Origin: Mytilus galloprovincialis
Lineage: Eukaryota > Mollusca > Bivalvia > Mytilida > Mytilidae
Direction of reading: 5' to 3'
DNA length: 64,000 nt
Assembly: GCF_965363235.1 (NCBI RefSeq)
Contig: NC_134847.1
Location: 55,460,439 to 55,524,438, forward strand
Part shown: piece by piece, positions 1-64,000 of the stretch
Position numbering within the stretch: position 1 is the first letter of the stretch
How the letters are laid out: every line of letters starts with the position of its first letter
Translations under genes and position numbers: made by a program
Notes under the pieces: generated by a model
Database searches by the model: none
Told to the model about the DNA's origin: nothing
What the model saw: the letters and a program-made list of their open reading frames with translations, nothing else

Positions 1-65
1 ATATATTTTGTCTATGTTAGCAGATTATTTTTTCAAAAGTTAATTTATTGAGTCTTAATAAGTGT

Positions 66-1232
66 TTACGTATTTACATACAAAAAGAAAGCCACAAGAA
101 TTATTACAATAATTGCATATGAGGAAAATAAAAACAACTTGTCGAGAAAATTAGATGCATTTTTTCCATTATAGAGTTGTTTCTCTTTTTTCTCGCAGCC
201 CATAGGAGTAACGTCCTGATTCTTTGTCTTCCTGTTCAGGAAAAATTTCATAATCCTTCCAGGGAAATATTCTTCTTCGTAGTATAGCTTGGTTGTTATA
301 ATGACAGCCACTACCGTTAATCCACTCATCAACATGATAATTATCATAACAATCAACAGGAAACACATTGGATTAGAGGATGCTGGGATTGATGCTGAAA
401 CAAGCGTTAAAAATATGGCGTACGATAAAAGTACTGTCATCGCTAAGGATATACGCTCTCCTGATTCTACCGGAAGTAAAAACACTAGTGGATTGAGCAA
501 ACACAACAGAACAGTCGGTAAAACAATCATTACTATATAGTACACTGGTTCTCGTTTTAATGATAGACTCATAAAAAACCTATAATAACCTCTCGGATCT
601 AGTTGAGCATACGTGTCTCCATTTACCACTTCCCAATTTGAGTTTTTTGTGTAGTAATCTAGATTTACTTCATCAAATGACGATATTATTTTGTAAGTAC
701 CAGCATGTCCATTCCAAATAATAAATTCCAATTTGCATGGTTGGGTATCAAGAGGAAATTTTGAAATATCAGTTTGACATTTTGCTTCTAAAATACTTCC
801 CGGAGAATACAGAACTAATCCGCTGCTATTTATAAATACTCTAAAAGCAGAATCAAAACCAACAGGTTCAAACTCTTTTGCATTATTTATCAGATAAACC
901 CACGGTAACCATATATCTGTAGAATCCACTTCCAATGAATATGTATTTCCATAATCTTCAGGATTCCATGATAACGATGTGTCTGTCCATACCACAGATA
1001 ATCCTCCTGTTAGAACGAGTGTTTCCTCGATCTCTCTAAAAGAATTGATAGATAATAAATAGAAAGCCAGTGATATTTCTATTGGTTCTGAATGATTGTT
1101 TACAGGTTTGATATTTCTCCTGTAACTACTGAAAAGATCATCATATAATTTTGTCACATTTTCTAAGGTTTGTTCCAAACTTGGCAAAAGAAACTGGAGT
1201 AATACCATGAAGCAGAATATGAAACGAGTCAT
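66..1232 (-). CDS. Intronless nicotinic acetylcholine receptor-like subunit, copy 1
   Basis: Complete 388-aa Cys-loop ligand-gated ion channel subunit for the plasma membrane. Residues 1 to about 20 are a signal peptide. The extracellular domain (about 21-230) holds the Cys-loop C-QTDISKFPLDTQP-C with 13 residues between the cysteines, and N-glycosylation sites such as NVT, NHS and NSS. TM1 starts near YYIVMIVLPT. TM2 is preceded by SGERIS, the cation-channel type without the PAR insertion of anion channels. TM3 is near MCFLLIVMIII and TM4 near the C-terminus. The TM3-TM4 loop is only about 50 residues, so the protein is shorter than typical subunits (450 aa or more). There is no vicinal Cys pair in loop C, so it is not a classical alpha subunit. 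There are no introns. It is nearly identical to the 6929-8095 gene in its C-terminal half. The family is certain; the ligand is unknown. Confidence 0.93.
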   Translation of the reverse strand: MTRFIFCFMVLLQFLLPSLEQTLENVTKLYDDLFSSYRRNIKPVNNHSEPIEISLAFYLLSINSFREIEETLVLTGGLSVVWTDTSLSWNPEDYGNTYSLEVDSTDIWLPWVYLINNAKEFEPVGFDSAFRVFINSSGLVLYSPGSILEAKCQTDISKFPLDTQPCKLEFIIWNGHAGTYKIISSFDEVNLDYYTKNSNWEVVNGDTYAQLDPRGYYRFFMSLSLKREPVYYIVMIVLPTVLLCLLNPLVFLLPVESGERISLAMTVLLSYAIFLTLVSASIPASSNPMCFLLIVMIIIMLMSGLTVVAVIITTKLYYEEEYFPGRIMKFFLNRKTKNQDVTPMGCEKKEKQLYNGKNASNFLDKLFLFSSYAIIVIILVAFFLYVNT

Positions 1233-1350
1233 TTCTTATGTTCGTCAAGTTCAAGCAGTTACACATTTAATGGTAAATAAAAGTTGCATTACACAGACTG
1301 ATACACACAGATATGAATTAAGCGTTTAAATATGTTTCACAAATAATATT

Positions 1351-1414
1351 GTTGACGTATATAACACCGTTTAATCTCTTTTCAAAGTTTAAATACCGTA
1401 AAATGCATATCTCG
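1351..1414 (-). promoter_or_regulatory. Conserved upstream block of receptor copy 1
   Basis: Lies about 120 bases upstream of the start codon. It shares a recognisable block (GTTGACG...TTTAATCTCTT...TTTAAATACCGTAAAATG) with the upstream regions of the other two complete receptor genes. Similarity to copy 2 continues to about 1620. This is a candidate core promoter, or simply common descent; no clear TATA position can be assigned. Confidence 0.45.
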
Positions 1415-1659
1415 TTTGAAGGAACATTGCCTTTTAAATATCTTAAGACAATTATATACGTAATGACGTTTATATACTGAAAGAAGCTTCAAATGTTTTC
1501 GCATTGTAATAATTGATGATTGGCTTTCATTAAAACGTGCTCATATAAAGATTCATTTATTATTGGATTCTAATTGCAATTCTACCAGTGTGATTGGGCA
1601 CGAAAGGTTAATTAGCATTTCTATAGGAATGTTACTTTTTTAATGGAAAACGAGAGATT

Positions 1660-2499
1660 AACTCAACTTTTGTGTACAATGTTTCAATAGTCGTCATGTA
1701 TTGGTGTTACCCCTATACGGGTGTTATTGTCGTTCTTGGTTGTTAAATCCAATTCTTTTAAGTATCTGTCTTTATCAAATTCATGTTGGTTTCAGTTGAT
1801 TCATGATTTATGTTATGTTCTCTCTTTAAATGTCTTTATATTTTTTTTTAGCATTGGAAACATATTGTCAAGTGTTTATTCATTAGATCATTTGTTACCC
1901 ATGAAATCACAAAAACATCATATTTGCTAAATAATCCTTGTAAATTGAAAATCAAGGAAAGTACAATGGAAATAAAGTTAATTTATAAGTTAGAAGTTTT
2001 ACAATGTTGAAAGTCATGACATCAATAAACAATTCAAAAAATGGGGAAAATATATTTTTTTTAATTTGACCATGTAAGAATAAGATAAAATTCTATATCA
2101 TATGTTGTTAATTACTCAATTTTTTTCTGTCACATAAGTAATGTTGATTATATTGATACAATATTTTTGCATATCAAACAAAGGAAAACTACGAATGTCC
2201 TCAGTCATATGTTGCGCTGTTGTGGTTTGTAGATTTTATTTGTTTTCGTCTTTCAGACATGATATTGCATTTCTGTTTTGACATGGAACTCTATGTTCTT
2301 TAAAAAAAATCGTCAGTCCAAGTTGTCATTCGATATACTCTTTAATTGATCAAGACCCATTGGTGGCCTTCGGCTGTTGTCTTTACTAAAGGCTGGTTGT
2401 TTTCTCTTTGACACATTTCCCATTTCCATTCTCAATTTCATACATAAGTTGTACAATAGATAGGTCATGTATTCTTGCATTCAATATATATTATTAAAG
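1660..2499. other. Gene-free stretch with SINE-like relic
   Basis: No coding signal seen. Positions about 2220-2440 resemble, in reverse orientation, the mussel-type dispersed family also seen in this window (segment with 'ggcctTCGGCTGTTGTC' followed by 'TTTGACACATTTCCCATT'). The rest is AT-rich without recognisable structure. Confidence 0.35.
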
Positions 2500-3010
2500 A
2501 CCAGCACTAGCTGTTGAATTCTCATATTGCATTATAACATATTAAAACATTTATTCAAAAAATAAAAAGTATAAAATATGCAAGGTACAAGGCATGTGCT
2601 CGATAATATGTCTCATCGTTTTGTGTGTATTTAAGTCTAGACGCCATCTAATTTACTTTCGAGTTGACCTTCGAAAACTTCCGATTATTATATAAGTGAT
2701 GTAAACATAATAATAGATGTAAATAGGTAATGAACTCGTGCAATTTGATTTTTCTAGGTCTGTTTAATTTCATATTATAGGTTTAAGATATATAAAAAAA
2801 AATCCTCGTTATTACCTGTATAACAATGAATTTTGTGAAGCAAATATCTTACCAGAAGTTTTTACTTCCAATGTTGACATTAATTTCCTTTTACTAACTA
2901 GTCATGCACGATTCATGTGTTATCCATCTCTTACTAAGGGGTTAAAGTGACGTTTACATGAATATGGATTCAACTAGGTCGATTTGTTCACTTGCAAGTA
3001 CCTTTCATTA
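2500..3010 (+). repeat. Diverged copy of the 'AGGGGCACTAG' inverted-repeat element
   Basis: Aligns by eye with the element at 30235-30912: shared blocks include 'CACTAGCTGT', 'GACGCCATCTAATT', 'GATGTAAACATAA', 'TTTCTAGGTCTGTTT', 'AGGGGTTAAA' and 'TTCACTTGCAAGT'. The left terminus is damaged ('CCAGCACTAGCTG') and the right terminus is not recognisable, so this is an older copy of the same non-autonomous DNA transposon. Confidence 0.65.
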
Positions 3011-3499
3011 ATGGATCATAATTGTTTATTTTGTATTTTGTTGATATAGCTCCTTTAAAGTCTTCTCCGGATATAACATTTGTTATTCTATATACTGTAA
3101 AAAAACTAATGTTCCAAAAGGATTTACTTTCGCGACTTTCGCGAGCAGTAAAACAACGTGAATATAAATGGTCGCGAACTTGTATTTTTCTCTATATAAC
3201 TGCATATTAAGCAAATTTGAAAATACGATACTTAATCACCTCTCAATAGGCTAATCAAAGCTAAGACAGTTTACAGTAACGCAATTTCTATATGTACATG
3301 AACATGTAGAAAGACTAATAACTAGATACAAGATTAACAGTAATTTTTGGCTTAAATGTAGATAAAGTCTACAATATTCTAAAAAAATCCCTTATAATAA
3401 ATATGAAATAAAATTACTTTATATGCATCCAAGGTACAAGATGAATGTAACTTTAGTTTGCAACATATTTAAGTACAATATTTTTCTTTGTTGATCAGG

Positions 3500-3720
3500 T
3501 AAAACAGAGGAGAAAGATCCAAACTCAAAAATCAAAACCAAATTGATAATGCAATGTTAAAAAATGACAAAAAGGCAATTCATTAAGCACAAGAAAGAAA
3601 ACTAATTGACTAAAACTAAAAAAACGGGGGTGATATCGAGTGCTTCGGAAGATGTAGCAGATATTACTCCCATTGTGTTGATCATTCAAGAATGAATTCG
3701 GTGATAAGTCTAATTCACCA
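3500..3720 (+). repeat. Dispersed repeat, family A ('GTGATNTCNGGTGCTTCGGAAG')
   Basis: Contains the marker block with 'GGGGGTGATATCGAGTGC' and 'TTCGGAAG', also found at about 13980-14110 and 21780-22030. At 22 kb this block lies just 3' of Penelope-like coding sequence on the opposite strand, so family A is probably a Penelope 3' region. Here it abuts a plus-strand reverse transcriptase fragment in inverted orientation. Confidence 0.55.
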
Positions 3721-3743
3721 CAATGTGATATTGTTTATCAGGT

Positions 3744-4382
3744 ATATTTGTTGAGTTTGGAGGATTTATATTTCAACAGAGAGTCGGTATTCCAATGGGT
3801 ACTAATTGTGCACCCCTACTGGCCGATTTGTTTTTGTACTCGTATGAAGCAGAATTCATTCAGAACCTTCTAAAAGACAAAAAGAAAAAGCACCTTGCAA
3901 AATTCTTTAATTTTACTTTCCGATATATTGATAATGTTCTATCATTGAATAACCCATATTTCAGCCAATACTTATATCTCATATATCCCAGCGAACTTGA
4001 AATTAAGGATTCTACTGATAATAGAAGGACTACTTCATACCTTGATCTTTTCCTCAATATTGACGCAGATAGACGACTTCACACGAAAATCTATGATAAA
4101 CGGGACGATTTCAACTTCCCAATTATCAATTTCTTATTTCTCAGCAGTAACATACCCTCTGCCCCTTCGTATGGTGTTTACATATCACAATTGATACGTT
4201 ATTCTCGTGCATGTTCACTCTATACGGACTTCAAATACAGAAGTGTGCTCCTTACACAGAAACTGCTTCAACAAAGTGATGAGAAGGAAAGATTAAAATT
4301 TTATGGACACCATCACGAATTAATTGATCCATATGATGTGTCTTTGACCAAACTAGCTAAGGACATTTTTACCACATGGTAG
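3744..4382 (+). mobile_element. Penelope-like element reverse transcriptase, 3' fragment
   Basis: An open frame of about 212 codons with no start of its own encodes the middle and C-terminal part of a Penelope-like reverse transcriptase. Key stretches are GIPMGTNCAPLLADLFLYS (motif B region), FRYIDNVLSLNNP (the catalytic box, with YIDN where YIDD is usual), SYLDLFLNIDADRRL, then KIYDKRDDFNFPI and NIPSAPSYGVYISQLIRYSR. It ends at a stop after FYGHHHELIDPYDVSLTKL. The N-terminal RT motifs and any GIY-YIG endonuclease domain are missing. It is 5'-truncated, and the altered acidic box suggests an inactive copy. Penelope assignment comes from family recognition. Confidence 0.8.
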
Positions 4383-5520
4383 ATTGTGGTTTGTCATTAC
4401 GTCGTCTAATCTTTTAATTACCGAACGTGACTTATTCCCGATTGTGACTGTTTTGCTGAGTGTGAATTCGCATTACTATAAGACGTGTTACGGTACTTAT
4501 CTATCCCAAATTCATGTATTTAGTTTGATGTTATATTTGTAATTTTCATCAATTGATCCAGTTTTGTCAAATTGGTTGACGTCTTTTCTATTAAATTCAT
4601 GTGTTATGGTAAAGAAAATTAATCACCTCTTTCATTTACTAGTTTTGATTTTGTTCAACGTAATCTGTACGATTTTTATGTTTGAAGTTAGATTCAAAAC
4701 AAACCAGACATATATAATATATATATATTGCTATTGATTAGTGTTGCAATGTGCATTGTGTTTAAATGTAATATCAGTATTTAGTTCTATTATAATCTTA
4801 AATCAATCCTATTTCTATCTTATTTTTTAGACATAATTTTTCAAATATGACGTCATATTTGTGCTGTTTCAGAAATTCACATGTCTGCATGGAGTAATAT
4901 TGTACCATTTCACCACCTCGTATGTCGGGTGTGTCTATTTTCTGTGTTGGTCTTCAATGTATTATGTATTCGGGGTTTGTTTTCTGTAATTAGTTAAGAC
5001 GTCAGTTTTATCATGTAAATCTTTTATATTCATTTGATAAAATTTACTGTTTGCAATAGCATAAATTGTTCTATAGTTTCAACCCACCATTTTTTTTTCT
5101 TTAAAAATGTCCTGTACCAAGTCAGGAAAATGGCCATTTTTATATCATAGTTCGTTTCTGTGTGTGTAACATTTTTACGTTGTGTTTCCGTTGTGTCGTT
5201 TGTTTTCTCCTATTTTTGAGTGTGAATTCAAATTACTTTAATTTAAGACGTGTCACGATACTTTTCTATCCCAAATTCATGTATTTGGTTTTGATGTTAT
5301 ATTGGTTATTCTCATCGGATTTTGTCTAATGCTTATTCTGTTGCTGTGTGTGTTACATTTTAATGTTGTGTCGTTGTTCTCCTCTAAAATTTAATGCAAT
5401 TCCCTCAGTTTTAGTTTGTTACCCCAATTTGTTTTTTGTCCATAGATTTATGAGTTTTGAACAGCGGTATACTACTGTTGCCTTTTTTATCAACAACTCC
5501 AACCAATAATCATTTAATAT
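4383..5520 (-). repeat. Dispersed repeat, family D, reverse orientation
   Basis: Two partly duplicated blocks at about 4450-4550 and 5217-5320 share 'GAGTGTGAATTC', 'AAGACGTGT' and 'CTATCCCAAATTCATGTATTT'. The stretch 5400-5500 ('GTTACCCCAATTTG', 'AACAGCGGTATACTACTGTTGCC') recurs in the other orientation at about 9310-9420 and 10985-11060. No open frame of note. Confidence 0.55.
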
Positions 5521-5890
5521 AAAAAAAGAAGTGGTATGATTGCCAATTAGACAACTACCCACAAAAGACCAAAATAAAACAGACATTAACAACTATAGGT
5601 CACCGCACGGCCTTCAATAATGAGCAAGCCCATACCGCATAGTCAGCTATAAAAGGCCCCGATAAGACAATGTAAAACAATTCAAACGAGAAAACTAACG
5701 ACCTTATTTATGTAAAAAAAAATGAACGAAAAACAAATATGTAACACATGAACAAACGACAACAACTGAATTACAGGCTCCTAACTTGGGACAGGCACAT
5801 ACATAAATAATGTTGCTGGGTTAAACATGTTAACGGGATCCCAACCCTCCCCCTAACCTGGGACAGTGGTATAACAGTACACCATAAGAA
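5521..5890 (+). repeat. SINE-like dispersed repeat, family C (full-length copy)
   Basis: Starts with the marker 'GTGGTATGATTGCCAAT' and 'AGACAACT', continues through 'TATAGGTCACCGCACGGCC', 'AGCTATAAAAGGCCCC' and 'CAATTCAAACGAGAAAACTAAC', and ends near 'CCTAACCTGGGACAGTGG'. At least eight partial copies lie elsewhere in the window in both orientations. It has no coding capacity. The SINE-like label rests on size and dispersal; no tRNA-type promoter was identified here. Confidence 0.65.
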
Positions 5891-6569
5891 CGATTTAAGT
5901 ATTTATTACATTGGGTCCAGGACCCAAAAAAATCTAAACATAAGTCCCGGAACAAATGTCCCTCATTTATAATTACCAGTACATAAAATTTTATATTTTG
6001 AAATTCCATTTAGTAAATATGTCAAGTTCACATTTTCTTCTTTTTTCTTTAAGTCAACGTTTTTTATGTACTTTTTACATTGATTGTGACGACAATTATT
6101 TGTTTTTTGGTACTATAAAATTGATTAAAGATATCAGGAAGGATCAATTCATTTTATTATTTTAATGGCAGTTAAATGTCTCACTATACAGTTTGAATTT
6201 CATGTCTCGTTTTCTTTACGTAGAAGCTTCAAATCACTTTTTTTTTGGGTCTATTTTAGAAGTGAAAGGATGATGGTTATGGAACCAAAAGACATCTCCA
6301 GGTCAACATACAGTCGTCAGTGACTATTAACATCGTTGTCAATATAATGGAATTTGATGTGACTGTCCTACAAGTGAGAGATCTAGCTTGCTATAAACCC
6401 AGGTTTAAACAACCATTTTCTTCATAGGAAAATGCCTGTACCAAGTCAGAAATATGGCAGTTGTTATCGATTTGTTTGATGTGTTTGAGCTTTTGATTTG
6501 ATGAGAACCTTTCCTTTAGGAATTTCAACTCGGAGTTATGTTTTTTATAATATTACTGTTTTCTTTATA
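5891..6569. repeat. AT-rich stretch ending in dispersed repeat family G
   Basis: Positions about 6330-6565 match 18550-18800 ('CAATATAATGGAATTTGA', 'CAAGTGAGAG', 'GCCTG-ACCAAGTCAGAAATATG', 'GTTTGATGTGTTT', 'TTGATTT'). A further partial match lies at 5090-5170. Nothing recognisable in 5891-6300. Confidence 0.5.
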
Positions 6570-6589
6570 TATATACCGTCTATATTAGC

Positions 6590-6912
6590 AGATGATTTTT
6601 TAAATGTTTATTTATCGAGTCTTTAAAAGTGTTTATGTATTTACATATAGAATGAGCGTCACAATAATTATTACAATAATAACAATTTGTCGAGAAAATT
6701 AGATACATGAAGAGATGTTTTTCTTTTTTCTCACAATCCATAGGAGTAACGACCTGATTCCTTGTTTTTCTGTACAGGAAAAATTTCATAACACTTCCAG
6801 GAAAATAGTCGTCCTTGTAGTATAACTTGGTTGTTATAATGACAGCCACTACCGTAAATCCACTGATCAACATGATAGTTATCATACCAATCAACAAGAA
6901 ACACATTGGATT
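6590..6912 (-). pseudogene. Truncated nicotinic receptor-like pseudogene
   Basis: Encodes only the C-terminal part of the same receptor: TM3 (MCFLLIGMITIM...), the TM3-TM4 loop (KLYYKDDYFPGS, VVTPMDCEKKEKH), then a frameshift. About 20 bases, corresponding to the codons around QLYNGKN in the intact genes, are deleted, so TM4 is read out of frame. The extracellular domain, TM1 and TM2 are absent. The sequence similar to the intact genes breaks off at about 6912, inside 'CACATTGGATTA', and passes directly into the 3' flank of the complete copy ('AGTCTTAATAAGTGTT'). Its own 3' flank (6570-6650) matches that of copy 1 (1-66). Confidence 0.85.
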
Positions 6913-6928
6913 AAGTCTTAATAAGTGT

Positions 6929-8095
6929 TCACGTATTTACATACAGAAAGAAAGCCACAAGAATTATTACAATAATTGCATATGAGGAAAATAAAAACAA
7001 TTTGTCGAGAAAATTAGATGCATTTTTTCCATTATAGAGTTGTTTCTCTTTTTTCTCACAGCCCATAGGAGTAACGTCCCGATTCTTTGTCTTTCTGTTC
7101 AGGAAAAATTTCATAATCCTTCCAGGGAAATATTCTTCTTCGTAGTATAGCTTGGTTGTTATAATGACAGCCACTACCGTTAATCCACTCATCAACATGA
7201 TAATTATCATAACAATCAACAGGAAACACATTGGATTAGAGGATGCTGGGATTGATGCTGAAACAAGCGTTAAAAATATGGCGTACGACAAAAGTACTGT
7301 CATTGCTAAGGATATACGCTCTCCTGATTCTACCGGAAGTAAAAACACTAGTGGATTGAGCAAACACAACAAAACAGTCGGTAGAACAATCATTACTATA
7401 TAGTACACTGGTTCGCGTTTTAATGATAAACTCATAAAAAACCTAAAATAATAGCTTGGGTGTAGTTGTGCATAGGTGTCTCCAGTTACCACTTCCCAAT
7501 TTGAGTTTTTTGTGTAGTAATCTAGATTTACTTCATCAAATGACGATATTAATTTGTAAGTACCAGCATCTCCATTCCAAATGATAAATTCTAAGAGGCA
7601 TGGTTGGGTATCAAGAGGAAATTTTGAAATATCAGTTTTGCATTTTGCTTCTAAAATACTTCCCGGGGAATACTGAACAAATCCGCTGCTATTTAAAAAT
7701 ACTCTAAAAGCAGAATCAAAACCGATAGGTTCAAATTTCTTTGCATTATTTATCAGATAAATCCACGGTATCCAAATATCAGTTGAATCCACTTCCAATA
7801 AATATGTATTTCCATAATCTTCAGGATTCCATGACAATGATGTGTCTTTCCATACCACTGATAATCCTCCTGTTAGAACGAGCGTTTCCTCGATCTCTCT
7901 AAAAGAATTGATAGATAGTAAATAGAAAGCCAGTGAAATTTCTAATGGTTCTGAATGATTGTCCACAGGTATAATATTTTTCCTATAACTACTGAAAAGA
8001 TCATCATATTGTTTTGTCACATTAACTAAAGTTTGTCCAAAACTCGGCAAAGGAAACGGGAGTAATATCAAGACACAGAAAATGAAACGATTCAT
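6929..8095 (-). CDS. Intronless nicotinic acetylcholine receptor-like subunit, copy 2
   Basis: Complete 388-aa Cys-loop receptor subunit with the same architecture as copy 1: signal peptide (1-21), ligand-binding domain with C-KTDISKFPLDTQP-C, four TM segments, short intracellular loop, TM4 close to the end. The GER motif before TM2 predicts cation selectivity. Loop C lacks the double cysteine. From about residue 222 on it differs from copy 1 by a single residue (NRDV against NQDV), while the first 221 residues differ at about 32 positions (counted by eye), including the tip of loop C (TGDTYAQLHPSYYF against NGDTYAQLDPRGYY). Upstream DNA is homologous to copy 1 for about 400 bases. Probably functional. 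Confidence 0.93.
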   Translation of the reverse strand: MNRFIFCVLILLPFPLPSFGQTLVNVTKQYDDLFSSYRKNIIPVDNHSEPLEISLAFYLLSINSFREIEETLVLTGGLSVVWKDTSLSWNPEDYGNTYLLEVDSTDIWIPWIYLINNAKKFEPIGFDSAFRVFLNSSGFVQYSPGSILEAKCKTDISKFPLDTQPCLLEFIIWNGDAGTYKLISSFDEVNLDYYTKNSNWEVVTGDTYAQLHPSYYFRFFMSLSLKREPVYYIVMIVLPTVLLCLLNPLVFLLPVESGERISLAMTVLLSYAIFLTLVSASIPASSNPMCFLLIVMIIIMLMSGLTVVAVIITTKLYYEEEYFPGRIMKFFLNRKTKNRDVTPMGCEKKEKQLYNGKNASNFLDKLFLFSSYAIIVIILVAFFLYVNT

Positions 8096-8204
8096 TTCTT
8101 ATTTTCTTCCAAGAGTTCCACATTTACTGGTAAATATAAGTTGAATTGCACAGAATGATACACACAGACACAAATTAAGCGTTTCAACTATGTTTTAAAA
8201 CATA

Positions 8205-8268
8205 TAATTTTACGAATATCACGTCGTTTGGTCGCTTGTTAAAATTTAAATACCGTAAAATGTATAAT
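8205..8268 (-). promoter_or_regulatory. Conserved upstream block of receptor copy 2
   Basis: About 115 bases upstream of the ATG; the same order of blocks as at copy 1 (ACGAATATCACGTCGTTT, then AAATTTAAATACCGTAAAATG). Similarity continues to about 8500 ('CAATATAAAGATTCA', 'GTGATTGGGTACG'). Confidence 0.45.
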
Positions 8269-8509
8269 ATATTTGAAAGAAAACTGCTTTTTAATAAACA
8301 TTTTAAGACAGTTATATACTAGATGATATATACCCCAAAAGAAGTTTAAAATGTTCTAACATTTTAATAATTGTTTATTGATTTCCAATAATAGATGTCA
8401 ATATAAAGATTCAGTGATTATGTGGTGCCATAAGCAATTTTACTAATGTGATTGGGTACGTTAAACTAATTATCCTTTCTAATTAGAATACTGCTTTTTA
8501 AGTGAAAAA

Positions 8510-9699
8510 GGAGAGATGAAGAGATGGTTTTGGTCTGTGTTTCAATAGTCGTCATTTAAGGGTGTATCCATCCTTGAAGAGGGGCGAACGATTCCTGATG
8601 GACAGTCAAACTCATAGATCCAAAATAAACTGACAACGCCATGGCTAAAAAAAGAAAAAAAGACAAGTTTTGTTAACATCCGACAATCTTCATTAGATAA
8701 GATAATTTAATTATACATGAGTTTTTTTTCATTTAAGAAGTTCCTGTTTCATTCATGTATTCTGAACATATTTTTTGATTACGTACTGGTAAAAATGAAA
8801 TCAAAAACAAAATATGGGAGCGAAAATTAAACTGTCATAAACCGTCAAAAAATATTGTTTAAGATTAAGCTTTAAGGACTTTAAGGATGTCCACTTCTCC
8901 AAATATCTGGCAAAAATTCAAAAAAAAACAAGAGAAGGTAACTTCCTTAAGTATACTAGTAATTGAGTAGGAAGATCAATGTCATATATTGTTCAATTTC
9001 AATATGATTGTGTAATTTTAAATAATTTTCCTAAATTAATCAAGAGTAAATTGGATGAAGAGAATTGATTAGTTGATTATAATAACTTAATTATCCTTAA
9101 ATCAACTATGGCTGTTTGATCTTTAATAAGTATTTATATTTTTCAATAATATTGAAAAGAACTAATTTTCAAATTATTTTTCAAGCTGGTTCAGTAGGTT
9201 GGCTAAGGGAATGTTGACATCTTTTTGTTGCTATTTAGGGAAATAGCGGTTGATGCTATAAACAATAAACAATTGAAATAAAATATTTGACTTTCACTTA
9301 AGTTAAGGCAATTGTAGTATATCGCTGTTTAAAATTCATACCTCGATTGAGGAAAAACATATCCGGGTTACAAACTTAAACCGAAAGAAACACATCAACT
9401 ATAAGAGGAAGACAACGGAACAACAGAAACAAAAAAATACGCAAACAAAGATAGAAACGTATTATGCTCGTCTCATATTTTTTTCTACAAAGCAATTAGT
9501 CAAATTAAGTTATCTCATTAATCTCTTAAAAACAATTTCATGCATTAGATACCAGAGATATTGTAAAAGATGATTTGCTTGTTCCATAATACAAGCTATT
9601 TAAATCAAATGGATTTTACTGTTATACCTTATGATTTATTTGAATACATTTTGTCAAACACAATCATTCTGCTGAGAATCATTTAACTAATGTATAATA
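8510..9699. other. Gene-free stretch with repeat relics
   Basis: About 8585-8675 carries the 5' part of a dispersed family ('GACAGTCAAACTCATAGATC', 'ACTGACAACGCCATGGCTA') also present near 21800. About 9310-9420 is a family D copy ('AGTATATCGCTGTT'). The rest is AT-rich with no coding signal. Confidence 0.4.
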
Positions 9700-10005
9700 A
9701 GTTATCAAAGGCACCAGGGTTATAATTTAATACGCCAGACGCGCGTTTCGTCTACACAAGACTCATCAGTGACGCTCATATCAAAATATTTATCAAGCCT
9801 AACAAGTACGAAGTTGAAGAGCATTGAGGATCCCAAATTCCAAAAAGTTGTGCCAAATACGGCTAAGGTAATCTATTCCTGAGATAAGAACATCCTTAGT
9901 TTTTCGGAAAAATTAAAGTTTTGTAAACAGGAAATTTATAAAAATGTTCACGTCACATAATTGATATTCATGTCAACACCGAAGTGCTGACTACTGGGCT
10001 GGTGT
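9700..10005 (+). repeat. Dispersed repeat, family B, copy 1
   Basis: About 305 bases from 'GTTATCAAAGGCACCAGGG' to 'CTACTGGGCTGGTG'. Marker blocks: 'ATAATTTAATACGCCAGAC', 'GCGCGTTTCGTCTACA', 'CATCAGTGACGCTCA', 'TTGTGCCAAATACGGCTAAG', 'AATTGATATTCATGTCAACA'. Three other copies are in this window (11650-11930, 17135-17449, 41360-41708). Confidence 0.75.
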
Positions 10006-11649
10006 TTTTTTCAGGGTTTTTTTTTTCAACATAACAAATAAAAAATTTACGTGTATTCAAAAACCGAAAGTGGCTGAGGAAAACACCTTTAACCATGTAA
10101 GAACATCTATATCTGACTCAATTTCAGTATAATTTCTTAATTAATGTAATGTTTGGCATATCATGATAATGAATTAGATTTATTTAGAATAAATCATAGA
10201 TTTGATGAAAAATATTCACACCACATCTTCCTATGTCTATTTAACTGGGATTGTTTACTAGAAATTCTCACAAGATTGCTGTTAGTGTTAGCCAAAACAT
10301 GTGACAAAATACCCGTACGGGTTATTTTCTTGTATAATTTTTGAGACATGATTCTCAATCATAACAGCAGGGACTGTGATTGATCAGTTGATTGTCAATA
10401 AAAACCGGGAATTAGTCTATAGTTAACAATCATCAAAGAAAGCAGGCCTATAAAATACGTTAGAGCTAAAAATGGCAGATATATTTTCTTGTTGTTTTCG
10501 GAAGGAAATGGGTTCCAGTTGTTCTATACGTTGTTGCTTTTTACCTAATTCGCCTACTTTTTGATTGCCTCCTCGATACCAATGTCTTAGTCACATTTTG
10601 TAATATGATTTATTACATCGAGTTAGCAAACAATTAATGCTGTGTTAGTTCTTTAGACACAACTGATATACTGTCCAATTAGTCAACAGAATGAAACAAA
10701 ATACACGATGTTGATTACAGTTTTTAGTATAATTGAGTAGAACGATCAATGCTAAAAATTTGAATAAATAACAGTCGAATTTCATTATGATTTTGTCAAT
10801 TTTTAAAAGTAATAATCTGAGATTGATCATCCGAACATTTGATCCAAGGAATTGCTTTAGTGGTTCTGATTATATTAATTGTAATCAACAAATGCTATAT
10901 TACCGTTTATCACTGGGTTTTTTTTGGTCAAAACTATAGAACCTTCAATGTTTTTATATTAACCGTAACTGTTGTATATAAATAAAGGCAACAGTAGTAT
11001 ACCGCTGTTCAAACTCATAAATCCATGGACAAAAAACAAAATCGGGGTAACAAACTAAAACATTTTTATCTCTAGTTCAGGAAATAGCAACTTGGCTGTT
11101 ACCGTATCGTTGTTTGTATTTTATCTTTGGCTTCTTTGTGTAAAGACTTCTGAAAGATGAAGCAATTAAGAACAAGATTTTAAATTAAACTTTGACTTGA
11201 ATGCTTCTTCAATTTTTTTTATTTTACTTTTAAATGTTCGTTTAATGTTGACTTTTTTTGCATGCATCAATCACAAAAAAAGAACAGACATTTTCATAAA
11301 TCAAATACCGAATACAGGACAGGGTAAAATTTCGAAAGCCAATTCGCTTGTTACTGAATATTTAATATTAAATTCCAGTGTTGTTCTATTGTTTTTTTTG
11401 TGATTATTTCTTAAGAAATAATTTTAAACTAAATTTTTCTACTTAATTGCATTTAACTCATTTACAAAAGCTGGTTTCAGTTTAACATATCCAATAAAAA
11501 TAATAAAATGTTTGATAGTATATATGAGAGCCGAAAGGTTCTAAACAAAACAGCCAAACCCGTATGAACAAATCTTTATCTGAGTGCATTGCATCCTTAT
11601 GTACAGTCCCATAATATAATCTATGAAACAGTTTGCATAGTTTGTAGTG
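10006..11649. other. Gene-free AT-rich stretch
   Basis: No gene recognised. A family D relic lies at about 10985-11060 ('AGTAGTATACCGCTGTTC'). Short open frames here are low in complexity and have no recognisable domain. Confidence 0.35.
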
Positions 11650-11930
11650 AGTTGGTTGGAATAAATCAGTGGGGTTTTTATTCCCCCAGGGTATCACCAA
11701 ACCAGTAGTCAGCACTTATTACCATTGAACAGATATAGTCATAATTATAGATTTTCTTTGCATTACCGTATTTGACAGTATTTGGCACAACTTTTTACTA
11801 TTTTGGGTCCTCAATGCTCTTCAACTTTGTATTTTTTTGGTTTTATAACTATTTTGATCTGAGCGTCACTGATGAGGTTTATGTAGACGAAACGCGCGTC
11901 GGCGTATTAAATTATAATCCTGGTACCTGA
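11650..11930 (-). repeat. Dispersed repeat, family B, copy 2
   Basis: Reverse-orientation copy, from 'CCCCCAGGGTATCACCAA' through 'TATTTGGCACAACTTTTTA' and 'GAGCGTCACTGATGAG' to 'GACGAAACGCGCGTC' and 'AAATTATAATCCTGGTACC'. It directly abuts the Ty3/gypsy fossil. Confidence 0.75.
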
Positions 11931-11940
11931 TTACCACCTA

Positions 11941-12240
11941 AGAATATGCATTGTGTTCATTGATGATGTGATTATCTTTGGAAAGACATATGAGGAACAT
12001 CCCAACAACTTGCAACTGGTAGTGGACCGCATCAGAAAGGCGAACCTGAAGTTGGCACCCAAGAAATGTTCGTTCTTTCAACGCAAGGTAAAGTTCCTGG
12101 GACACATTGTTTCAGCAGATGGAGTGGAAGTAGATCCAGAAAAGTCCTGACTTGGCCAACACCTACATCACCCGAAGATGTTCGACGTTTCTTGGGATTG
12201 GCTGGGTACTACATACGTTTCATTATTAAGAACTTCAGAA
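11941..12240 (+). mobile_element. Ty3/gypsy-type LTR retrotransposon fossil (reverse transcriptase piece)
   Basis: A roughly 300-base remnant of a Ty3/gypsy-family pol gene, covering the reverse transcriptase catalytic core and the segment just after it. It is broken and isolated: no gag, protease, RNase H or integrase and no LTRs were seen around it. A moderately old fossil. Confidence 0.8.
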
Positions 12241-12900
12241 GTTCATTTTTGTTTGTGATTTTACTTATTTTGTTCACCATTTGGCTTTTTTAACACTGAC
12301 ATGAATAAAGAAAAAAAATGCCAACAATTTCAGGCTTTAATCAAATCTTTATTTGTGTAAGTTGATGCAAGCATTCGATCTGTTTTAGTGTTTTATACCG
12401 TAAGAGACATATAAGGTTTAACAATCGTATTGCATAAATGTTTAAACACATTAATTATGACCTTTGAAAGTCTAGGAGTTCGTACATTTTCTCCGAGCAG
12501 GTTTAACAACATTTCAGACAAATATACTTTACTGTTGGTGAGCATTCATTAGCTGTCTCTAAGTTAGAGATTATATTAATAGTTTAGAACATTCATTGAA
12601 GCTAGAGCACGAAAGGTGTGTTAATCAATTCTTTTAATATCACATTTTAATGTATTGTCAACCAACAACAGGTTCAAAATTTTATCTTTACGTATAGTTA
12701 TTAAATTCAATTTTAAATCATAACAACATTTATGAATGTTTAAATAGATCTGTGTATTTATAAGTGTTTATTAAAGACATTTATGTATATCTATACTTTC
12801 GTTTATTTGTTTGGAAACGTTTCAAAATATTATATACCAATATGAAGAACCTTTCATAATTTTATTTATGTTATTTAGTCACAAAGTAAGTTCCTTTTGA
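12241..12900. other. Gene-free AT-rich stretch
   Basis: Nothing recognisable; no coding signal, no clear repeat. Confidence 0.3.
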
Positions 12901-12903
12901 AAC

Positions 12904-13262
12904 GGACCGTGCAAGACTATCTTGGACAGACAAGATGGATAAAAAAACTCTCGGAGATAAGTTACTTAGTTTAATGATGCAATTTACTGTAGGCGTACAG
13001 ATAGCACATCTGCTTCAAATAATCTTGATTCTGGAATTGTTTATTTTTAAAGCCTTTTATGAATATACAAAATGTATAAAAAAAAATATCTTCTCTTAAT
13101 TCTCTTAAAATTTAGGATAATAACGCAAGTTTCGTTTTGCAGTAATGAATACACTGATTTAAGTTGCTGTCCGCATCATATAACCTTCAAACTAAGTATC
13201 TTACCTACGATAGTTTTTTTTATCTTTCCTTGTCTTCCCATTGGAGTCTTGCACGGTAAAAA
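12904..13262. repeat. Imperfect inverted-repeat (foldback) element
   Basis: Arms of about 50 bases at 12904-12955 and 13204-13260 are reverse complements with mismatches: 'ACCGTGCAAGACT' on the left pairs with 'AGTCTTGCACGGT' on the right, followed inside by 'ACAAG' and 'GATAAAAAAAC' blocks. The internal spacer is about 250 bases. A likely non-autonomous DNA transposon. Confidence 0.6.
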
Positions 13263-13979
13263 GACATATTACTTTATACATATTCTGGAAATTCCTTATA
13301 AAGTGAGGACAATGACAGTTGTATTCGAGTCGTCTCTTTGGTTGCTATAGCAGAGTGTTTGCTTTGACAGTTTTTAAGGACAAGTTCATTTGAAGTTTAC
13401 TTTATAGGTCCGTACTTTGTTACTCTTTATAGTATTTCCCATAACCTCTAGAGTAGCGTAAGAGTACAACACAAACTTACCAACAAGTTTAACTCTTTAA
13501 TGAGAATCAATTTGATAATAGTTATATGTATCGAGTTTACAAGATCTAATGAGCACACTTCATGAGACTTTAAATAAGAATGGGTTATTTGTACAACGAA
13601 GTGCTTATTATTTTAAATTTAAATATGATTAGTTGCCTATATTTTAACAAGAAGGTAGGTATTACGGTAGAAAATTGCATCATACTTGTAAACCGATGTA
13701 CATGTGTTTAAGTTATTAAAATCAATGTGATACCATATTCAAACCGTCTTTAATCGTCTTTAAAATATGTTAAGATTTGTTTAGGTAGGTAAGGAAAATT
13801 GAATAACGTAACATTATTTCTCTTTTAGCGTCAGTCTTATTCTTTTAGATTTATTCTTATTTTGGAGATTTCTAAAATAAAAAGATTAACATATCTAAGA
13901 CAATAACAATCAAAACCAAGGAGTAAACAAAGACTAAAAAAAAACACAGGACATTTACATCAACAGTTATAAATAATAA
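13263..13979. other. Gene-free AT-rich stretch
   Basis: Nothing recognisable beyond AT-rich sequence. Confidence 0.3.
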
Positions 13980-14215
13980 TTAAGAAACAACGCGAACTCC
14001 ACTAAAAACCGGGAGTGAAATCAGGTGCTCCGGAAGGGTAAGCATTTCCTGCTCCGTATACGGCACCCGTCGTGTTATTTCTTTGTTCAGTCCGGTATTG
14101 ATGGAAGGTTATTATGATATAGGGAGAATATCAGATATGAGTTCTGATACACTTTTGGCATAATTAGCTCATGATGGCGACCGTAAAATTTCTTGAGTGA
14201 TGACCTTAATTTTTA
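13980..14215 (+). repeat. Dispersed repeat, family A, with Penelope tail relic
   Basis: Contains 'GGGAGTGAAATCAGGTGCTC', 'CGGAAGGGTAAGCA', 'GGCACCCGTCGTGTT', then a short stretch ('CTCATGATGGCGACCGTAAA') that matches the antisense of the Penelope C-terminal coding end seen at 22 kb and 40.8 kb. Confidence 0.6.
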
Positions 14216-14384
14216 ATTGACATACATTTATACTAGAAAGATAATTTGATCTGATATGCATGATCTATTTATTCGCCTATAGATCATACAAAGAAAAACT
14301 ATCTTTTTTCTTTGTTATTTCCTGAGATGATATACTTATAAATGAAATGGAAATGGAATTAAACAACATATGTATTTACACATA

Positions 14385-14640
14385 TAAAGGAAGATGTGGT
14401 ATGACTGCCAATGAGACAACCTTCTATCCAAGTAAAAGGTAAACCACTAGAGGTCAAAGTAAGATCTTCAACACGGAGCCTTGGCTCATACTGAACAGCA
14501 AGCTATAGAGGACCCCCAAAATAACTAGTGTAATACCATTCAAACAGGAAAACTAACGGGCTAATATATATAAAGAACGAGCAACACTGCTGAACTACGT
14601 CAACCAACGAGAACTACTCAACATCAGATTCCTGACTTAG
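14385..14640 (+). repeat. SINE-like dispersed repeat, family C
   Basis: 'ATGTGGTATGACTGCCAATG' head, 'AGGTCAAAGTAAGATCTTC', 'AACACGGAGCCTTGGCTCA', 'CAAACAGGAAAACTAACGG' and 'CAGATTCCTGACTTAGTACA'. A variant of the copy at 5521-5890. Confidence 0.65.
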
Positions 14641-15142
14641 TACAGACTTGTTTAGAAATTCGTGCACACAATAAAATAAAAGAATAGATTAAGCGACCAA
14701 GTAGGCTATCGAATTTATATTTTAAAAAAATAACATAGAATACATATAGTGATACTGCCATGATCGAAAGGAAAAGAGGGTCCTGATTCAATTCATTTGA
14801 ATATGTTCTTGTCCTCAATATGCATTTGATATTTCAACTTTACATTACTAGTAATCAGCAATCGCACGTCATCATAATTGTGTTGAGAGTTCATATTGCT
14901 AGGTATCATTATGGGTAAATCAAGTGGCGATACATCAATAAATGGCGACTGTTGATGAAATTTACAACAATAATATTATTATATACGGATTATTAAATAT
15001 TGTGATTATAAAACTCAATTAACAATATAATGCTTTTCCATTTAAAAGTTTGAACTACTTCCAGAGTATAAACGTCATTTCCAATTTAACTAGCTTAACG
15101 CAAATGAAAAAGCGATTTACTTTATATACTTCTCAAGGTGAT

Positions 15143-15190
15143 TAAATTTTAACAAGAGATTAAACGACGTGATATTCGTCAACAATATAT
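15143..15190 (+). promoter_or_regulatory. Conserved upstream block of receptor copy 3
   Basis: 'AACAAGAGATTAAACGACGT' followed by GATATTCGTCAAC, about 80-120 bases before the ATG. It matches in order and orientation the blocks upstream of copies 1 and 2. Confidence 0.45.
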
Positions 15191-15269
15191 CGTTTTATAA
15201 CGTATTTAAAACTTGAAATGTGTATATCATTCTGCTTCTTTTAACAAGTAAACGTGGAACTATTAAGAA

Positions 15270-16436
15270 ATGAATCGTTTCATATACTGTTGCATGGTAT
15301 TTCTCCAATGTCATTTGCCAGGTTTAGGACAAACTTTTGAAAATGTGACAAAACTTTATGACGATCTTTTCAGTAGTTATAGGAATAATATCACACCTCT
15401 AAATAATCAATCAGAGCCTTTTGAAATTACACTGGCGTTTTATTTATTATCAATCAACTCTTTTAGAGAAGTCGAGGAAACGCTAGTTCTAACAGGAGGA
15501 TTAGCTATAGTATGGAAAGACACATCATTATCATGGAATCCTGTAGAATATGGAAATATAAATTCATTGGATGTGGATTCTAAAGATGTATGGTTACCAT
15601 GGTTTTATCTACAAAACAATGCCAAAAAATTTGAACCAGTTGGATTTGATTCTGCTTTTAGAGTAAATATAAATAGCAGCGGGTTTGTTAATTATTCTCC
15701 AGGAAGTATTTTAGAAGCAAAATGTCAAACTGATATTTCTAAATTTCCTTTTGACACCCAACCATGCCTATTAGAATTTCTTGCATGGGGTGGAGGCGCT
15801 ACATTTTACAAATTGATATCGTTTTTTGAGGAAGTTAATTTAGATTTTTACACAAAGGACTCAAATTGGGAAGTGGTAACTAGAAAAACATATGCACAAA
15901 TAGAACCAGAAGGTTATTATAAGTTTCATATGAGCCTATCATTAAAACGTAAACCAATGTATTACATAATAATGATTGTCCTTCCAACGATGTTACTGTC
16001 CTTTCTTAATCCATTAGTGTTTTTACTTCCGGTAGAATCAGGAGAACGCATATCATTATCAATGACAATACTTTTATCGTACGCCATATTTTTAACGCTT
16101 GTTTCAGCATCAATACCAGCATCCTCTAATCCCATGTGTTTCCTGTTGATTGTTATGATTATTATCATGTTGATTAGTGGATTAACGGTAGTGGCTGTCA
16201 TTATAACGACCAAGCTGTACTACCAGGAAGACTATTTCCCTGGAAGGATCGTGAACTGTTTCGTTCACAAGAAAACAAGGAATCAGGACGTTACTCCTTT
16301 TGATTGTAAGAAAAAAGAAAAACAGATCTATAATGGAAAATATGTATCTTATTTGCTTGATAAGTTTTTTTTAGTTTCTTCCTATTTAATTATTGTCATT
16401 ACTCTTGTGGCATATTTTCTGTATGCAAGTATGTAA
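15270..16436 (+). CDS. Intronless nicotinic acetylcholine receptor-like subunit, copy 3
   Basis: Complete 388-aa member of the same family, in inverted orientation to the other two and clearly more diverged (for example YSPGSILEAKCQTDISKFPF shared, but LAWGGGATFYKL where the others have IIWNG-AGTYK). Signal peptide 1-20; Cys-loop C-QTDISKFPFDTQP-C; TM1 near YYIIMIVLPTM; SGERIS before TM2; TM3 MCFLLIVMIIIM; TM4 VSSYLIIVITLVAYFLY. The intracellular loop is short. No double cysteine is seen in loop C. The start is set by the Met preceding the hydrophobic leader, aligned with the other copies. Probably functional; ligand unknown. Confidence 0.93.
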   Translation: MNRFIYCCMVFLQCHLPGLGQTFENVTKLYDDLFSSYRNNITPLNNQSEPFEITLAFYLLSINSFREVEETLVLTGGLAIVWKDTSLSWNPVEYGNINSLDVDSKDVWLPWFYLQNNAKKFEPVGFDSAFRVNINSSGFVNYSPGSILEAKCQTDISKFPFDTQPCLLEFLAWGGGATFYKLISFFEEVNLDFYTKDSNWEVVTRKTYAQIEPEGYYKFHMSLSLKRKPMYYIIMIVLPTMLLSFLNPLVFLLPVESGERISLSMTILLSYAIFLTLVSASIPASSNPMCFLLIVMIIIMLISGLTVVAVIITTKLYYQEDYFPGRIVNCFVHKKTRNQDVTPFDCKKKEKQIYNGKYVSYLLDKFFLVSSYLIIVITLVAYFLYASM

Positions 16437-16579
16437 ATTAGGGTTGAAACAAAAGGGAATTCGAATTACACAAATCAGCCATTAAAGACGATAACTTTGA
16501 TTGTTTATCAGATTTTATGTTAACCACTAGATATTCTAAGTTGTGATGTTTTTGTTATTGTTATTTTGCAATCCATGAA

Positions 16580-16585
16580 AATAAA
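16580..16585 (+). terminator. Candidate poly(A) signal of receptor copy 3
   Basis: AATAAA about 145 bases after the stop codon; the first canonical hexamer downstream. Confidence 0.4.
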
Positions 16586-17134
16586 AAATTAAAACATAAC
16601 ATGAAATTTTAAAACAATATTTAGAATTTGAAAACCTTGAATAATTACAAATGTACTACATACAATTTCTACTTTAGATTTTATGTGGATTGAAATTGTG
16701 TACTAACATTGATTCGAAAGCTTTTTACCTAAATATGATAAAAAATATAGTTATGAATATCCGTTGTAGTTGGTGATATAAAAATGGTGGTGCCGTATGT
16801 TATAACGTCACACTTGTTTTTGGTGTGTGTCTATGTTTCAGATGTTATTGTTGTTTTTGCAAAATTTCACTTTGTTAAATTGTATATAAATATTTTGGTA
16901 TGAAGACATTTGAATTAACTCTTTATAAAATATGTTCATACCAAGTAAAATCTTACATTTTACGTTTTGAAATAAATATTCTAACAGTAAGTTGACTGGT
17001 CAGTTTTTATGTTAAAAACGACCAGTAACGACGAGTTACGACCAGTAGCTACAGTACTATAATATGTTTATCTTATAAATCACACAATATTATGACCAGT
17101 CAAATACAAGTTCCGAAAAGGGGCATATAGGTTT

Positions 17135-17449
17135 CGACCCCGAGGGTATCACCAGGCCAGTAGTCAGCACATCGGTGTTGACATGAATATCAATTATATG
17201 GTCATTTTTATAAATTTCCTGTTACAAAACTTTGAATTTTTCGAAAAACTAAGAATTTTCTTATCCCAGGAATAGATTACCTTAGCCGTATTTGGCACAA
17301 CTTTTTAGAATTTTGGATCCTCAATGCTCTTCAACTTTGTACTTGTTTGGCTTCACATTTATTTTGATCTGAGCGTCACTGATGAGTCTTATGTAGACGA
17401 AACGCGCGTCAACGGCGTACTAAATTATAATTCTGCTACATTTGATAAC
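17135..17449 (-). repeat. Dispersed repeat, family B, copy 3
   Basis: Reverse-orientation copy from 'CCCCGAGGGTATCACCAGGC' to 'GACGAAACGCGCGTC' and 'ACTAAATTATAATTCTGC'; about 310 bases, close to full length. Confidence 0.75.
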
Positions 17450-18891
17450 TATATACAAGGCACGAGGCGTTATAATTAACAAAACGGTTCTTATGGCTAT
17501 TTGTAGTAAAACAACTATATTTTCTTAACAAAAAGGTAATTTTTAGGAGGGTGGAGCGGAGAGGAAGTGAGAAGAAGTTGGGATTTAAGCGATCCCAGTA
17601 TAGCTCCCCCAAATGTTTACGCTCTTCAAGTTAGTGGTTGTCTTTTATTACTTTATTTCTGACATTTAAGAAGTAAGGCCTGTTCATGAAACTGCCATCT
17701 CTGTTCTTGTCCATTCGTTTTTTATGCGTTTTGTTATTTGATTTTGCCATGTGATTATGGACTTTCCGGATTGATTTTCCTCTGAGTTCAGTATTTTTGT
17801 GATTTTACTCTGTAATAGCTTACATTTAGCTAAATTTATGCATCTATTTCGGAGCGATTTATATTTTAAGATAATGAAAAGACACTTACATATTGTTGAA
17901 AACGACGTATAAAAAGACGGTATATTGTCCTCCAAACATGATTTCGTTGTTTATCGTTCAGAAACTATTTTATAGACCATGTATAAACGGAACAAATAAT
18001 ATATCAATTGATTTTGCTTAAATATTTGATAGAAAAAAGTAAAATGACAGAAATACCTAACTTCGAGGAAAATTTCAAATGGATAATCCCTCAACAAATG
18101 GTAAAAAATCAAACGCTCAAACACATCAAACACATCAAACGAATGAATAACAACTGTCATATACGAGAATTGTTTGTTATGCTGCCAGGACTGAACTAAA
18201 TATATACACACATTTTGCTCATCTGCTTTGTCTATATGCCTTTTTGGTGTTACTTCGAAAAGTTGTTTGTTGCTCTTCTTTCATTTTTAATATGTGCTTT
18301 GTCTATATGCCTTTTTAAGTTTCTTCGTTACATGTATGACGTGGCTCTGTACTTATACATCCCGTCATTGTGTTATTGTTCTATGGTAAATTTGTGCATT
18401 CTTGTCTAATTTTTACTAATATGATTGGTTTATATGCCATTTCGTGCTTCTTTGTTACATGTTTGTATATTTTTAGTGATTAGGATTACAGCACAATGTT
18501 GACTGCTTTATTATTGACATTTTTACCTATAATGTCTGTTTTGTTCACATGCACGCATCGTTGTCAATATAATGGAATTTGAACTGTCATACAAGTGAGA
18601 GGTTTAACTAGCTATAAAATCTTGTTCAATCCACCATTTTCTAAATAAGAAAGTGCCTGCACCAAGTCAGAAATATGACAGTTGTTATCCATTCGTTTGA
18701 TGTGTTTAAGCTTTTGATTTTGCCATTTGATTAGGGATTGGCCGTTTTGAATTTTCCTCGGAGTTCGGTATTTTTGTGATTTTACTTTTTTTGTGAATTG
18801 TGTAATAATGACTACTGTTTATATAAGAGAAACTTACCAATTCGCAAATATATGATGCAAATCACTGAATACTTATTATCAATGTATTAAA
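17450..18891. repeat. Repeat-rich stretch with three family G copies
   Basis: Family G ('TTGATTTTGCCA', 'GTATTTTTGTGATTTTACT') is present forward at about 17670-17815 and 18550-18800. It is reversed at about 18030-18170 ('AAAATGACAGAAATACC', 'CAAACACATCAAACG'). The 18230-18420 segment is pyrimidine-rich and unassigned. No gene. Confidence 0.5.
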
Positions 18892-19173
18892 AAATCATCA
18901 ATGAGTTGATTTTTTGATTTTTGATGTTTTAACGCCACTTTTAAGCACCACATTTAGGCTATTTCGTGGCAGCCAGTTTTTATTGGTGGAGGAAGCCGCA
19001 GTGCTCTGGAAAAAACACTGACATTCGATAGGAAAACTGACAATCCTAGTCAATTAAGATTGGAGTCGAGTTCACCCGCACGATCGGGGTTCGAACTCAC
19101 AACCTCAGTGTTGACCGGCAAACAGTTACAGTACTAACTACTTACCCCACCGAGGCCTCTAAATCATCAATGA
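18892..19173 (-). mobile_element. Full-length tRNA-derived SINE with 13-bp target-site duplication
   Basis: The SINE body is 18905-19160, read on the minus strand. It begins AGAGGCCTCGGTGGGGTAAG, a tRNA-like head with an A-box-like segment, followed by a B box (GAGTTCGAACCCC). The body continues through a segment reading 'CTTCCTCCACCAATAAAAAC', 'TGGCTGCCACGAAATAGCC' and ends at 'AGTGGCGTTAAAAC' plus a CAAAAAT-type tail. Perfect 13-bp direct repeats AAATCATCAATGA flank it at 18892-18904 and 19161-19173, the signature of target-primed insertion. The tail type is common in mollusc SINEs, from family recognition. Confidence 0.88.
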
Positions 19174-20600
19174 TCCCTGGTATATAAGTTGTTACATTAA
19201 TGCATTCAAACTAATCAATGATCCCTGGTTTATAATTTGTTACGCCAAACATGGGGTTTTCTACGTCCGACTCATCACTTGTGCTCTAATAAAAGAAGTA
19301 GAAATGCCAAATGGAAGACGAAGACTAATAGCATTGTAAGCCACACATGCCAAAAGGTGTGAAAAGATATGGTTTCGGTAACTATGCCTGGTCGTGTTCT
19401 TTACTTTTTGTGTAGTGTTTGTAGTCTTGAAGTGCCTTTCCAAAGGCTTTATGTGTTGTTGTTATTGTTGGGTTTTTTTTCATGGATTTAAATTTTGTTC
19501 GCCAGCTAGATATCAGTATCGTTGTCTTATTTTGTAGTATATGGTAGTACACGTAGAAAATGTCAACAAAAAGCTCACTGCGACTTCTATATTTATTTTA
19601 CCCTAGACCAACTCGACCAATACCCGATCCCTTTGCGACAACATTCGACCACTCTGAAATGATCAGACATTAGTCGACACCGCTACTCGACGAATTCTCG
19701 GTCTCTTCTCGAGTGACTTGCTTCTCGGTCCTTACTCGATTGTTTTTGACATGTCAAAACTCTCGGGTAAATGGTCAGATCGATGACGAGTAGGGTAGAC
19801 TATCCCGAACATCCTTGTCGATTGAGTCAGACCAGTCGCCCGATCACGTAATTTGTCTTAATCGGGCTTGATCGAATTGATCTGATCGGCAGTGTGAACC
19901 TAGCTTAATAAACGATTTGGTAAACAGTTTTTGCTATAATTGAGTAGGCAAATCAATGTTATACATTTCAATTAATGTTGTCCAATATTCGAATATGGTG
20001 TTGTTAGTCAAAGCAATTTTCTAAATTGATCATTAGTAAATTTCGAAGAAGTAAATTGGTTAAATGGTTGTAGAACCTTAATTATCCTTAAATCAACTAT
20101 TGCTGTTTACTTTTTTTTCGTCAATACTATACAGAACGCACTATATTCTTTATTGGTTTTCCAATCGGTTCAGTTTTCACAAATGAAACAAAACACTTTC
20201 ATTTGAAATGTATTAATTGTTCGTGATCGATGATCTATACATGATTGTTCTGAATTAGGACAATATTGGCGTTGCTTTATTCATACTTTCGCCATTTCAA
20301 AGCCTTTTAGGACAGTATAATCCTGGTTTGCAAAATTTCAGGTTTTTAAAAACGCCAAGTGTTTTTTTTATAATTGAACAATCATTTAAGTTGATTTCTG
20401 AATTTTAGACATATGTATGTTACCGAGTATTTTAACTATAAAATTAAATAGATAACACTAAATTCTTCTATTAGATTAAATCTTTCTGAAATTTTATATA
20501 GAATAAGTTCTGAAAAATAAATGCAACTGTTCAGTAACCAAGCTTTATGACTGACATGATGTGATCAGCATTCTGCATCCAAGCTATCATTTTATTTGTT
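19174..20600. other. Gene-free stretch
   Basis: About 19600-19910 is a less AT-rich block, unusually dense in TCGA/CGA motifs, ending 'GGCAGTGTGAACCTAGCTTA'. It is probably a transposon remnant, since similar 'GTGTGAAC' ends occur at 59.4 kb. The remainder is AT-rich with no coding signal. Confidence 0.35.
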
Positions 20601-21599
20601 CAATATTGATCAATCTGGATGACATTTGTAAAGCTGACAACGCAACAGCAATAATGGGTACCTACTTCGTAACAGAGTTTTGGGTTGAAAGATACTACTT
20701 GTTTATGTAATCTACTTCTTGACTGAATTACCCTGCACCACTGATTGAAAGGATAAGACATAGAGATAAAGCAGAGATATAGCTCAATACGTACATCCTA
20801 AAATATACCATATCTGTATTTGGTGTAATTAAAAGTTGACAAACTAGGACTTTACCTTCCATACTTTGTCCTCAAACCACAATCCAATAATCTGTATGCT
20901 TGCAGAAAAACATTTAATGAGATTATATAGAATTTAATACATGTCATATGTATTTGCTTACAAAATAATAATGAGATATCTGTTTCGTTGTTTTAAATGA
21001 ATTACTCGTTATGTATTTATAATTCGTTTGTTTTCTTGTGGTCTTATGAACATATTGTTACAAAAAAGTGTTAAATTTTATTTAATGGTTTGCTTGTTAG
21101 CAATAGAATAGTTTTGTTCATCCCATTCGTATGAAGAATTAATGGTACCTGGTAATGTGGGGAAACAATTTGAATAAAGTCTATAATAACTCATTAATAG
21201 CACTGTCGTTTGCGCGAAACGCTAGAATAACCTTTTATAGCCGACCACGCAATGTGAGTTTTTCTCATTGTTGAAGGCCATACGGTTGCCTTTGATTGAA
21301 AACATCCACATCATGTATTTTTTTATATACACTTTTACGCTTGTAGGATATACCTCAGATAAACACCACGAGCATGACACAATGACGACTGGAAACACCA
21401 TTCTTTTATTTCCTTTCTATTGATAGGGAGAGTCGTCAAACCTTTTATCCATTCAGCTAATCGAAAATCCAAATATATTAGATTCGAAAAAAATAGATTT
21501 TACTGGTAAATAATGTGCATTAGTCTCGGATTTCCTGTGTGCGGCATGAATGATGTGCAGTAACGGGAAACATTACAAAAAACATTTTGATATCATATT
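20601..21599. other. Gene-free stretch
   Basis: No gene. A fragment of family C in reverse orientation sits at about 21238-21300 ('TATAGCCGACCACGCAATG', 'TTGAAGGCCATACGGTTGCC'). Confidence 0.35.
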
Positions 21600-21779
21600 T
21601 AGTTAAAAAGAAATGTTAAAGTTTTACTGTCCTATTTGTCAAATCATACTTGTAAAACCCCATCAAAGATTCCATGCTTATGCACCTTTGACCTTGCTTT
21701 CCGTACAACACTGAGTATTCGTTGAATACATTAAACCGCATCATGTGACTATTGTCTACGATAAAACAGAGGCTAAGGA

Positions 21780-22030
21780 CACAAGATTGAAGAGGAATAT
21801 TCAAACTCATAAGTCGAAAATAATCTGTCAACACCATGGCTACAAAAAGAAAACACAAACAGACAAACAATAGTACACAAAACACAACATAGAAATCTAA
21901 AGACTGATCAACACGAACCCAACCAAAACTGGGGGTGATCTCAGATGTTGCGGAAGTGTCAGATCTTGCTCCACATGTGGCGCCCATCATGTTGCTCATA
22001 GTAGTACAAGCCCGGTGATGATAAGTTTAA
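21780..22030 (+). repeat. Dispersed repeat, family A
   Basis: 'CTGTCAACACCATGGCTACA', 'CACGAACCCAACCAAAACTG', 'GGGGTGATCTCAGATGTTG', 'CTCCACATGTGGCGCCCATC'. It lies just downstream of the minus-strand Penelope fragment, which points to a Penelope 3' region. Confidence 0.6.
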
Positions 22031-22070
22031 TTCGGTAGGTCACATCTTTGAAAAGGGGATGGGTTTGGAG

Positions 22071-22334
22071 TCACAACATCTGTGAAACGGATATTCTATA
22101 CTGGCAGTCAACCAACATGCGATGACATCCGTTAAATTTACGAAGGGAAGATTTGAACTTCATCATTTGGAAATCTTGGTTCAATAAAGAAAGATGTTTC
22201 GACAAGCACTTGGAAGACCCAGCAATATACCGCTGTTTGTAAGGACGGTTATGTAGTTGAGGTATAAAACAGAATGGTGGAAGAACCAGTTCTTCAATGT
22301 TGTTTGATATTCCTATTAATTCAAATTGCGACAT
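22071..22334 (-). mobile_element. Penelope-like element, internally deleted coding fragment
   Basis: An 87-codon open frame joins an N-terminal RT segment (LPPFCFIPQLHNRPYKQRYI, the 'PKLHK-P-K-R-I' motif of Penelope-like RTs, then AGSSKC) directly to the extreme C-terminus (MMKFKSSLRKFNGCHRMLVD, ISVSQM). The catalytic middle is absent, so this is a deletion derivative. It has the same family ending as the 3744-4382 piece (FYGHHHELIDPYDVSLTKL). Confidence 0.75.
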
Positions 22335-22789
22335 TTATGAGATATATGATTTTATTTCTGATATTAGAAAGCTAGCACATTGTACATGTATAAATATAAT
22401 TATAAATGTGCTCGTTTAAATTTTTGAATTGTTTCCTAATCCCTTTTTGCGTTATATACATATAGTAAAAATATTATATACCTGTATATATATTACATCC
22501 TCAAGTACTTGGGAGAGGACGTCTCTAATGTTGTTATAACTTGTGTCCGATGCCTTTTGCTACTTTTGCAAATAAAATATGTTTAAACTAAAATTAAACT
22601 TCAAGATATACTGTCAGATGACTCAAAACACATGTTATAATTTTCAAATCTATAAATGAAACAATAACTTTAATTTAAGTTATACATACCATGCATACGT
22701 GATACTTAAAATTTATTTCATCAAATCAGGAACATATAATATATTAACAGATATATACTGTTCCCAGATCAAATAAGTAATTTCCATCG
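22335..22789. other. Gene-free AT-rich stretch
   Basis: Nothing recognisable. Confidence 0.3.
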
Positions 22790-23267
22790 TTTAGGTGTCA
22801 GACCACCAATTACTCCCTCCAATTTAGAACGTATACGTAAAAGTAGCCCTACTCTGACACAAAATAGTGCTTTTGATGTCCTTGTTTACTTAAACTAACT
22901 AACAAATTTGCAGAAATGAAACTTTTGGTGAAAGAGAAATATATCTAGATCATTTTGAGCCAAAATTTACTTGTCTATGAGTTTGCATTAAAAATTGAGG
23001 ATTAATGCGCTCCATAGTATACTAATTTTAGATTTCCAGAAAACCAGGTGTTTTTTTTTTAGTACCTCTGTTTGAAGGTCAGTTATTTTGTTAGAAGGCT
23101 TTAAATGTATGGTGAAAATTGGCATGTAGAAAGCTGATACATGTACAATTAAGGATATACCTGGTTTCTATGAAGTTAAACTTGAGGTAAAATATTTAGA
23201 AAGCTGTGAAAATTGCAAAATTTGGTTGAACAGATAGGGATTTTTGATTGGTGGTCTGACACCTTTA
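22790..23267. mobile_element. MITE with 18-bp perfect inverted ends
   Basis: AGGTGTCAGACCACCAAT at 22793-22810 is the exact reverse complement of 23247-23264. TTTA flanks both ends (22790-22793 and 23264-23267), a likely target-site duplication overlapping the outermost A/T. About 475 bases, with no transposase: a non-autonomous DNA transposon. Confidence 0.85.
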
Positions 23268-23812
23268 GGTTAGAAACAAATGCGCTCTTAATCAAGTAAC
23301 GTATTAAGTAAGCCATGCATGAGTAATAAGCGTGTGTCAGTAAAAGTAACATTACATACTCTAAAAAAAGTTTGTCTCACAAAACTGATATTTATAGACC
23401 GTCAGACGGTCGGAGTTGACTTTACTGAGGACGGACTGAGTTGCTTTATTGACGGACATCAGGCGAATATGCAATTAGATTAAAATATGAAAAAAAAATA
23501 ATTTAAAAATAACAAATTCAATCACTGAATAAAACAACTTCACTACTCAATGTTTTGAGATAGGGTTTAGTATAACGGTCAAGAAAATTAAATTTTGCAC
23601 TTAACTTGAAATACAAGATTTGATATTGTTTGAAAACTCAGAAACATGTTAGATGTTATTTTTTGTTTTAAAATTCACATATAAATGTTTATAATCATTT
23701 AAATAGTCAAATTGTCTGATAATGTTTCCGCTGAGTTTACATTTCAGACAGTCAAATTCTACTCGGGCCGAATTGTCTTTGGGCCGAGTTGTCCAGAATA
23801 CATTCAGACAAG
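23268..23812. other. Upstream region of MRPS9
   Basis: No TATA box is evident. At 23765-23795 a short motif is repeated ('GGGCCGAATTGTC' then 'GGGCCGAGTTGTC') just before the start codon. About 23395-23470 contains a small palindrome ('GACCGTCAGACGGTC'). Confidence 0.35.
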
Positions 23813-26800
23813 ATGGCTGCGCCCATGAAGCACAGTGCGACCTTCTTGTCGCACATTTGTTCCAAAGAATATGCTTTATTACGTAGATCTTTTATGGTAC
23901 ACAATAGTTAAGCTCTTGTCTACTTTATTGTCACAAGATATAACAATACACAAACTCACTTTGTCATAATGGTCTTCGCTAAAGCGTTCAACAAGATTTC
24001 ATACATCATAACATAAACAAATGGACAAAAATGGCTGTATTTACACCTCCAAAACTTCCCAGAGTACCGAAAAACCTGTCCAATTGGAAAGGCATTGAGG
24101 CCTGGCATCCACTAAATATTTAAAGTTAAATACATATTTTTTTATCAGGAAAAGATATTTGTTTTGGATTTTGATGGACATATGATATTTGCTGTTTCTG
24201 CAGAAGGTGTAAAAAAACTGAATTGCCTTTGACACTGTCCACTCAATTAAACCATTTAACTCACCTTTGGTTGTGTAGATATCCATTGTCCATGCAAATC
24301 AATACAATTCAGTTGTTACCTGAGAGGGGCATCTCAAAGGTCTAGGCCAACTTTAATGTAATAGTTTTTTTTGTCCAATTGTTAAGATGAACCTTAACTT
24401 CTATTGTATTCAAAATAACACACTTAATTGAATTCAAGCATTTCTACATGACAGAACACAAACAGTTGTCATTAATGGCATTTCTTCTACATCAGTACCA
24501 GTAATTTTATATAACCAATCAGGGATATAACTCCAAGCATATGTAAATGCTCTTTTGTTCCCACGTTGGGCAGTTCGTTTGTTCTTCATCCAGACTACAT
24601 GAAATACGTCGGACAAATCTGGTGAATAATGGATCGGTCTGGTAAAATTTTGTTGAATTCTGGTCCGAATGTCCGGTGTTTTTTTTTCATGGATTTTTCG
24701 GGATTTTTCTAACATTCTAGCAAAAGTGCCAAACGATCTCAAATTTATTTTCATCTTTATTATTCATCACAGCGATGTTTATTTTGTTCAACCGCTAGCT
24801 TTATGCCGAACATCGCCAACCAGTAATGTGTAAATCCGGGTAAAAACATATCTGACTGTCAAAAACAACAATGGATGCCATCATTGGCACAACCGGAAAT
24901 GTAAATAAAACCTGATCAGATTCTGGGAACGGATAAGGATAATTCCGGGTTTGCCGATTAAATTCAATAAATGAATAAAAATCCAAGCAGATCACACAAA
25001 ATTTAGCTATGAAATATAAACACTAGAATTGAAAACCAAAAGATATATGAAAAAGAAAGAAGAAACAGGAAATAATATTTTATACAGAAACTCTAAATTA
25101 AGTTTAGTTCAAAAACATTGTCAAAATCCAATAAAATTGGACATTACTCTTCACTGAAATGCATTCAAGCAATTATGCACAACTTTCATAACAATATACC
25201 CTCTTGTTACATCATTTTGTTTTAATTTGTGCATTTTGGGGAGGAGTAGGGCACAACAAAGTAATATGTTTGTTGTTTTTTGTCGGATAAAATACAATTA
25301 GATGTAAAGAAAATTGGTCTGGTAAAATTTCATTTGGTCTGGTAAAGCTAGGATGCTTACCTGACCGAATGTCCTGTAAAAATAAATTTCATTCGTGTAG
25401 TCTGTTCATCTGGTATTTTTCCCTCTCTTGAGGGTACTATGAACACTAAATATGCATGATAATGCAACTTACTCCGTTTTATGTGAGGTATGCAATACAA
25501 CTTAAATTTTGCTATTCAGCCAGAACTATTCAACTAACTACATTGTTCCGGGACTTTTCAACTAGCTACTTTTTTCTGGAACTTTTCGACTGCACTCGGA
25601 ATAAAACAACTAATTGGAAAGTTCCTAGGAACGAAATAACTAGTTGAAAAGTTCCGCCGGAACAAAGTAACTGATGGAACATAGTGGCTGTTACATATAC
25701 ATGTAGCCTTTAGAATGTTTAGGGTTATTACAGAAAATATCTTGCATGTGTTATTACAAATACTTTCATGAGTTGTCTACTCTTTAATCTTTAATGTCTC
25801 TAAATCTATAGTAACATATGTTTGTTATTTGTAAAAATAATCATAAATATTTTGATTCTTAGTGGGCTGTAGGGAACTCTTGAAACTTTGCACAGAAACT
25901 AAACATGCTAAATGCATACTACATTGTAGGTCTTAATATTTGATTTTTGAATTGAATTAATACATTTTTCTTAAACCATAGTAAATCAGAGACAAGGCTT
26001 TTAAGGAATAAACTAAGTTTTAATAACAAGGCTTAGTTATTCATGTTATTAAACAGTCAGGGGACTTATTGAAATAAATGATTTTTAAATCACTTATTTA
26101 AGTAGCAAAATCGAAATTTTGTCACAAATTGTGATTTTGAAGTTTTACTAAAATTTTAAACACATAGGTTTAGATAATATCTTTTCATTAGTAAAATTGG
26201 AAAAAAATGAACTTTTTGCTTCTTTTAAGTAGCAAGGTTTATGCCTTTGATGCTATCATTTAGCTGTAAATTCTATTTTATTGATAAAAATGCTATAATA
26301 ATGGCTTAACTTAATGAACTGATACTTTCTTAACAGATTTTTCCCAGCAGTGGGAGTATTTTTCCTGTAAAGTTCAAGGTTTCATCTTTCAGATTATGTA
26401 ATAAAATTCTACTGTTCACAATAAAAATTTCACTGTTCGGGGTGTTGAAATTAGTGAGGGTTATTAGAAGTGATTTTTGGAAGGAAATTGAGGTATGATA
26501 CGTGAGCAAGTGATTTTTATGTCATCCTAGATTCAGTACAAGGTCATCACCTGACATGACCTGGTCATCCTAGACAACACAGATGTTGGCCCTGATAATT
26601 TTATCAACATAATTAGTCCCTGGATCATTAGTTTTCTATGTTTAAAACTACAATAAAATTAAATCACTTAGTTTTTGATAAATTTGTACTACTAAAATAG
26701 GTGATTATTAAAGAAAGACAACTCTTACTTTCAACCTTTATGAACATAATGTTACTTGAATCAGTGATTTAGAAAATCACTCATTTAAGTAAGTCCCCTG

Positions 26801-29800
26801 ACTGTTAAAGGCATGTAACTATTATATGAGACATTTGCGAATCACTGAGAAGCTTTCACAGAACCTCATTAATACATATTCTAATCATTATTTGTTTTAC
26901 AATAAATTGAAATAAATTGTAATTTAGCATGATGTTTGTCTCATCAAAAGCTTTGGAGTGATGCAGAGAGGCTGAATTAACACCCTTTATATAGTTATTA
27001 CAGGCTTTAGCAAAATGTTTAGTTATTACAGGGATATTTTTTTCTGTAATAACATTCATGTAGGTGTACTATGCATGATTGACAAACTATGAACTGTTAT
27101 ATAATTATATCTTTCTATAGTTAAGTATAGATAAAGACAATAGTAATATCAACAGAACTTGTATACATTTTAACAAAACTAATGATGTTTATTGTCCCAT
27201 TGAAACATGTAACATACATAAGTTATCACAGTTCTTTGATTTTTAAGTCCATAATAACAAATGTATGGTTTTTTTTTTTTAAAAAACTTGCTAATTTTAA
27301 TGTTAAAATCTTTCAGCAAAGTCAGGTGATATGCAGCCGAGAAAAAAATTCAGAGTCTGTAACTTCAGTACGAATAGATTCAAAGATACTGAAAACTCCA
27401 ACCAAACCAGATGGTAAAGCTCAAAAGATAAGCAGAGCAATGAGAGCATACTTAGAAAAGGCAAAAAGATATCGTAAGTAAAATATAGATTAGCTGTGAG
27501 CCCTCAAACTTGCACTTTTCTCTGTGTAAAGTTTTGCATGAGTCAGTGATTATTCCTATTTTTGTGGGCATGTTTAGTGACAGTGATTTGTTTGGTAATA
27601 TAAATGCTATATACATGTAAGTATAATAAATAACGTTGGCCAATCAGCTTACTTGGAATAAATATCTGAGTAACCAGAGATAATACATTGTCATTTTTTA
27701 CATCCAGAGATAACTCTGAGTTCCTTCACTATTAAATACTCTGCCACAAAATAGTACCATCATTCTGGAAGTGGTGTTAAACACCAATCAATACTCTGCC
27801 ACAAAATAGTACCATCATTTTGGAAGTGGTGTTATACACCAGTCAGTCAATTAATATTTGTTTTACAGAGGATGCTATGGATGAGCAGAATACACTGTAT
27901 GAAGTTGGAAAGAGACATTTAGCAAATATGATGGGAGAAGATCCTGAAGGCTTTACTCACAAAGATGTTAAAGTAATATTTAACAAAGCAGTATTGCAAT
28001 GGATTATTGTTTTGCAAATTTTGTAGTATTTAATATAAGTAGATGTGATATGAGTGCCAATGAGACAACTATCCATCCAAGTTACAATATGTAAAAAGTA
28101 AACCATTTTAGGTCAAAGTACTGCCTTCAACATGGAGCCTTGTTTAAGACTAAACAGCAAGCTATAAAAGAATTTAATGCTTTTAAAATCACTACATTTG
28201 ATTATGGAACTTTTAGTAAGGTCATTGGAAATTTCTCAAAATTGTTGAAGGCAACTTGCTACATGAAAGAATTTCTGGGTCTATCTAAAATACTGATTTT
28301 TCTGTGGTTGTCCAAATGTCTTGCCCTTTCAATATCCAGGTAAACACTGACACTTTGCAGAATCTTCCTATTTGATATCAATTTGTTAAAAGACAACTAT
28401 CATTTAATGTCTTCACACCAACAGATATACATGATATCTATTGATCATTGTTGATAGTTAGAGCTCATGCTATTTTTTTCATATAACAGTCAGGGGTACT
28501 ACTTGAAGAAGTAAAAAAAATATATACATATAAGTAGATAAATAATGTTTGAATAATCTCCCCTTAATTTTCTCAAAAATTTACTTGAATAAGTAAATTG
28601 TTCTTACAATCCCACAAAAGTCCTCAAGTTTTTAGATGTAAAAACATGCCTTTAATGATTTTTCCTAGGTTTGCTAATTTTTTTTTTTTGTTAGAGTTTA
28701 ATGTTTCATCTCATTAATGCAACAAAGAAACTGATTGCGCAAAGATCTTAAGTATTTGCACAAGGCCTTCAAAAATTGCTCCTTGGGGGCTTGTAAATGA
28801 GCAGTGTTCTGAAGATAACTGACAAATGGGATTTTCATTGTCCATAAAATTACACTTAAATGATTAGTAAAGACATCTGCAAAGGGCAGATAATTTAAAA
28901 TTCTATTAGAGCAAAGAAATAATAACTGCATTAGATCCATATTTCTTACTTCAGTATTCTCCATTTTCATATTTGCATTAATTTCACATTTATAAAAACC
29001 TTGCAATAATTTCAGATTTACAGATTTTAATTAGATCTCAATTGTTTAAATTACAGAGAGCTGTTGCATACCTATTACCTTCAGGACTTCACGAAAAGAA
29101 AGCCAGACCTGTCATGCCCGTAAGTTTGACATTTTAATAACCAGTCTATCATATGGCTGTCATATTTCTGGAATTTGCAGTCATGAAAAAACGATTTCTA
29201 CATTTGGACTCAAAATTCAACCAATTATATTACTGGATTTTGTGTTTCAAGCACACACCGAGTACTGAGTAAAGTTAACCATTGACCCTATTGTAAAAAA
29301 TTTGGAACAAGGAAAAAATTAACTGTTTTACTAAAAAAAAAAAAAAATAGTACAGATAAATATTTTTATCCCCGGCTTAGTATATATCTAGGATTTTGAT
29401 TAGTTAACGCACGTCGTTACAAAACCCATAGCCCCTGGGTGTTGCTAACCCATATCCCCGGACTTTGCTAACCATTACCCCGGGGAGTTTCACGCAAGTT
29501 TTCCTTAGTTCCATGATTGCTCCTTGTGAAATATTGAATTCTGTAGATTATCCATGATGTTTTTAATTAAACATTTAATTCATTAACGATTTTGTCCTAT
29601 TATGCCGATCATTTACACTCATTCCATTAAATGCATCACTTGACTGCAACATTTTCAAGGAATGGGACTACTGACCTAGCTATGCAAATGACCTATGTTG
29701 ATGTCACACCATCTATGACGTAACTCTCACAACATTGAGCGCCAAATTTGACTCAATCCAGTTTCTCTGTCTCGTCTGATATTTGACTACCTGTAAGTTT

Positions 29801-32800
29801 CTACCAAAGGTAGTACCCTACACCCCGTAGAAACTATGTAAAATTTCCAAATTTCAATAAAACTTTTTTAGATAATGAAAAAAACGTTGTTCTCACGTTA
29901 CACTTTGTACCCGAATTTCCATAAAACTCGCCCTTTTCAGACTAAGACCGGGGATAAATTTGTTATCTACGTTCATACCCGTAGATATGGATATTTTAAC
30001 ACCCTTCAGTACCCTGTACACCCTTCGGCTATGCCTCATGGTGTACTTGGGTACTTCAGGGTGTTAAAATTTCCATATCTACGGATATGAACGTAGATAA
30101 CTTATATTATGAACATGTGTAGCAACTTTGAATGGAAAATAAAAGAAATGTCTAATTATTAAATTGCAGGATACAAAAATCTAATATTCTCCAAATTATA
30201 AAATCAAATAATTTGTACTAAATCACAATACTGTTTAAAGGGGCACTAGCTGTCAAATTCATGGTCACCGATTTGACCCAAATTCTCATAGTTGATTAAT
30301 AACAATGTGAAACATTTATCCAAACTATCAAAAGTCTAAAATAAACAGTTTACAGAGCATGGGGTAGATAATATATAGGTTTGTTTCGTGTGTATTATAG
30401 TACAGACGCCATCTAATTAACTATCAATTTGACCTCAAATGACCATATAAGCGATGTAAACATAAATAAAGATATGAATTGATTAAACCAGATTTATAGG
30501 TCTGTTTGATTTTATTTTATAGATTAAAAAAAGATGTTTCTCATTGTTTTAAACCGTATAAGAATGATTTTATGTGCATCAAATAAGTAATCAAATGATT
30601 TACCGTAGTTTCACTTTCATTGTTGACATTCTTTTTCTTTAAATAACCAGTACACGTACAATGCATGCGTTGTCAATCTCTAGCTAGGGGTTAAATTGAA
30701 GTTCACATGAATACGGATTTAAAGAGGTCGACTCATTCACTTGCAAGTGAATAACTAATTATCAATGTTTCTTAGCGTAATTTGACAAAATTGAACCTTT
30801 TTGGCTGCGAAAAGCGAATTGTTATTTCACTATTTCACTTTCATTATTGATTGAACAAAAAAATAATCAAACTTTATATTTTTTATATATCTCATAACTA
30901 GTGCCCCTTTAAAAGCTATTAAAAGCCACTTTTTTGGTTCCTGATCAGTTCTTGAAATAAATACTAATATAGTGTCCAGCAATATATATAAGAATAAGAA
31001 GACTGGTATGATTGGCAATGAGACAACTCTCCACCAGAGACCAAATGACATTGAAGTTATGTATATTCAAAAAAATATCAGAGTGTTCTTCTGTATCAGT
31101 TAGAATATTTGTTCTTGATTTCAATAGATTGGACTATTATTTGATTTTTTTAATAGATATATGAAAATGTTGTACGAGTGCCAATGAGACAACTCTCCAT
31201 CCAAGTCACAATTTGTAAAAGTAAACAATTATAGGTCAAAGTACAGACTTCAACACAGAGCCTTGGATCACAGCAAGCCAGGCATTTAATATTTTTACTC
31301 TACTTTTATTTATTTACAGTTACCTGTAGACATACTTCCAGTACAAAAAGGTAAGTGATGACAAATAATAATGTATAACCTATCCCCAGCGGTATACAAA
31401 ATGATCAAGATATCAAAGCGGTTATAATTGTACAGAAATCTTTCAGAGCGATGGAAAAGAAAGTATCAATAAAAAAAGAATTATGTGAAAATGTGTATAT
31501 ACAAATGTTATACATATAAAGTGAATAGAATTGTGTAATGTATCACCTTAAAAAATAAAAAATGTTTATTTGGCTTTTTTGGTGTTTTAATAATTTAGCA
31601 TTTTTTAGGAGGAGGGGGGAGGGGATTTATAAATTCACAATATAATATCAACTACAGTTCAATAATAACATATATTAAACAATACCCAAACCATTTTGAT
31701 TTAAATTACAGTTGTACAGTTTGGAACAGATGGCCGACCTTTCCATTACATGTTTTACACCACAAAACCAGTATTTTCTGAATTATTACATGTAAGTACA
31801 TAGAAAAGTTAAAGGGGACTCAGCAGACAAGTGGTTTGATTCTACTGTATCACTAAACTGTCAAAACTGAGTTGGAAATTATTTGTTAATAAGCAAATCA
31901 GAACAGTTTTTTTGTAAAATCATATCAGAGTGTTTTGCACATTATTGCTATTGCAACTTGCAATAGAATAGGTTTCTAAAAATTTTAAAACAAATTTTTG
32001 TTTAAATTTTGATAGATTTTTTTTTACATATTTCTTAAGATTGTAATGATTGATCTGGCATTTTGATTTATTGTTTAGCAATTGCAGCAATAAATCCATT
32101 CATAAGTTTGCAGAATATTGTGATGTTTATTTTACAGGATGTGACACGACATTTACGAACATTAAAAGCTAAAGAAGATGAATTTTATAGAACTGAAAAG
32201 TTTGATCAAATATATGAAAACACATTGTGAGTACTATAAATATTAAACACTAGTAACTTTTTAGTTATATACTTTACATGCATTAGGTAGTGCAGTTACT
32301 TGTCATCTAAATTTTTTCAAGTTTGCATCTGTGCAGATTTAATCATGTAATAATGTAAACATAGTTAAATTAAACTAATAAAAATTTCATTATTTTGTAA
32401 ATGAAATGATATTGTGCATTTGAATTGACTTCTAAATATTTCTAACAAGTAAAAAAGTACAAATATTATAATCACACTTTTCCTCATGTGTAGTCAGCAG
32501 CCTGAGAGAGATAAATTTTAGCACTTGAGCGTTTTTCAGATTTTCAAATCTCACCGACATCTATTTCTTGTTTTCAACTCTTTGAATAATTCCCATCACA
32601 CATCTCTCCAGTACTACTGAACAAAACAAATACATATATGGTCATCATCTTGATAGTTATCAGCTGTAACATGAAGGAAGTCTTAGACACATGCTTTTAA
32701 TTTTTAATATGTGGAACGAACTTACAATGTGATACCCCCAGATCCCCTTTTATATATATGTTTTTCACAGTTTAAATTTTTGTATGTTATTTCAGAAAGT

Positions 32801-35800
32801 TTGTAGATAGTGACTGGATATCTTATGAAAAATTTACCCGCCTTTTTAAAGAAGAAAGAGTTTCTGAAGATGAAGTAAGTATCTACCAAATGTAATCAAA
32901 ATAACATTAGAAAAGAATGTTAACTATGGTCTCTTGTTTACAGTAAACATATAGTACTTTACACACAACAGAATGTTAACTATGGTCTCTTGTTTACAGT
33001 AAACATATGGTACTTTACACACAACATGTGTTTATGCCATTATCATCAGGTATTCTTGGTACCAGAAGTTTAAAAAAAAAACAGAAAAAAAAACCATTTG
33101 ATAATAAAACCAAATGGGCCTACACAAAACAGAAAATTTGTTACAGTAGTTCAATTTTGTATAGAGAATTACAGCTGTTAAATATTTCATTTTTATTAAC
33201 AATAAGATATAGATATTTCTTCAATTTTAAACTTATTATAATCATGCCTGTACCAAATAGATGCTAGACTTGACTGAAAATTGGTAAATTTTGTTTTCTG
33301 GAACTTAAAATGCACCATACAATGATAATTTGGAATATAACCCGGCCTTTGGAAGACAGGATAATCTATCGCATAGAAATAATTTTCATCAAAACACAAA
33401 TAAAGATGTGCTGTTCTAAAAGAAGATCTAAGTGACCACTGCCTTTTCTGAATATTTGCACAGAGGTCATATTCAGTACATTTGGGAAATTTGTGTGAAG
33501 ATAGCTTATCTATATAAAACCCTGATTAATTTATTCACAGCATTGTTTCAACTTGAGTGATATAGATAATAGTATAATATTCTGTTTAGACATTTGCTAT
33601 TGTAAAAAATTATGATGTTCTCATTTTGTCTGGTTTTTTTTCAGGTTATTAGGATGTTCTCTCATTGATGTAAACCACACATCATCTTTCATTCATTTGC
33701 TACTTGTAGCTATTATTTGGTCTTGTTTTACAGATATTATTAGATTTTAGATGCAATACCTCTTCGGATAGCCTGGAAGTTTTTTGTCCATCAGCTCATA
33801 GACATGATTTTGTCATTAAAAATGGAGTTTAGAATTAAATAATAAGGGATGACTGTTATATTTGTTTTTGGCTATTCAAAATAACCTGAAAAATAATGAG
33901 TACACATATAACCTGATACATGATTATTCTAAGTAGCAAAAAAATATAGAAATACCTTTTTTCTAACAAAATCAATAAATTTAGTAAAATGAATTCTCTT
34001 TTTTGTTTTAATAGAACTTATTACATTTTAAAATTACATGTTAATGTTTTTGTTTTTGTTTAGTACAACCTTTTCTTGAAGAATGTTCAGCGGCTTGTTG
34101 ACCACCCATTAAACCATAAGGTAGAAGACTTTATCATGCGTTACAGAGAAAAATTCTTAGGAACTCAAGCAAAACCTAAATATAAGATAGTAAGTACATC
34201 AATATGATTGGCTAAGTGGTTTGCTGCTCCAGGATTTAAGATATCTGCCGTAAAATCTTTTCTAAACATCAATCAGTGGTTGGGAGACAACATGCAAATT
34301 TCTCCCGAGATTTAAAATCTTTTGATGTTTGCATTGTTTACTTAAATACCAATAAAATAATGAAAAGATTGAAACAAAACAATCATTGCCATACTAGAGA
34401 AATTCGTTTATGGTTGAAAACAACACTTTTGAGCAAATTGGATCTACATCTTGGATATGATATGGCACCAAGGCTTCCAAAAAAAATTTCAGCCAGCCGG
34501 ACGTTTAATATCTGATCCTGATTTTAATCCCTAAGTCTTAGTCACAAAAGGCAATTATAGTAATCAGATCGCCATCCCAATGATTGAAAAAAATTAAACT
34601 TATTAAACTTTACTTTGATATGAATTTGATTTTCTGACGTAATCTGTTAAATTGACAGTGCATCATTTAAAGTGTGCACATCAGCGTGCTCATATCTGCC
34701 TTAGACTCTTTATTTGTGCAAAAACTTTACTTTCTTTTTTAAAATCACGTTTCCTAAAACTGGATGTTGTCTTGACAAGGGTAAAACATGGACCATAAAC
34801 GGATATGTAAAATCTGTGTACGTTTACAAAGCATGACTGAGTGAAGAAGCTTTTTCCACTTTAATTCTTCATCAAAATACTTGAAATGAACGTTAGATGC
34901 AGGTGATAAAAAATTTTTTTTTTTTTTTTTTTTTTCAGTAGTCAGGCTTTTACAATCCCTATACATCACCACCTGACTATGGTGTTAAGGGGTTTGATAT
35001 ATATATACAACAAAAAATTGACTACATTTTTTTTTCTTCTACTGTAAATATATATTAGGTGCAGCAGGTGATAAAGTTAGCATTTATGAAGAAATTTAGG
35101 ATGCAATTAAATTTCCCACCTGTGCACATGCACACTCATGTTCTAGTTCATACAACATAGTTCTGAGGATTTTTCACTTAAAACCTTTTTAAATTTTTCA
35201 TCAAATCATGCTTTTAAACGTATTTATCCTGATTTGGAGTAATTTCTCGCAATTTGATTGGTTGATATTACCCTAATAAATTTCAGTACAATGTTTTATT
35301 ACGTCAATATGAATTTTTACCCTTATTTATTACGTCAATTGGAATTATCTCCCTTATACCATTGACCTAATAAATTAATTTTTTTTAAAATGAGTTGCTT
35401 TATAGTCCTTATATTTTTAATTTTTCACATTTGGTTGATATTGTCCTTATATTGAATTTAAATATAATAATATGTAATATAACAAAATCAGGAAAAATTG
35501 TTACACAGTGTTCAATTGTCCTAATACGGAATTTATCGGGTCAATAAAATTCTTGTATTAGGACAATTGCACACTGTGTAACTTATATTCTTATAATTTT
35601 AATCTTTTGGATTACATCCATTAGATACAAACTGCTGAAATGTAAGAAAATAATTGTAATTAGACCGATCAATTTATAGGATGTCCTGTAATGAAAATAG
35701 TTTACCTTTCACCTGAACAGGTAGATTTCAGCTGTCCAACAACTAATTAGCCTTGATTAAAATTAGAAAGTATTGAAGTAGGGGTTGTTTGATAGTAATT

Positions 35801-38800
35801 AATCATCATGTCACTTTATTACCGGAAATATATGAATGTTAAAGGCAAAAGGTTGGGTAAAAAGATCGTGAATAATGTTAAAATGACCGAAAAAACCTTG
35901 AAAACTGAAAAGGAGATGACCGTTTCATGCTTTGTCCAGCCGGACTTTTACCAGACATTATACAATTGTCCGAACATATGACCATTTTGGAAGCCCTGTA
36001 TGGCACGTCCTAAAACTTACTGAAAATGTCTATAATGATATAATATTAAAGACAAAAATACAGAATGGTATCCAGATTTATATCAAAATGATATCTCAGA
36101 TTATGCAAAAAGCTTGTCTTCATCTGGTTTTCAGTATAGAATTCTAATTTAAGTTCATTTTGTAGATAAATTAAGAGTACTCACTTCTTTTCCAGCTTGA
36201 AGAATCTGAAGATGGAACAAAGGTGATTCGTGCAGAGGGTAAGGATTGGAGTCCAAGAATTAGATATTTTGTCAAGTTTTCTGGTTTTGATTGTTTTAGC
36301 TTGTACCAATTTTTAACAAATTAGATTTTTATTATTTCAAGAATGAAAGAAACAAAAAAATACATATAAATAATTATTCAAGTCAATTTGTTTAAACCGA
36401 AAGTTATTTTGGGGAAGAGTAAAGGGTTATGGGTTTCAAAGAAAATCTTTCTTATGAGCAAACATTTGGCCACATTTAATCTGTACAAAAACAGGGGATG
36501 GGAGTTATATTTGTAACCTCTGCTAACAGTGTTTACTAGTTTCAGATTTGTTTAAAATTTTTAACATGATCACCTTTGTAACTATTTCAGGAAGTAGAAA
36601 AACAGCCAAAGCTGAAGTCATGTTAACATCTCCAGGCACTGGGAAATTTACTTGTAATGGAAAACCCATCAATTATTTTCCATCTGTTATAAGCAGGTAA
36701 ATTGTTTTCAACTGGAATATTTCTAATTGTTGAGATTGACGTTTTGTCTTTGCTTGAGATAAGTAACATATTTTATACGTCAATCAAATGACAACATATT
36801 TTTTTCAATCTATATGTATAGAACATTTTATTTAGAGCTGTTCAAGAAAAATATTACATCCCACCAGTGATGGCACTTTTTTTTTAAAACCCCATTACCC
36901 ACAGAAATAAAAACATATTAACACAACACTTGTTTTTCTTTTTTTTTTCTTTTTTTTTTTTTTTATATACAACCAACCACATAAATGTTCTTTAAAATGC
37001 CTGCCCTGAGGGGGGCATAGTATATTTGGAACAGCCCTTATTGGTTCCCCTGGAATGATGATATATTTTTATTTATTAAAATATAAAGATAAATTTCAAG
37101 GAAACATAAAAATGGGAGAATTATATTATTTTCTATATAGCAAAAGGTCTTAAATATTCAGTATCAGTGTTGTTCCATTACCAGTTAACTTTGGTAGATA
37201 GTTGTCTCATTTGCAATCATACCACATTTTCTTATTTTTATACTCCTTTAACAATTCAATAAATCTTGAAATCAAACTTCAATATTTCCGAAGATATATA
37301 ATTTTATGAAAATATTCAGCTTTAGAAATTTAAAAGATCAAATTATGTCCGATTGGAGTAAAAGAAAAACACCGTAATCCTGATCTATATATTTTTATTA
37401 ACCAAAATATCATTAGTCAAGAGAACAAAATTTTATTTCTGTATAGTGACACATATTTCTGAATCCCTGTAGTGCTCTATTTAGTTGTGATATGTCTTCT
37501 GATCCCTTCCCCAGCTGGTTCAAACTAATGACTATCTGAAATTGACATAGCTGCTTGTCCATCTTTCTCAAAGAATTAAATACATAATCTAAGAATTCAA
37601 ATATAAAAATATATCCAACAACTGACCAAACTCATTAATTCAAAATTCCAAGTAGTACATGAGTTCATTATCAGTACTATTTTGGCAGGAGTTAAATATT
37701 TCTCATTATTTGGGTTCTTGGGTTTGTTTCTTTTCTCATTACATTGACCTTTTAAAGGAATTTAAGAAGAAAATGAGAACTTTATCTCTTTCTACGCATT
37801 TTGTATTCTTTTTATACAACATTAACTATGTCTATCACCTATTGTCATATGAAGAGAGAGGAATGATATCGTTAGAATTATTTCACATGTATAATTATCA
37901 GTTTCTGTATTTCATTTGGAAATCTCTGTTTTTCATTGCAACATTGTAATAACTTAGGATAAAAGAAGAGCTTGATAATAATATACCTGAGTAGGGGTAA
38001 ATGTTAGGCACTGGCCAGGGGCACTGGACTGTTTGCCTTGTGAAATAGCATGTACAAAAAAATGAATGATATGTCTGTGTAATACAAAGCAGAAAATATT
38101 CAGCATATTAACTGCTTTCATTCTGAATATACTTTTCATTTCCGAAGGTGGACATTTACTACGGTATCTATCATACATTTTTGTGTTAAAAACTTTCGAA
38201 TTGATCTAAGTAATTAGATTTGAAACACCCTTGAAACTAAGGGAGTGTTTTTGTCAAAAATGACAGGTCAACCACAATCACTTAAAATTAGATATACATA
38301 AAGATTTAACTTAGTTATAGTAACTTTGCATATGTAACATTCAATGAGTCACTTTATTGTAGAGAGCAGATTATGTTCCCACTAGAACTGGCAGAAAAAT
38401 TAGGACAGGTTGATGTAGAGGCTAAAGTTGAAGGTGGAGGTCAAAGTGGTCAGTCTGGTGCTGTACGTTTAGGCATATCCAGATGTTTAGTATCTATTGT
38501 TGATGAGGAGACAGTACAAAAGATGAGACTAGGTAAAACAATTTTAACAATTTGCCATTTTACAGACTCTTGACTCCCGAATTTATATTATTGACAGGTT
38601 ACCTTAACTGTGGTTGAATACTGGTACTCTGTCAAGCAAGAACATAAGTAAATAAGTAAATTCAAAATTTTAATCGGTACAATTTTGAGGAAAAGTTAAC
38701 TGTTTAAATGCATTCTATACCTTGACTAAATCAACAGTTACAGAGAATTTCCACACAAATTGTACCATTTATATAATTGATTTTAACTCTATTGGTTGCT

Positions 38801-39961
38801 CCTAATTGACCAAGTACCAGTATGTCCTACCACACAGTAGGTAAACTGTCAAATAATTCTAGAACCTAGAGTCAAAAGTTAGTAATATGAAAAAAGTGTA
38901 TTACATATAATAAAACAGATTTTCTAAATTTCTAACAATGTCTTTTTTTCAAATACATGCATTGATATAGACCAACATCCAAAATGGCTGCCATTACCAA
39001 AATTATTTTAACATAGAACTAAGAAGTCAAACAAAGGTTACCTTCTCAATTTGACTTTATTGATATTTCCATCATCTCACCAATTATTTCAGTATTAAGA
39101 TCAAAGTCTCCAAAAAAATAAAATTGATTGGTCATATGAGCAACAAATTTATATAATTTCAAAAGTAAACTGGTCAAAAATTATATTTAGTTCAGTTATT
39201 TAGTTCAATGCATTAAAAGGTATTTAGTTCAATGCATTAAAAGGTTATTTAGTTCAATGCATTAAAAGGTAAAAAATATAAAAGTATTATCTTATTATTT
39301 GTTTTATTTTTATTTTAGCTGGATTATTAACTAGAGACCCAAGGATGAGAGAAAGAAAGAAGCCATTCAAGAAAGGTGCAAGAAAGGGTCGTGTATGGTC
39401 AGTATTTCATTCACTAAGTATCAAATCAAAGTATAAATACTATTGCAGCAATAAATTGGCTAAATTATTACATAGATCTAGATATGGGTTAAATCTTATG
39501 TTTGGCTTATGTTTCATTGGTTAGTTGACATGCATTATATTTTTGCATTATTCTATAAGCATGTGTTCTTAGAACAGCACCAAGACACGTGAACAGAGAA
39601 ATTCTTATTATTATTTTTATAGTAATTGGCCTTAATTGTTACAAAATAAATTTACTGTAAATTCAGAAATTATTGCATGCATTTATTATTGCGATTTTTG
39701 CAGAATGGACAAAAATGCAAGATTAGTTGTTGTGAGTTGTACCTAAGCTGCACACATTTATATCTGTCAGATATCAAAATACGAGTTCCTATTATTAGGA
39801 TTTACACCCAGTAGCATTATTCGCAATGATAATAACCCTGCAATAATTTCTAAAATTACAGTAGTTGTTAACTTAAATTGATAGAACAAGATTTATTGTA
39901 ATATACATCCAAAAATTAAAATAATTATATGTTTTTATCTGTTTTCAGGAAAAAGAGATAA
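23813..39961 (+). CDS. MRPS9: Mitochondrial ribosomal protein S9 (uS9m), 14 exons
   Basis: A small-subunit mitoribosome protein. Exons by GT/AG and frame: 23813-23896, 27317-27473, 27869-27972, 29057-29119, 31320-31350, 31712-31791, 32138-32226, 32796-32874, 34064-34189, 36196-36238, 36591-36696, 38363-38532, 39319-39397, 39949-39961. They total 1224 bases, 407 aa plus stop, in frame throughout; human MRPS9 is about 396 aa. Diagnostic stretches: GKRHLANMMGEDPEGFT, YLLPSGLHEKKARPVMP, FGTDGRPFHYMFYTTKP, then the uS9 domain with GSRKTAKAEVML, EQIMFPLELAEKLGQVDVE, GGGQSGQSGAVRLGISR, AGLLTRDPRMRERKKP, ending GRVWKKR. Exon 1 (MAAPMKHSATFL..., a basic Ser-rich leader fit for mitochondrial import) is the least certain because its donor (ATG|GTACAC) is weak. 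Exons 2-14 are strong. Confidence 0.9.
24434..24754 (-). other. Unidentified antisense open frame in MRPS9 intron 1
   Basis: 106 codons, rather balanced composition for this AT-rich DNA (HYSPDLSDVFHVVWMKNKRT, FTYAWSYIPDWLYKITG). No family recognised. An 18-base piece of its DNA ('AATCAGGGATATAACTC') recurs near 52380, and 'GGTCTGGTAAAATTT' recurs near 25315, so it may belong to an unrecognised repeat rather than a host gene. Confidence 0.25.
25535..25673. repeat. Inverted repeat in MRPS9 intron 1
   Basis: About 38-base arms (25535-25573 and 25633-25672): 'TTGTTCCGGGACTTTTCAAC' and 'TAGC' pair with 'CTAGTTGAAAAGTTCC' and 'GCCGGAACAA' with a few mismatches. The spacer holds a third copy of the 'GGAACTTTTC' motif and the palindrome 'GTTCCTAGGAAC'. 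Confidence 0.6.
26049..26809. mobile_element. MITE 'CAGTCAGGGGACTTA' in MRPS9 intron 1
   Basis: The element is about 26054-26804 (751 bases). The left end CAGTCAGGGGACTTA is the reverse complement of the right end TAAGTCCCCTGACTG, and similarity of the ends extends about 40 bases with mismatches (AAATCACT blocks). It is flanked directly by TTAAA on both sides (26049-26053 and 26805-26809), compatible with insertion at TTAA. No transposase. Confidence 0.85.
27736..27845. repeat. 55-base tandem duplication in MRPS9 intron 2
   Basis: Two copies of a unit starting 'ATACTCTGCCACAAAATAG' and containing 'GGAAGTGGTGTTA', with a few differences, just before the acceptor of exon 3. Confidence 0.85.
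28035..28165 (+). repeat. SINE-like dispersed repeat, family C (partial)
   Basis: 'GATGTGATATGAGTGCCAAT', 'GAGACAACTATCCATCCAAG', 'GGTCAAAGTACTGCCTTCAA', 'CATGGAGCCTTG' in MRPS9 intron 3. Confidence 0.6.
28485..28620. repeat. Fragment related to the 'CAGTCAGGGG' MITE
   Basis: 'AACAGTCAGGGGTACTACTT' followed by GAAGAAGTAAA; a left-end relic of the 26054-26804 family in intron 3, with no matching right end found. Confidence 0.5.
29363..30101. mobile_element. Compound foldback element in MRPS9 intron 4
   Basis: 29363-29388 ('TTATCCCCGGCTTAGTAT') is inverted at 29939-29961 ('ACTAAGACCGGGGATAAATT'). Right beside it a long hairpin, 29962-30101, has arms of about 62 bases that are nearly complementary ('GTTATCTACGTTCATACCCG', 'TAGATATGGA...', 'TTTTAACACCCT...GTACACC'), separated by a short loop around 30025-30039. 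Probably a MITE with a neighbouring or nested foldback. Confidence 0.7.
30234..30913. mobile_element. MITE with TTAA-flanked 'AGGGGCACTAG' ends, MRPS9 intron 4
   Basis: TTTAAAGGGGCACTAG at 30234-30249 is the exact reverse complement of CTAGTGCCCCTTTAAA at 30898-30913. The outer TTAA on each side can be the target duplication, as for piggyBac- or Kolobok-type transposons. About 670 bases, non-coding. An older copy lies at 2500-3010. Confidence 0.85.
30985..31290. repeat. Two SINE-like family C fragments
   Basis: About 30990-31045 ('GGTATGATTGGCAATGAGAC', 'AACTCTCCACCAGAGACCAA') and 31160-31290 ('ACGAGTGCCAATGAGACAAC', 'CTTCAACACAGAGCCTTGG'), in intron 4 just before the 31-base exon 5. Confidence 0.6.
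32915..33026. repeat. 56-base tandem duplication in MRPS9 intron 8
   Basis: Two adjacent copies starting 'GAATGTTAACTATGGTCTCT' and ending in 'ACTTTACACACAACA', with a single visible mismatch. A recent duplication. Confidence 0.92.
35501..35582. repeat. Hairpin with about 34-base arms, MRPS9 intron 9
   Basis: 35501-35534 (TTACACAGTGTTCAATTGTC and CTAATACGGAATTT) pairs with 35547-35582 (TTGTATTAGGACAATTG and CACACTGTGTAA) with few mismatches; the loop is about 12 bases. A likely small foldback transposon. Confidence 0.75.
37190..37240 (-). repeat. SINE-like family C relic
   Basis: 'GGTAGATAGTTGTCTCATTT' followed by GCAATCATACCACATTTTC is the reversed head of family C, in intron 11. Nothing else was recognised in 36697-38362 apart from T-rich tracts. 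Confidence 0.5.
39195..39270. repeat. Triple short tandem repeat in MRPS9 intron 12
   Basis: Three copies of TATTTAGTTCAATGCATTAA plus AAGGT, about 25-28 bases each, nearly identical. Confidence 0.92.
39653..39863. mobile_element. Small TA-flanked MITE in MRPS9 intron 13
   Basis: Ends ACTGTAAATTCAGAAATTAT and ATAATTTCTAAAATTACAGT are inverted with about 20 of 23 matches including the adjoining TGC/GCA. TA occurs at both borders, as expected for Tc1/mariner-type insertion. About 209 bases. A one-ended relic may lie near 62316 ('TGTAAATTCAGAAAATTAT'). Confidence 0.75.
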
Positions 39962-40343
39962 AGATATACAAGGGGGAACATTATATTTACCAGGACTTGT
40001 TTGTTTGTTATGTATATATACAGTCAAGTATTCGTTTGTCATTTTATTTAATACACATACAAAACAGAAGTTATTGTTATTGTGAATTCTGAAATGCACA
40101 AAAAAAACACTATTTTTAGGCAGCAGCAAAACCATAGCTGGACAGGGACATGTATGCTTTCAGGTTTTGAGGCTTGTCCTTTTTAATATTTTAGGCCACG
40201 TTATACAGTTTTGTGATTTTGACTTTTGGGGAAATTTTTGTTGAGGTCCTTTACTCGTGTATTAACCATATTTTCCTTGTTACTTTGAATATTGTAAAAC
40301 AAGTCAACACAAAATCAGTCACCATTTTATAAGTTGATGTTGG

Positions 40344-40349
40344 AATAAA
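40344..40349 (+). terminator. Candidate poly(A) signal of MRPS9
   Basis: AATAAA about 380 bases after the stop codon, followed by an A-run; a plausible 3' end. Confidence 0.35.
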
Positions 40350-40550
40350 AAAAAATTTAAGGATCACAAATATGAAGTCTTAACAAAACATTTGATATTT
40401 TTTTGTACCTTTGGTTATCTTCATTTGCTGAAGATTTTAGTTATAAATCTACATATTGAATTATAACTTGAATGTATGAGATTAACAATGCATAGAAATT
40501 GGAAGTCATAGATGATTTTCATCCTGTTTTATTGCATGATTGTTGAAGGT

Positions 40551-40712
40551 TTACACCACTGTCAGCACTTTTGTTTATATTGTGACAACCAGTTTTTATT
40601 GTTGGAGTAAGTTGATCATCTGCAAAAATGAAAATCTTAGTCAATTAAGATTGGTGTCTAGCTCACTGGCACAAGTGGAGTTTGGACTCACAACCTCAGA
40701 TCAAGATGGTCA
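40551..40712 (-). mobile_element. Degenerate copy of the tRNA-derived SINE
   Basis: Same order of blocks as 18905-19160 ('AACCAGTTTTTATTG-TGGAG', 'CTTAGTCAATTAAGATTGG', 'TGGACTCACAACCTCAG') in the same orientation, but diverged. The B-box region is altered (TTTGGACTC) and no flanking duplication was found. An older insertion. Confidence 0.7.
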
Positions 40713-40817
40713 TATCTGATCTGCGACCTTATGGTTATGGCAGGCACCCTTGCAACCTGACATTTTTTATACTTAAGTGTACCTGTAAGATATTAAAACC
40801 AAGAATCAAGTCAGTTA

Positions 40818-41085
40818 ACAGATATTCAATAACAGTCAACCAACTTGTGATGGCAACCGTAAAATTTACGAAGGGATGATTTTAACTTCACCATCTCAAA
40901 CTCTTGGATTAATAGCTTCTTTAGAATTCTTGTGAGCAGCAACCCTCTAATTCGATAAATCATGATAGAAAATACAAGCCCAGGAATATTGTATCAATTG
41001 GAAAGCTGAAATCATCTCTTTTGATGGAAAGTTTTCAACCGACTCTCATTGTCAATTTCTTTATACAAACATAAGGCAGACTATT
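40818..41085 (-). mobile_element. Penelope-like element C-terminal relic
   Basis: Read on the minus strand it shows IDNESRLKTFHQKRDDFSF, then after damage MVKLKSSLRKFYGCHHKLVD, the C-terminal signature of the Penelope-type proteins at 3744-4382 and 22071-22334. It contains stops and deletions; it does not code. Confidence 0.65.
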
Positions 41086-41359
41086 CACCATTGACCAAAT
41101 GATGATTGAAACAACTTTTAAAAAGACCTTCTAACTTACTAGACTTATATTAGTTTTGCTCATTATTGATGGCTGTACAGGCCATGGCAATATGTTATTC
41201 AAGAGAAAGAAAGGAGAATGGTAGTCTGATATATTCTTTTAAAATCAATAAAAACAACAAAAAAACTAGATTTTATAAACAGTAACCTAAGAAAACAACT
41301 GAATTTCAGGATCCTGGTTTTTAATGAGGTGGAGGGGATGGATAAAGAGAGTAGAAAAA

Positions 41360-41708
41360 GTTATCAAAAGTACCAGGATTATAATTTAGTACGCCAGACA
41401 CTCGTTTCGTCTACATAAGACTTATCAGTGACGCTCAGATCAAGATATTTTTAAAGCCAAACAAGTACAAAGTTGAAGAGCATAGGATCCAAAATTCCAA
41501 AAAAGTTGTGCCAAATACTGCTAAGGTAATCTATGCCTGGGATAAGAAAATCCTTAGTTTTACGAAAAATTCAAAGTTTTGTAAACAGGAAATTTACAAA
41601 AATGACCACATTATTGATATTCATGTCAACACCGAACATACTGGACTGGTGATACCCTCGGGGACAAAACGTCCACCAGCAGTGGAATCGACCCAGTGGT
41701 GTGAATAG
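41360..41708 (+). repeat. Dispersed repeat, family B, copy 4
   Basis: From 'TTATCAAAAGTACCAGGATT' to the 'ACTGGACTGGTGATACCCTC' end, continuing through 'CCACCAGCAGTGGAATCGAC'. The longest copy in the window. A 66-codon open frame over its second half is shared in reading by the other copies but has no recognised domain. Confidence 0.75.
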
Positions 41709-43310
41709 TTATAGTAAATAGGAGGGGGCAGGAAGATTTTGAAAATAAATAACTCAGCCTTGATAATCACAAAAATAAATGATTTGTTCTGTGGTAGTTT
41801 GAAAATAAATTACCTGACTTGCAATGCAATGCAATGCAAAGTATGAGATGGTACCAGATTCTTCATAAACTCATCTTTTTTCCCCAAAAAAAATCAGGAA
41901 ACCTTACCCCACATTTATTTTAACAGGGCCGTAACTACATGTAGGAAATTTCAAAACCAAACGCTTGTCTCCATTTCAAATTACGTTCACAGCCTTGCAA
42001 GAAGAAAGTTCTGTTTTCCCTCAGACTTTTAATAAATAGCCCTGATTTTTCGGGATCAATGTTTCTTATTTATTTGTCTTCCGTTCATTGATTGCCCTTC
42101 TGTATTCTGTTAGTGTTGCATTCCTTTTGTAATCTAGTAATTTTGTTATGAACTTGATCATGAGTTTAAAACTAGAGGCTCTAACTCACCTTGGTCTATG
42201 TGAATATTAAACAAAGGAAGCAGATGGATTCATGACAAAATTGTGTTTTGGTGATGGTGATGTGTTTGTGCATCTTACTTTACTGAAAATTCTTGCTGCT
42301 TACAATTATCTCTATTTATAATGAACTTGGCCCAGTAGTTTCAGTGGAAAATGTTACAAATTTTATGAAAATTGTTAAAAATTGACTATAAAGGACAATA
42401 ACTCCTTAGGGGGTCAATTGACCATTTCTGTCATTTGACTTATTTGTAAATCTTACTTTGCTGAACATTATTGCTGTTTACAGTTTACAGTTTATCTTTA
42501 TCTATAATAATATTCAAGATAATGACCAAAAACGGCAAAATTTCCTTAAAATTACCAATTCAGGGACAGCAACCCAACAAAGGATTGTCCGATTCATCTG
42601 AAAATTTCAGAGCAGATAGATTTTGACCTGATAAACAATTTTACCCCCATGTCAGATTTACTCTAAATGCTTTGGTTTTTGAGTTATAAGCCAAAAACTG
42701 CATTTTACCCCTATGTTCTATTTTTAGCCATGGCGGCCATCTTGGTTGAATGGCCTTGTCAACGGACACATTTTTTAATCTAAATACCCAAAAGATGATT
42801 GTGACCAAGTTTGGATTAATTTGACCCAGTAGTTTCAGAGGAGAAGATTTTTGTAAAAGATTACTAAGATTTACGAAAAATGGTTAAAAAATGACTATAA
42901 AGGGCAATAACTCCTAAACGGGTCAACTGACTATTTCGGTCATGTTGACTTATTTGTAAATCTTACTTTGCTGAACATTATTGCTGTTTACAGTTTATCT
43001 CTTTCTATTATAATATTCAAGATAATAACCAAAAACAGTAAAATTTCCTTAAAATTACCAATTCAGGGGCAGAAACCCAACAATGGGTTGTCCGATTCAT
43101 CTGAAAATTTCAGGGCAGATAGATCTTGATCTGATAAACAATTTTACCCCCAGATCAGATTTGCTCTAAATGCTTTGATATTTATAAGCCAAAATATACA
43201 TTTTATCCCTATGATCTATTTTTATACGACCGCAAAAATTGAAAATTTTTTGGTCATATATTGGTATGACGTTGGCGTCGTCGTCTTTGTCCGAATACTT
43301 TGAGTTTTCG

Positions 43311-43925
43311 CACTCTAACTTTAGTAAAAGTGAATAGAAATCTATGAAATTTTAACACAAGGTTTATGACCACAAAAGGAAGGTTGGGATTGGTTTTGGG
43401 AATTTTGGTCCCAAAATTTTAGGAATTAGGGGCCAAAAAGGGCCCAAATAAGCATTTTCTTGGTTTTTGCACTATAACTTTAGTTTAAGTAAATAGAAAT
43501 CTATGAAATTTTGACACAAGGTTTATGACCACAAAAGGAAGGTTGGGATTGATTTTGGGAGTTTTGGTTCCAACAGTTTAGGAATTAGGGGCCAAAAAAG
43601 GGCCCAAATAAGCATTATTCTTGGTTTTTGCACCATAACTTTAGTATAAGTTAATAGAAATCAATGAAATTTAAACACAAGGTTTATGACCTCAAAAGGA
43701 AGGTTTGGATTGATTTTGGGAGTTGAGGTCCCAACAGTTTATGAATAAGGGGCCAAAAAGGGGCCCAAATAAGCATTTTCTTGGTTTTTGCACCATAACT
43801 TAAGAATAAGTAAATAGAAATCTATGAAATTTAAACACAAGGTTTATTACCATAAAAGGAAGGTTCTGATTGATTTTGGGAGTTTTGGTCCCAACAGTTT
43901 AGGAATAAGGGGCCCAAAGGGTCCA
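43311..43925 (+). repeat. Tandem array, about 160-base unit, four copies
   Basis: Units begin at 43311, 43470, 43631 and 43791 (CACTCTAACT or CACCATAACT) and contain 'ATAGAAATCTATGAAATTT', 'CACAAGGTTTATGACC' and 'GGGGCCAAAAAGGGCCC'. Part of F2. Confidence 0.93.
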
Positions 43926-44315
43926 ATATTAAACTTTGTTCGATTTCATCAAAAATTGAATAATTGGGGTTATTTGATATGCTGAATCTAAAAATGTACT
44001 TAGATTTTTTATTATTGGCCCAGTTTTCAAGTTGGTCCAAATCGGGGTCCAAATTAAACTTTGTTTGATTTCATCAAAAATTGATTAATTGGGGTTCTGT
44101 TATATGCCAAACCTAACTGTATGTAGATTCTTAATTTTTGGTCCTGTTTTCAAATTGGTCTACATTAAAGTCCGAAGGGTCCAAAATTAAACTAAGTTTG
44201 ATTTTAACAAAAATTGAATTCTTGGGGTTCTTTGATATACTGAATCTAAACATGTACTTAGATTTTTGATTATGAGCCCAGTTTTAAAGTTGGTCCAAAT
44301 CAGGATCCAAAATTA
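43926..44315 (+). repeat. Tandem array, about 125-131-base unit, three copies
   Basis: Units with 'ATTAAACTTTGTTTGATTTC', 'AAAAATTGA-TAATTGGGGTT', 'CCAGTTTTCAAGTTGGTCC' beginning near 43928, 44051 and 44181. Follows directly on the 160-base array. Confidence 0.9.
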
Positions 44316-44319
44316 TTAT

Positions 44320-44476
44320 ATGAAGTATTGTGCAATAGCAAGACATTTTCAATTGCACAGTATTTTGCAATAGCAAGTAATCTTCAATTAGCAAGTATTT
44401 TCAATTGCGCAGTATTGTGCAATAGCAAGAAATATCTAATTGCACAATATTGTGCAATAGCAAGAAATTTTCGAAA
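44320..44476 (+). repeat. Short tandem array, about 36-base unit
   Basis: Four irregular units of 'AGTATTGTGCAATAGCAAG' plus an A/T-rich part ending CAATTGCACA. The third array of F2. Confidence 0.88.
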
Positions 44477-45285
44477 ATTGGAGTTATCTTTCTTTGTCCA
44501 GAATAGTAGTTGAATCAACTTAAATCATTGTTTTATACAATATACAATGTATATTCACTTTTACTACCAACTGATAAATTAAAACAATCTTTACCAAGTT
44601 CAGTGATAACAAGCACCTTTTTTACATTTTAATATTTTATGATGTATTTGAATGAGTAGTTATTGTTGAAAACTTCATTAGAAATTTGAATTGAGATCAG
44701 TTTTGGAATAAGAGAAAGGGGGATGTGAAAAAAAAATTGGGGGGAGGGGGGGGGGTTAAATTTTTCTCTTTCAGATTTCATAAATAAAAAAAAAATTCTT
44801 CAAACATTTATTTGAGAGGATTAATATTCAACAGCATAGTGTATTGCTCAAAGGCAAAACAAAAATTTTAAGTTCATTAGACCACATTTATTCTGTGTCA
44901 GAAACCTATGCTGTGTCAACTATTTAATCACAATCAAAATTTAGAGCTGAATCCAGCTTGAATGTTGTGTCCATACTTGCCCCAACCGTTCAGGGTTCAA
45001 CCTCTGCGGTCGTTTAAAGCTGTGCCCTGCGGAGCATCTGGTTAGCCATGGTGACCATCTTGGTTGGTTTGACAGTTCACCGGACACAACTTTTTTTAAA
45101 CTAGATACCCCAATGATGATTTTGGCCAAGTTTGGTTAAATTTGGCCCAGTAGTTTCAGAGGAGAAGATTTTTGTAAAAGTTAACGACGACGGACGACAA
45201 CGACGGGTGACGACGGACGACAGACGCCGGACGCCAAGTGATGAGAAAAGCTCACTTGGACCTTCGGGCCAGGTGAGTTTAAAAA

Positions 45286-46284
45286 AACGGCAGCTACAGA
45301 CTTTACTATGTGAATTCCAGTTTTGCTGTATCATGCACATTGGTCTTTTGATGTTGTCCCAAGAAACTTCAGTTTTACACTGAATTTATACATTTTGCTT
45401 TAATTGAGACCATAATAAATATTGTCAAAAAATTATTAAAACAAAACTTCATTTTCAGATTATGAAAGGGTCTTCGGTACACCCAGAAAGCATGATTTTG
45501 CATCATTTGTTATATTGCTTCTTGGGCCTTCAGTGGCTCCAAGACCCTTCAAAAAAAAATTGCCTCACTCTGCTCGGCGTAGTATGTTTGCCAATACATT
45601 TAAAAGTGCCTAGTTATAACAAATATTTAATACTATGTATGTATGCAATACATGTATATGCAGTTGGGAATTTAAAAGATTCATTTCTGCAGAGGGGGTG
45701 GTTAATCTAATTAAATGGTACATAATGACTTGACTATACTATATGTATTATTTATAATAAACAAATCATTTAAAAATTGTATATTTTCGAATATCAAAAA
45801 AATAGTTGTGAAAATGAATAATCAATCCCTTGCTTTAATGAAAATGAAAAATTTTGCTTCAATAGTGCAGAAAATGAATAATCTGTCCTCTTAGTTTACA
45901 AAAATCCTCCTGCCCCCCTCCCCCCCCCCCCCCCCCAGAATATCAAATGGTCATCCCCTTATAAGGAATGTACAGATAATCCAACTTAGGAACCTGTAAT
46001 TCAGTGGTTGTTTGTTTATGTGTTACATATTTGTTTTTCAATCATTTTTTGTACATAAATTAGGCTGTTAGTTTTCTCCTTTGGAATGTTTTACTTTGTC
46101 TTTTCGGGGCCTTTTATATAGCTGACTTTGAGGTATGGGCTTTGCTCATTGTTGCCATACTATGCCGATCCGCCACAGGATCTACTCATGGAGCATTTAA
46201 TAGATGATATTTCAGAACCCTTCAAGTTGTGCTGTGTTACAAAACCTCTTAGATTAGTTATATCATTGGTGTACTGACAATAAA
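45286..46284. repeat. Gene-free stretch with family C relic and poly-C tract
   Basis: About 46010-46165 is family C reversed ('TAGGCTGTTAGTTTTCTCC', 'CGGGGCCTTTTATATAGC', 'CATTGTTGCCATAC'). A C-rich homopolymer tract lies at about 45915-45937. No gene. Confidence 0.5.
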
Positions 46285-47665
46285 ATGACTATTAATTCAT
46301 GTAAGAGTAATGTTGTCCATTTCAGACCGACCTCATTTAAACGATCAAGTCACGTCTTTAAGTGTGGGGATATGTGTGTACTGCTACTAGCAGTGAATAT
46401 GCTTATCTAGGCCTTGTTTTAAATGAGTTTCTAGACTAGTATTACTGCAAAAGCAGTTGCTAGGTCAGCAAACAGAGCTCTAGGTCTGGTTATAGCTAAG
46501 TGTAAAGCTATTGGTGGCATGTCATATGACGTCTATAAAAAACTATTTGATGCACTTGTAAGTCCTATTGTTGAATATGGTGCCGCGATTTGGGGATGCA
46601 AGAATTTCTCATTTATAAATGCGATTCAAATGAGAGCGTGTAGGTTCTTCCTTGGTGTTGGTAAATTTACACCTAATCCAGCTATTATGGGAGACATGGG
46701 GTGGATTCCAATTTACCATACTCAATGGAAAGTAATTGCAAGACACTGGCACAGATTAGTAAATATGGAGCCAGATCGTATTAATAGGAAAATATTCATA
46801 TGGGCAGATGAGGTCAGTCTGAAACACAGAATTGTGAAAAATTGGAATTTCACTGTTAAAAAACATTTCACGGAACTTGAATTGGTTGACTTTTGTAATA
46901 CATCACTAATATTAATAAAAATATGTTTATTGATACAGTCATGTCAAGAATGTTTGATATTTATATTGAAGAATGGAAAAGTATTGTTAGTTCATCCTCT
47001 TCCAGACGGGGAAATGGGCGTAATAAGTTGGGAGCCTATAATATTTTTAAGCAGGAGTATGTTGTAGAAAACTACTGCAAACTGTTAATGCCTTTTTGTG
47101 AAAGAAGCGCCTTTGCAAAATTTAGATGTGGGGTGGCTCCTATTAGACTGGAAACTGGGAGGTATGCAAATTTGCCGCTGGAAAAGAGATGTTGTTTTAA
47201 TTGTTTTAATACTGTCGAAGATGAATATCATGTTATTTTACATTGTCCTGTTTATAATGATCTTAGACAAGTTCTTTTTACTGAGTCTCTTAAAATTGAT
47301 GAACATTTTAATAGTTTTACTGATTGTCAGAAAATGGTATTTTTATTTTCGAATCAAGATATTATAAGATTATGTGCCAAAACCTGTAATTTACGACTCC
47401 GAGAAGTTTTATATTGTAAACAAGGATTTGTATAGTAAGTCTTACTATACAAATCCTTGTTGTAAATAATAATTAAATACTTTTGTGGTATAATTTTACC
47501 ATTCAGGTTTAATATTTATTATGTACATATTCTTTTAAGTGATTATCGTCTCTCATAAATCTGTACAGATTGGCTTATGTATACAAAATGTATCTTTTAT
47601 AAATGTATTGTGTAATTTTATACATAAGGTGAGACGTAAATAAAATATTGAATTGAATTGAATTG
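46285..47665 (+). mobile_element. 5'-truncated LINE (non-LTR retrotransposon), 3' part
   Basis: Encodes the C-terminal part of a LINE ORF2: thumb-region peptides (KKLFDALVSPIVEYGAAIWG, IQMRACRFFLGVGKFTPNPA, GDMGWIPI) and the terminal zinc-binding motif C-FN-C-FNTVEDEY-H-VILH-C. Two frameshifts are visible, near 46435 and 46905-46925, so it is not active. After the stop at 47433-47435 comes a 3' UTR of about 230 bases ending in AAATAAAATATTG and an (AATTG)n tail, the expected LINE 3' end. The endonuclease and RT catalytic core are missing. Confidence 0.85.
47419..47461. repeat. 43-base palindrome across the LINE stop codon
   Basis: Arms 47419-47439 and 47441-47461 (21 bases each; ACAAGGATTTGTATAGTAAG against CTTACTATACAAATCCTTGT plus the outer A/T pair) are perfectly complementary with a one-base loop at 47440. 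It covers the last codons and the TAG of the LINE frame. Confidence 0.95.
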
Positions 47666-47921
47666 CGATATTTTATAGGACGAAAAAGTATGATGTTTCT
47701 CCATATAGAAATTCTTTGGATAATGAAAACACATATCTTTCGAGCAGAAAACGAAAATTTAATTTACATGATTGCATAAGCAGTCCGACTGTGGCTGATA
47801 TCGAAACAGATATATAATTACTTAGATCTGTCAAATCAAGGTATAACGTTGATTTTCCTTCAATAAATTTTGTTTAATTGCGAATTTAAGCATGAATTAA
47901 GAATTGGAATCCTAATCAGGA

Positions 47922-48059
47922 ACATTCAGGCGCGGATCCAGAGGCGGGGTTCCGGGGGTTGGAACCCCCCTTTTTTTGGACGATCAATGCATTTGAATGG
48001 GGACATGTAATTGGACCCCCCCCCCCCTTTTTAAAATGGCTGGATCCGCCCCTGACATT
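47922..48059. mobile_element. Small MITE 'CAGGCGCGGATCCAG' with 5-bp duplication
   Basis: The element is 47927-48054 (128 bases). The left end CAGGCGCGGATCCAG and the right end CTGGATCCGCCCCTG are inverted with 14 of 15 matches. Direct repeats ACATT flank it (47922-47926, 48055-48059). Internal G- and C-runs around 47955-47970 and 48015-48027. Confidence 0.85.
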
Positions 48060-48592
48060 TATATGACTTAGATATACTGTTAATTAAACTACCTTTTCAA
48101 AAAAAATATGAATCCGTCAATTTTCTTTAAAATGATATGAATTTTATTTACTATTCATATTTGCCTTTATTTCTAAATGTTTTCAGCAGACAAATAACCT
48201 CAGAAAATAACATTTTTAAAAGTTCCAAACGCGGACCTCGGAGAAACCACCACGATCGCTTCGTTGCCAACAGTGCTCGCTGAGGTAACGTTCGCCCACG
48301 ATGACGAGTAAGAGGTCATTACGCAAGTCAATCGAACAAAATGACGTCACCCACATTACTGCGATGACTACATTGCCGGATTCACAGTTGGTCAATTCAT
48401 TGGAAAAAAATAGGGGTGTTGCCCGATATGAAGTTGGCATGTTATATAAATAAATGATCACACAGGCTCCAATTCTTTTGATCAGAAATAGATTAAATAG
48501 TTATAAAGAAACCAATGCAAAGATCAACCATTTTTCATTGTTTTAAAATTTATTTCCGAAAATAAATTGTAAACACCCCTACAAAATAATTA
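48060..48592. other. Upstream region of the DUF3504 gene
   Basis: No other gene. 48230-48330 is richer in CG dinucleotides than the surroundings. No TATA box was identified. Confidence 0.3.
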
Positions 48593-48600
48593 ACTTCCGG
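48593..48600. promoter_or_regulatory. ETS-type site near the DUF3504 gene start
   Basis: ACTTCCGG followed by TG reads CACCGGAAGT on the other strand, the consensus for ETS/GABP-type factors common at housekeeping promoters. It lies 33 bases upstream of the ATG, so the transcription start is probably close by. Confidence 0.35.
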
Positions 48601-48632
48601 TGTTCATTTTTTCGTCACACAAAAACAGAAAC

Positions 48633-51600
48633 ATGATGGAGCATCGGAACAAGAGTTTGGAAAAACAAGAAACAGAAGAAGAATGTGTGGGTGACGATGA
48701 AGAAGAACCGGAGGTGGTCATACGTACAGCCATTCACTACCTGAGAGAATTCGTGACAGCAAAAGGCCACAGCCTTAGCAATGTCACAAGCCTACCGAAC
48801 ACTCAACTTGCAGCATACCTCAAAGAGTTCTATACGTCTGTTAAGAATCGTGACGATGTTCCAGAATCTATTTCCCTCAAATATATTAGAGCAGGTTTAC
48901 AAAGATACTTTGCAAAGAAATCAAACATTGACATCCTCCGAGATAAATCATTTGATCATGCAAATGCAGTTTTTGATATAACAATTAGACAGACACCCAG
49001 GAGGTGTCACCGACTTCTTATTGATTCAGATGACCTGAAACACATTTATCTAGGTCCTGCTATGAACACAGATCAACCTGACACGCTACAGAACAAGGTT
49101 TTCTTTGACATAAACCTGTATATATGCAACAGGGGGAAAGACTTCTTGCGAGTAATGTCCAAAATTGATTTTGATGTGTCAACAGATACTGATGGACGAA
49201 AATATGTATGGCTAAAATATCACCCTAAATTTAGCTTCAAAGAATTAGTTGGAGGGTTATCAGACAACGAACCAGTCATGCAAGGTTCACAGGTCGGAGA
49301 GAAAATGTATGAAAGACCAGGTACAAACAACATTATGTCATGTATGTTTTTAAGTTAATGTTATGAAAGGCAATAGTTGTAATAGACAACTTTCGAGTTC
49401 AATGCATTTCCATCAAAAACTCTTGTTTTTAATGAACATCATTCGTGCGTTTAGGGGCATTGTCACTTCCGTTCCAATGATGAGCGATTGATTGGAAAAC
49501 TATAATGCTATATTGCACAAAATAATTTGGCAAATTAAATTCTCATAATTGACACTCAGCACTGCTGTCATTAGGGGGTTGCGATTAAGTACTCACAAAA
49601 CAAAATTTATTTCTAGTTTATTCTGCACAATGATGATCACTAAGACGCTTGATGAACGCAGGGATCTCCATGGCCTGTTTAACGATGGCGCTCCGCCATC
49701 GTTCAAATGTCTTGCGCCATCGTCAAACGACTCGCGCCATCATTAAATTGTCTTGCGCCATCGTTAAATTGTCTTCCGCCATCGTTCAAAACTTATTGTT
49801 TTTTGTAGCCCGACGCCATTTTTTTTATCAATTATAATCAAATGCATGTAATTGCATAACCCTTAGGCTTTTTATGTTATAATCCAATACAGTTCTAACG
49901 CCTGAGGGATATCCGGATTAAGATCGCTAATCACTTGTACCTGAGCTTGTACAGGTAGATCATCAAACCAGACAGGAGAATACTATCTGAGGATAGACGA
50001 TCCATTTGTCGAATTAATCAAAGTTTCAGCAAATGATTATGATAATTTAGATTAAATAAATAAATTAATAATCCAGTTACAAAGAAAACAGTTTAACAAG
50101 TCGAACACGTGCTTTATTTTGACTTACGCAATCAGCATCCCCCTTTTTTAAGAAGTACAAAATAAGACGCAAAGCAGTAAATACTATTTCATCGCAAATA
50201 ACTCGAGTACTGCTGTAATGATAATTTAGAATTACTTTAAAAGTTTAAAAGTAAAAACTTAAATATTTCCTGAAAAGAATTATCGTATCAGAATTCCGAA
50301 TTCATTTCGTATATTACAATCAAATTGATACATCTGCGTTTCCGGTTTCTATTCCGACACGAAAGATGCATGTTGCACAGCATCAATTTGCCAGATAAAG
50401 TCATTAAAAACCTTTTCATTTGTCAACGTTTGTTTTACAAATCTCTTTAACCTTTTACATAACCCGTACGAATCGTTTTGTTGTTGCTGCAAATCAGCCA
50501 TACCGGTAATGGGTTCTGAATTTGTCCGTGTCCATGAAAAATAAGCTCCACATCAAATGATTTTTAACCCCCATAACAATTACCAAAAATACAAGAAATC
50601 TACATGGGGACTTCATGACAGCTTTTGGTCATTCTCGACTAAGGGGGAACCATGAAAACTTGGCATTTGAATGGTTAAAAACGGCAATAAATGAAAATAT
50701 TGATACTTCTAATTCTATAATGAAAATTCAAATAAATATAATTTAAATAAGCAATGAATTAGCATGTTCCCCATTCCTTGTATGGATGGGTAAAATACTT
50801 CTGATCGCGCTACACCGTACAGCGTAGACACGGTTTGTAATGGTGAACATTCCTCCATCGTTCAATTTTCATCCATGGAGATCTCTGGAACGGTAAGAGT
50901 GCAGGGGGATACAGGTGATCCCCTCTATCTGGTAAATAAGGTCATAAAGGCATGCATAATTGAAGAGTTTTTCCCAGTGACAGATGAACTCGAAGTGGTC
51001 TATTGTAGTGTAACTAGAGTCACTTGATTTACTAGGTAAAATATAATGGTATAACCAAGGATCCGGAAATTTTTATACCTAATTTCGGTCATTTTCATAC
51101 AACTTAAAAGTTGATGCCCCTTTTCAAAAAATGATTGTCAAAATCACATTACTGCATGAGACTCATTATGAGTATGCTCATACTCGATCGTCATGTTCGT
51201 AGCATCAACAAACTTGTTTCACTGTTGCATCGCATTTACTTTATGATTTGTCCTACCATTTTCCAAAAATCGTTTAAGAGCAATTAAGGGAAGGCAACAG
51301 TTTATAAATAAAATGATTTTAATGACTCAAAACGATAATATTCTCAGTTATTGCTTACGTTTCCTTTGATTCTGAAGTCAAAATTCAAACCGGATGTACT
51401 GCGACAATACTAAAACGAACAATTCCGGACTCATTTCCGGGATTAGTTTTGTTTATCCAAATCACAGGAAATCATCGGCTTTTTAATATTTTACCTTTAA
51501 TAGTGTAAGAATATTAATTAAAATAGTTGCACTAGCTTTATTTAGGATGAAATTATTTTATATTTACAATTAATTGTCTAAATCTGTGGAAGAGAATTTC

Positions 51601-54600
51601 AAACATGCGTATTACATAGTAAACAAAGCACGTGTGTTAGAAGTAAAAAAATATTTTTTTCTTCGTAAATTAAACCAAGTTTTAATTTAATTTTAAATCA
51701 TAATTGACAATTGTCTGACCTGTTGAGTAATTAAATAATGAAGCCAGTTGGTATGGAATTTTTATTTCTTTATAATAATAGTTTGGAGCTTGTGATTAAT
51801 TGCCAGGTGTGAATTAAAAACACAGGTAAAGAGATTAGCAATCATTAGCCAATAGCTCCCCGAGGCATTAATATAGTTATTAGGAGGGCCCTCAGGATTA
51901 TAACACTTTAATGAAGTGGCAGTTTAATTACAGGAAGTCGATAACAAAACAAAAATATGTTCAAAATGGCGATTTTGAAAGTCGATCTCAACGAAATGAC
52001 CGAAATTATTACGGTTGAAAAATAAAATTTGACCTAAATCCCAATTAAAAGTTTAGGACATAATAGTTTCAGTTTAGGACATGACTGGCAAATATGACCG
52101 TTTCCGGACCCTTGGGTATAACATATAGTTGCTCAATGGCGATGATACAGACCTGCCAACTATCCCAATTTTGGCAGTATTGTCCCGATTTTCATGCCTC
52201 GGCCTGAATTCTGATATCAGGATTGTAAAACAAATCATAATCCTGAATTTTACAAAATATACCAGAAAAAATTAATGGTTACTGATTTTGAAGTTTTTTT
52301 TATTACTGTGTATAAACCTGTTAGAGCACCTTCGAACACAAAGAAAGAAAACTCAAATTGTATCCATTTTCTCATTAATCAATCAGGGATATAACTCTAT
52401 AGGGTTATTACTTTTAATATCTTGCATGTGTTATTACAGGTTATTAGACTAACTCAAAATCTGTCTTTATCTGTCTATCTTTAAGACAGTTAGGTTATGG
52501 TCTTTTGCGTCATGGTACTACGATCTAGATTAGAAGGTCTATCATGCTAATGATTCTAAAAAAAATATCTGTGTTTACAACTTACTACATTTGAGGCTTT
52601 AAATTTTTTTTTATTTGTCAACCAAAAGCTCTGTTTCCATAAATTTATCATGGTCCTAGAAAATTAGGCAAAAATTTGTCAATTTATTGTTCAACCTTGA
52701 TTTCATGTTAGTTTTGGTAAACTTGTTTTATTGTTTAACAGAACTAGGCCTCCTCATTTATAAGATTGATTAAGTGTTAAATGAATATTATGGGTCTTCA
52801 AGGAACTTTGTTGTAATGTTAATATTTAAATTTCTTTACATAAAAAAACAAAACAAATCAGCATGAAAAACAATGAAAGGCTGCAGACTTTGCACAGGCA
52901 CATACATAGCATGGCAGGGTTAAGTATATTTGTGAGCCTAATCTGGGACAGTGGTGTAAAAGTACATTTGTACAAGACAAGAAAAAACTGTTGTATTAAA
53001 AGTTGACTCATTAGATCGACCACAGCTAAAAATCAATTAACAAAGAGTCTAAACAGTTACTGATCTAAGATGACTTGCAGTTACTAAAAGCTAGTTCAAA
53101 GCCAATATAGCATTAACGTAAAAATCAATACACATCCTAAAGTCTATAATCATATAATATCATAACACAGTACATGTATACTTTGACCTAGATATATAAT
53201 AGTTACCTATTTCGTTGCTGTAAATATACATGTACCTTATTCAGAATTTATTATTTTTCAGGTGATCATAGGTGTCCTGTTGCATCCTTTCAGAAGTATG
53301 TTTCCCATCTACACCCAATGACTGAAATGTTCTGGCAGAGACCCAAGCGTTCCTTTGTAGCATCAGATTTGGTCTGGTATGACAATACACCACTTGGAAA
53401 TAGTACCCTTAGTAAAATTATGACCAGGATGTGTTCCATGGCAGGTTTAACAGAAAACTATACAAATCATGCAATCAAAAGCACTTACATCCCACTCATT
53501 GAGAAGATGTGTAAGGACGCCCTGAAAAGGTCTACTCTACTTGACCTCAGTCTCAGAAGAATAAGTTCTCCGTTGACCAGATCCAAAGGTTCAGAAGATG
53601 CATGTATGACAGATGTGTCATCTGTTTGTTCAGATGTTAAAGACGAGGAGGAGAATCCAAATTCTGGTAAAAAAATAGACTATTGAACTACTCTCTAGTA
53701 TTTGAAAACTAGTCAAAAGAAGTCAAAGTACTATATACATATGTATTATTATTTCTTGAGATAAATGGAGCTCATAGGTTAATGCAAATTTTTTATTTGC
53801 TAAAAAATCTGCAAATGTCACATCGTGGGGTGTCATTTTTATGCCCCACCTACGATAGTAGAGGGGCATTATGTTTTCTTGTCTGTGCCTCCGTTCGTTT
53901 GTCCGTCTGTGCGTCCGTCCGTTCGCTTCAGGTTAAAGTTTTTGGTCAAGGTAGTTTTTGAAGAAGTTGAAGTCTAATCAACTTGAAACTTAGTACACAT
54001 GTTCCCTATGATATGATCTTTCAAATTAAAGTTTTGACCCCAATTTCACGGTCCACTGAACATAGACAATGATAGTGCGAGTGGGGCATCCGTGTACTTG
54101 AGACACATTCTTGTTTGTGAAATATGTTTTGTTTGTGTTTGAAACTCTGCATGCTTTCAGCATAGTATTAGGAAGTCCCTTTAGGACTATAATGATTTGA
54201 ATCATATTGACTAGTAAATTCTAGTCTTTAACTATATATAGACATACAACATGTACAATGACTTGAGGAACAACTAAAGAATATAGTGATCTGGATTATA
54301 AAAGTTTCAGGATAGATCAATTGTAAATACACAATTAAAGAAATGAAATTGAGAATGCAATTGGGGAATATGAGACAACAACCCTACCATAGAGCAGACA
54401 AAATATATGCATTATCTAAGTACTATTTTTTTATCATATTTTGTTGATTCATTTTGATAAAATGAATATTATAGTCTTTTTTATATTATTGCACTAGTCA
54501 CCTTTTTTGGATTGAAAGTTAATATGATAAAAAGTTTATTTATGTTATTCTACATTTAAATTTTTATTACATTTATGTTAGGATTGAGGCAGGCAAAAAT

Positions 54601-57600
54601 GAAAGTATTGGAAACAGTACATGGGTTAGAGGTGAAAGACATTCGCACATTTGTAGACTGGTTAAAGACATTCCGTGTAGAATTAGATGGAGGAGGTTTG
54701 TTTATATATATGATAAAGACATTCAGGGCATACGATACAGTTTTGATCCTGTATTTACATTTTGTTAAAAATTTCCATATAGACTATTATTTACCTGATT
54801 AAATTATATATGTAATAAAAAATATAACTTCATGTGCTAATTTTTTAGTAAAATGCATACCTGCCAACTTTTGAAAATGGCCATGGGGGTTTTTGTGCGC
54901 GGCACCATTTTTGAGGGTAGAATTTTTCGCAGCATTTTTTCGTGTGATGATTTGGCTCCTAAAAGTGTCTGACATACTTCTTTTTTGGGGGTTATAGTTG
55001 AAGATGCTATTATAACCTATCTTTTTTTAAATTGTTTGATTGTTGTATTCTTTTTGTTGAGATAAACACCAGTCAGATGACTTTATGTTTGTCTGATACA
55101 TTGTCAAGAAATAAAAAAAAAAGTAATAATTTTATAATTTAATAACAAAAAAACCAACAATATATGAGGGTCTGGAAATGGGGGGGGGGGGGTGTCTGTT
55201 GTTCTATAAACATTTAATTTTCACCCCTTTTTTCTCTAATCTTCAAAAAATTAACCTCTTTTTTTTCTAATCTTCAAAAAATTTGACCACGTATTTCTCC
55301 AATTTTCATTTTTTTTTGCCCGTTATTCCCTTATCTTCATTTTTTAAGGGCATTATATTCTTTAATCATTTAACCCCATCCAAACCCTCATATATTATAT
55401 AGATCAATACCACAAGCAGTACTAGAATGTTTGGAGACATCATTAAGGCCACCGTGGTCAACTTTAAAGTCTCTGTTGCAAACTTTACAAAAGGCATGTG
55501 ACAATCCTAACGTTGATTTAGACAACCAGCCCCTGTACTTGACATCATTCTCCCATTTCTCTAAGTATTTGCACGAAGCAACACGCTTTTTTTTCTTAGG
55601 CGGTGACAGAACTATTTTGCAAGTTATAACTCGCCCATCATGATTCCAATTTTTATAAATTTAACACCCAAGTTAAAAAAAAACAACTCAAAATTTCGAT
55701 TCTTTGATTGTTTACTATGCCGACATTAATCAACTGGTGAATGCGTGATCACTAAATTTTGATTGGATGAAATTTGTCAGACACGATTTGTCTCCCTTGG
55801 GAAAACTTTCAAAAGTTCAAAATCGGGAACAAAAATATTTTTCGTGTAAATTTTACTAAAATCGTGTTTTTTGGCTATTTTCACGATCACGATCGTGTAA
55901 TCGGGACAGAGGGTCAAAATCGTGTAGTACACGCCTAAATCGTGAAAGTTGGCAGGTATGAAAATGAGGTCGAAATTTTGTATATTTGCTCAAAATTCGG
56001 ATTTGTGGACGTAATTTCCCTTTCAAAAGAAAGACATAACTTTTTTGTTTTAAAAGATAAACACAAATTGTTTTTGTTAAATAATTTGTAATTTCTGTAT
56101 TTTACAAGTTTCCTAAAAATTCCTACATTTTTTATTCAGAAATAACACACATTTATCAAATGTTCATGAATATAGGAAAAAAAATCATTTTTTGCTGTAT
56201 ATTTATCAAATTAAAAACATTTGCACTATTTACGTTTTCATGAAAATTGGCACACATAATCTTCTCGCGTAACCAAACCAAATGGCATTTTAAAAAAGAG
56301 GGGTCCATGAACTCGTTTTCAAGTTAGATACAATGTAAGTTTGAATGATAAAAATCAGTCGTAAACTGAAGTCATAGTTTGACGTTGCGAAAATAACCAT
56401 TTACGTTAGCAACGTCATTACCTCCCCTGTAACTGTATCGTATGTCCTTAAAGTCATATACCATGTATACTGAGAATTCTGATTTATTATAGATGATTTT
56501 TTAAATTTGTGTACATGTATATAGATTGGTAAAAGTGCTGTTGATATTATTTGCATACACTGGAAAAGTATTCTCATGTATTACACAACTTCTATATTAT
56601 GAAACAAATTTTACTCAATTTCATAAAGACACAACTTGCATGTTTATTAAGTCTTGTAATTAATTCACATTCATACAATTATAGCAGATATAGTAAATAG
56701 CACAAAAACAAAGTCAAAAGTGTTCTATTATCCGTTCTCTAACTTAATTTTGCTTCAACCAAATTTTATAAAGTTTACCACAAGACACAGATCAAATTTA
56801 AACTTTTTTAAAATCTATTATAGCATCACATCTGTAACAAAATCTGTACCCCAGAAAAATTAGGAAATCTTTTCAGTCTTATATATACATTTACATTTAC
56901 ACTTGAAATGTAGAAAGTTTTGTTTTGTGATTTTTTTTTTTGTAAGATAAAAATGAATTACATTGGTTGAATACATTTATTTTCAGGTTTGGTTGTAATG
57001 TGTAGTCCAGTAGATCAGTCCCGTCAAACAAGTATGGATTCCCGCCAAGGAAGTTTTGACGACCCAAGATCACGACAAAATAGCATGGATGATTTCAACA
57101 GAAGCATTGATTCACCATCCAGGAATGACAATCGTTTGCCTAATGGCAACCAGCTCCTAGGATCATCGAGTCCAATCCAACCAAAACGAGGAGTATCACC
57201 TTCACCCCTTATTAAACCTACGATAAGCTTGACAAAAGCAGACAGCATTGAAAAATCAGACAAGGAATTTAGTGTTTCAGTCAGACAGTTTGACTTTGAT
57301 ACGTCTTCGGGAACACATTGTGCATCTATGGAAAATTTGAAAATGACGGTGCCTTCCCAAGATACAGTTTTAATGACTGGGATACCAGAAAGTGTACAAG
57401 TACTGGTTCACAACAGAGATGGATCCCCTATGATATCAGAACCAGTCCAGTCTAGATTATTTTATTCCAGCAATGATATGGATATTGCTGTTGTGTCAGC
57501 TTTGCTAGGAGAGAGGAATAGCCTCAAAAATAACATTCCGAACACAGGCGCAGAGAAATCAGACTACTATTCAAAGTTACTAGACAAATTTAAACCTATG

Positions 57601-58071
57601 AAAAAAAGGAGTCTGTCGGATCTGGTTGCAGGGACCAAAATAGACGGTGATGATGATCCTGCAAAGAAAAAGTTTGCCTCCACTGAAGGACTGGAACCCA
57701 TTCATGCATCAATGGCAACTCAATCGCAGCCTGTATCAAAGCCTGTAACAATTAATACTCAGTTACTACCTGTGATGGTCTCACAACCGTCGCAGCTACT
57801 ACCAAGACACCTTCTACCATCCAAGGCTATAAACGCTCAGCCTGTACCCCTGATGATCTCACATCATCATCCATTAATGGCAAATACCCAACCAATGCCA
57901 TTAATGACAACTGAACCGGTTTCAGTACATACACATAATATGTTATCAAAAGCGCCAGCTTTTCAAAACTTCATCCAAAACAAAAGTTTGTACAAAAGAG
58001 AGGACAATCCTGCATATTTTCCAGTTCGCCCAGGACTGATGAAAATGAAGATGGATCCAAAACCAAAATGA
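48633..58071 (+). CDS. DUF3504 (Crypton tyrosine-recombinase-derived) host gene, four exons
   Basis: Exons 48633-49320, 53262-53666, 54582-54695 and 56987-58071 give 2292 bases, 763 aa plus stop; all three introns are phase 1. Start: ATGATGG at 48633 in a good context; the frame stays open slightly upstream but without an ATG. Residues about 1-25 are acidic; about 30-100 form a helical, SAM-like N-terminal domain (VIRTAIHYLREFVTAKGHSL). DUF3504, the domain shared by ZMYM2/3/4, QRICH1, KIAA1958 and KCTD1, follows (LQNKVFFDINLYICNRGKDF, FWQRPKRSFVASDLVWYD, NHAIKSTYIPLI). The recombinase HxxR motif reads HAIK and no downstream GH or nucleophilic Tyr is seen, so catalysis is unlikely. The last exon is Ser/Pro/Gln-rich with SRQTSM, SRQGSF and SRQNSM repeats and basic patches (KKRSLSDL). 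Probably a nuclear DNA-binding factor. Confidence 0.85.
49658..50890. mobile_element. Inverted-repeat element in DUF3504 intron 1
   Basis: The left end GCAGGGATCTCCATGG is inverted at the right end CCATGGAGATCTCTGG (14 of 16), and GTTTAACGATGG pairs loosely with CCATCGTTCAA further in. The left side carries a short minisatellite. About 1.23 kb, non-coding. Confidence 0.65.
49680..49795 (+). repeat. Minisatellite 'TCTTGCGCCATCGTTAAATTG'
   Basis: About five units of 21-23 bases (GCGCCATCGT followed by an A/T-rich spacer), sitting inside the left end of the 49658-50890 element. Confidence 0.88.
51050..52120. mobile_element. Inverted-repeat element in DUF3504 intron 1
   Basis: Left end TATAACCAAGGATCCGGAAA and right end TTTCCGGACCCTTGGGTATA are inverted with a few mismatches. 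About 1.07 kb with no transposase; TA at both borders. Confidence 0.65.
52830..52985 (+). repeat. SINE-like family C, 3' part
   Basis: 'CTTTGCACAGGCACATACAT', 'GGCAGGGTTAA', 'CTAATCTGGGACAGTGGTGT' match the end of the 5521-5890 copy. Lies in intron 1 of the DUF3504 gene. Confidence 0.6.
53841..54116 (+). repeat. 'TATGCCCCACC' repeat E, copy 1 (DUF3504 intron 2)
   Basis: Starts ATGCCCCACCTACGATAG, has a GTCCGT/GTTCGT microsatellite-like part, then 'AAGTTTTTGGTCAAGGTAG' and 'ACTTAGTACACATGTTCCC', and ends 'GTGGGGCATCCGTGTACT' and 'ACACATTCTTGTT'. The ATGCCCCAC and GTGGGGCAT parts are inverted. Confidence 0.85.
54850..55966 (-). mobile_element. DNA transposon with zinc-finger-coding remnant, DUF3504 intron 3
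   Basis: The element is 54856-55960. CATACCTGCCAACTTTT on the left is inverted on the right (AAAGTTGGCAGGTATG). AAAATG is repeated directly at both flanks (54850-54855, 55961-55966). On the minus strand, about 55400-55640 reads through KYLEKWENDVKYRGWLSKST and SHAFCKVCNRDFKVDHGG, then LNDVSKH: a BED/TTF-like zinc finger (CKVC...H...H) as at the N-terminus of hAT-type transposases. The rest of any transposase is gone. Superfamily not fixed: hAT normally gives 8-bp duplications. Confidence 0.78.
55161..55394. mobile_element. Small inverted-repeat element nested in the 54.9-56.0 kb transposon
   Basis: TATATGAGGGTCTGGA on the left is inverted on the right (TCCAAACCCTCATATA, one mismatch). It contains a G-run and 'ATCTTCAAAAAATT' repeats. 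It ends at the point where the zinc-finger frame stops, so its insertion probably truncated that frame. Confidence 0.7.
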
Positions 58072-59424
58072 AAACTTTCCAAAATCATTTGTTGGAAGTC
58101 TATTTTGGCAGCTTTGCTGGTATTTCATTTTTAGGAGTCCCAGACAGATGCAAGTTTTTGCTAAGAAAGGATTCATGGGACGAGATCATTTCATTTGGGA
58201 AATGATGGCAATGTTCAGTGTTTTTAAGAGATGTGGTTATTGTTTTTTTTCTGTGTTGTAGTACACAGAAGGACTAATTTGCTTTCCATTATGTGGTATG
58301 TGATGATAAAAGCTGTTTTATAACCGGAAAAGACAGTTACAGACTATTGTATGGTATGCATACAGTGTCACAGAGACAGAAGAGGAAGGTTTATCAGTGA
58401 ATGGACTTTTGGTGTAGTTTATCAGTGAACAAATTTACTGTGTAAAATTTGAGGATGTTTTAATGTGATTGTGATAAAGAAGAGGTGATAACTTCAAATT
58501 ATTTTAAAGTAATGTTGTAGTTAAATGTAGTTTTAGTGTCTACCATTTGTTTTAGATGACAGAGAGTGCAATTATAATTTAAATGAAGGGTTTATTATAA
58601 ACTGCTAATTTTGAATGAAAGTTTTATTATAAATCACTAATTTTAAAAGAAGGGTTTATTTTAAGGAGGAAGTAATATATATACATGTTTGTATATTAAA
58701 CTTTTTGTTTCCTTGCTTTTGTTACCAGATTCTATTTTTGATGCTTATTTTATGTTATGTTTTTTGTTGTATAGTGTATTTCCTTTTGATATTTTTGTAT
58801 TTAAGTATAAAACATTTTTAAATATTGTCCATTGTTAAGCATATATGCATTTTTAGCAATTTTTTGTATTTGTGCTTAATATTCATCTTTTATGATATCG
58901 ATTACCATTGTTTACCTCAAACTGTCCTAAAGTAGTCTGCTTTTTTAAGCCTAACTATAAATTGGGTATTTTGAAGAGTTGAAATTATGTTCAATGCTTT
59001 GTACCATTACTTCTTTTTTCTGGCAGATGAAATGACTATAGCTGATATTAAGAGTTAAGAGTAAGGCATAAATAATTTAATAACAGTACTCTAGTTGAAG
59101 AGTTGACACATCAATTAGGAAGTTTACTGGAGACACTGAGAATATTTCTATTCTGAGGCATGACAAAAATTTAAGAATTAAACATGTTAAAAGCTTGAAA
59201 AATGTGTGAAATATTATAATATTAAATTCCATGAAGATTTTGTTGTACATTGTATTAAGATCCTACAAATGAAATTTACAAGATTATTGTCATTTCGTAA
59301 CTAGTCAAATTCCAATTCTGATAATATCTTTTTAAACTGCATATTTGAGGTATGTGTCCTTTTATATTTGATTATATTGTATTAATCAAACAATTAATTT
59401 CAAGTCAGTATTTCTGAATACTTC
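58072..59424 (+). other. 3' flank / probable 3' UTR of the DUF3504 gene
   Basis: AT-rich, with no open frames or clear repeats. A long 3' UTR is plausible; no canonical AATAAA stands out close to the stop codon. Confidence 0.4.
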
Positions 59425-59697
59425 TAATGCTGAGTTCACACGTAATTGGAATTCTATTTGCATTAGCTAATTCGAATAAGTTTAATTCGCATTTGAAACG
59501 AATTACTTCCTAACGTCAATTCTAATTCTAATTGCAATGCGCGTCAAATTTGCTTTACTGTCCATATTCGTATTCACAAAAGCGTATTTCTAAAGCGAAT
59601 TGGATAATTCGAATTAAAACAGAAGAGTGTGTGAACGCAATTAGCGAATTCGATTCGAATTCAATTCAAATTAAATGTCCATGTGAACGAGGCATTA
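59425..59697. mobile_element. AATTCG-rich inverted-repeat MITE
   Basis: TAATGCTGAGTTCACAC on the left is inverted on the right (ATGTGAACGAGGCATTA) with a few mismatches. The interior is full of GAATTC/AATTCG motifs. About 270 bases, in the 3' flank of the DUF3504 gene. Confidence 0.7.
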
Positions 59698-59808
59698 TTT
59701 ATGATATGTCAGTTTTGGATTTGACAGTAAATATATATATGGCATGTATGGTATCCCATGAAAAAAAAAGATAAAAAATACACTAGGATAATGATTTATA
59801 ATGTTTTG

Positions 59809-59814
59809 AATAAA
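59809..59814 (+). terminator. Candidate distal poly(A) signal
   Basis: AATAAA 1.74 kb after the DUF3504 stop codon; one of several possible sites, chosen because it lies in a gene-free stretch before repeat E. Confidence 0.2.
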
Positions 59815-60111
59815 AAGGTGAATTTGTATATGAAATATTATTTTATATATCTGCATTTTTATGCCAAATCAAATTATTCAGGTACACCTATTGTACCTGT
59901 TCATAGTGTGAGAGTTCTTCAAATATATGGATGATATTGTAACCTTTGCATTAGAAGATTATCTATTCAAAGGAAAGTTATTCTTATTAAATAAGAACAT
60001 GAAAATTGATATTTATTGAATGTATGTGGGCTCCCCTTATAATTCTATAAAAATTTTTTTCTATATATTTATTACAACTAGTTTAGATAAAATTTGTAAT
60101 AACAATATTAA

Positions 60112-60375
60112 TAGTAGAGGGGCATATTATTTTTTTTGGTCTGTGGAACACTTTGTTTGTTAGTTTGTCTGTCTGTTCCACTTCAGATTCAAGTTTTTGA
60201 TTAATTTTTAGTTCAATCAACTTGAAACTTAGTACAATGTACACATGTTCCTTATAATATGATCTTTCTAATGTTAATGCCAAATTAGAGTTTTTATCCT
60301 AATTTCAAAGTCGAATGAAAATAAGATTCTAAGTGCGAGTGGGGCATCCGTATACTATGGACACATTCTTGTTCT
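60112..60375 (+). repeat. Repeat E, copy 2
   Basis: 'TAGTAGAGGGGCATATTAT', 'AACTTGAAACTTAGTACA', 'GTGCGAGTGGGGCATCCGT', 'GGACACATTCTTGTT'. The left end (ATGCCCCACC) is missing and the CCGT-rich part is reduced. Confidence 0.8.
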
Positions 60376-61440
60376 TATGCTTTATAAAGAATCACATATT
60401 TTGTACTTTTCATCTTCCTGTATTTGATCTTATTTCTTCGCAAACATGAAATTTCCTTGATTTTTGATGTAAGAGTGCTCGAAACAATAAATGCCTTGAT
60501 TAAAAAAAGTTAATTTTACTATTGATGTTCTCAACTCTTCAATCAATTAGATTTTTTAAATTGATCATTAACATGATTATAAAACTCCTGGTGGTTAAAA
60601 TTCTTGACCAAGAATTAAATTGTATCTTCTAACTACATACACATTTGAAAATACTTATTCAAGCAGACAAGGATTTCTGTTCATATGGCTTTATTGATAA
60701 ACAAGGAAAATCAATATGTTTATGAACTTTGCAAAAATTGGAAAAAGATCGAAAATTTGTAAATTTAACCTGTTGGAATATTAAAAAAACAATATTGGTA
60801 TGGTGTATGTTATTTTAAACCTTGGTTCTTGCAACTTAATTCAGAATGATAAAATACTCATTGTTAATATAACAAGTGGTCAATAATTATCATCTTGCTC
60901 CATTGAAATTTTGCTTTCATTTTTTTTTAAATTTCTATATATTAAAGGCAATTTAAGATGCAAGACATGTTTATATGAATTGGGTTTCATAGGTGGATTC
61001 AGGACAAAAAGTTCTGGATGTGCCACTGGGTTTTATTTTGTTAGTAATTATTTTCTGATAATTCATTGCTTGTAATGAGGTCTAAGACATTAAGTTTACT
61101 ATGCAAATTATATTGTAAAGAAATCCAGGGAAATACTGAATTTATATTATAAGTATGAAAGGAGCATCAATATTTATTCATTTATCAGGGTAAATAAGGT
61201 CAGCCCTTAACTAAAAAAATGTTGGTTTCTGGAAAATCACTAATGTTTACTTTCAATAAAAAATATCTCTGTATTAGAAAGTAAGTAATAACATTAATTG
61301 TGCAGATCAAGTTTTATTGTTGGATTCATAGAGAAGATGGCATCAATTCTAAATCCACAAGATTTTTTTTTCTATTTTATGTCTAGCATTGTTTTGATAT
61401 GCTGTTAGTATACGGTACCCTCTGTATTTCAATGAATTTT

Positions 61441-61735
61441 TATGCCCCACCTACGATAGTAGGGGGGGCATTATGTTTTCTGGTCTGTGCGTCCGTTCGT
61501 CTGTTCGTCCGTTCGTCCGTCCGTCTGTCCCTCTTCAGGTTAAAGTTTTTGGTCAAGGTAGTTTTTGATGAAGTTGAAGTCCAATCGACTTCAAACTTGG
61601 TACACATGTTCCCTATGATATGATCTTTTTAATTTTAATGCCAAATTAGAGTTTTTACCCCAATGTCACGGTCCACTGAACATGGAAAATGATAGTGCGA
61701 GTGGGGCATTCGTGTACTGGGGACACATTCTTGTT
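61441..61735 (+). repeat. Repeat E, copy 3
   Basis: The fullest copy: TATGCCCCACCTACGATAG, a (CCGT/TCGT)n stretch at about 61488-61530, then the conserved body and the 'GTGGGGCATTCGTGTACTGG' and 'ACACATTCTTGTT' end. Confidence 0.88.
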
Positions 61736-64000
61736 AATATTTATATAGTAGGGCATGTTGTAAAATTACAATGAAAGGATATGCAGTTTGTTGAATTTAT
61801 AATTGTTTTGCATTTTAATTTAATTTTGAATAAACTGGTTTATTTTGTTTTGATGTTGTACACAAATTTTATAGATTTATCATTATTGTTCTAATGTCAT
61901 TGACTTTTTTATGTATGGTATAACATTACCTAGCATTCCTTCATGTTTATAATTATCATATGTATGTGTAATTTGTTGTGCTAAGATATTTAAGCAAATT
62001 TGTAATCAATTTTTAACTTGCATTTTCAATTTGATGGATTGGTGATTTGAGATTGAGTTTTTTGACAGATAATCAATGTAGTTATTAAAGTGAAATTAAA
62101 GAATTTAATTTACGATATGATAGAATTTAATGTAAACAGTAATATATATTGTATTTTTTAATTGACAATGGCTTATATAAGTTGTCTACCTTGTACTGAA
62201 GTTTATTTGTTTTACCCTTGTTATCAAAATACAGAAAAATTGTTACGTATAAATTTATTAATTTGGATGTTGCAAATTGTTGACAGAGTGTGTATTTTAA
62301 TATCAAAGATGTATTGTAAATTCAGAAAATTATGGCGATGTTTTTATAAATGTGAAAAATGTGACAGAAAGCAACAGGTTTGCAATAATATAAACTTAAA
62401 TCAATAATGTAAGTAGTTATACCTTCATAAATTTGTTTGAAATTGATTAAATTAAATTTCACATTTTTGTCAGACGTCAACTACTTGCATTAGTTAAAGC
62501 TCACTTAAATTTCTGATTTTACAGTATATATTTTAGTCGACAGTATTAACTTTTCTTGTTAGAGGCCTAATAATCTTGTAAGACCTATATAAGTCTTATA
62601 GGTCTGTTTATGTAATGGGACTTAACTCTATTTATAGGCAGAACAAGACCTTCGATTGGAATGTTTTATTATGCATTTGTTATAGAATTTATTCGGTTTT
62701 TAATATTCAATTTTATTGTTATATTTTCCTGATTGTTAAGATTTGACAAGTATATTTTACTTTACCATTCAACAAGAGGATCATATTCACAAAATTTGAA
62801 GGTTTTCCACAGTTAGATTATGCGCTGTTAGAAATTTAAAAATTACTGGAATCAATTTTTGGGAATCCTTTGAATGTTATCTATGAATTTCCTGAATCTT
62901 AAGATTATAAGACCTACATTTTCTAAATGATAAATTTCAAAGATTGACAGTAAATTTGATTATGATTTATTGTTACCTGCATAAAATACTTGGCTCTCAG
63001 ATAAATACTGATAGTTATATATTGCATTGATTTGTTCTAATCTTTTTTTTTTTAAATGACTCATTAGCAATTTTATCTTCTCATAGATATTTCGTAGGAA
63101 GTACTTCCAATTAATTAATGATGTAAAGGAATTCTTGATAAATCAGGAAAATATAACATAAATGTAGCAATCCATGATACCGGTGAAATCATAAACAGTG
63201 AATTGATATACAGGAAATGTTATTATTTGTATATTTATACACATAATGTTATTTTTATAATGTTTGAAGAAGATATACCTTCACTTTCTAATATACAGAA
63301 GTTAGGCACAAATTATTATATTCATGATTAACTCTTTTAGAATTAATTGGAGTAGCTATATTATATTTTGTTATTTGCTTTGTGATTTTTATTTCTCACC
63401 ACTGATTTTTTTTTTTTAATGAATGCAACTGCAAAGTATATGTACTCCTTGTTTAATAGTAGAGTTTTATTTACAAAATTATTAAATTCTTAAAATGTCA
63501 AAAAAATATTAATGCAAATTAATATTGTAGTATTTAGTATAAAATAAAATCAGTACAAATTTCTATTTCTTGGAATTAAGTACGATTGAAATTCCACCTT
63601 ATCAATATCACTTTTGGCCTGTGATGACAAATATTTACAGTAAGCAATTTATTTTCTCAATCTAGCAACAAATCCAGATTGGTGTATGGTTTTATGTTGT
63701 CATAATCTGATATTGAAATTAAAAAGGTTTAATGCTAGTAATTTATGCATAGATATTTGAAAATTAAAGTGCAGAAACAGCTTTAACAGAATGTTAAAAT
63801 ATTTTATCAAGTTAACGTAAGCTTGGGGTGAGTCATTTTGAAACAAAATGGCTGTGCAGCTTTGAAGGATTTAATTATGTCCCAAAAAAACAATGTTGTT
63901 TATATACATGATATATATATTTATGAAAACAATTTTACTGTTTTCCCCCATGTAATTCACTCAGATTATAAAGATGATTAATAAAAAAGTACCTTTTTGT
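61736..64000. other. Gene-free AT-rich stretch to the window end
   Basis: Nothing convincing. An 81-codon frame at 62162-62407 has no recognised domain. A small hairpin AGACCTATA/TATAGGTCT lies at about 62581-62605. Confidence 0.35.

Follow-up and report, generated by a model that had tools for sequence, protein, structure and literature searches.

A putative host gene derived from a Crypton-type recombinase, without a complete active site, in the mussel Mytilus galloprovincialis

The window analysed here, that is, the whole stretch of 64,000 nucleotides (C10:55460439-55524438), carries on its forward strand a gene (48633-58071) whose four exons join into 763 codons plus a stop. We propose that this is probably a mussel host gene, domesticated from an intron-bearing Crypton-like tyrosine recombinase of which the fold would have been kept and the cutting activity lost. 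Three features of a domesticated Crypton-derived gene were found: a recombinase-derived domain, the loss of catalytic residues and an intact longer gene.

Gene model and coding potential

The start at 48633, the end at 58071 and the reading frame given by the initial annotation are reproduced here, and splicing yields an intact ORF. Its description as a spliced single gene holds in that the gene is multi-exon and intact, but one of the exons, exon 3, had been missed (Table 1). All introns are GT-AG and phase 1, and without exon 3 the gene is still in frame, with 725 codons and a stop. All four exons have their highest coding score in the chosen frame of the six, and they also score above stop-free pieces from 20-45 kb of the window, taken as non-coding, with P values of 0.0000, 0.0182, 0.0056 and 0.0000 for exons 1 to 4, respectively (mean chunk, 5000 resamplings). 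Among 200 simulated 10-kb sequences, the longest stop-free run was 179 codons, which exon 1 (254 codons) and exon 4 (366 codons) both surpass. The run of exon 2 (164 codons) lies below this simulated maximum and above the 136 codons reached within 20-45 kb. Polyadenylation hexamers occur downstream of the gene, from 58695 on. From these sequence features we infer a transcript, which would be spliced as modelled.

Table 1. Positions of the gene parts and of recurring flank sequences in the window.
Feature	Position or sequence	Strand	Remarks
Exon 1	48633-49320	+	Start codon; N-terminal part with helices in a weak model; ArgI motif CNRGKD, R167 kept
Exon 1 donor	CAG/GTACAA	+	Gene model
Intron 1	49321-53261	+	Phase 1, splits a Gly codon three residues before CPV
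Exon 2	53262-53666	+	Remainder of the DUF3504 fold, then a non-homologous linker; without the GH[RK]..Y segment
Exon 2 residues	53468-53470; 53477-53479	+	H299 kept; HAIK with K302 for ArgII
Exon 3	54582-54695	+	114 nt, ~38 residues, phase 1 on both sides
Exon 3 donor	GAG/GTTTGT	+	Looks weak
Exon 4	56987-58071	+	~361-residue tail; stop codon 58069-58071
Dispersed flank repeats	~47460-47676; 59411-59704; 60192-60381		Recurrence in the genome

The added tail of about 360 residues noted initially corresponds to exon 4, which is found only once in the genome (itself, 1 match of 5 scored candidates), as is exon 3 (itself, 1 of 1 candidates). Three SRQxS motifs are present in the tail, together with PLM repeats and the basic clusters KKR and KKK. 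The only Pfam entry listed for it, MG4 (E 0.0038), is under its cut-off, and a single scan against other genome contigs (25 pattern matches) gave no relative; a single scan of exon 1 against viral contigs (7 pattern matches) gave none either. The exon 4 model (pLDDT 37.1, single sequence) is uninformative and looks low in structure, and the charge-hydropathy test places this exon on the folded side, not calling it disordered.

Elsewhere in the window, three similar 389-codon stop-to-stop frames of Cys-loop ligand-gated channels (66-1235 and 6929-8098 on the reverse strand, 15267-16436 on the forward strand), with Neur_chan_LBD and Neur_chan_memb, appear to be a local gene family of which each member is one open frame. 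In keeping with a Mytilus host, the Pfam family of myticin, a mussel peptide, has 17 matches in the genome among 30 scored candidates, with clusters at C10:51.84-51.88 Mb, C10:43.9-44.1 Mb and C1:94.61-94.64 Mb.

A recombinase domain with a disrupted active site

In the whole spliced protein, Pfam DUF3504 (PF12012) matches residues 144-287 with an E-value of 9.4e-11 and a score of 42.5 bits, the cut-off being 29.7, and the other two Pfam matches listed are under their own cut-offs. The match above the curated cut-off corroborates the Crypton-type fold proposed in the initial annotation. Two further observations of that annotation hold as well: HAIK in place of HxxR, found again in an alignment with 23 mussel relatives, and the missing catalytic Tyr, which appears neither in this alignment nor in a six-frame profile search of 48-60 kb. 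In tyrosine recombinases generally, the hairpin Lys and the second His are also catalytic. For Cryptons, the catalytic residues are given as R-H-R-Y in the part of the 2011 survey that concerns them (PMC3212892). The alignment with the 23 relatives shows that the gene keeps ArgI (C-N-R-G-K-D, R167) and the HxxR histidine, H299 of N-H-A-I-K, and that K211 (hairpin Lys), R302 (ArgII, now Lys), H328 (second His) and Y337 (Tyr) are replaced; the hairpin motif TKNH is gone, with S-D-N-E there instead. The complete recombinase set that makes up the active site of an active Crypton is not present in the gene.

Homology to the relatives ends near residue 311. The family-conserved columns, defined from 9 intact relatives, are kept at 45 of 60 positions before residue 310 and at 0 of 5 after it, or by stretch at 27/37 in residues 30-229, 18/23 in 230-309 and 0/5 in 310-340, and the conserved residues lost include E170, N171, E208, K211, H213 and R302. 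The Fisher P of 0.0019 for these counts exaggerates the contrast, as a single event may have removed the last segment, and the 0/5 does not stand for five independent losses. Each of the nine intact relatives, left out in turn, keeps 41-59 of 55-67 columns ahead of residue 310 and 4-5 of 5-7 beyond it. The 75% kept by the window gene before residue 310 equals the value of the lowest intact relative (L069, 41/55, 75%), the other eight keeping 83-92%; it is at the low end of the intact range, and the fold is therefore less well kept than in these eight.

A profile of the C-terminal segment, run in six frames over 48-60 kb, revealed no convincing Tyr segment in a hidden exon or behind a frameshift. 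Only the first 20 of its 92 positions were matched, by the HAIK helix (E 0.0023), and the next match, on the opposite strand, had an E-value of 0.095. As a control, the same profile found the Tyr segment in 3 of 5 loci (L028, L061 and L067), two of them (L028 and L067) being near-copies of the profile member L066; the two misses were L052, whose exon 2 lies outside the stretch taken, and L027, which ends before the segment.

The gene was also aligned with a smaller set of 7 relatives (A1). DUF3504 matches 8/8 members, and Phage_integrase of Pfam and XerA of NCBIfam each match 7/8, the window gene being the one left out in both; the QRICH1 domain of Pfam matches 6/8, the window gene not among them. 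Against the PDB, the A1 profile matches QRICH1 (9hjt, E 2.2e-6) over profile positions 48-283, the part that is still present in the gene, and its matches to XerA (5hxy, E 0.0025) and to an integrase (3nkh, E 0.0038) depend on the C-terminal segment that the gene does not have. The frame of exon 1 by itself found nothing in the PDB at E up to 10, and the exon 1 structure model (pLDDT 44.7, single sequence) is uninformative.

Copy number and relatives in the mussel genome

The genome searched comprises 1,384,861,812 bases in 331 contigs and contains at least 150 DUF3504 matches (best 150 of 413 candidates scored); those listed fall on contigs C1-C14, Mytilus having 14 chromosomes, and many copies are broken. 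Exon 1 matches itself, followed by a best-scoring match of 34% identity over residues 27-193 and by shorter pieces of up to 45% identity (100 matches; best 150 of 191 candidates scored). The best long match of exon 2 has 47% identity over 79 residues, and two short stretches, 48 and 37 residues long, reach 54% (150 matches; best 150 of 263 candidates scored). The single gene described by the initial annotation is thus upheld as a single copy: the many near-identical copies that it had named as counter-evidence did not appear in the exon searches. The several similar copies of an active Crypton are likewise missing, with no near copy of any exon found.

The wealth of DUF3504 copies, many of them broken, would suit a different explanation, namely a recently dead Crypton copy with exons open by chance, exons 3 and 4 stemming from a neighbouring or artefactual gene. 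In a neutral simulation of the CDS with substitutions only, 152 of 500 copies were left without a stop at 1% divergence, 25/500 at 3%, 1/500 at 5% and 0/500 at 10%. After 5% of change without constraint, a frame of 763 codons would seldom be intact, and a dead copy young enough to have drifted freely by no more than ~3% could also still be open; the weak appearance of the exon 3 donor points the same way. This explanation is nevertheless unlikely in our judgement, considering that exons 1, 3 and 4 are without a close copy and that exon 2 has none above 47% over its length, that replacements have struck the catalytic residues at several distinct sites and left most fold residues in place, that the exon phases all fit, and that exons 3 and 4 score as coding.

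The related families present a different picture of copy number. Near-identical pairs are found on different contigs for L016/L018 (99.5% DNA identity), L021/L024 (99.6%), L019/L023 (99.3%), L028/L066 (98.3%), L065/L068 (97.1%), L012/L014 (96.3%) and L058/L061 (90.1%). Several families keep the full catalytic motifs and have copies with 90-99.6% DNA identity on different chromosomes, and are therefore probably mobile; not every copy is whole, the frames being shifted in L018, L026, L028 and L067.

Domain order and the motifs FY, LYxCRRG, CPV, WQRP, WY and NHxIxxT are common to the window gene and the local Crypton-like recombinases L010, L025 and L066, as are the position and phase of intron 1, found in several families. 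They differ in that the relatives have a complete catalytic set and that several of the families are multi-copy, neither of which applies to the gene. The intron is at the identical position and phase in L010, L025, L066 (with its near-copies L028 and L067) and L069; that of L065/L068 lies within one residue, only the donor of the corresponding intron is seen in L011/L052, and the other intact families have no intron at that site. HxxR, GH[RK] and Tyr are kept in L010, L025, L065, L066, L068 and L069. The close kinship to an active local Crypton that the initial annotation would have counted against domestication is therefore lacking in degree (34% for exon 1, 47% for exon 2) and present in the first intron, shared with intact, probably mobile local families.

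In a tree of 24 rows, a split with support 99/98 sets four more distant recombinases off from the gene and 19 mussel recombinases. The gene has the longest end branch of all rows (2.27, the next being 1.52). With this long branch and with forks left open, the sister family of the gene is not fixed by the sequence tree. The intron, as a label on the tree, needs five changes, two of which are forced by starred branches; it is therefore not a clean clade mark, and gains and losses are both possible. Broken, partial, near-copy or more distant loci were left out of the tree (among them L001, L003, L005, L006, L011, L013, L018, L026, L028, L034-L048, L052, L054, L055, L059, L061, L065, L067 and L068).

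Three observations concern the relatives themselves. L066/L028/L067 and L065/L068 are multi-copy Crypton-like recombinases with a spliceosomal-type intron inside the recombinase domain, and none of 12 passages on introns in the 2011 survey mentions such introns within the recombinase domain of Cryptons (PMC3212892). The C-terminal end of the exon-2 frame of L010 repeats 37 residues of exon 1, a small internal duplication. Matches to DUF3504 or exon 2 also lie in long open frames at C3:54210855-54211079, C1:70827083-70827595 and C4:63294950-63295396, and these frames, of 1430, 1008 and 593 codons on C3, C1 and C4, are possible fusions or further co-opted genes.

In the flanks (47450-48632 and 58072-60500), only dispersed repeats recur, and the absence of transposon ends stated initially is thereby sustained among the best 40 candidates for each flank; weaker repeats may be missed, as the searches scored the best 40 of 2449 and the best 40 of 5374 candidates. 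Two other repeat-like sequences were seen in the window: a dispersed repeat in intron 3 (~55961-56451), 80% identical over ~507 bases to an insertion in L057 relative to L062, and two overlapping forward frames at 46435-47435 that resemble a non-LTR retrotransposon remnant (zf-RVT E 0.068, under the cut-off). The intron shared with related, probably mobile families of the same genome could be taken to indicate that the dead protein still serves a parasitic role, as a helper or inhibitor of active copies encoded by an element family. A single copy, flanks without recurring element ends (best 40 candidates each) and an identity to the related families of only ~30% argue against this role, which we consider quite improbable.

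Comparison with known DUF3504 genes

WOC, ZMYM2/3/4 and QRICH1 resemble the window gene in having a DUF3504 fold without catalysis. The domain is near the C-terminus in ZMYM proteins and in QRICH1 (514-757 of 776), whereas it is on the N-terminal side in the window gene (144-287 of 763). WOC and ZMYM carry MYM fingers ahead of the domain; Pfam lists neither MYM nor BTB in the window protein up to an E-value of 10, with HMMER filters dropping most matches above 0.1. The mussel genome has a WOC-like locus ~7.8 Mb away on the same contig, with MYM fingers at C10:47667875-47668315 (both MYM matches of the genome search are at C10:47.668 Mb) and DUF3504 matches downstream on the same strand (47650690-47653519), which presumably belong to one gene. 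In this mussel locus, the only one compared in this respect, the exon continues uninterrupted across the CPV site, the place of intron 1 in the window gene. We reject the window gene as a WOC/ZMYM orthologue on account of this separate locus, its other intron positions and the lack of a MYM match.

Two further animal genes are described in parts of the 2011 survey (PMC3212892). In KCTD1 isoform b, as in the window gene, the recombinase-derived domain is N-terminal and followed by an added C-terminal part, and the catalytic Tyr and ArgII are lost with the His kept; the KCTD1 tail is a BTB domain, whereas that of the window gene is without a known domain. KIAA1958 is likewise a DUF3504 gene of unknown function, set apart here by description. 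The domain lies in one exon in KCTD1 and is uninterrupted by introns in KIAA1958 (PMC3212892), unlike that of the window gene, which is split by intron 1. It follows that orthology of the window gene to any of the known DUF3504 genes (WOC/ZMYM/QRICH1, KCTD1 or KIAA1958), to which the same Pfam domain and the N-terminal domain of KCTD1 isoform b (PMC3212892) would lend some credit, is highly improbable: the mussel WOC-like locus is separate with introns at other places, the KIAA1958 and KCTD1 domains are in single exons, the vertebrate proteins being compared by description only, and the BTB and MYM domains are not listed at E up to 10. The best reading of the sequences is that the gene had an origin separate from WOC/ZMYM/QRICH1.

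According to sections of the same survey, four Crypton domestications took place in animals, all very old and some from lineages thought extinct, and among molluscs one (Lottia) was reported to have Cryptons and two, Pinctada and Aplysia, to have fragments related to WOC (PMC3212892). A mollusc-specific domesticated Crypton gene does not figure in these sections, nor is one named in the titles and abstract openings of the PMC literature searched. The relevant part of one clam study lists Crypton among the repeats and mentions no domesticated gene (PMC8905726), and KIAA1958-like and ZMYM3-like names occur in a table on Pinna (PMC13093298).

Discussion

We favour the domestication of an intron-bearing Crypton-like recombinase as the origin of the window gene. 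The recombinase fold would have been retained while the hairpin Lys, ArgII, the second His and the Tyr segment were lost, and two downstream exons would have been gained, one short and one encoding a long, possibly flexible tail. Lacking the nucleophile, ArgII and the hairpin Lys, the remaining fold could bind DNA and would be unable to cleave it. The product would most likely act in the nucleus as a non-cutting DNA- or protein-binding module, with the tail offering a surface for regulated contacts. By analogy with the regulators described in parts of the 2011 survey (PMC3212892), it may be a DNA- or protein-binding nuclear factor, and a role in transcription is suggested purely by this analogy; more broadly, we infer that the gene is under selection and that its product would be located in the nucleus, bind there and perhaps take part in gene regulation. 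A bolder hypothesis, to which we assign little probability, is that a Crypton family with relatives still moving in the same genome was domesticated independently in the mussel lineage; the dead recombinase would then bind the ends or the proteins of these elements and thereby restrain them. If this were true, the window gene would act as a brake on the very transposon clan from which it came.

At the evolutionary level, this kind of event is already known, and it is the mussel lineage that is new for it. The novelty of the probable domestication proposed here is that relatives with complete catalytic motifs, some of them with the same intron, persist in the genome that contains the dead single-copy gene. 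With the dead gene beside its intact relatives, the steps of domestication, such as the loss of the Tyr, the addition of exons and a change of DNA target, may therefore be compared side by side.
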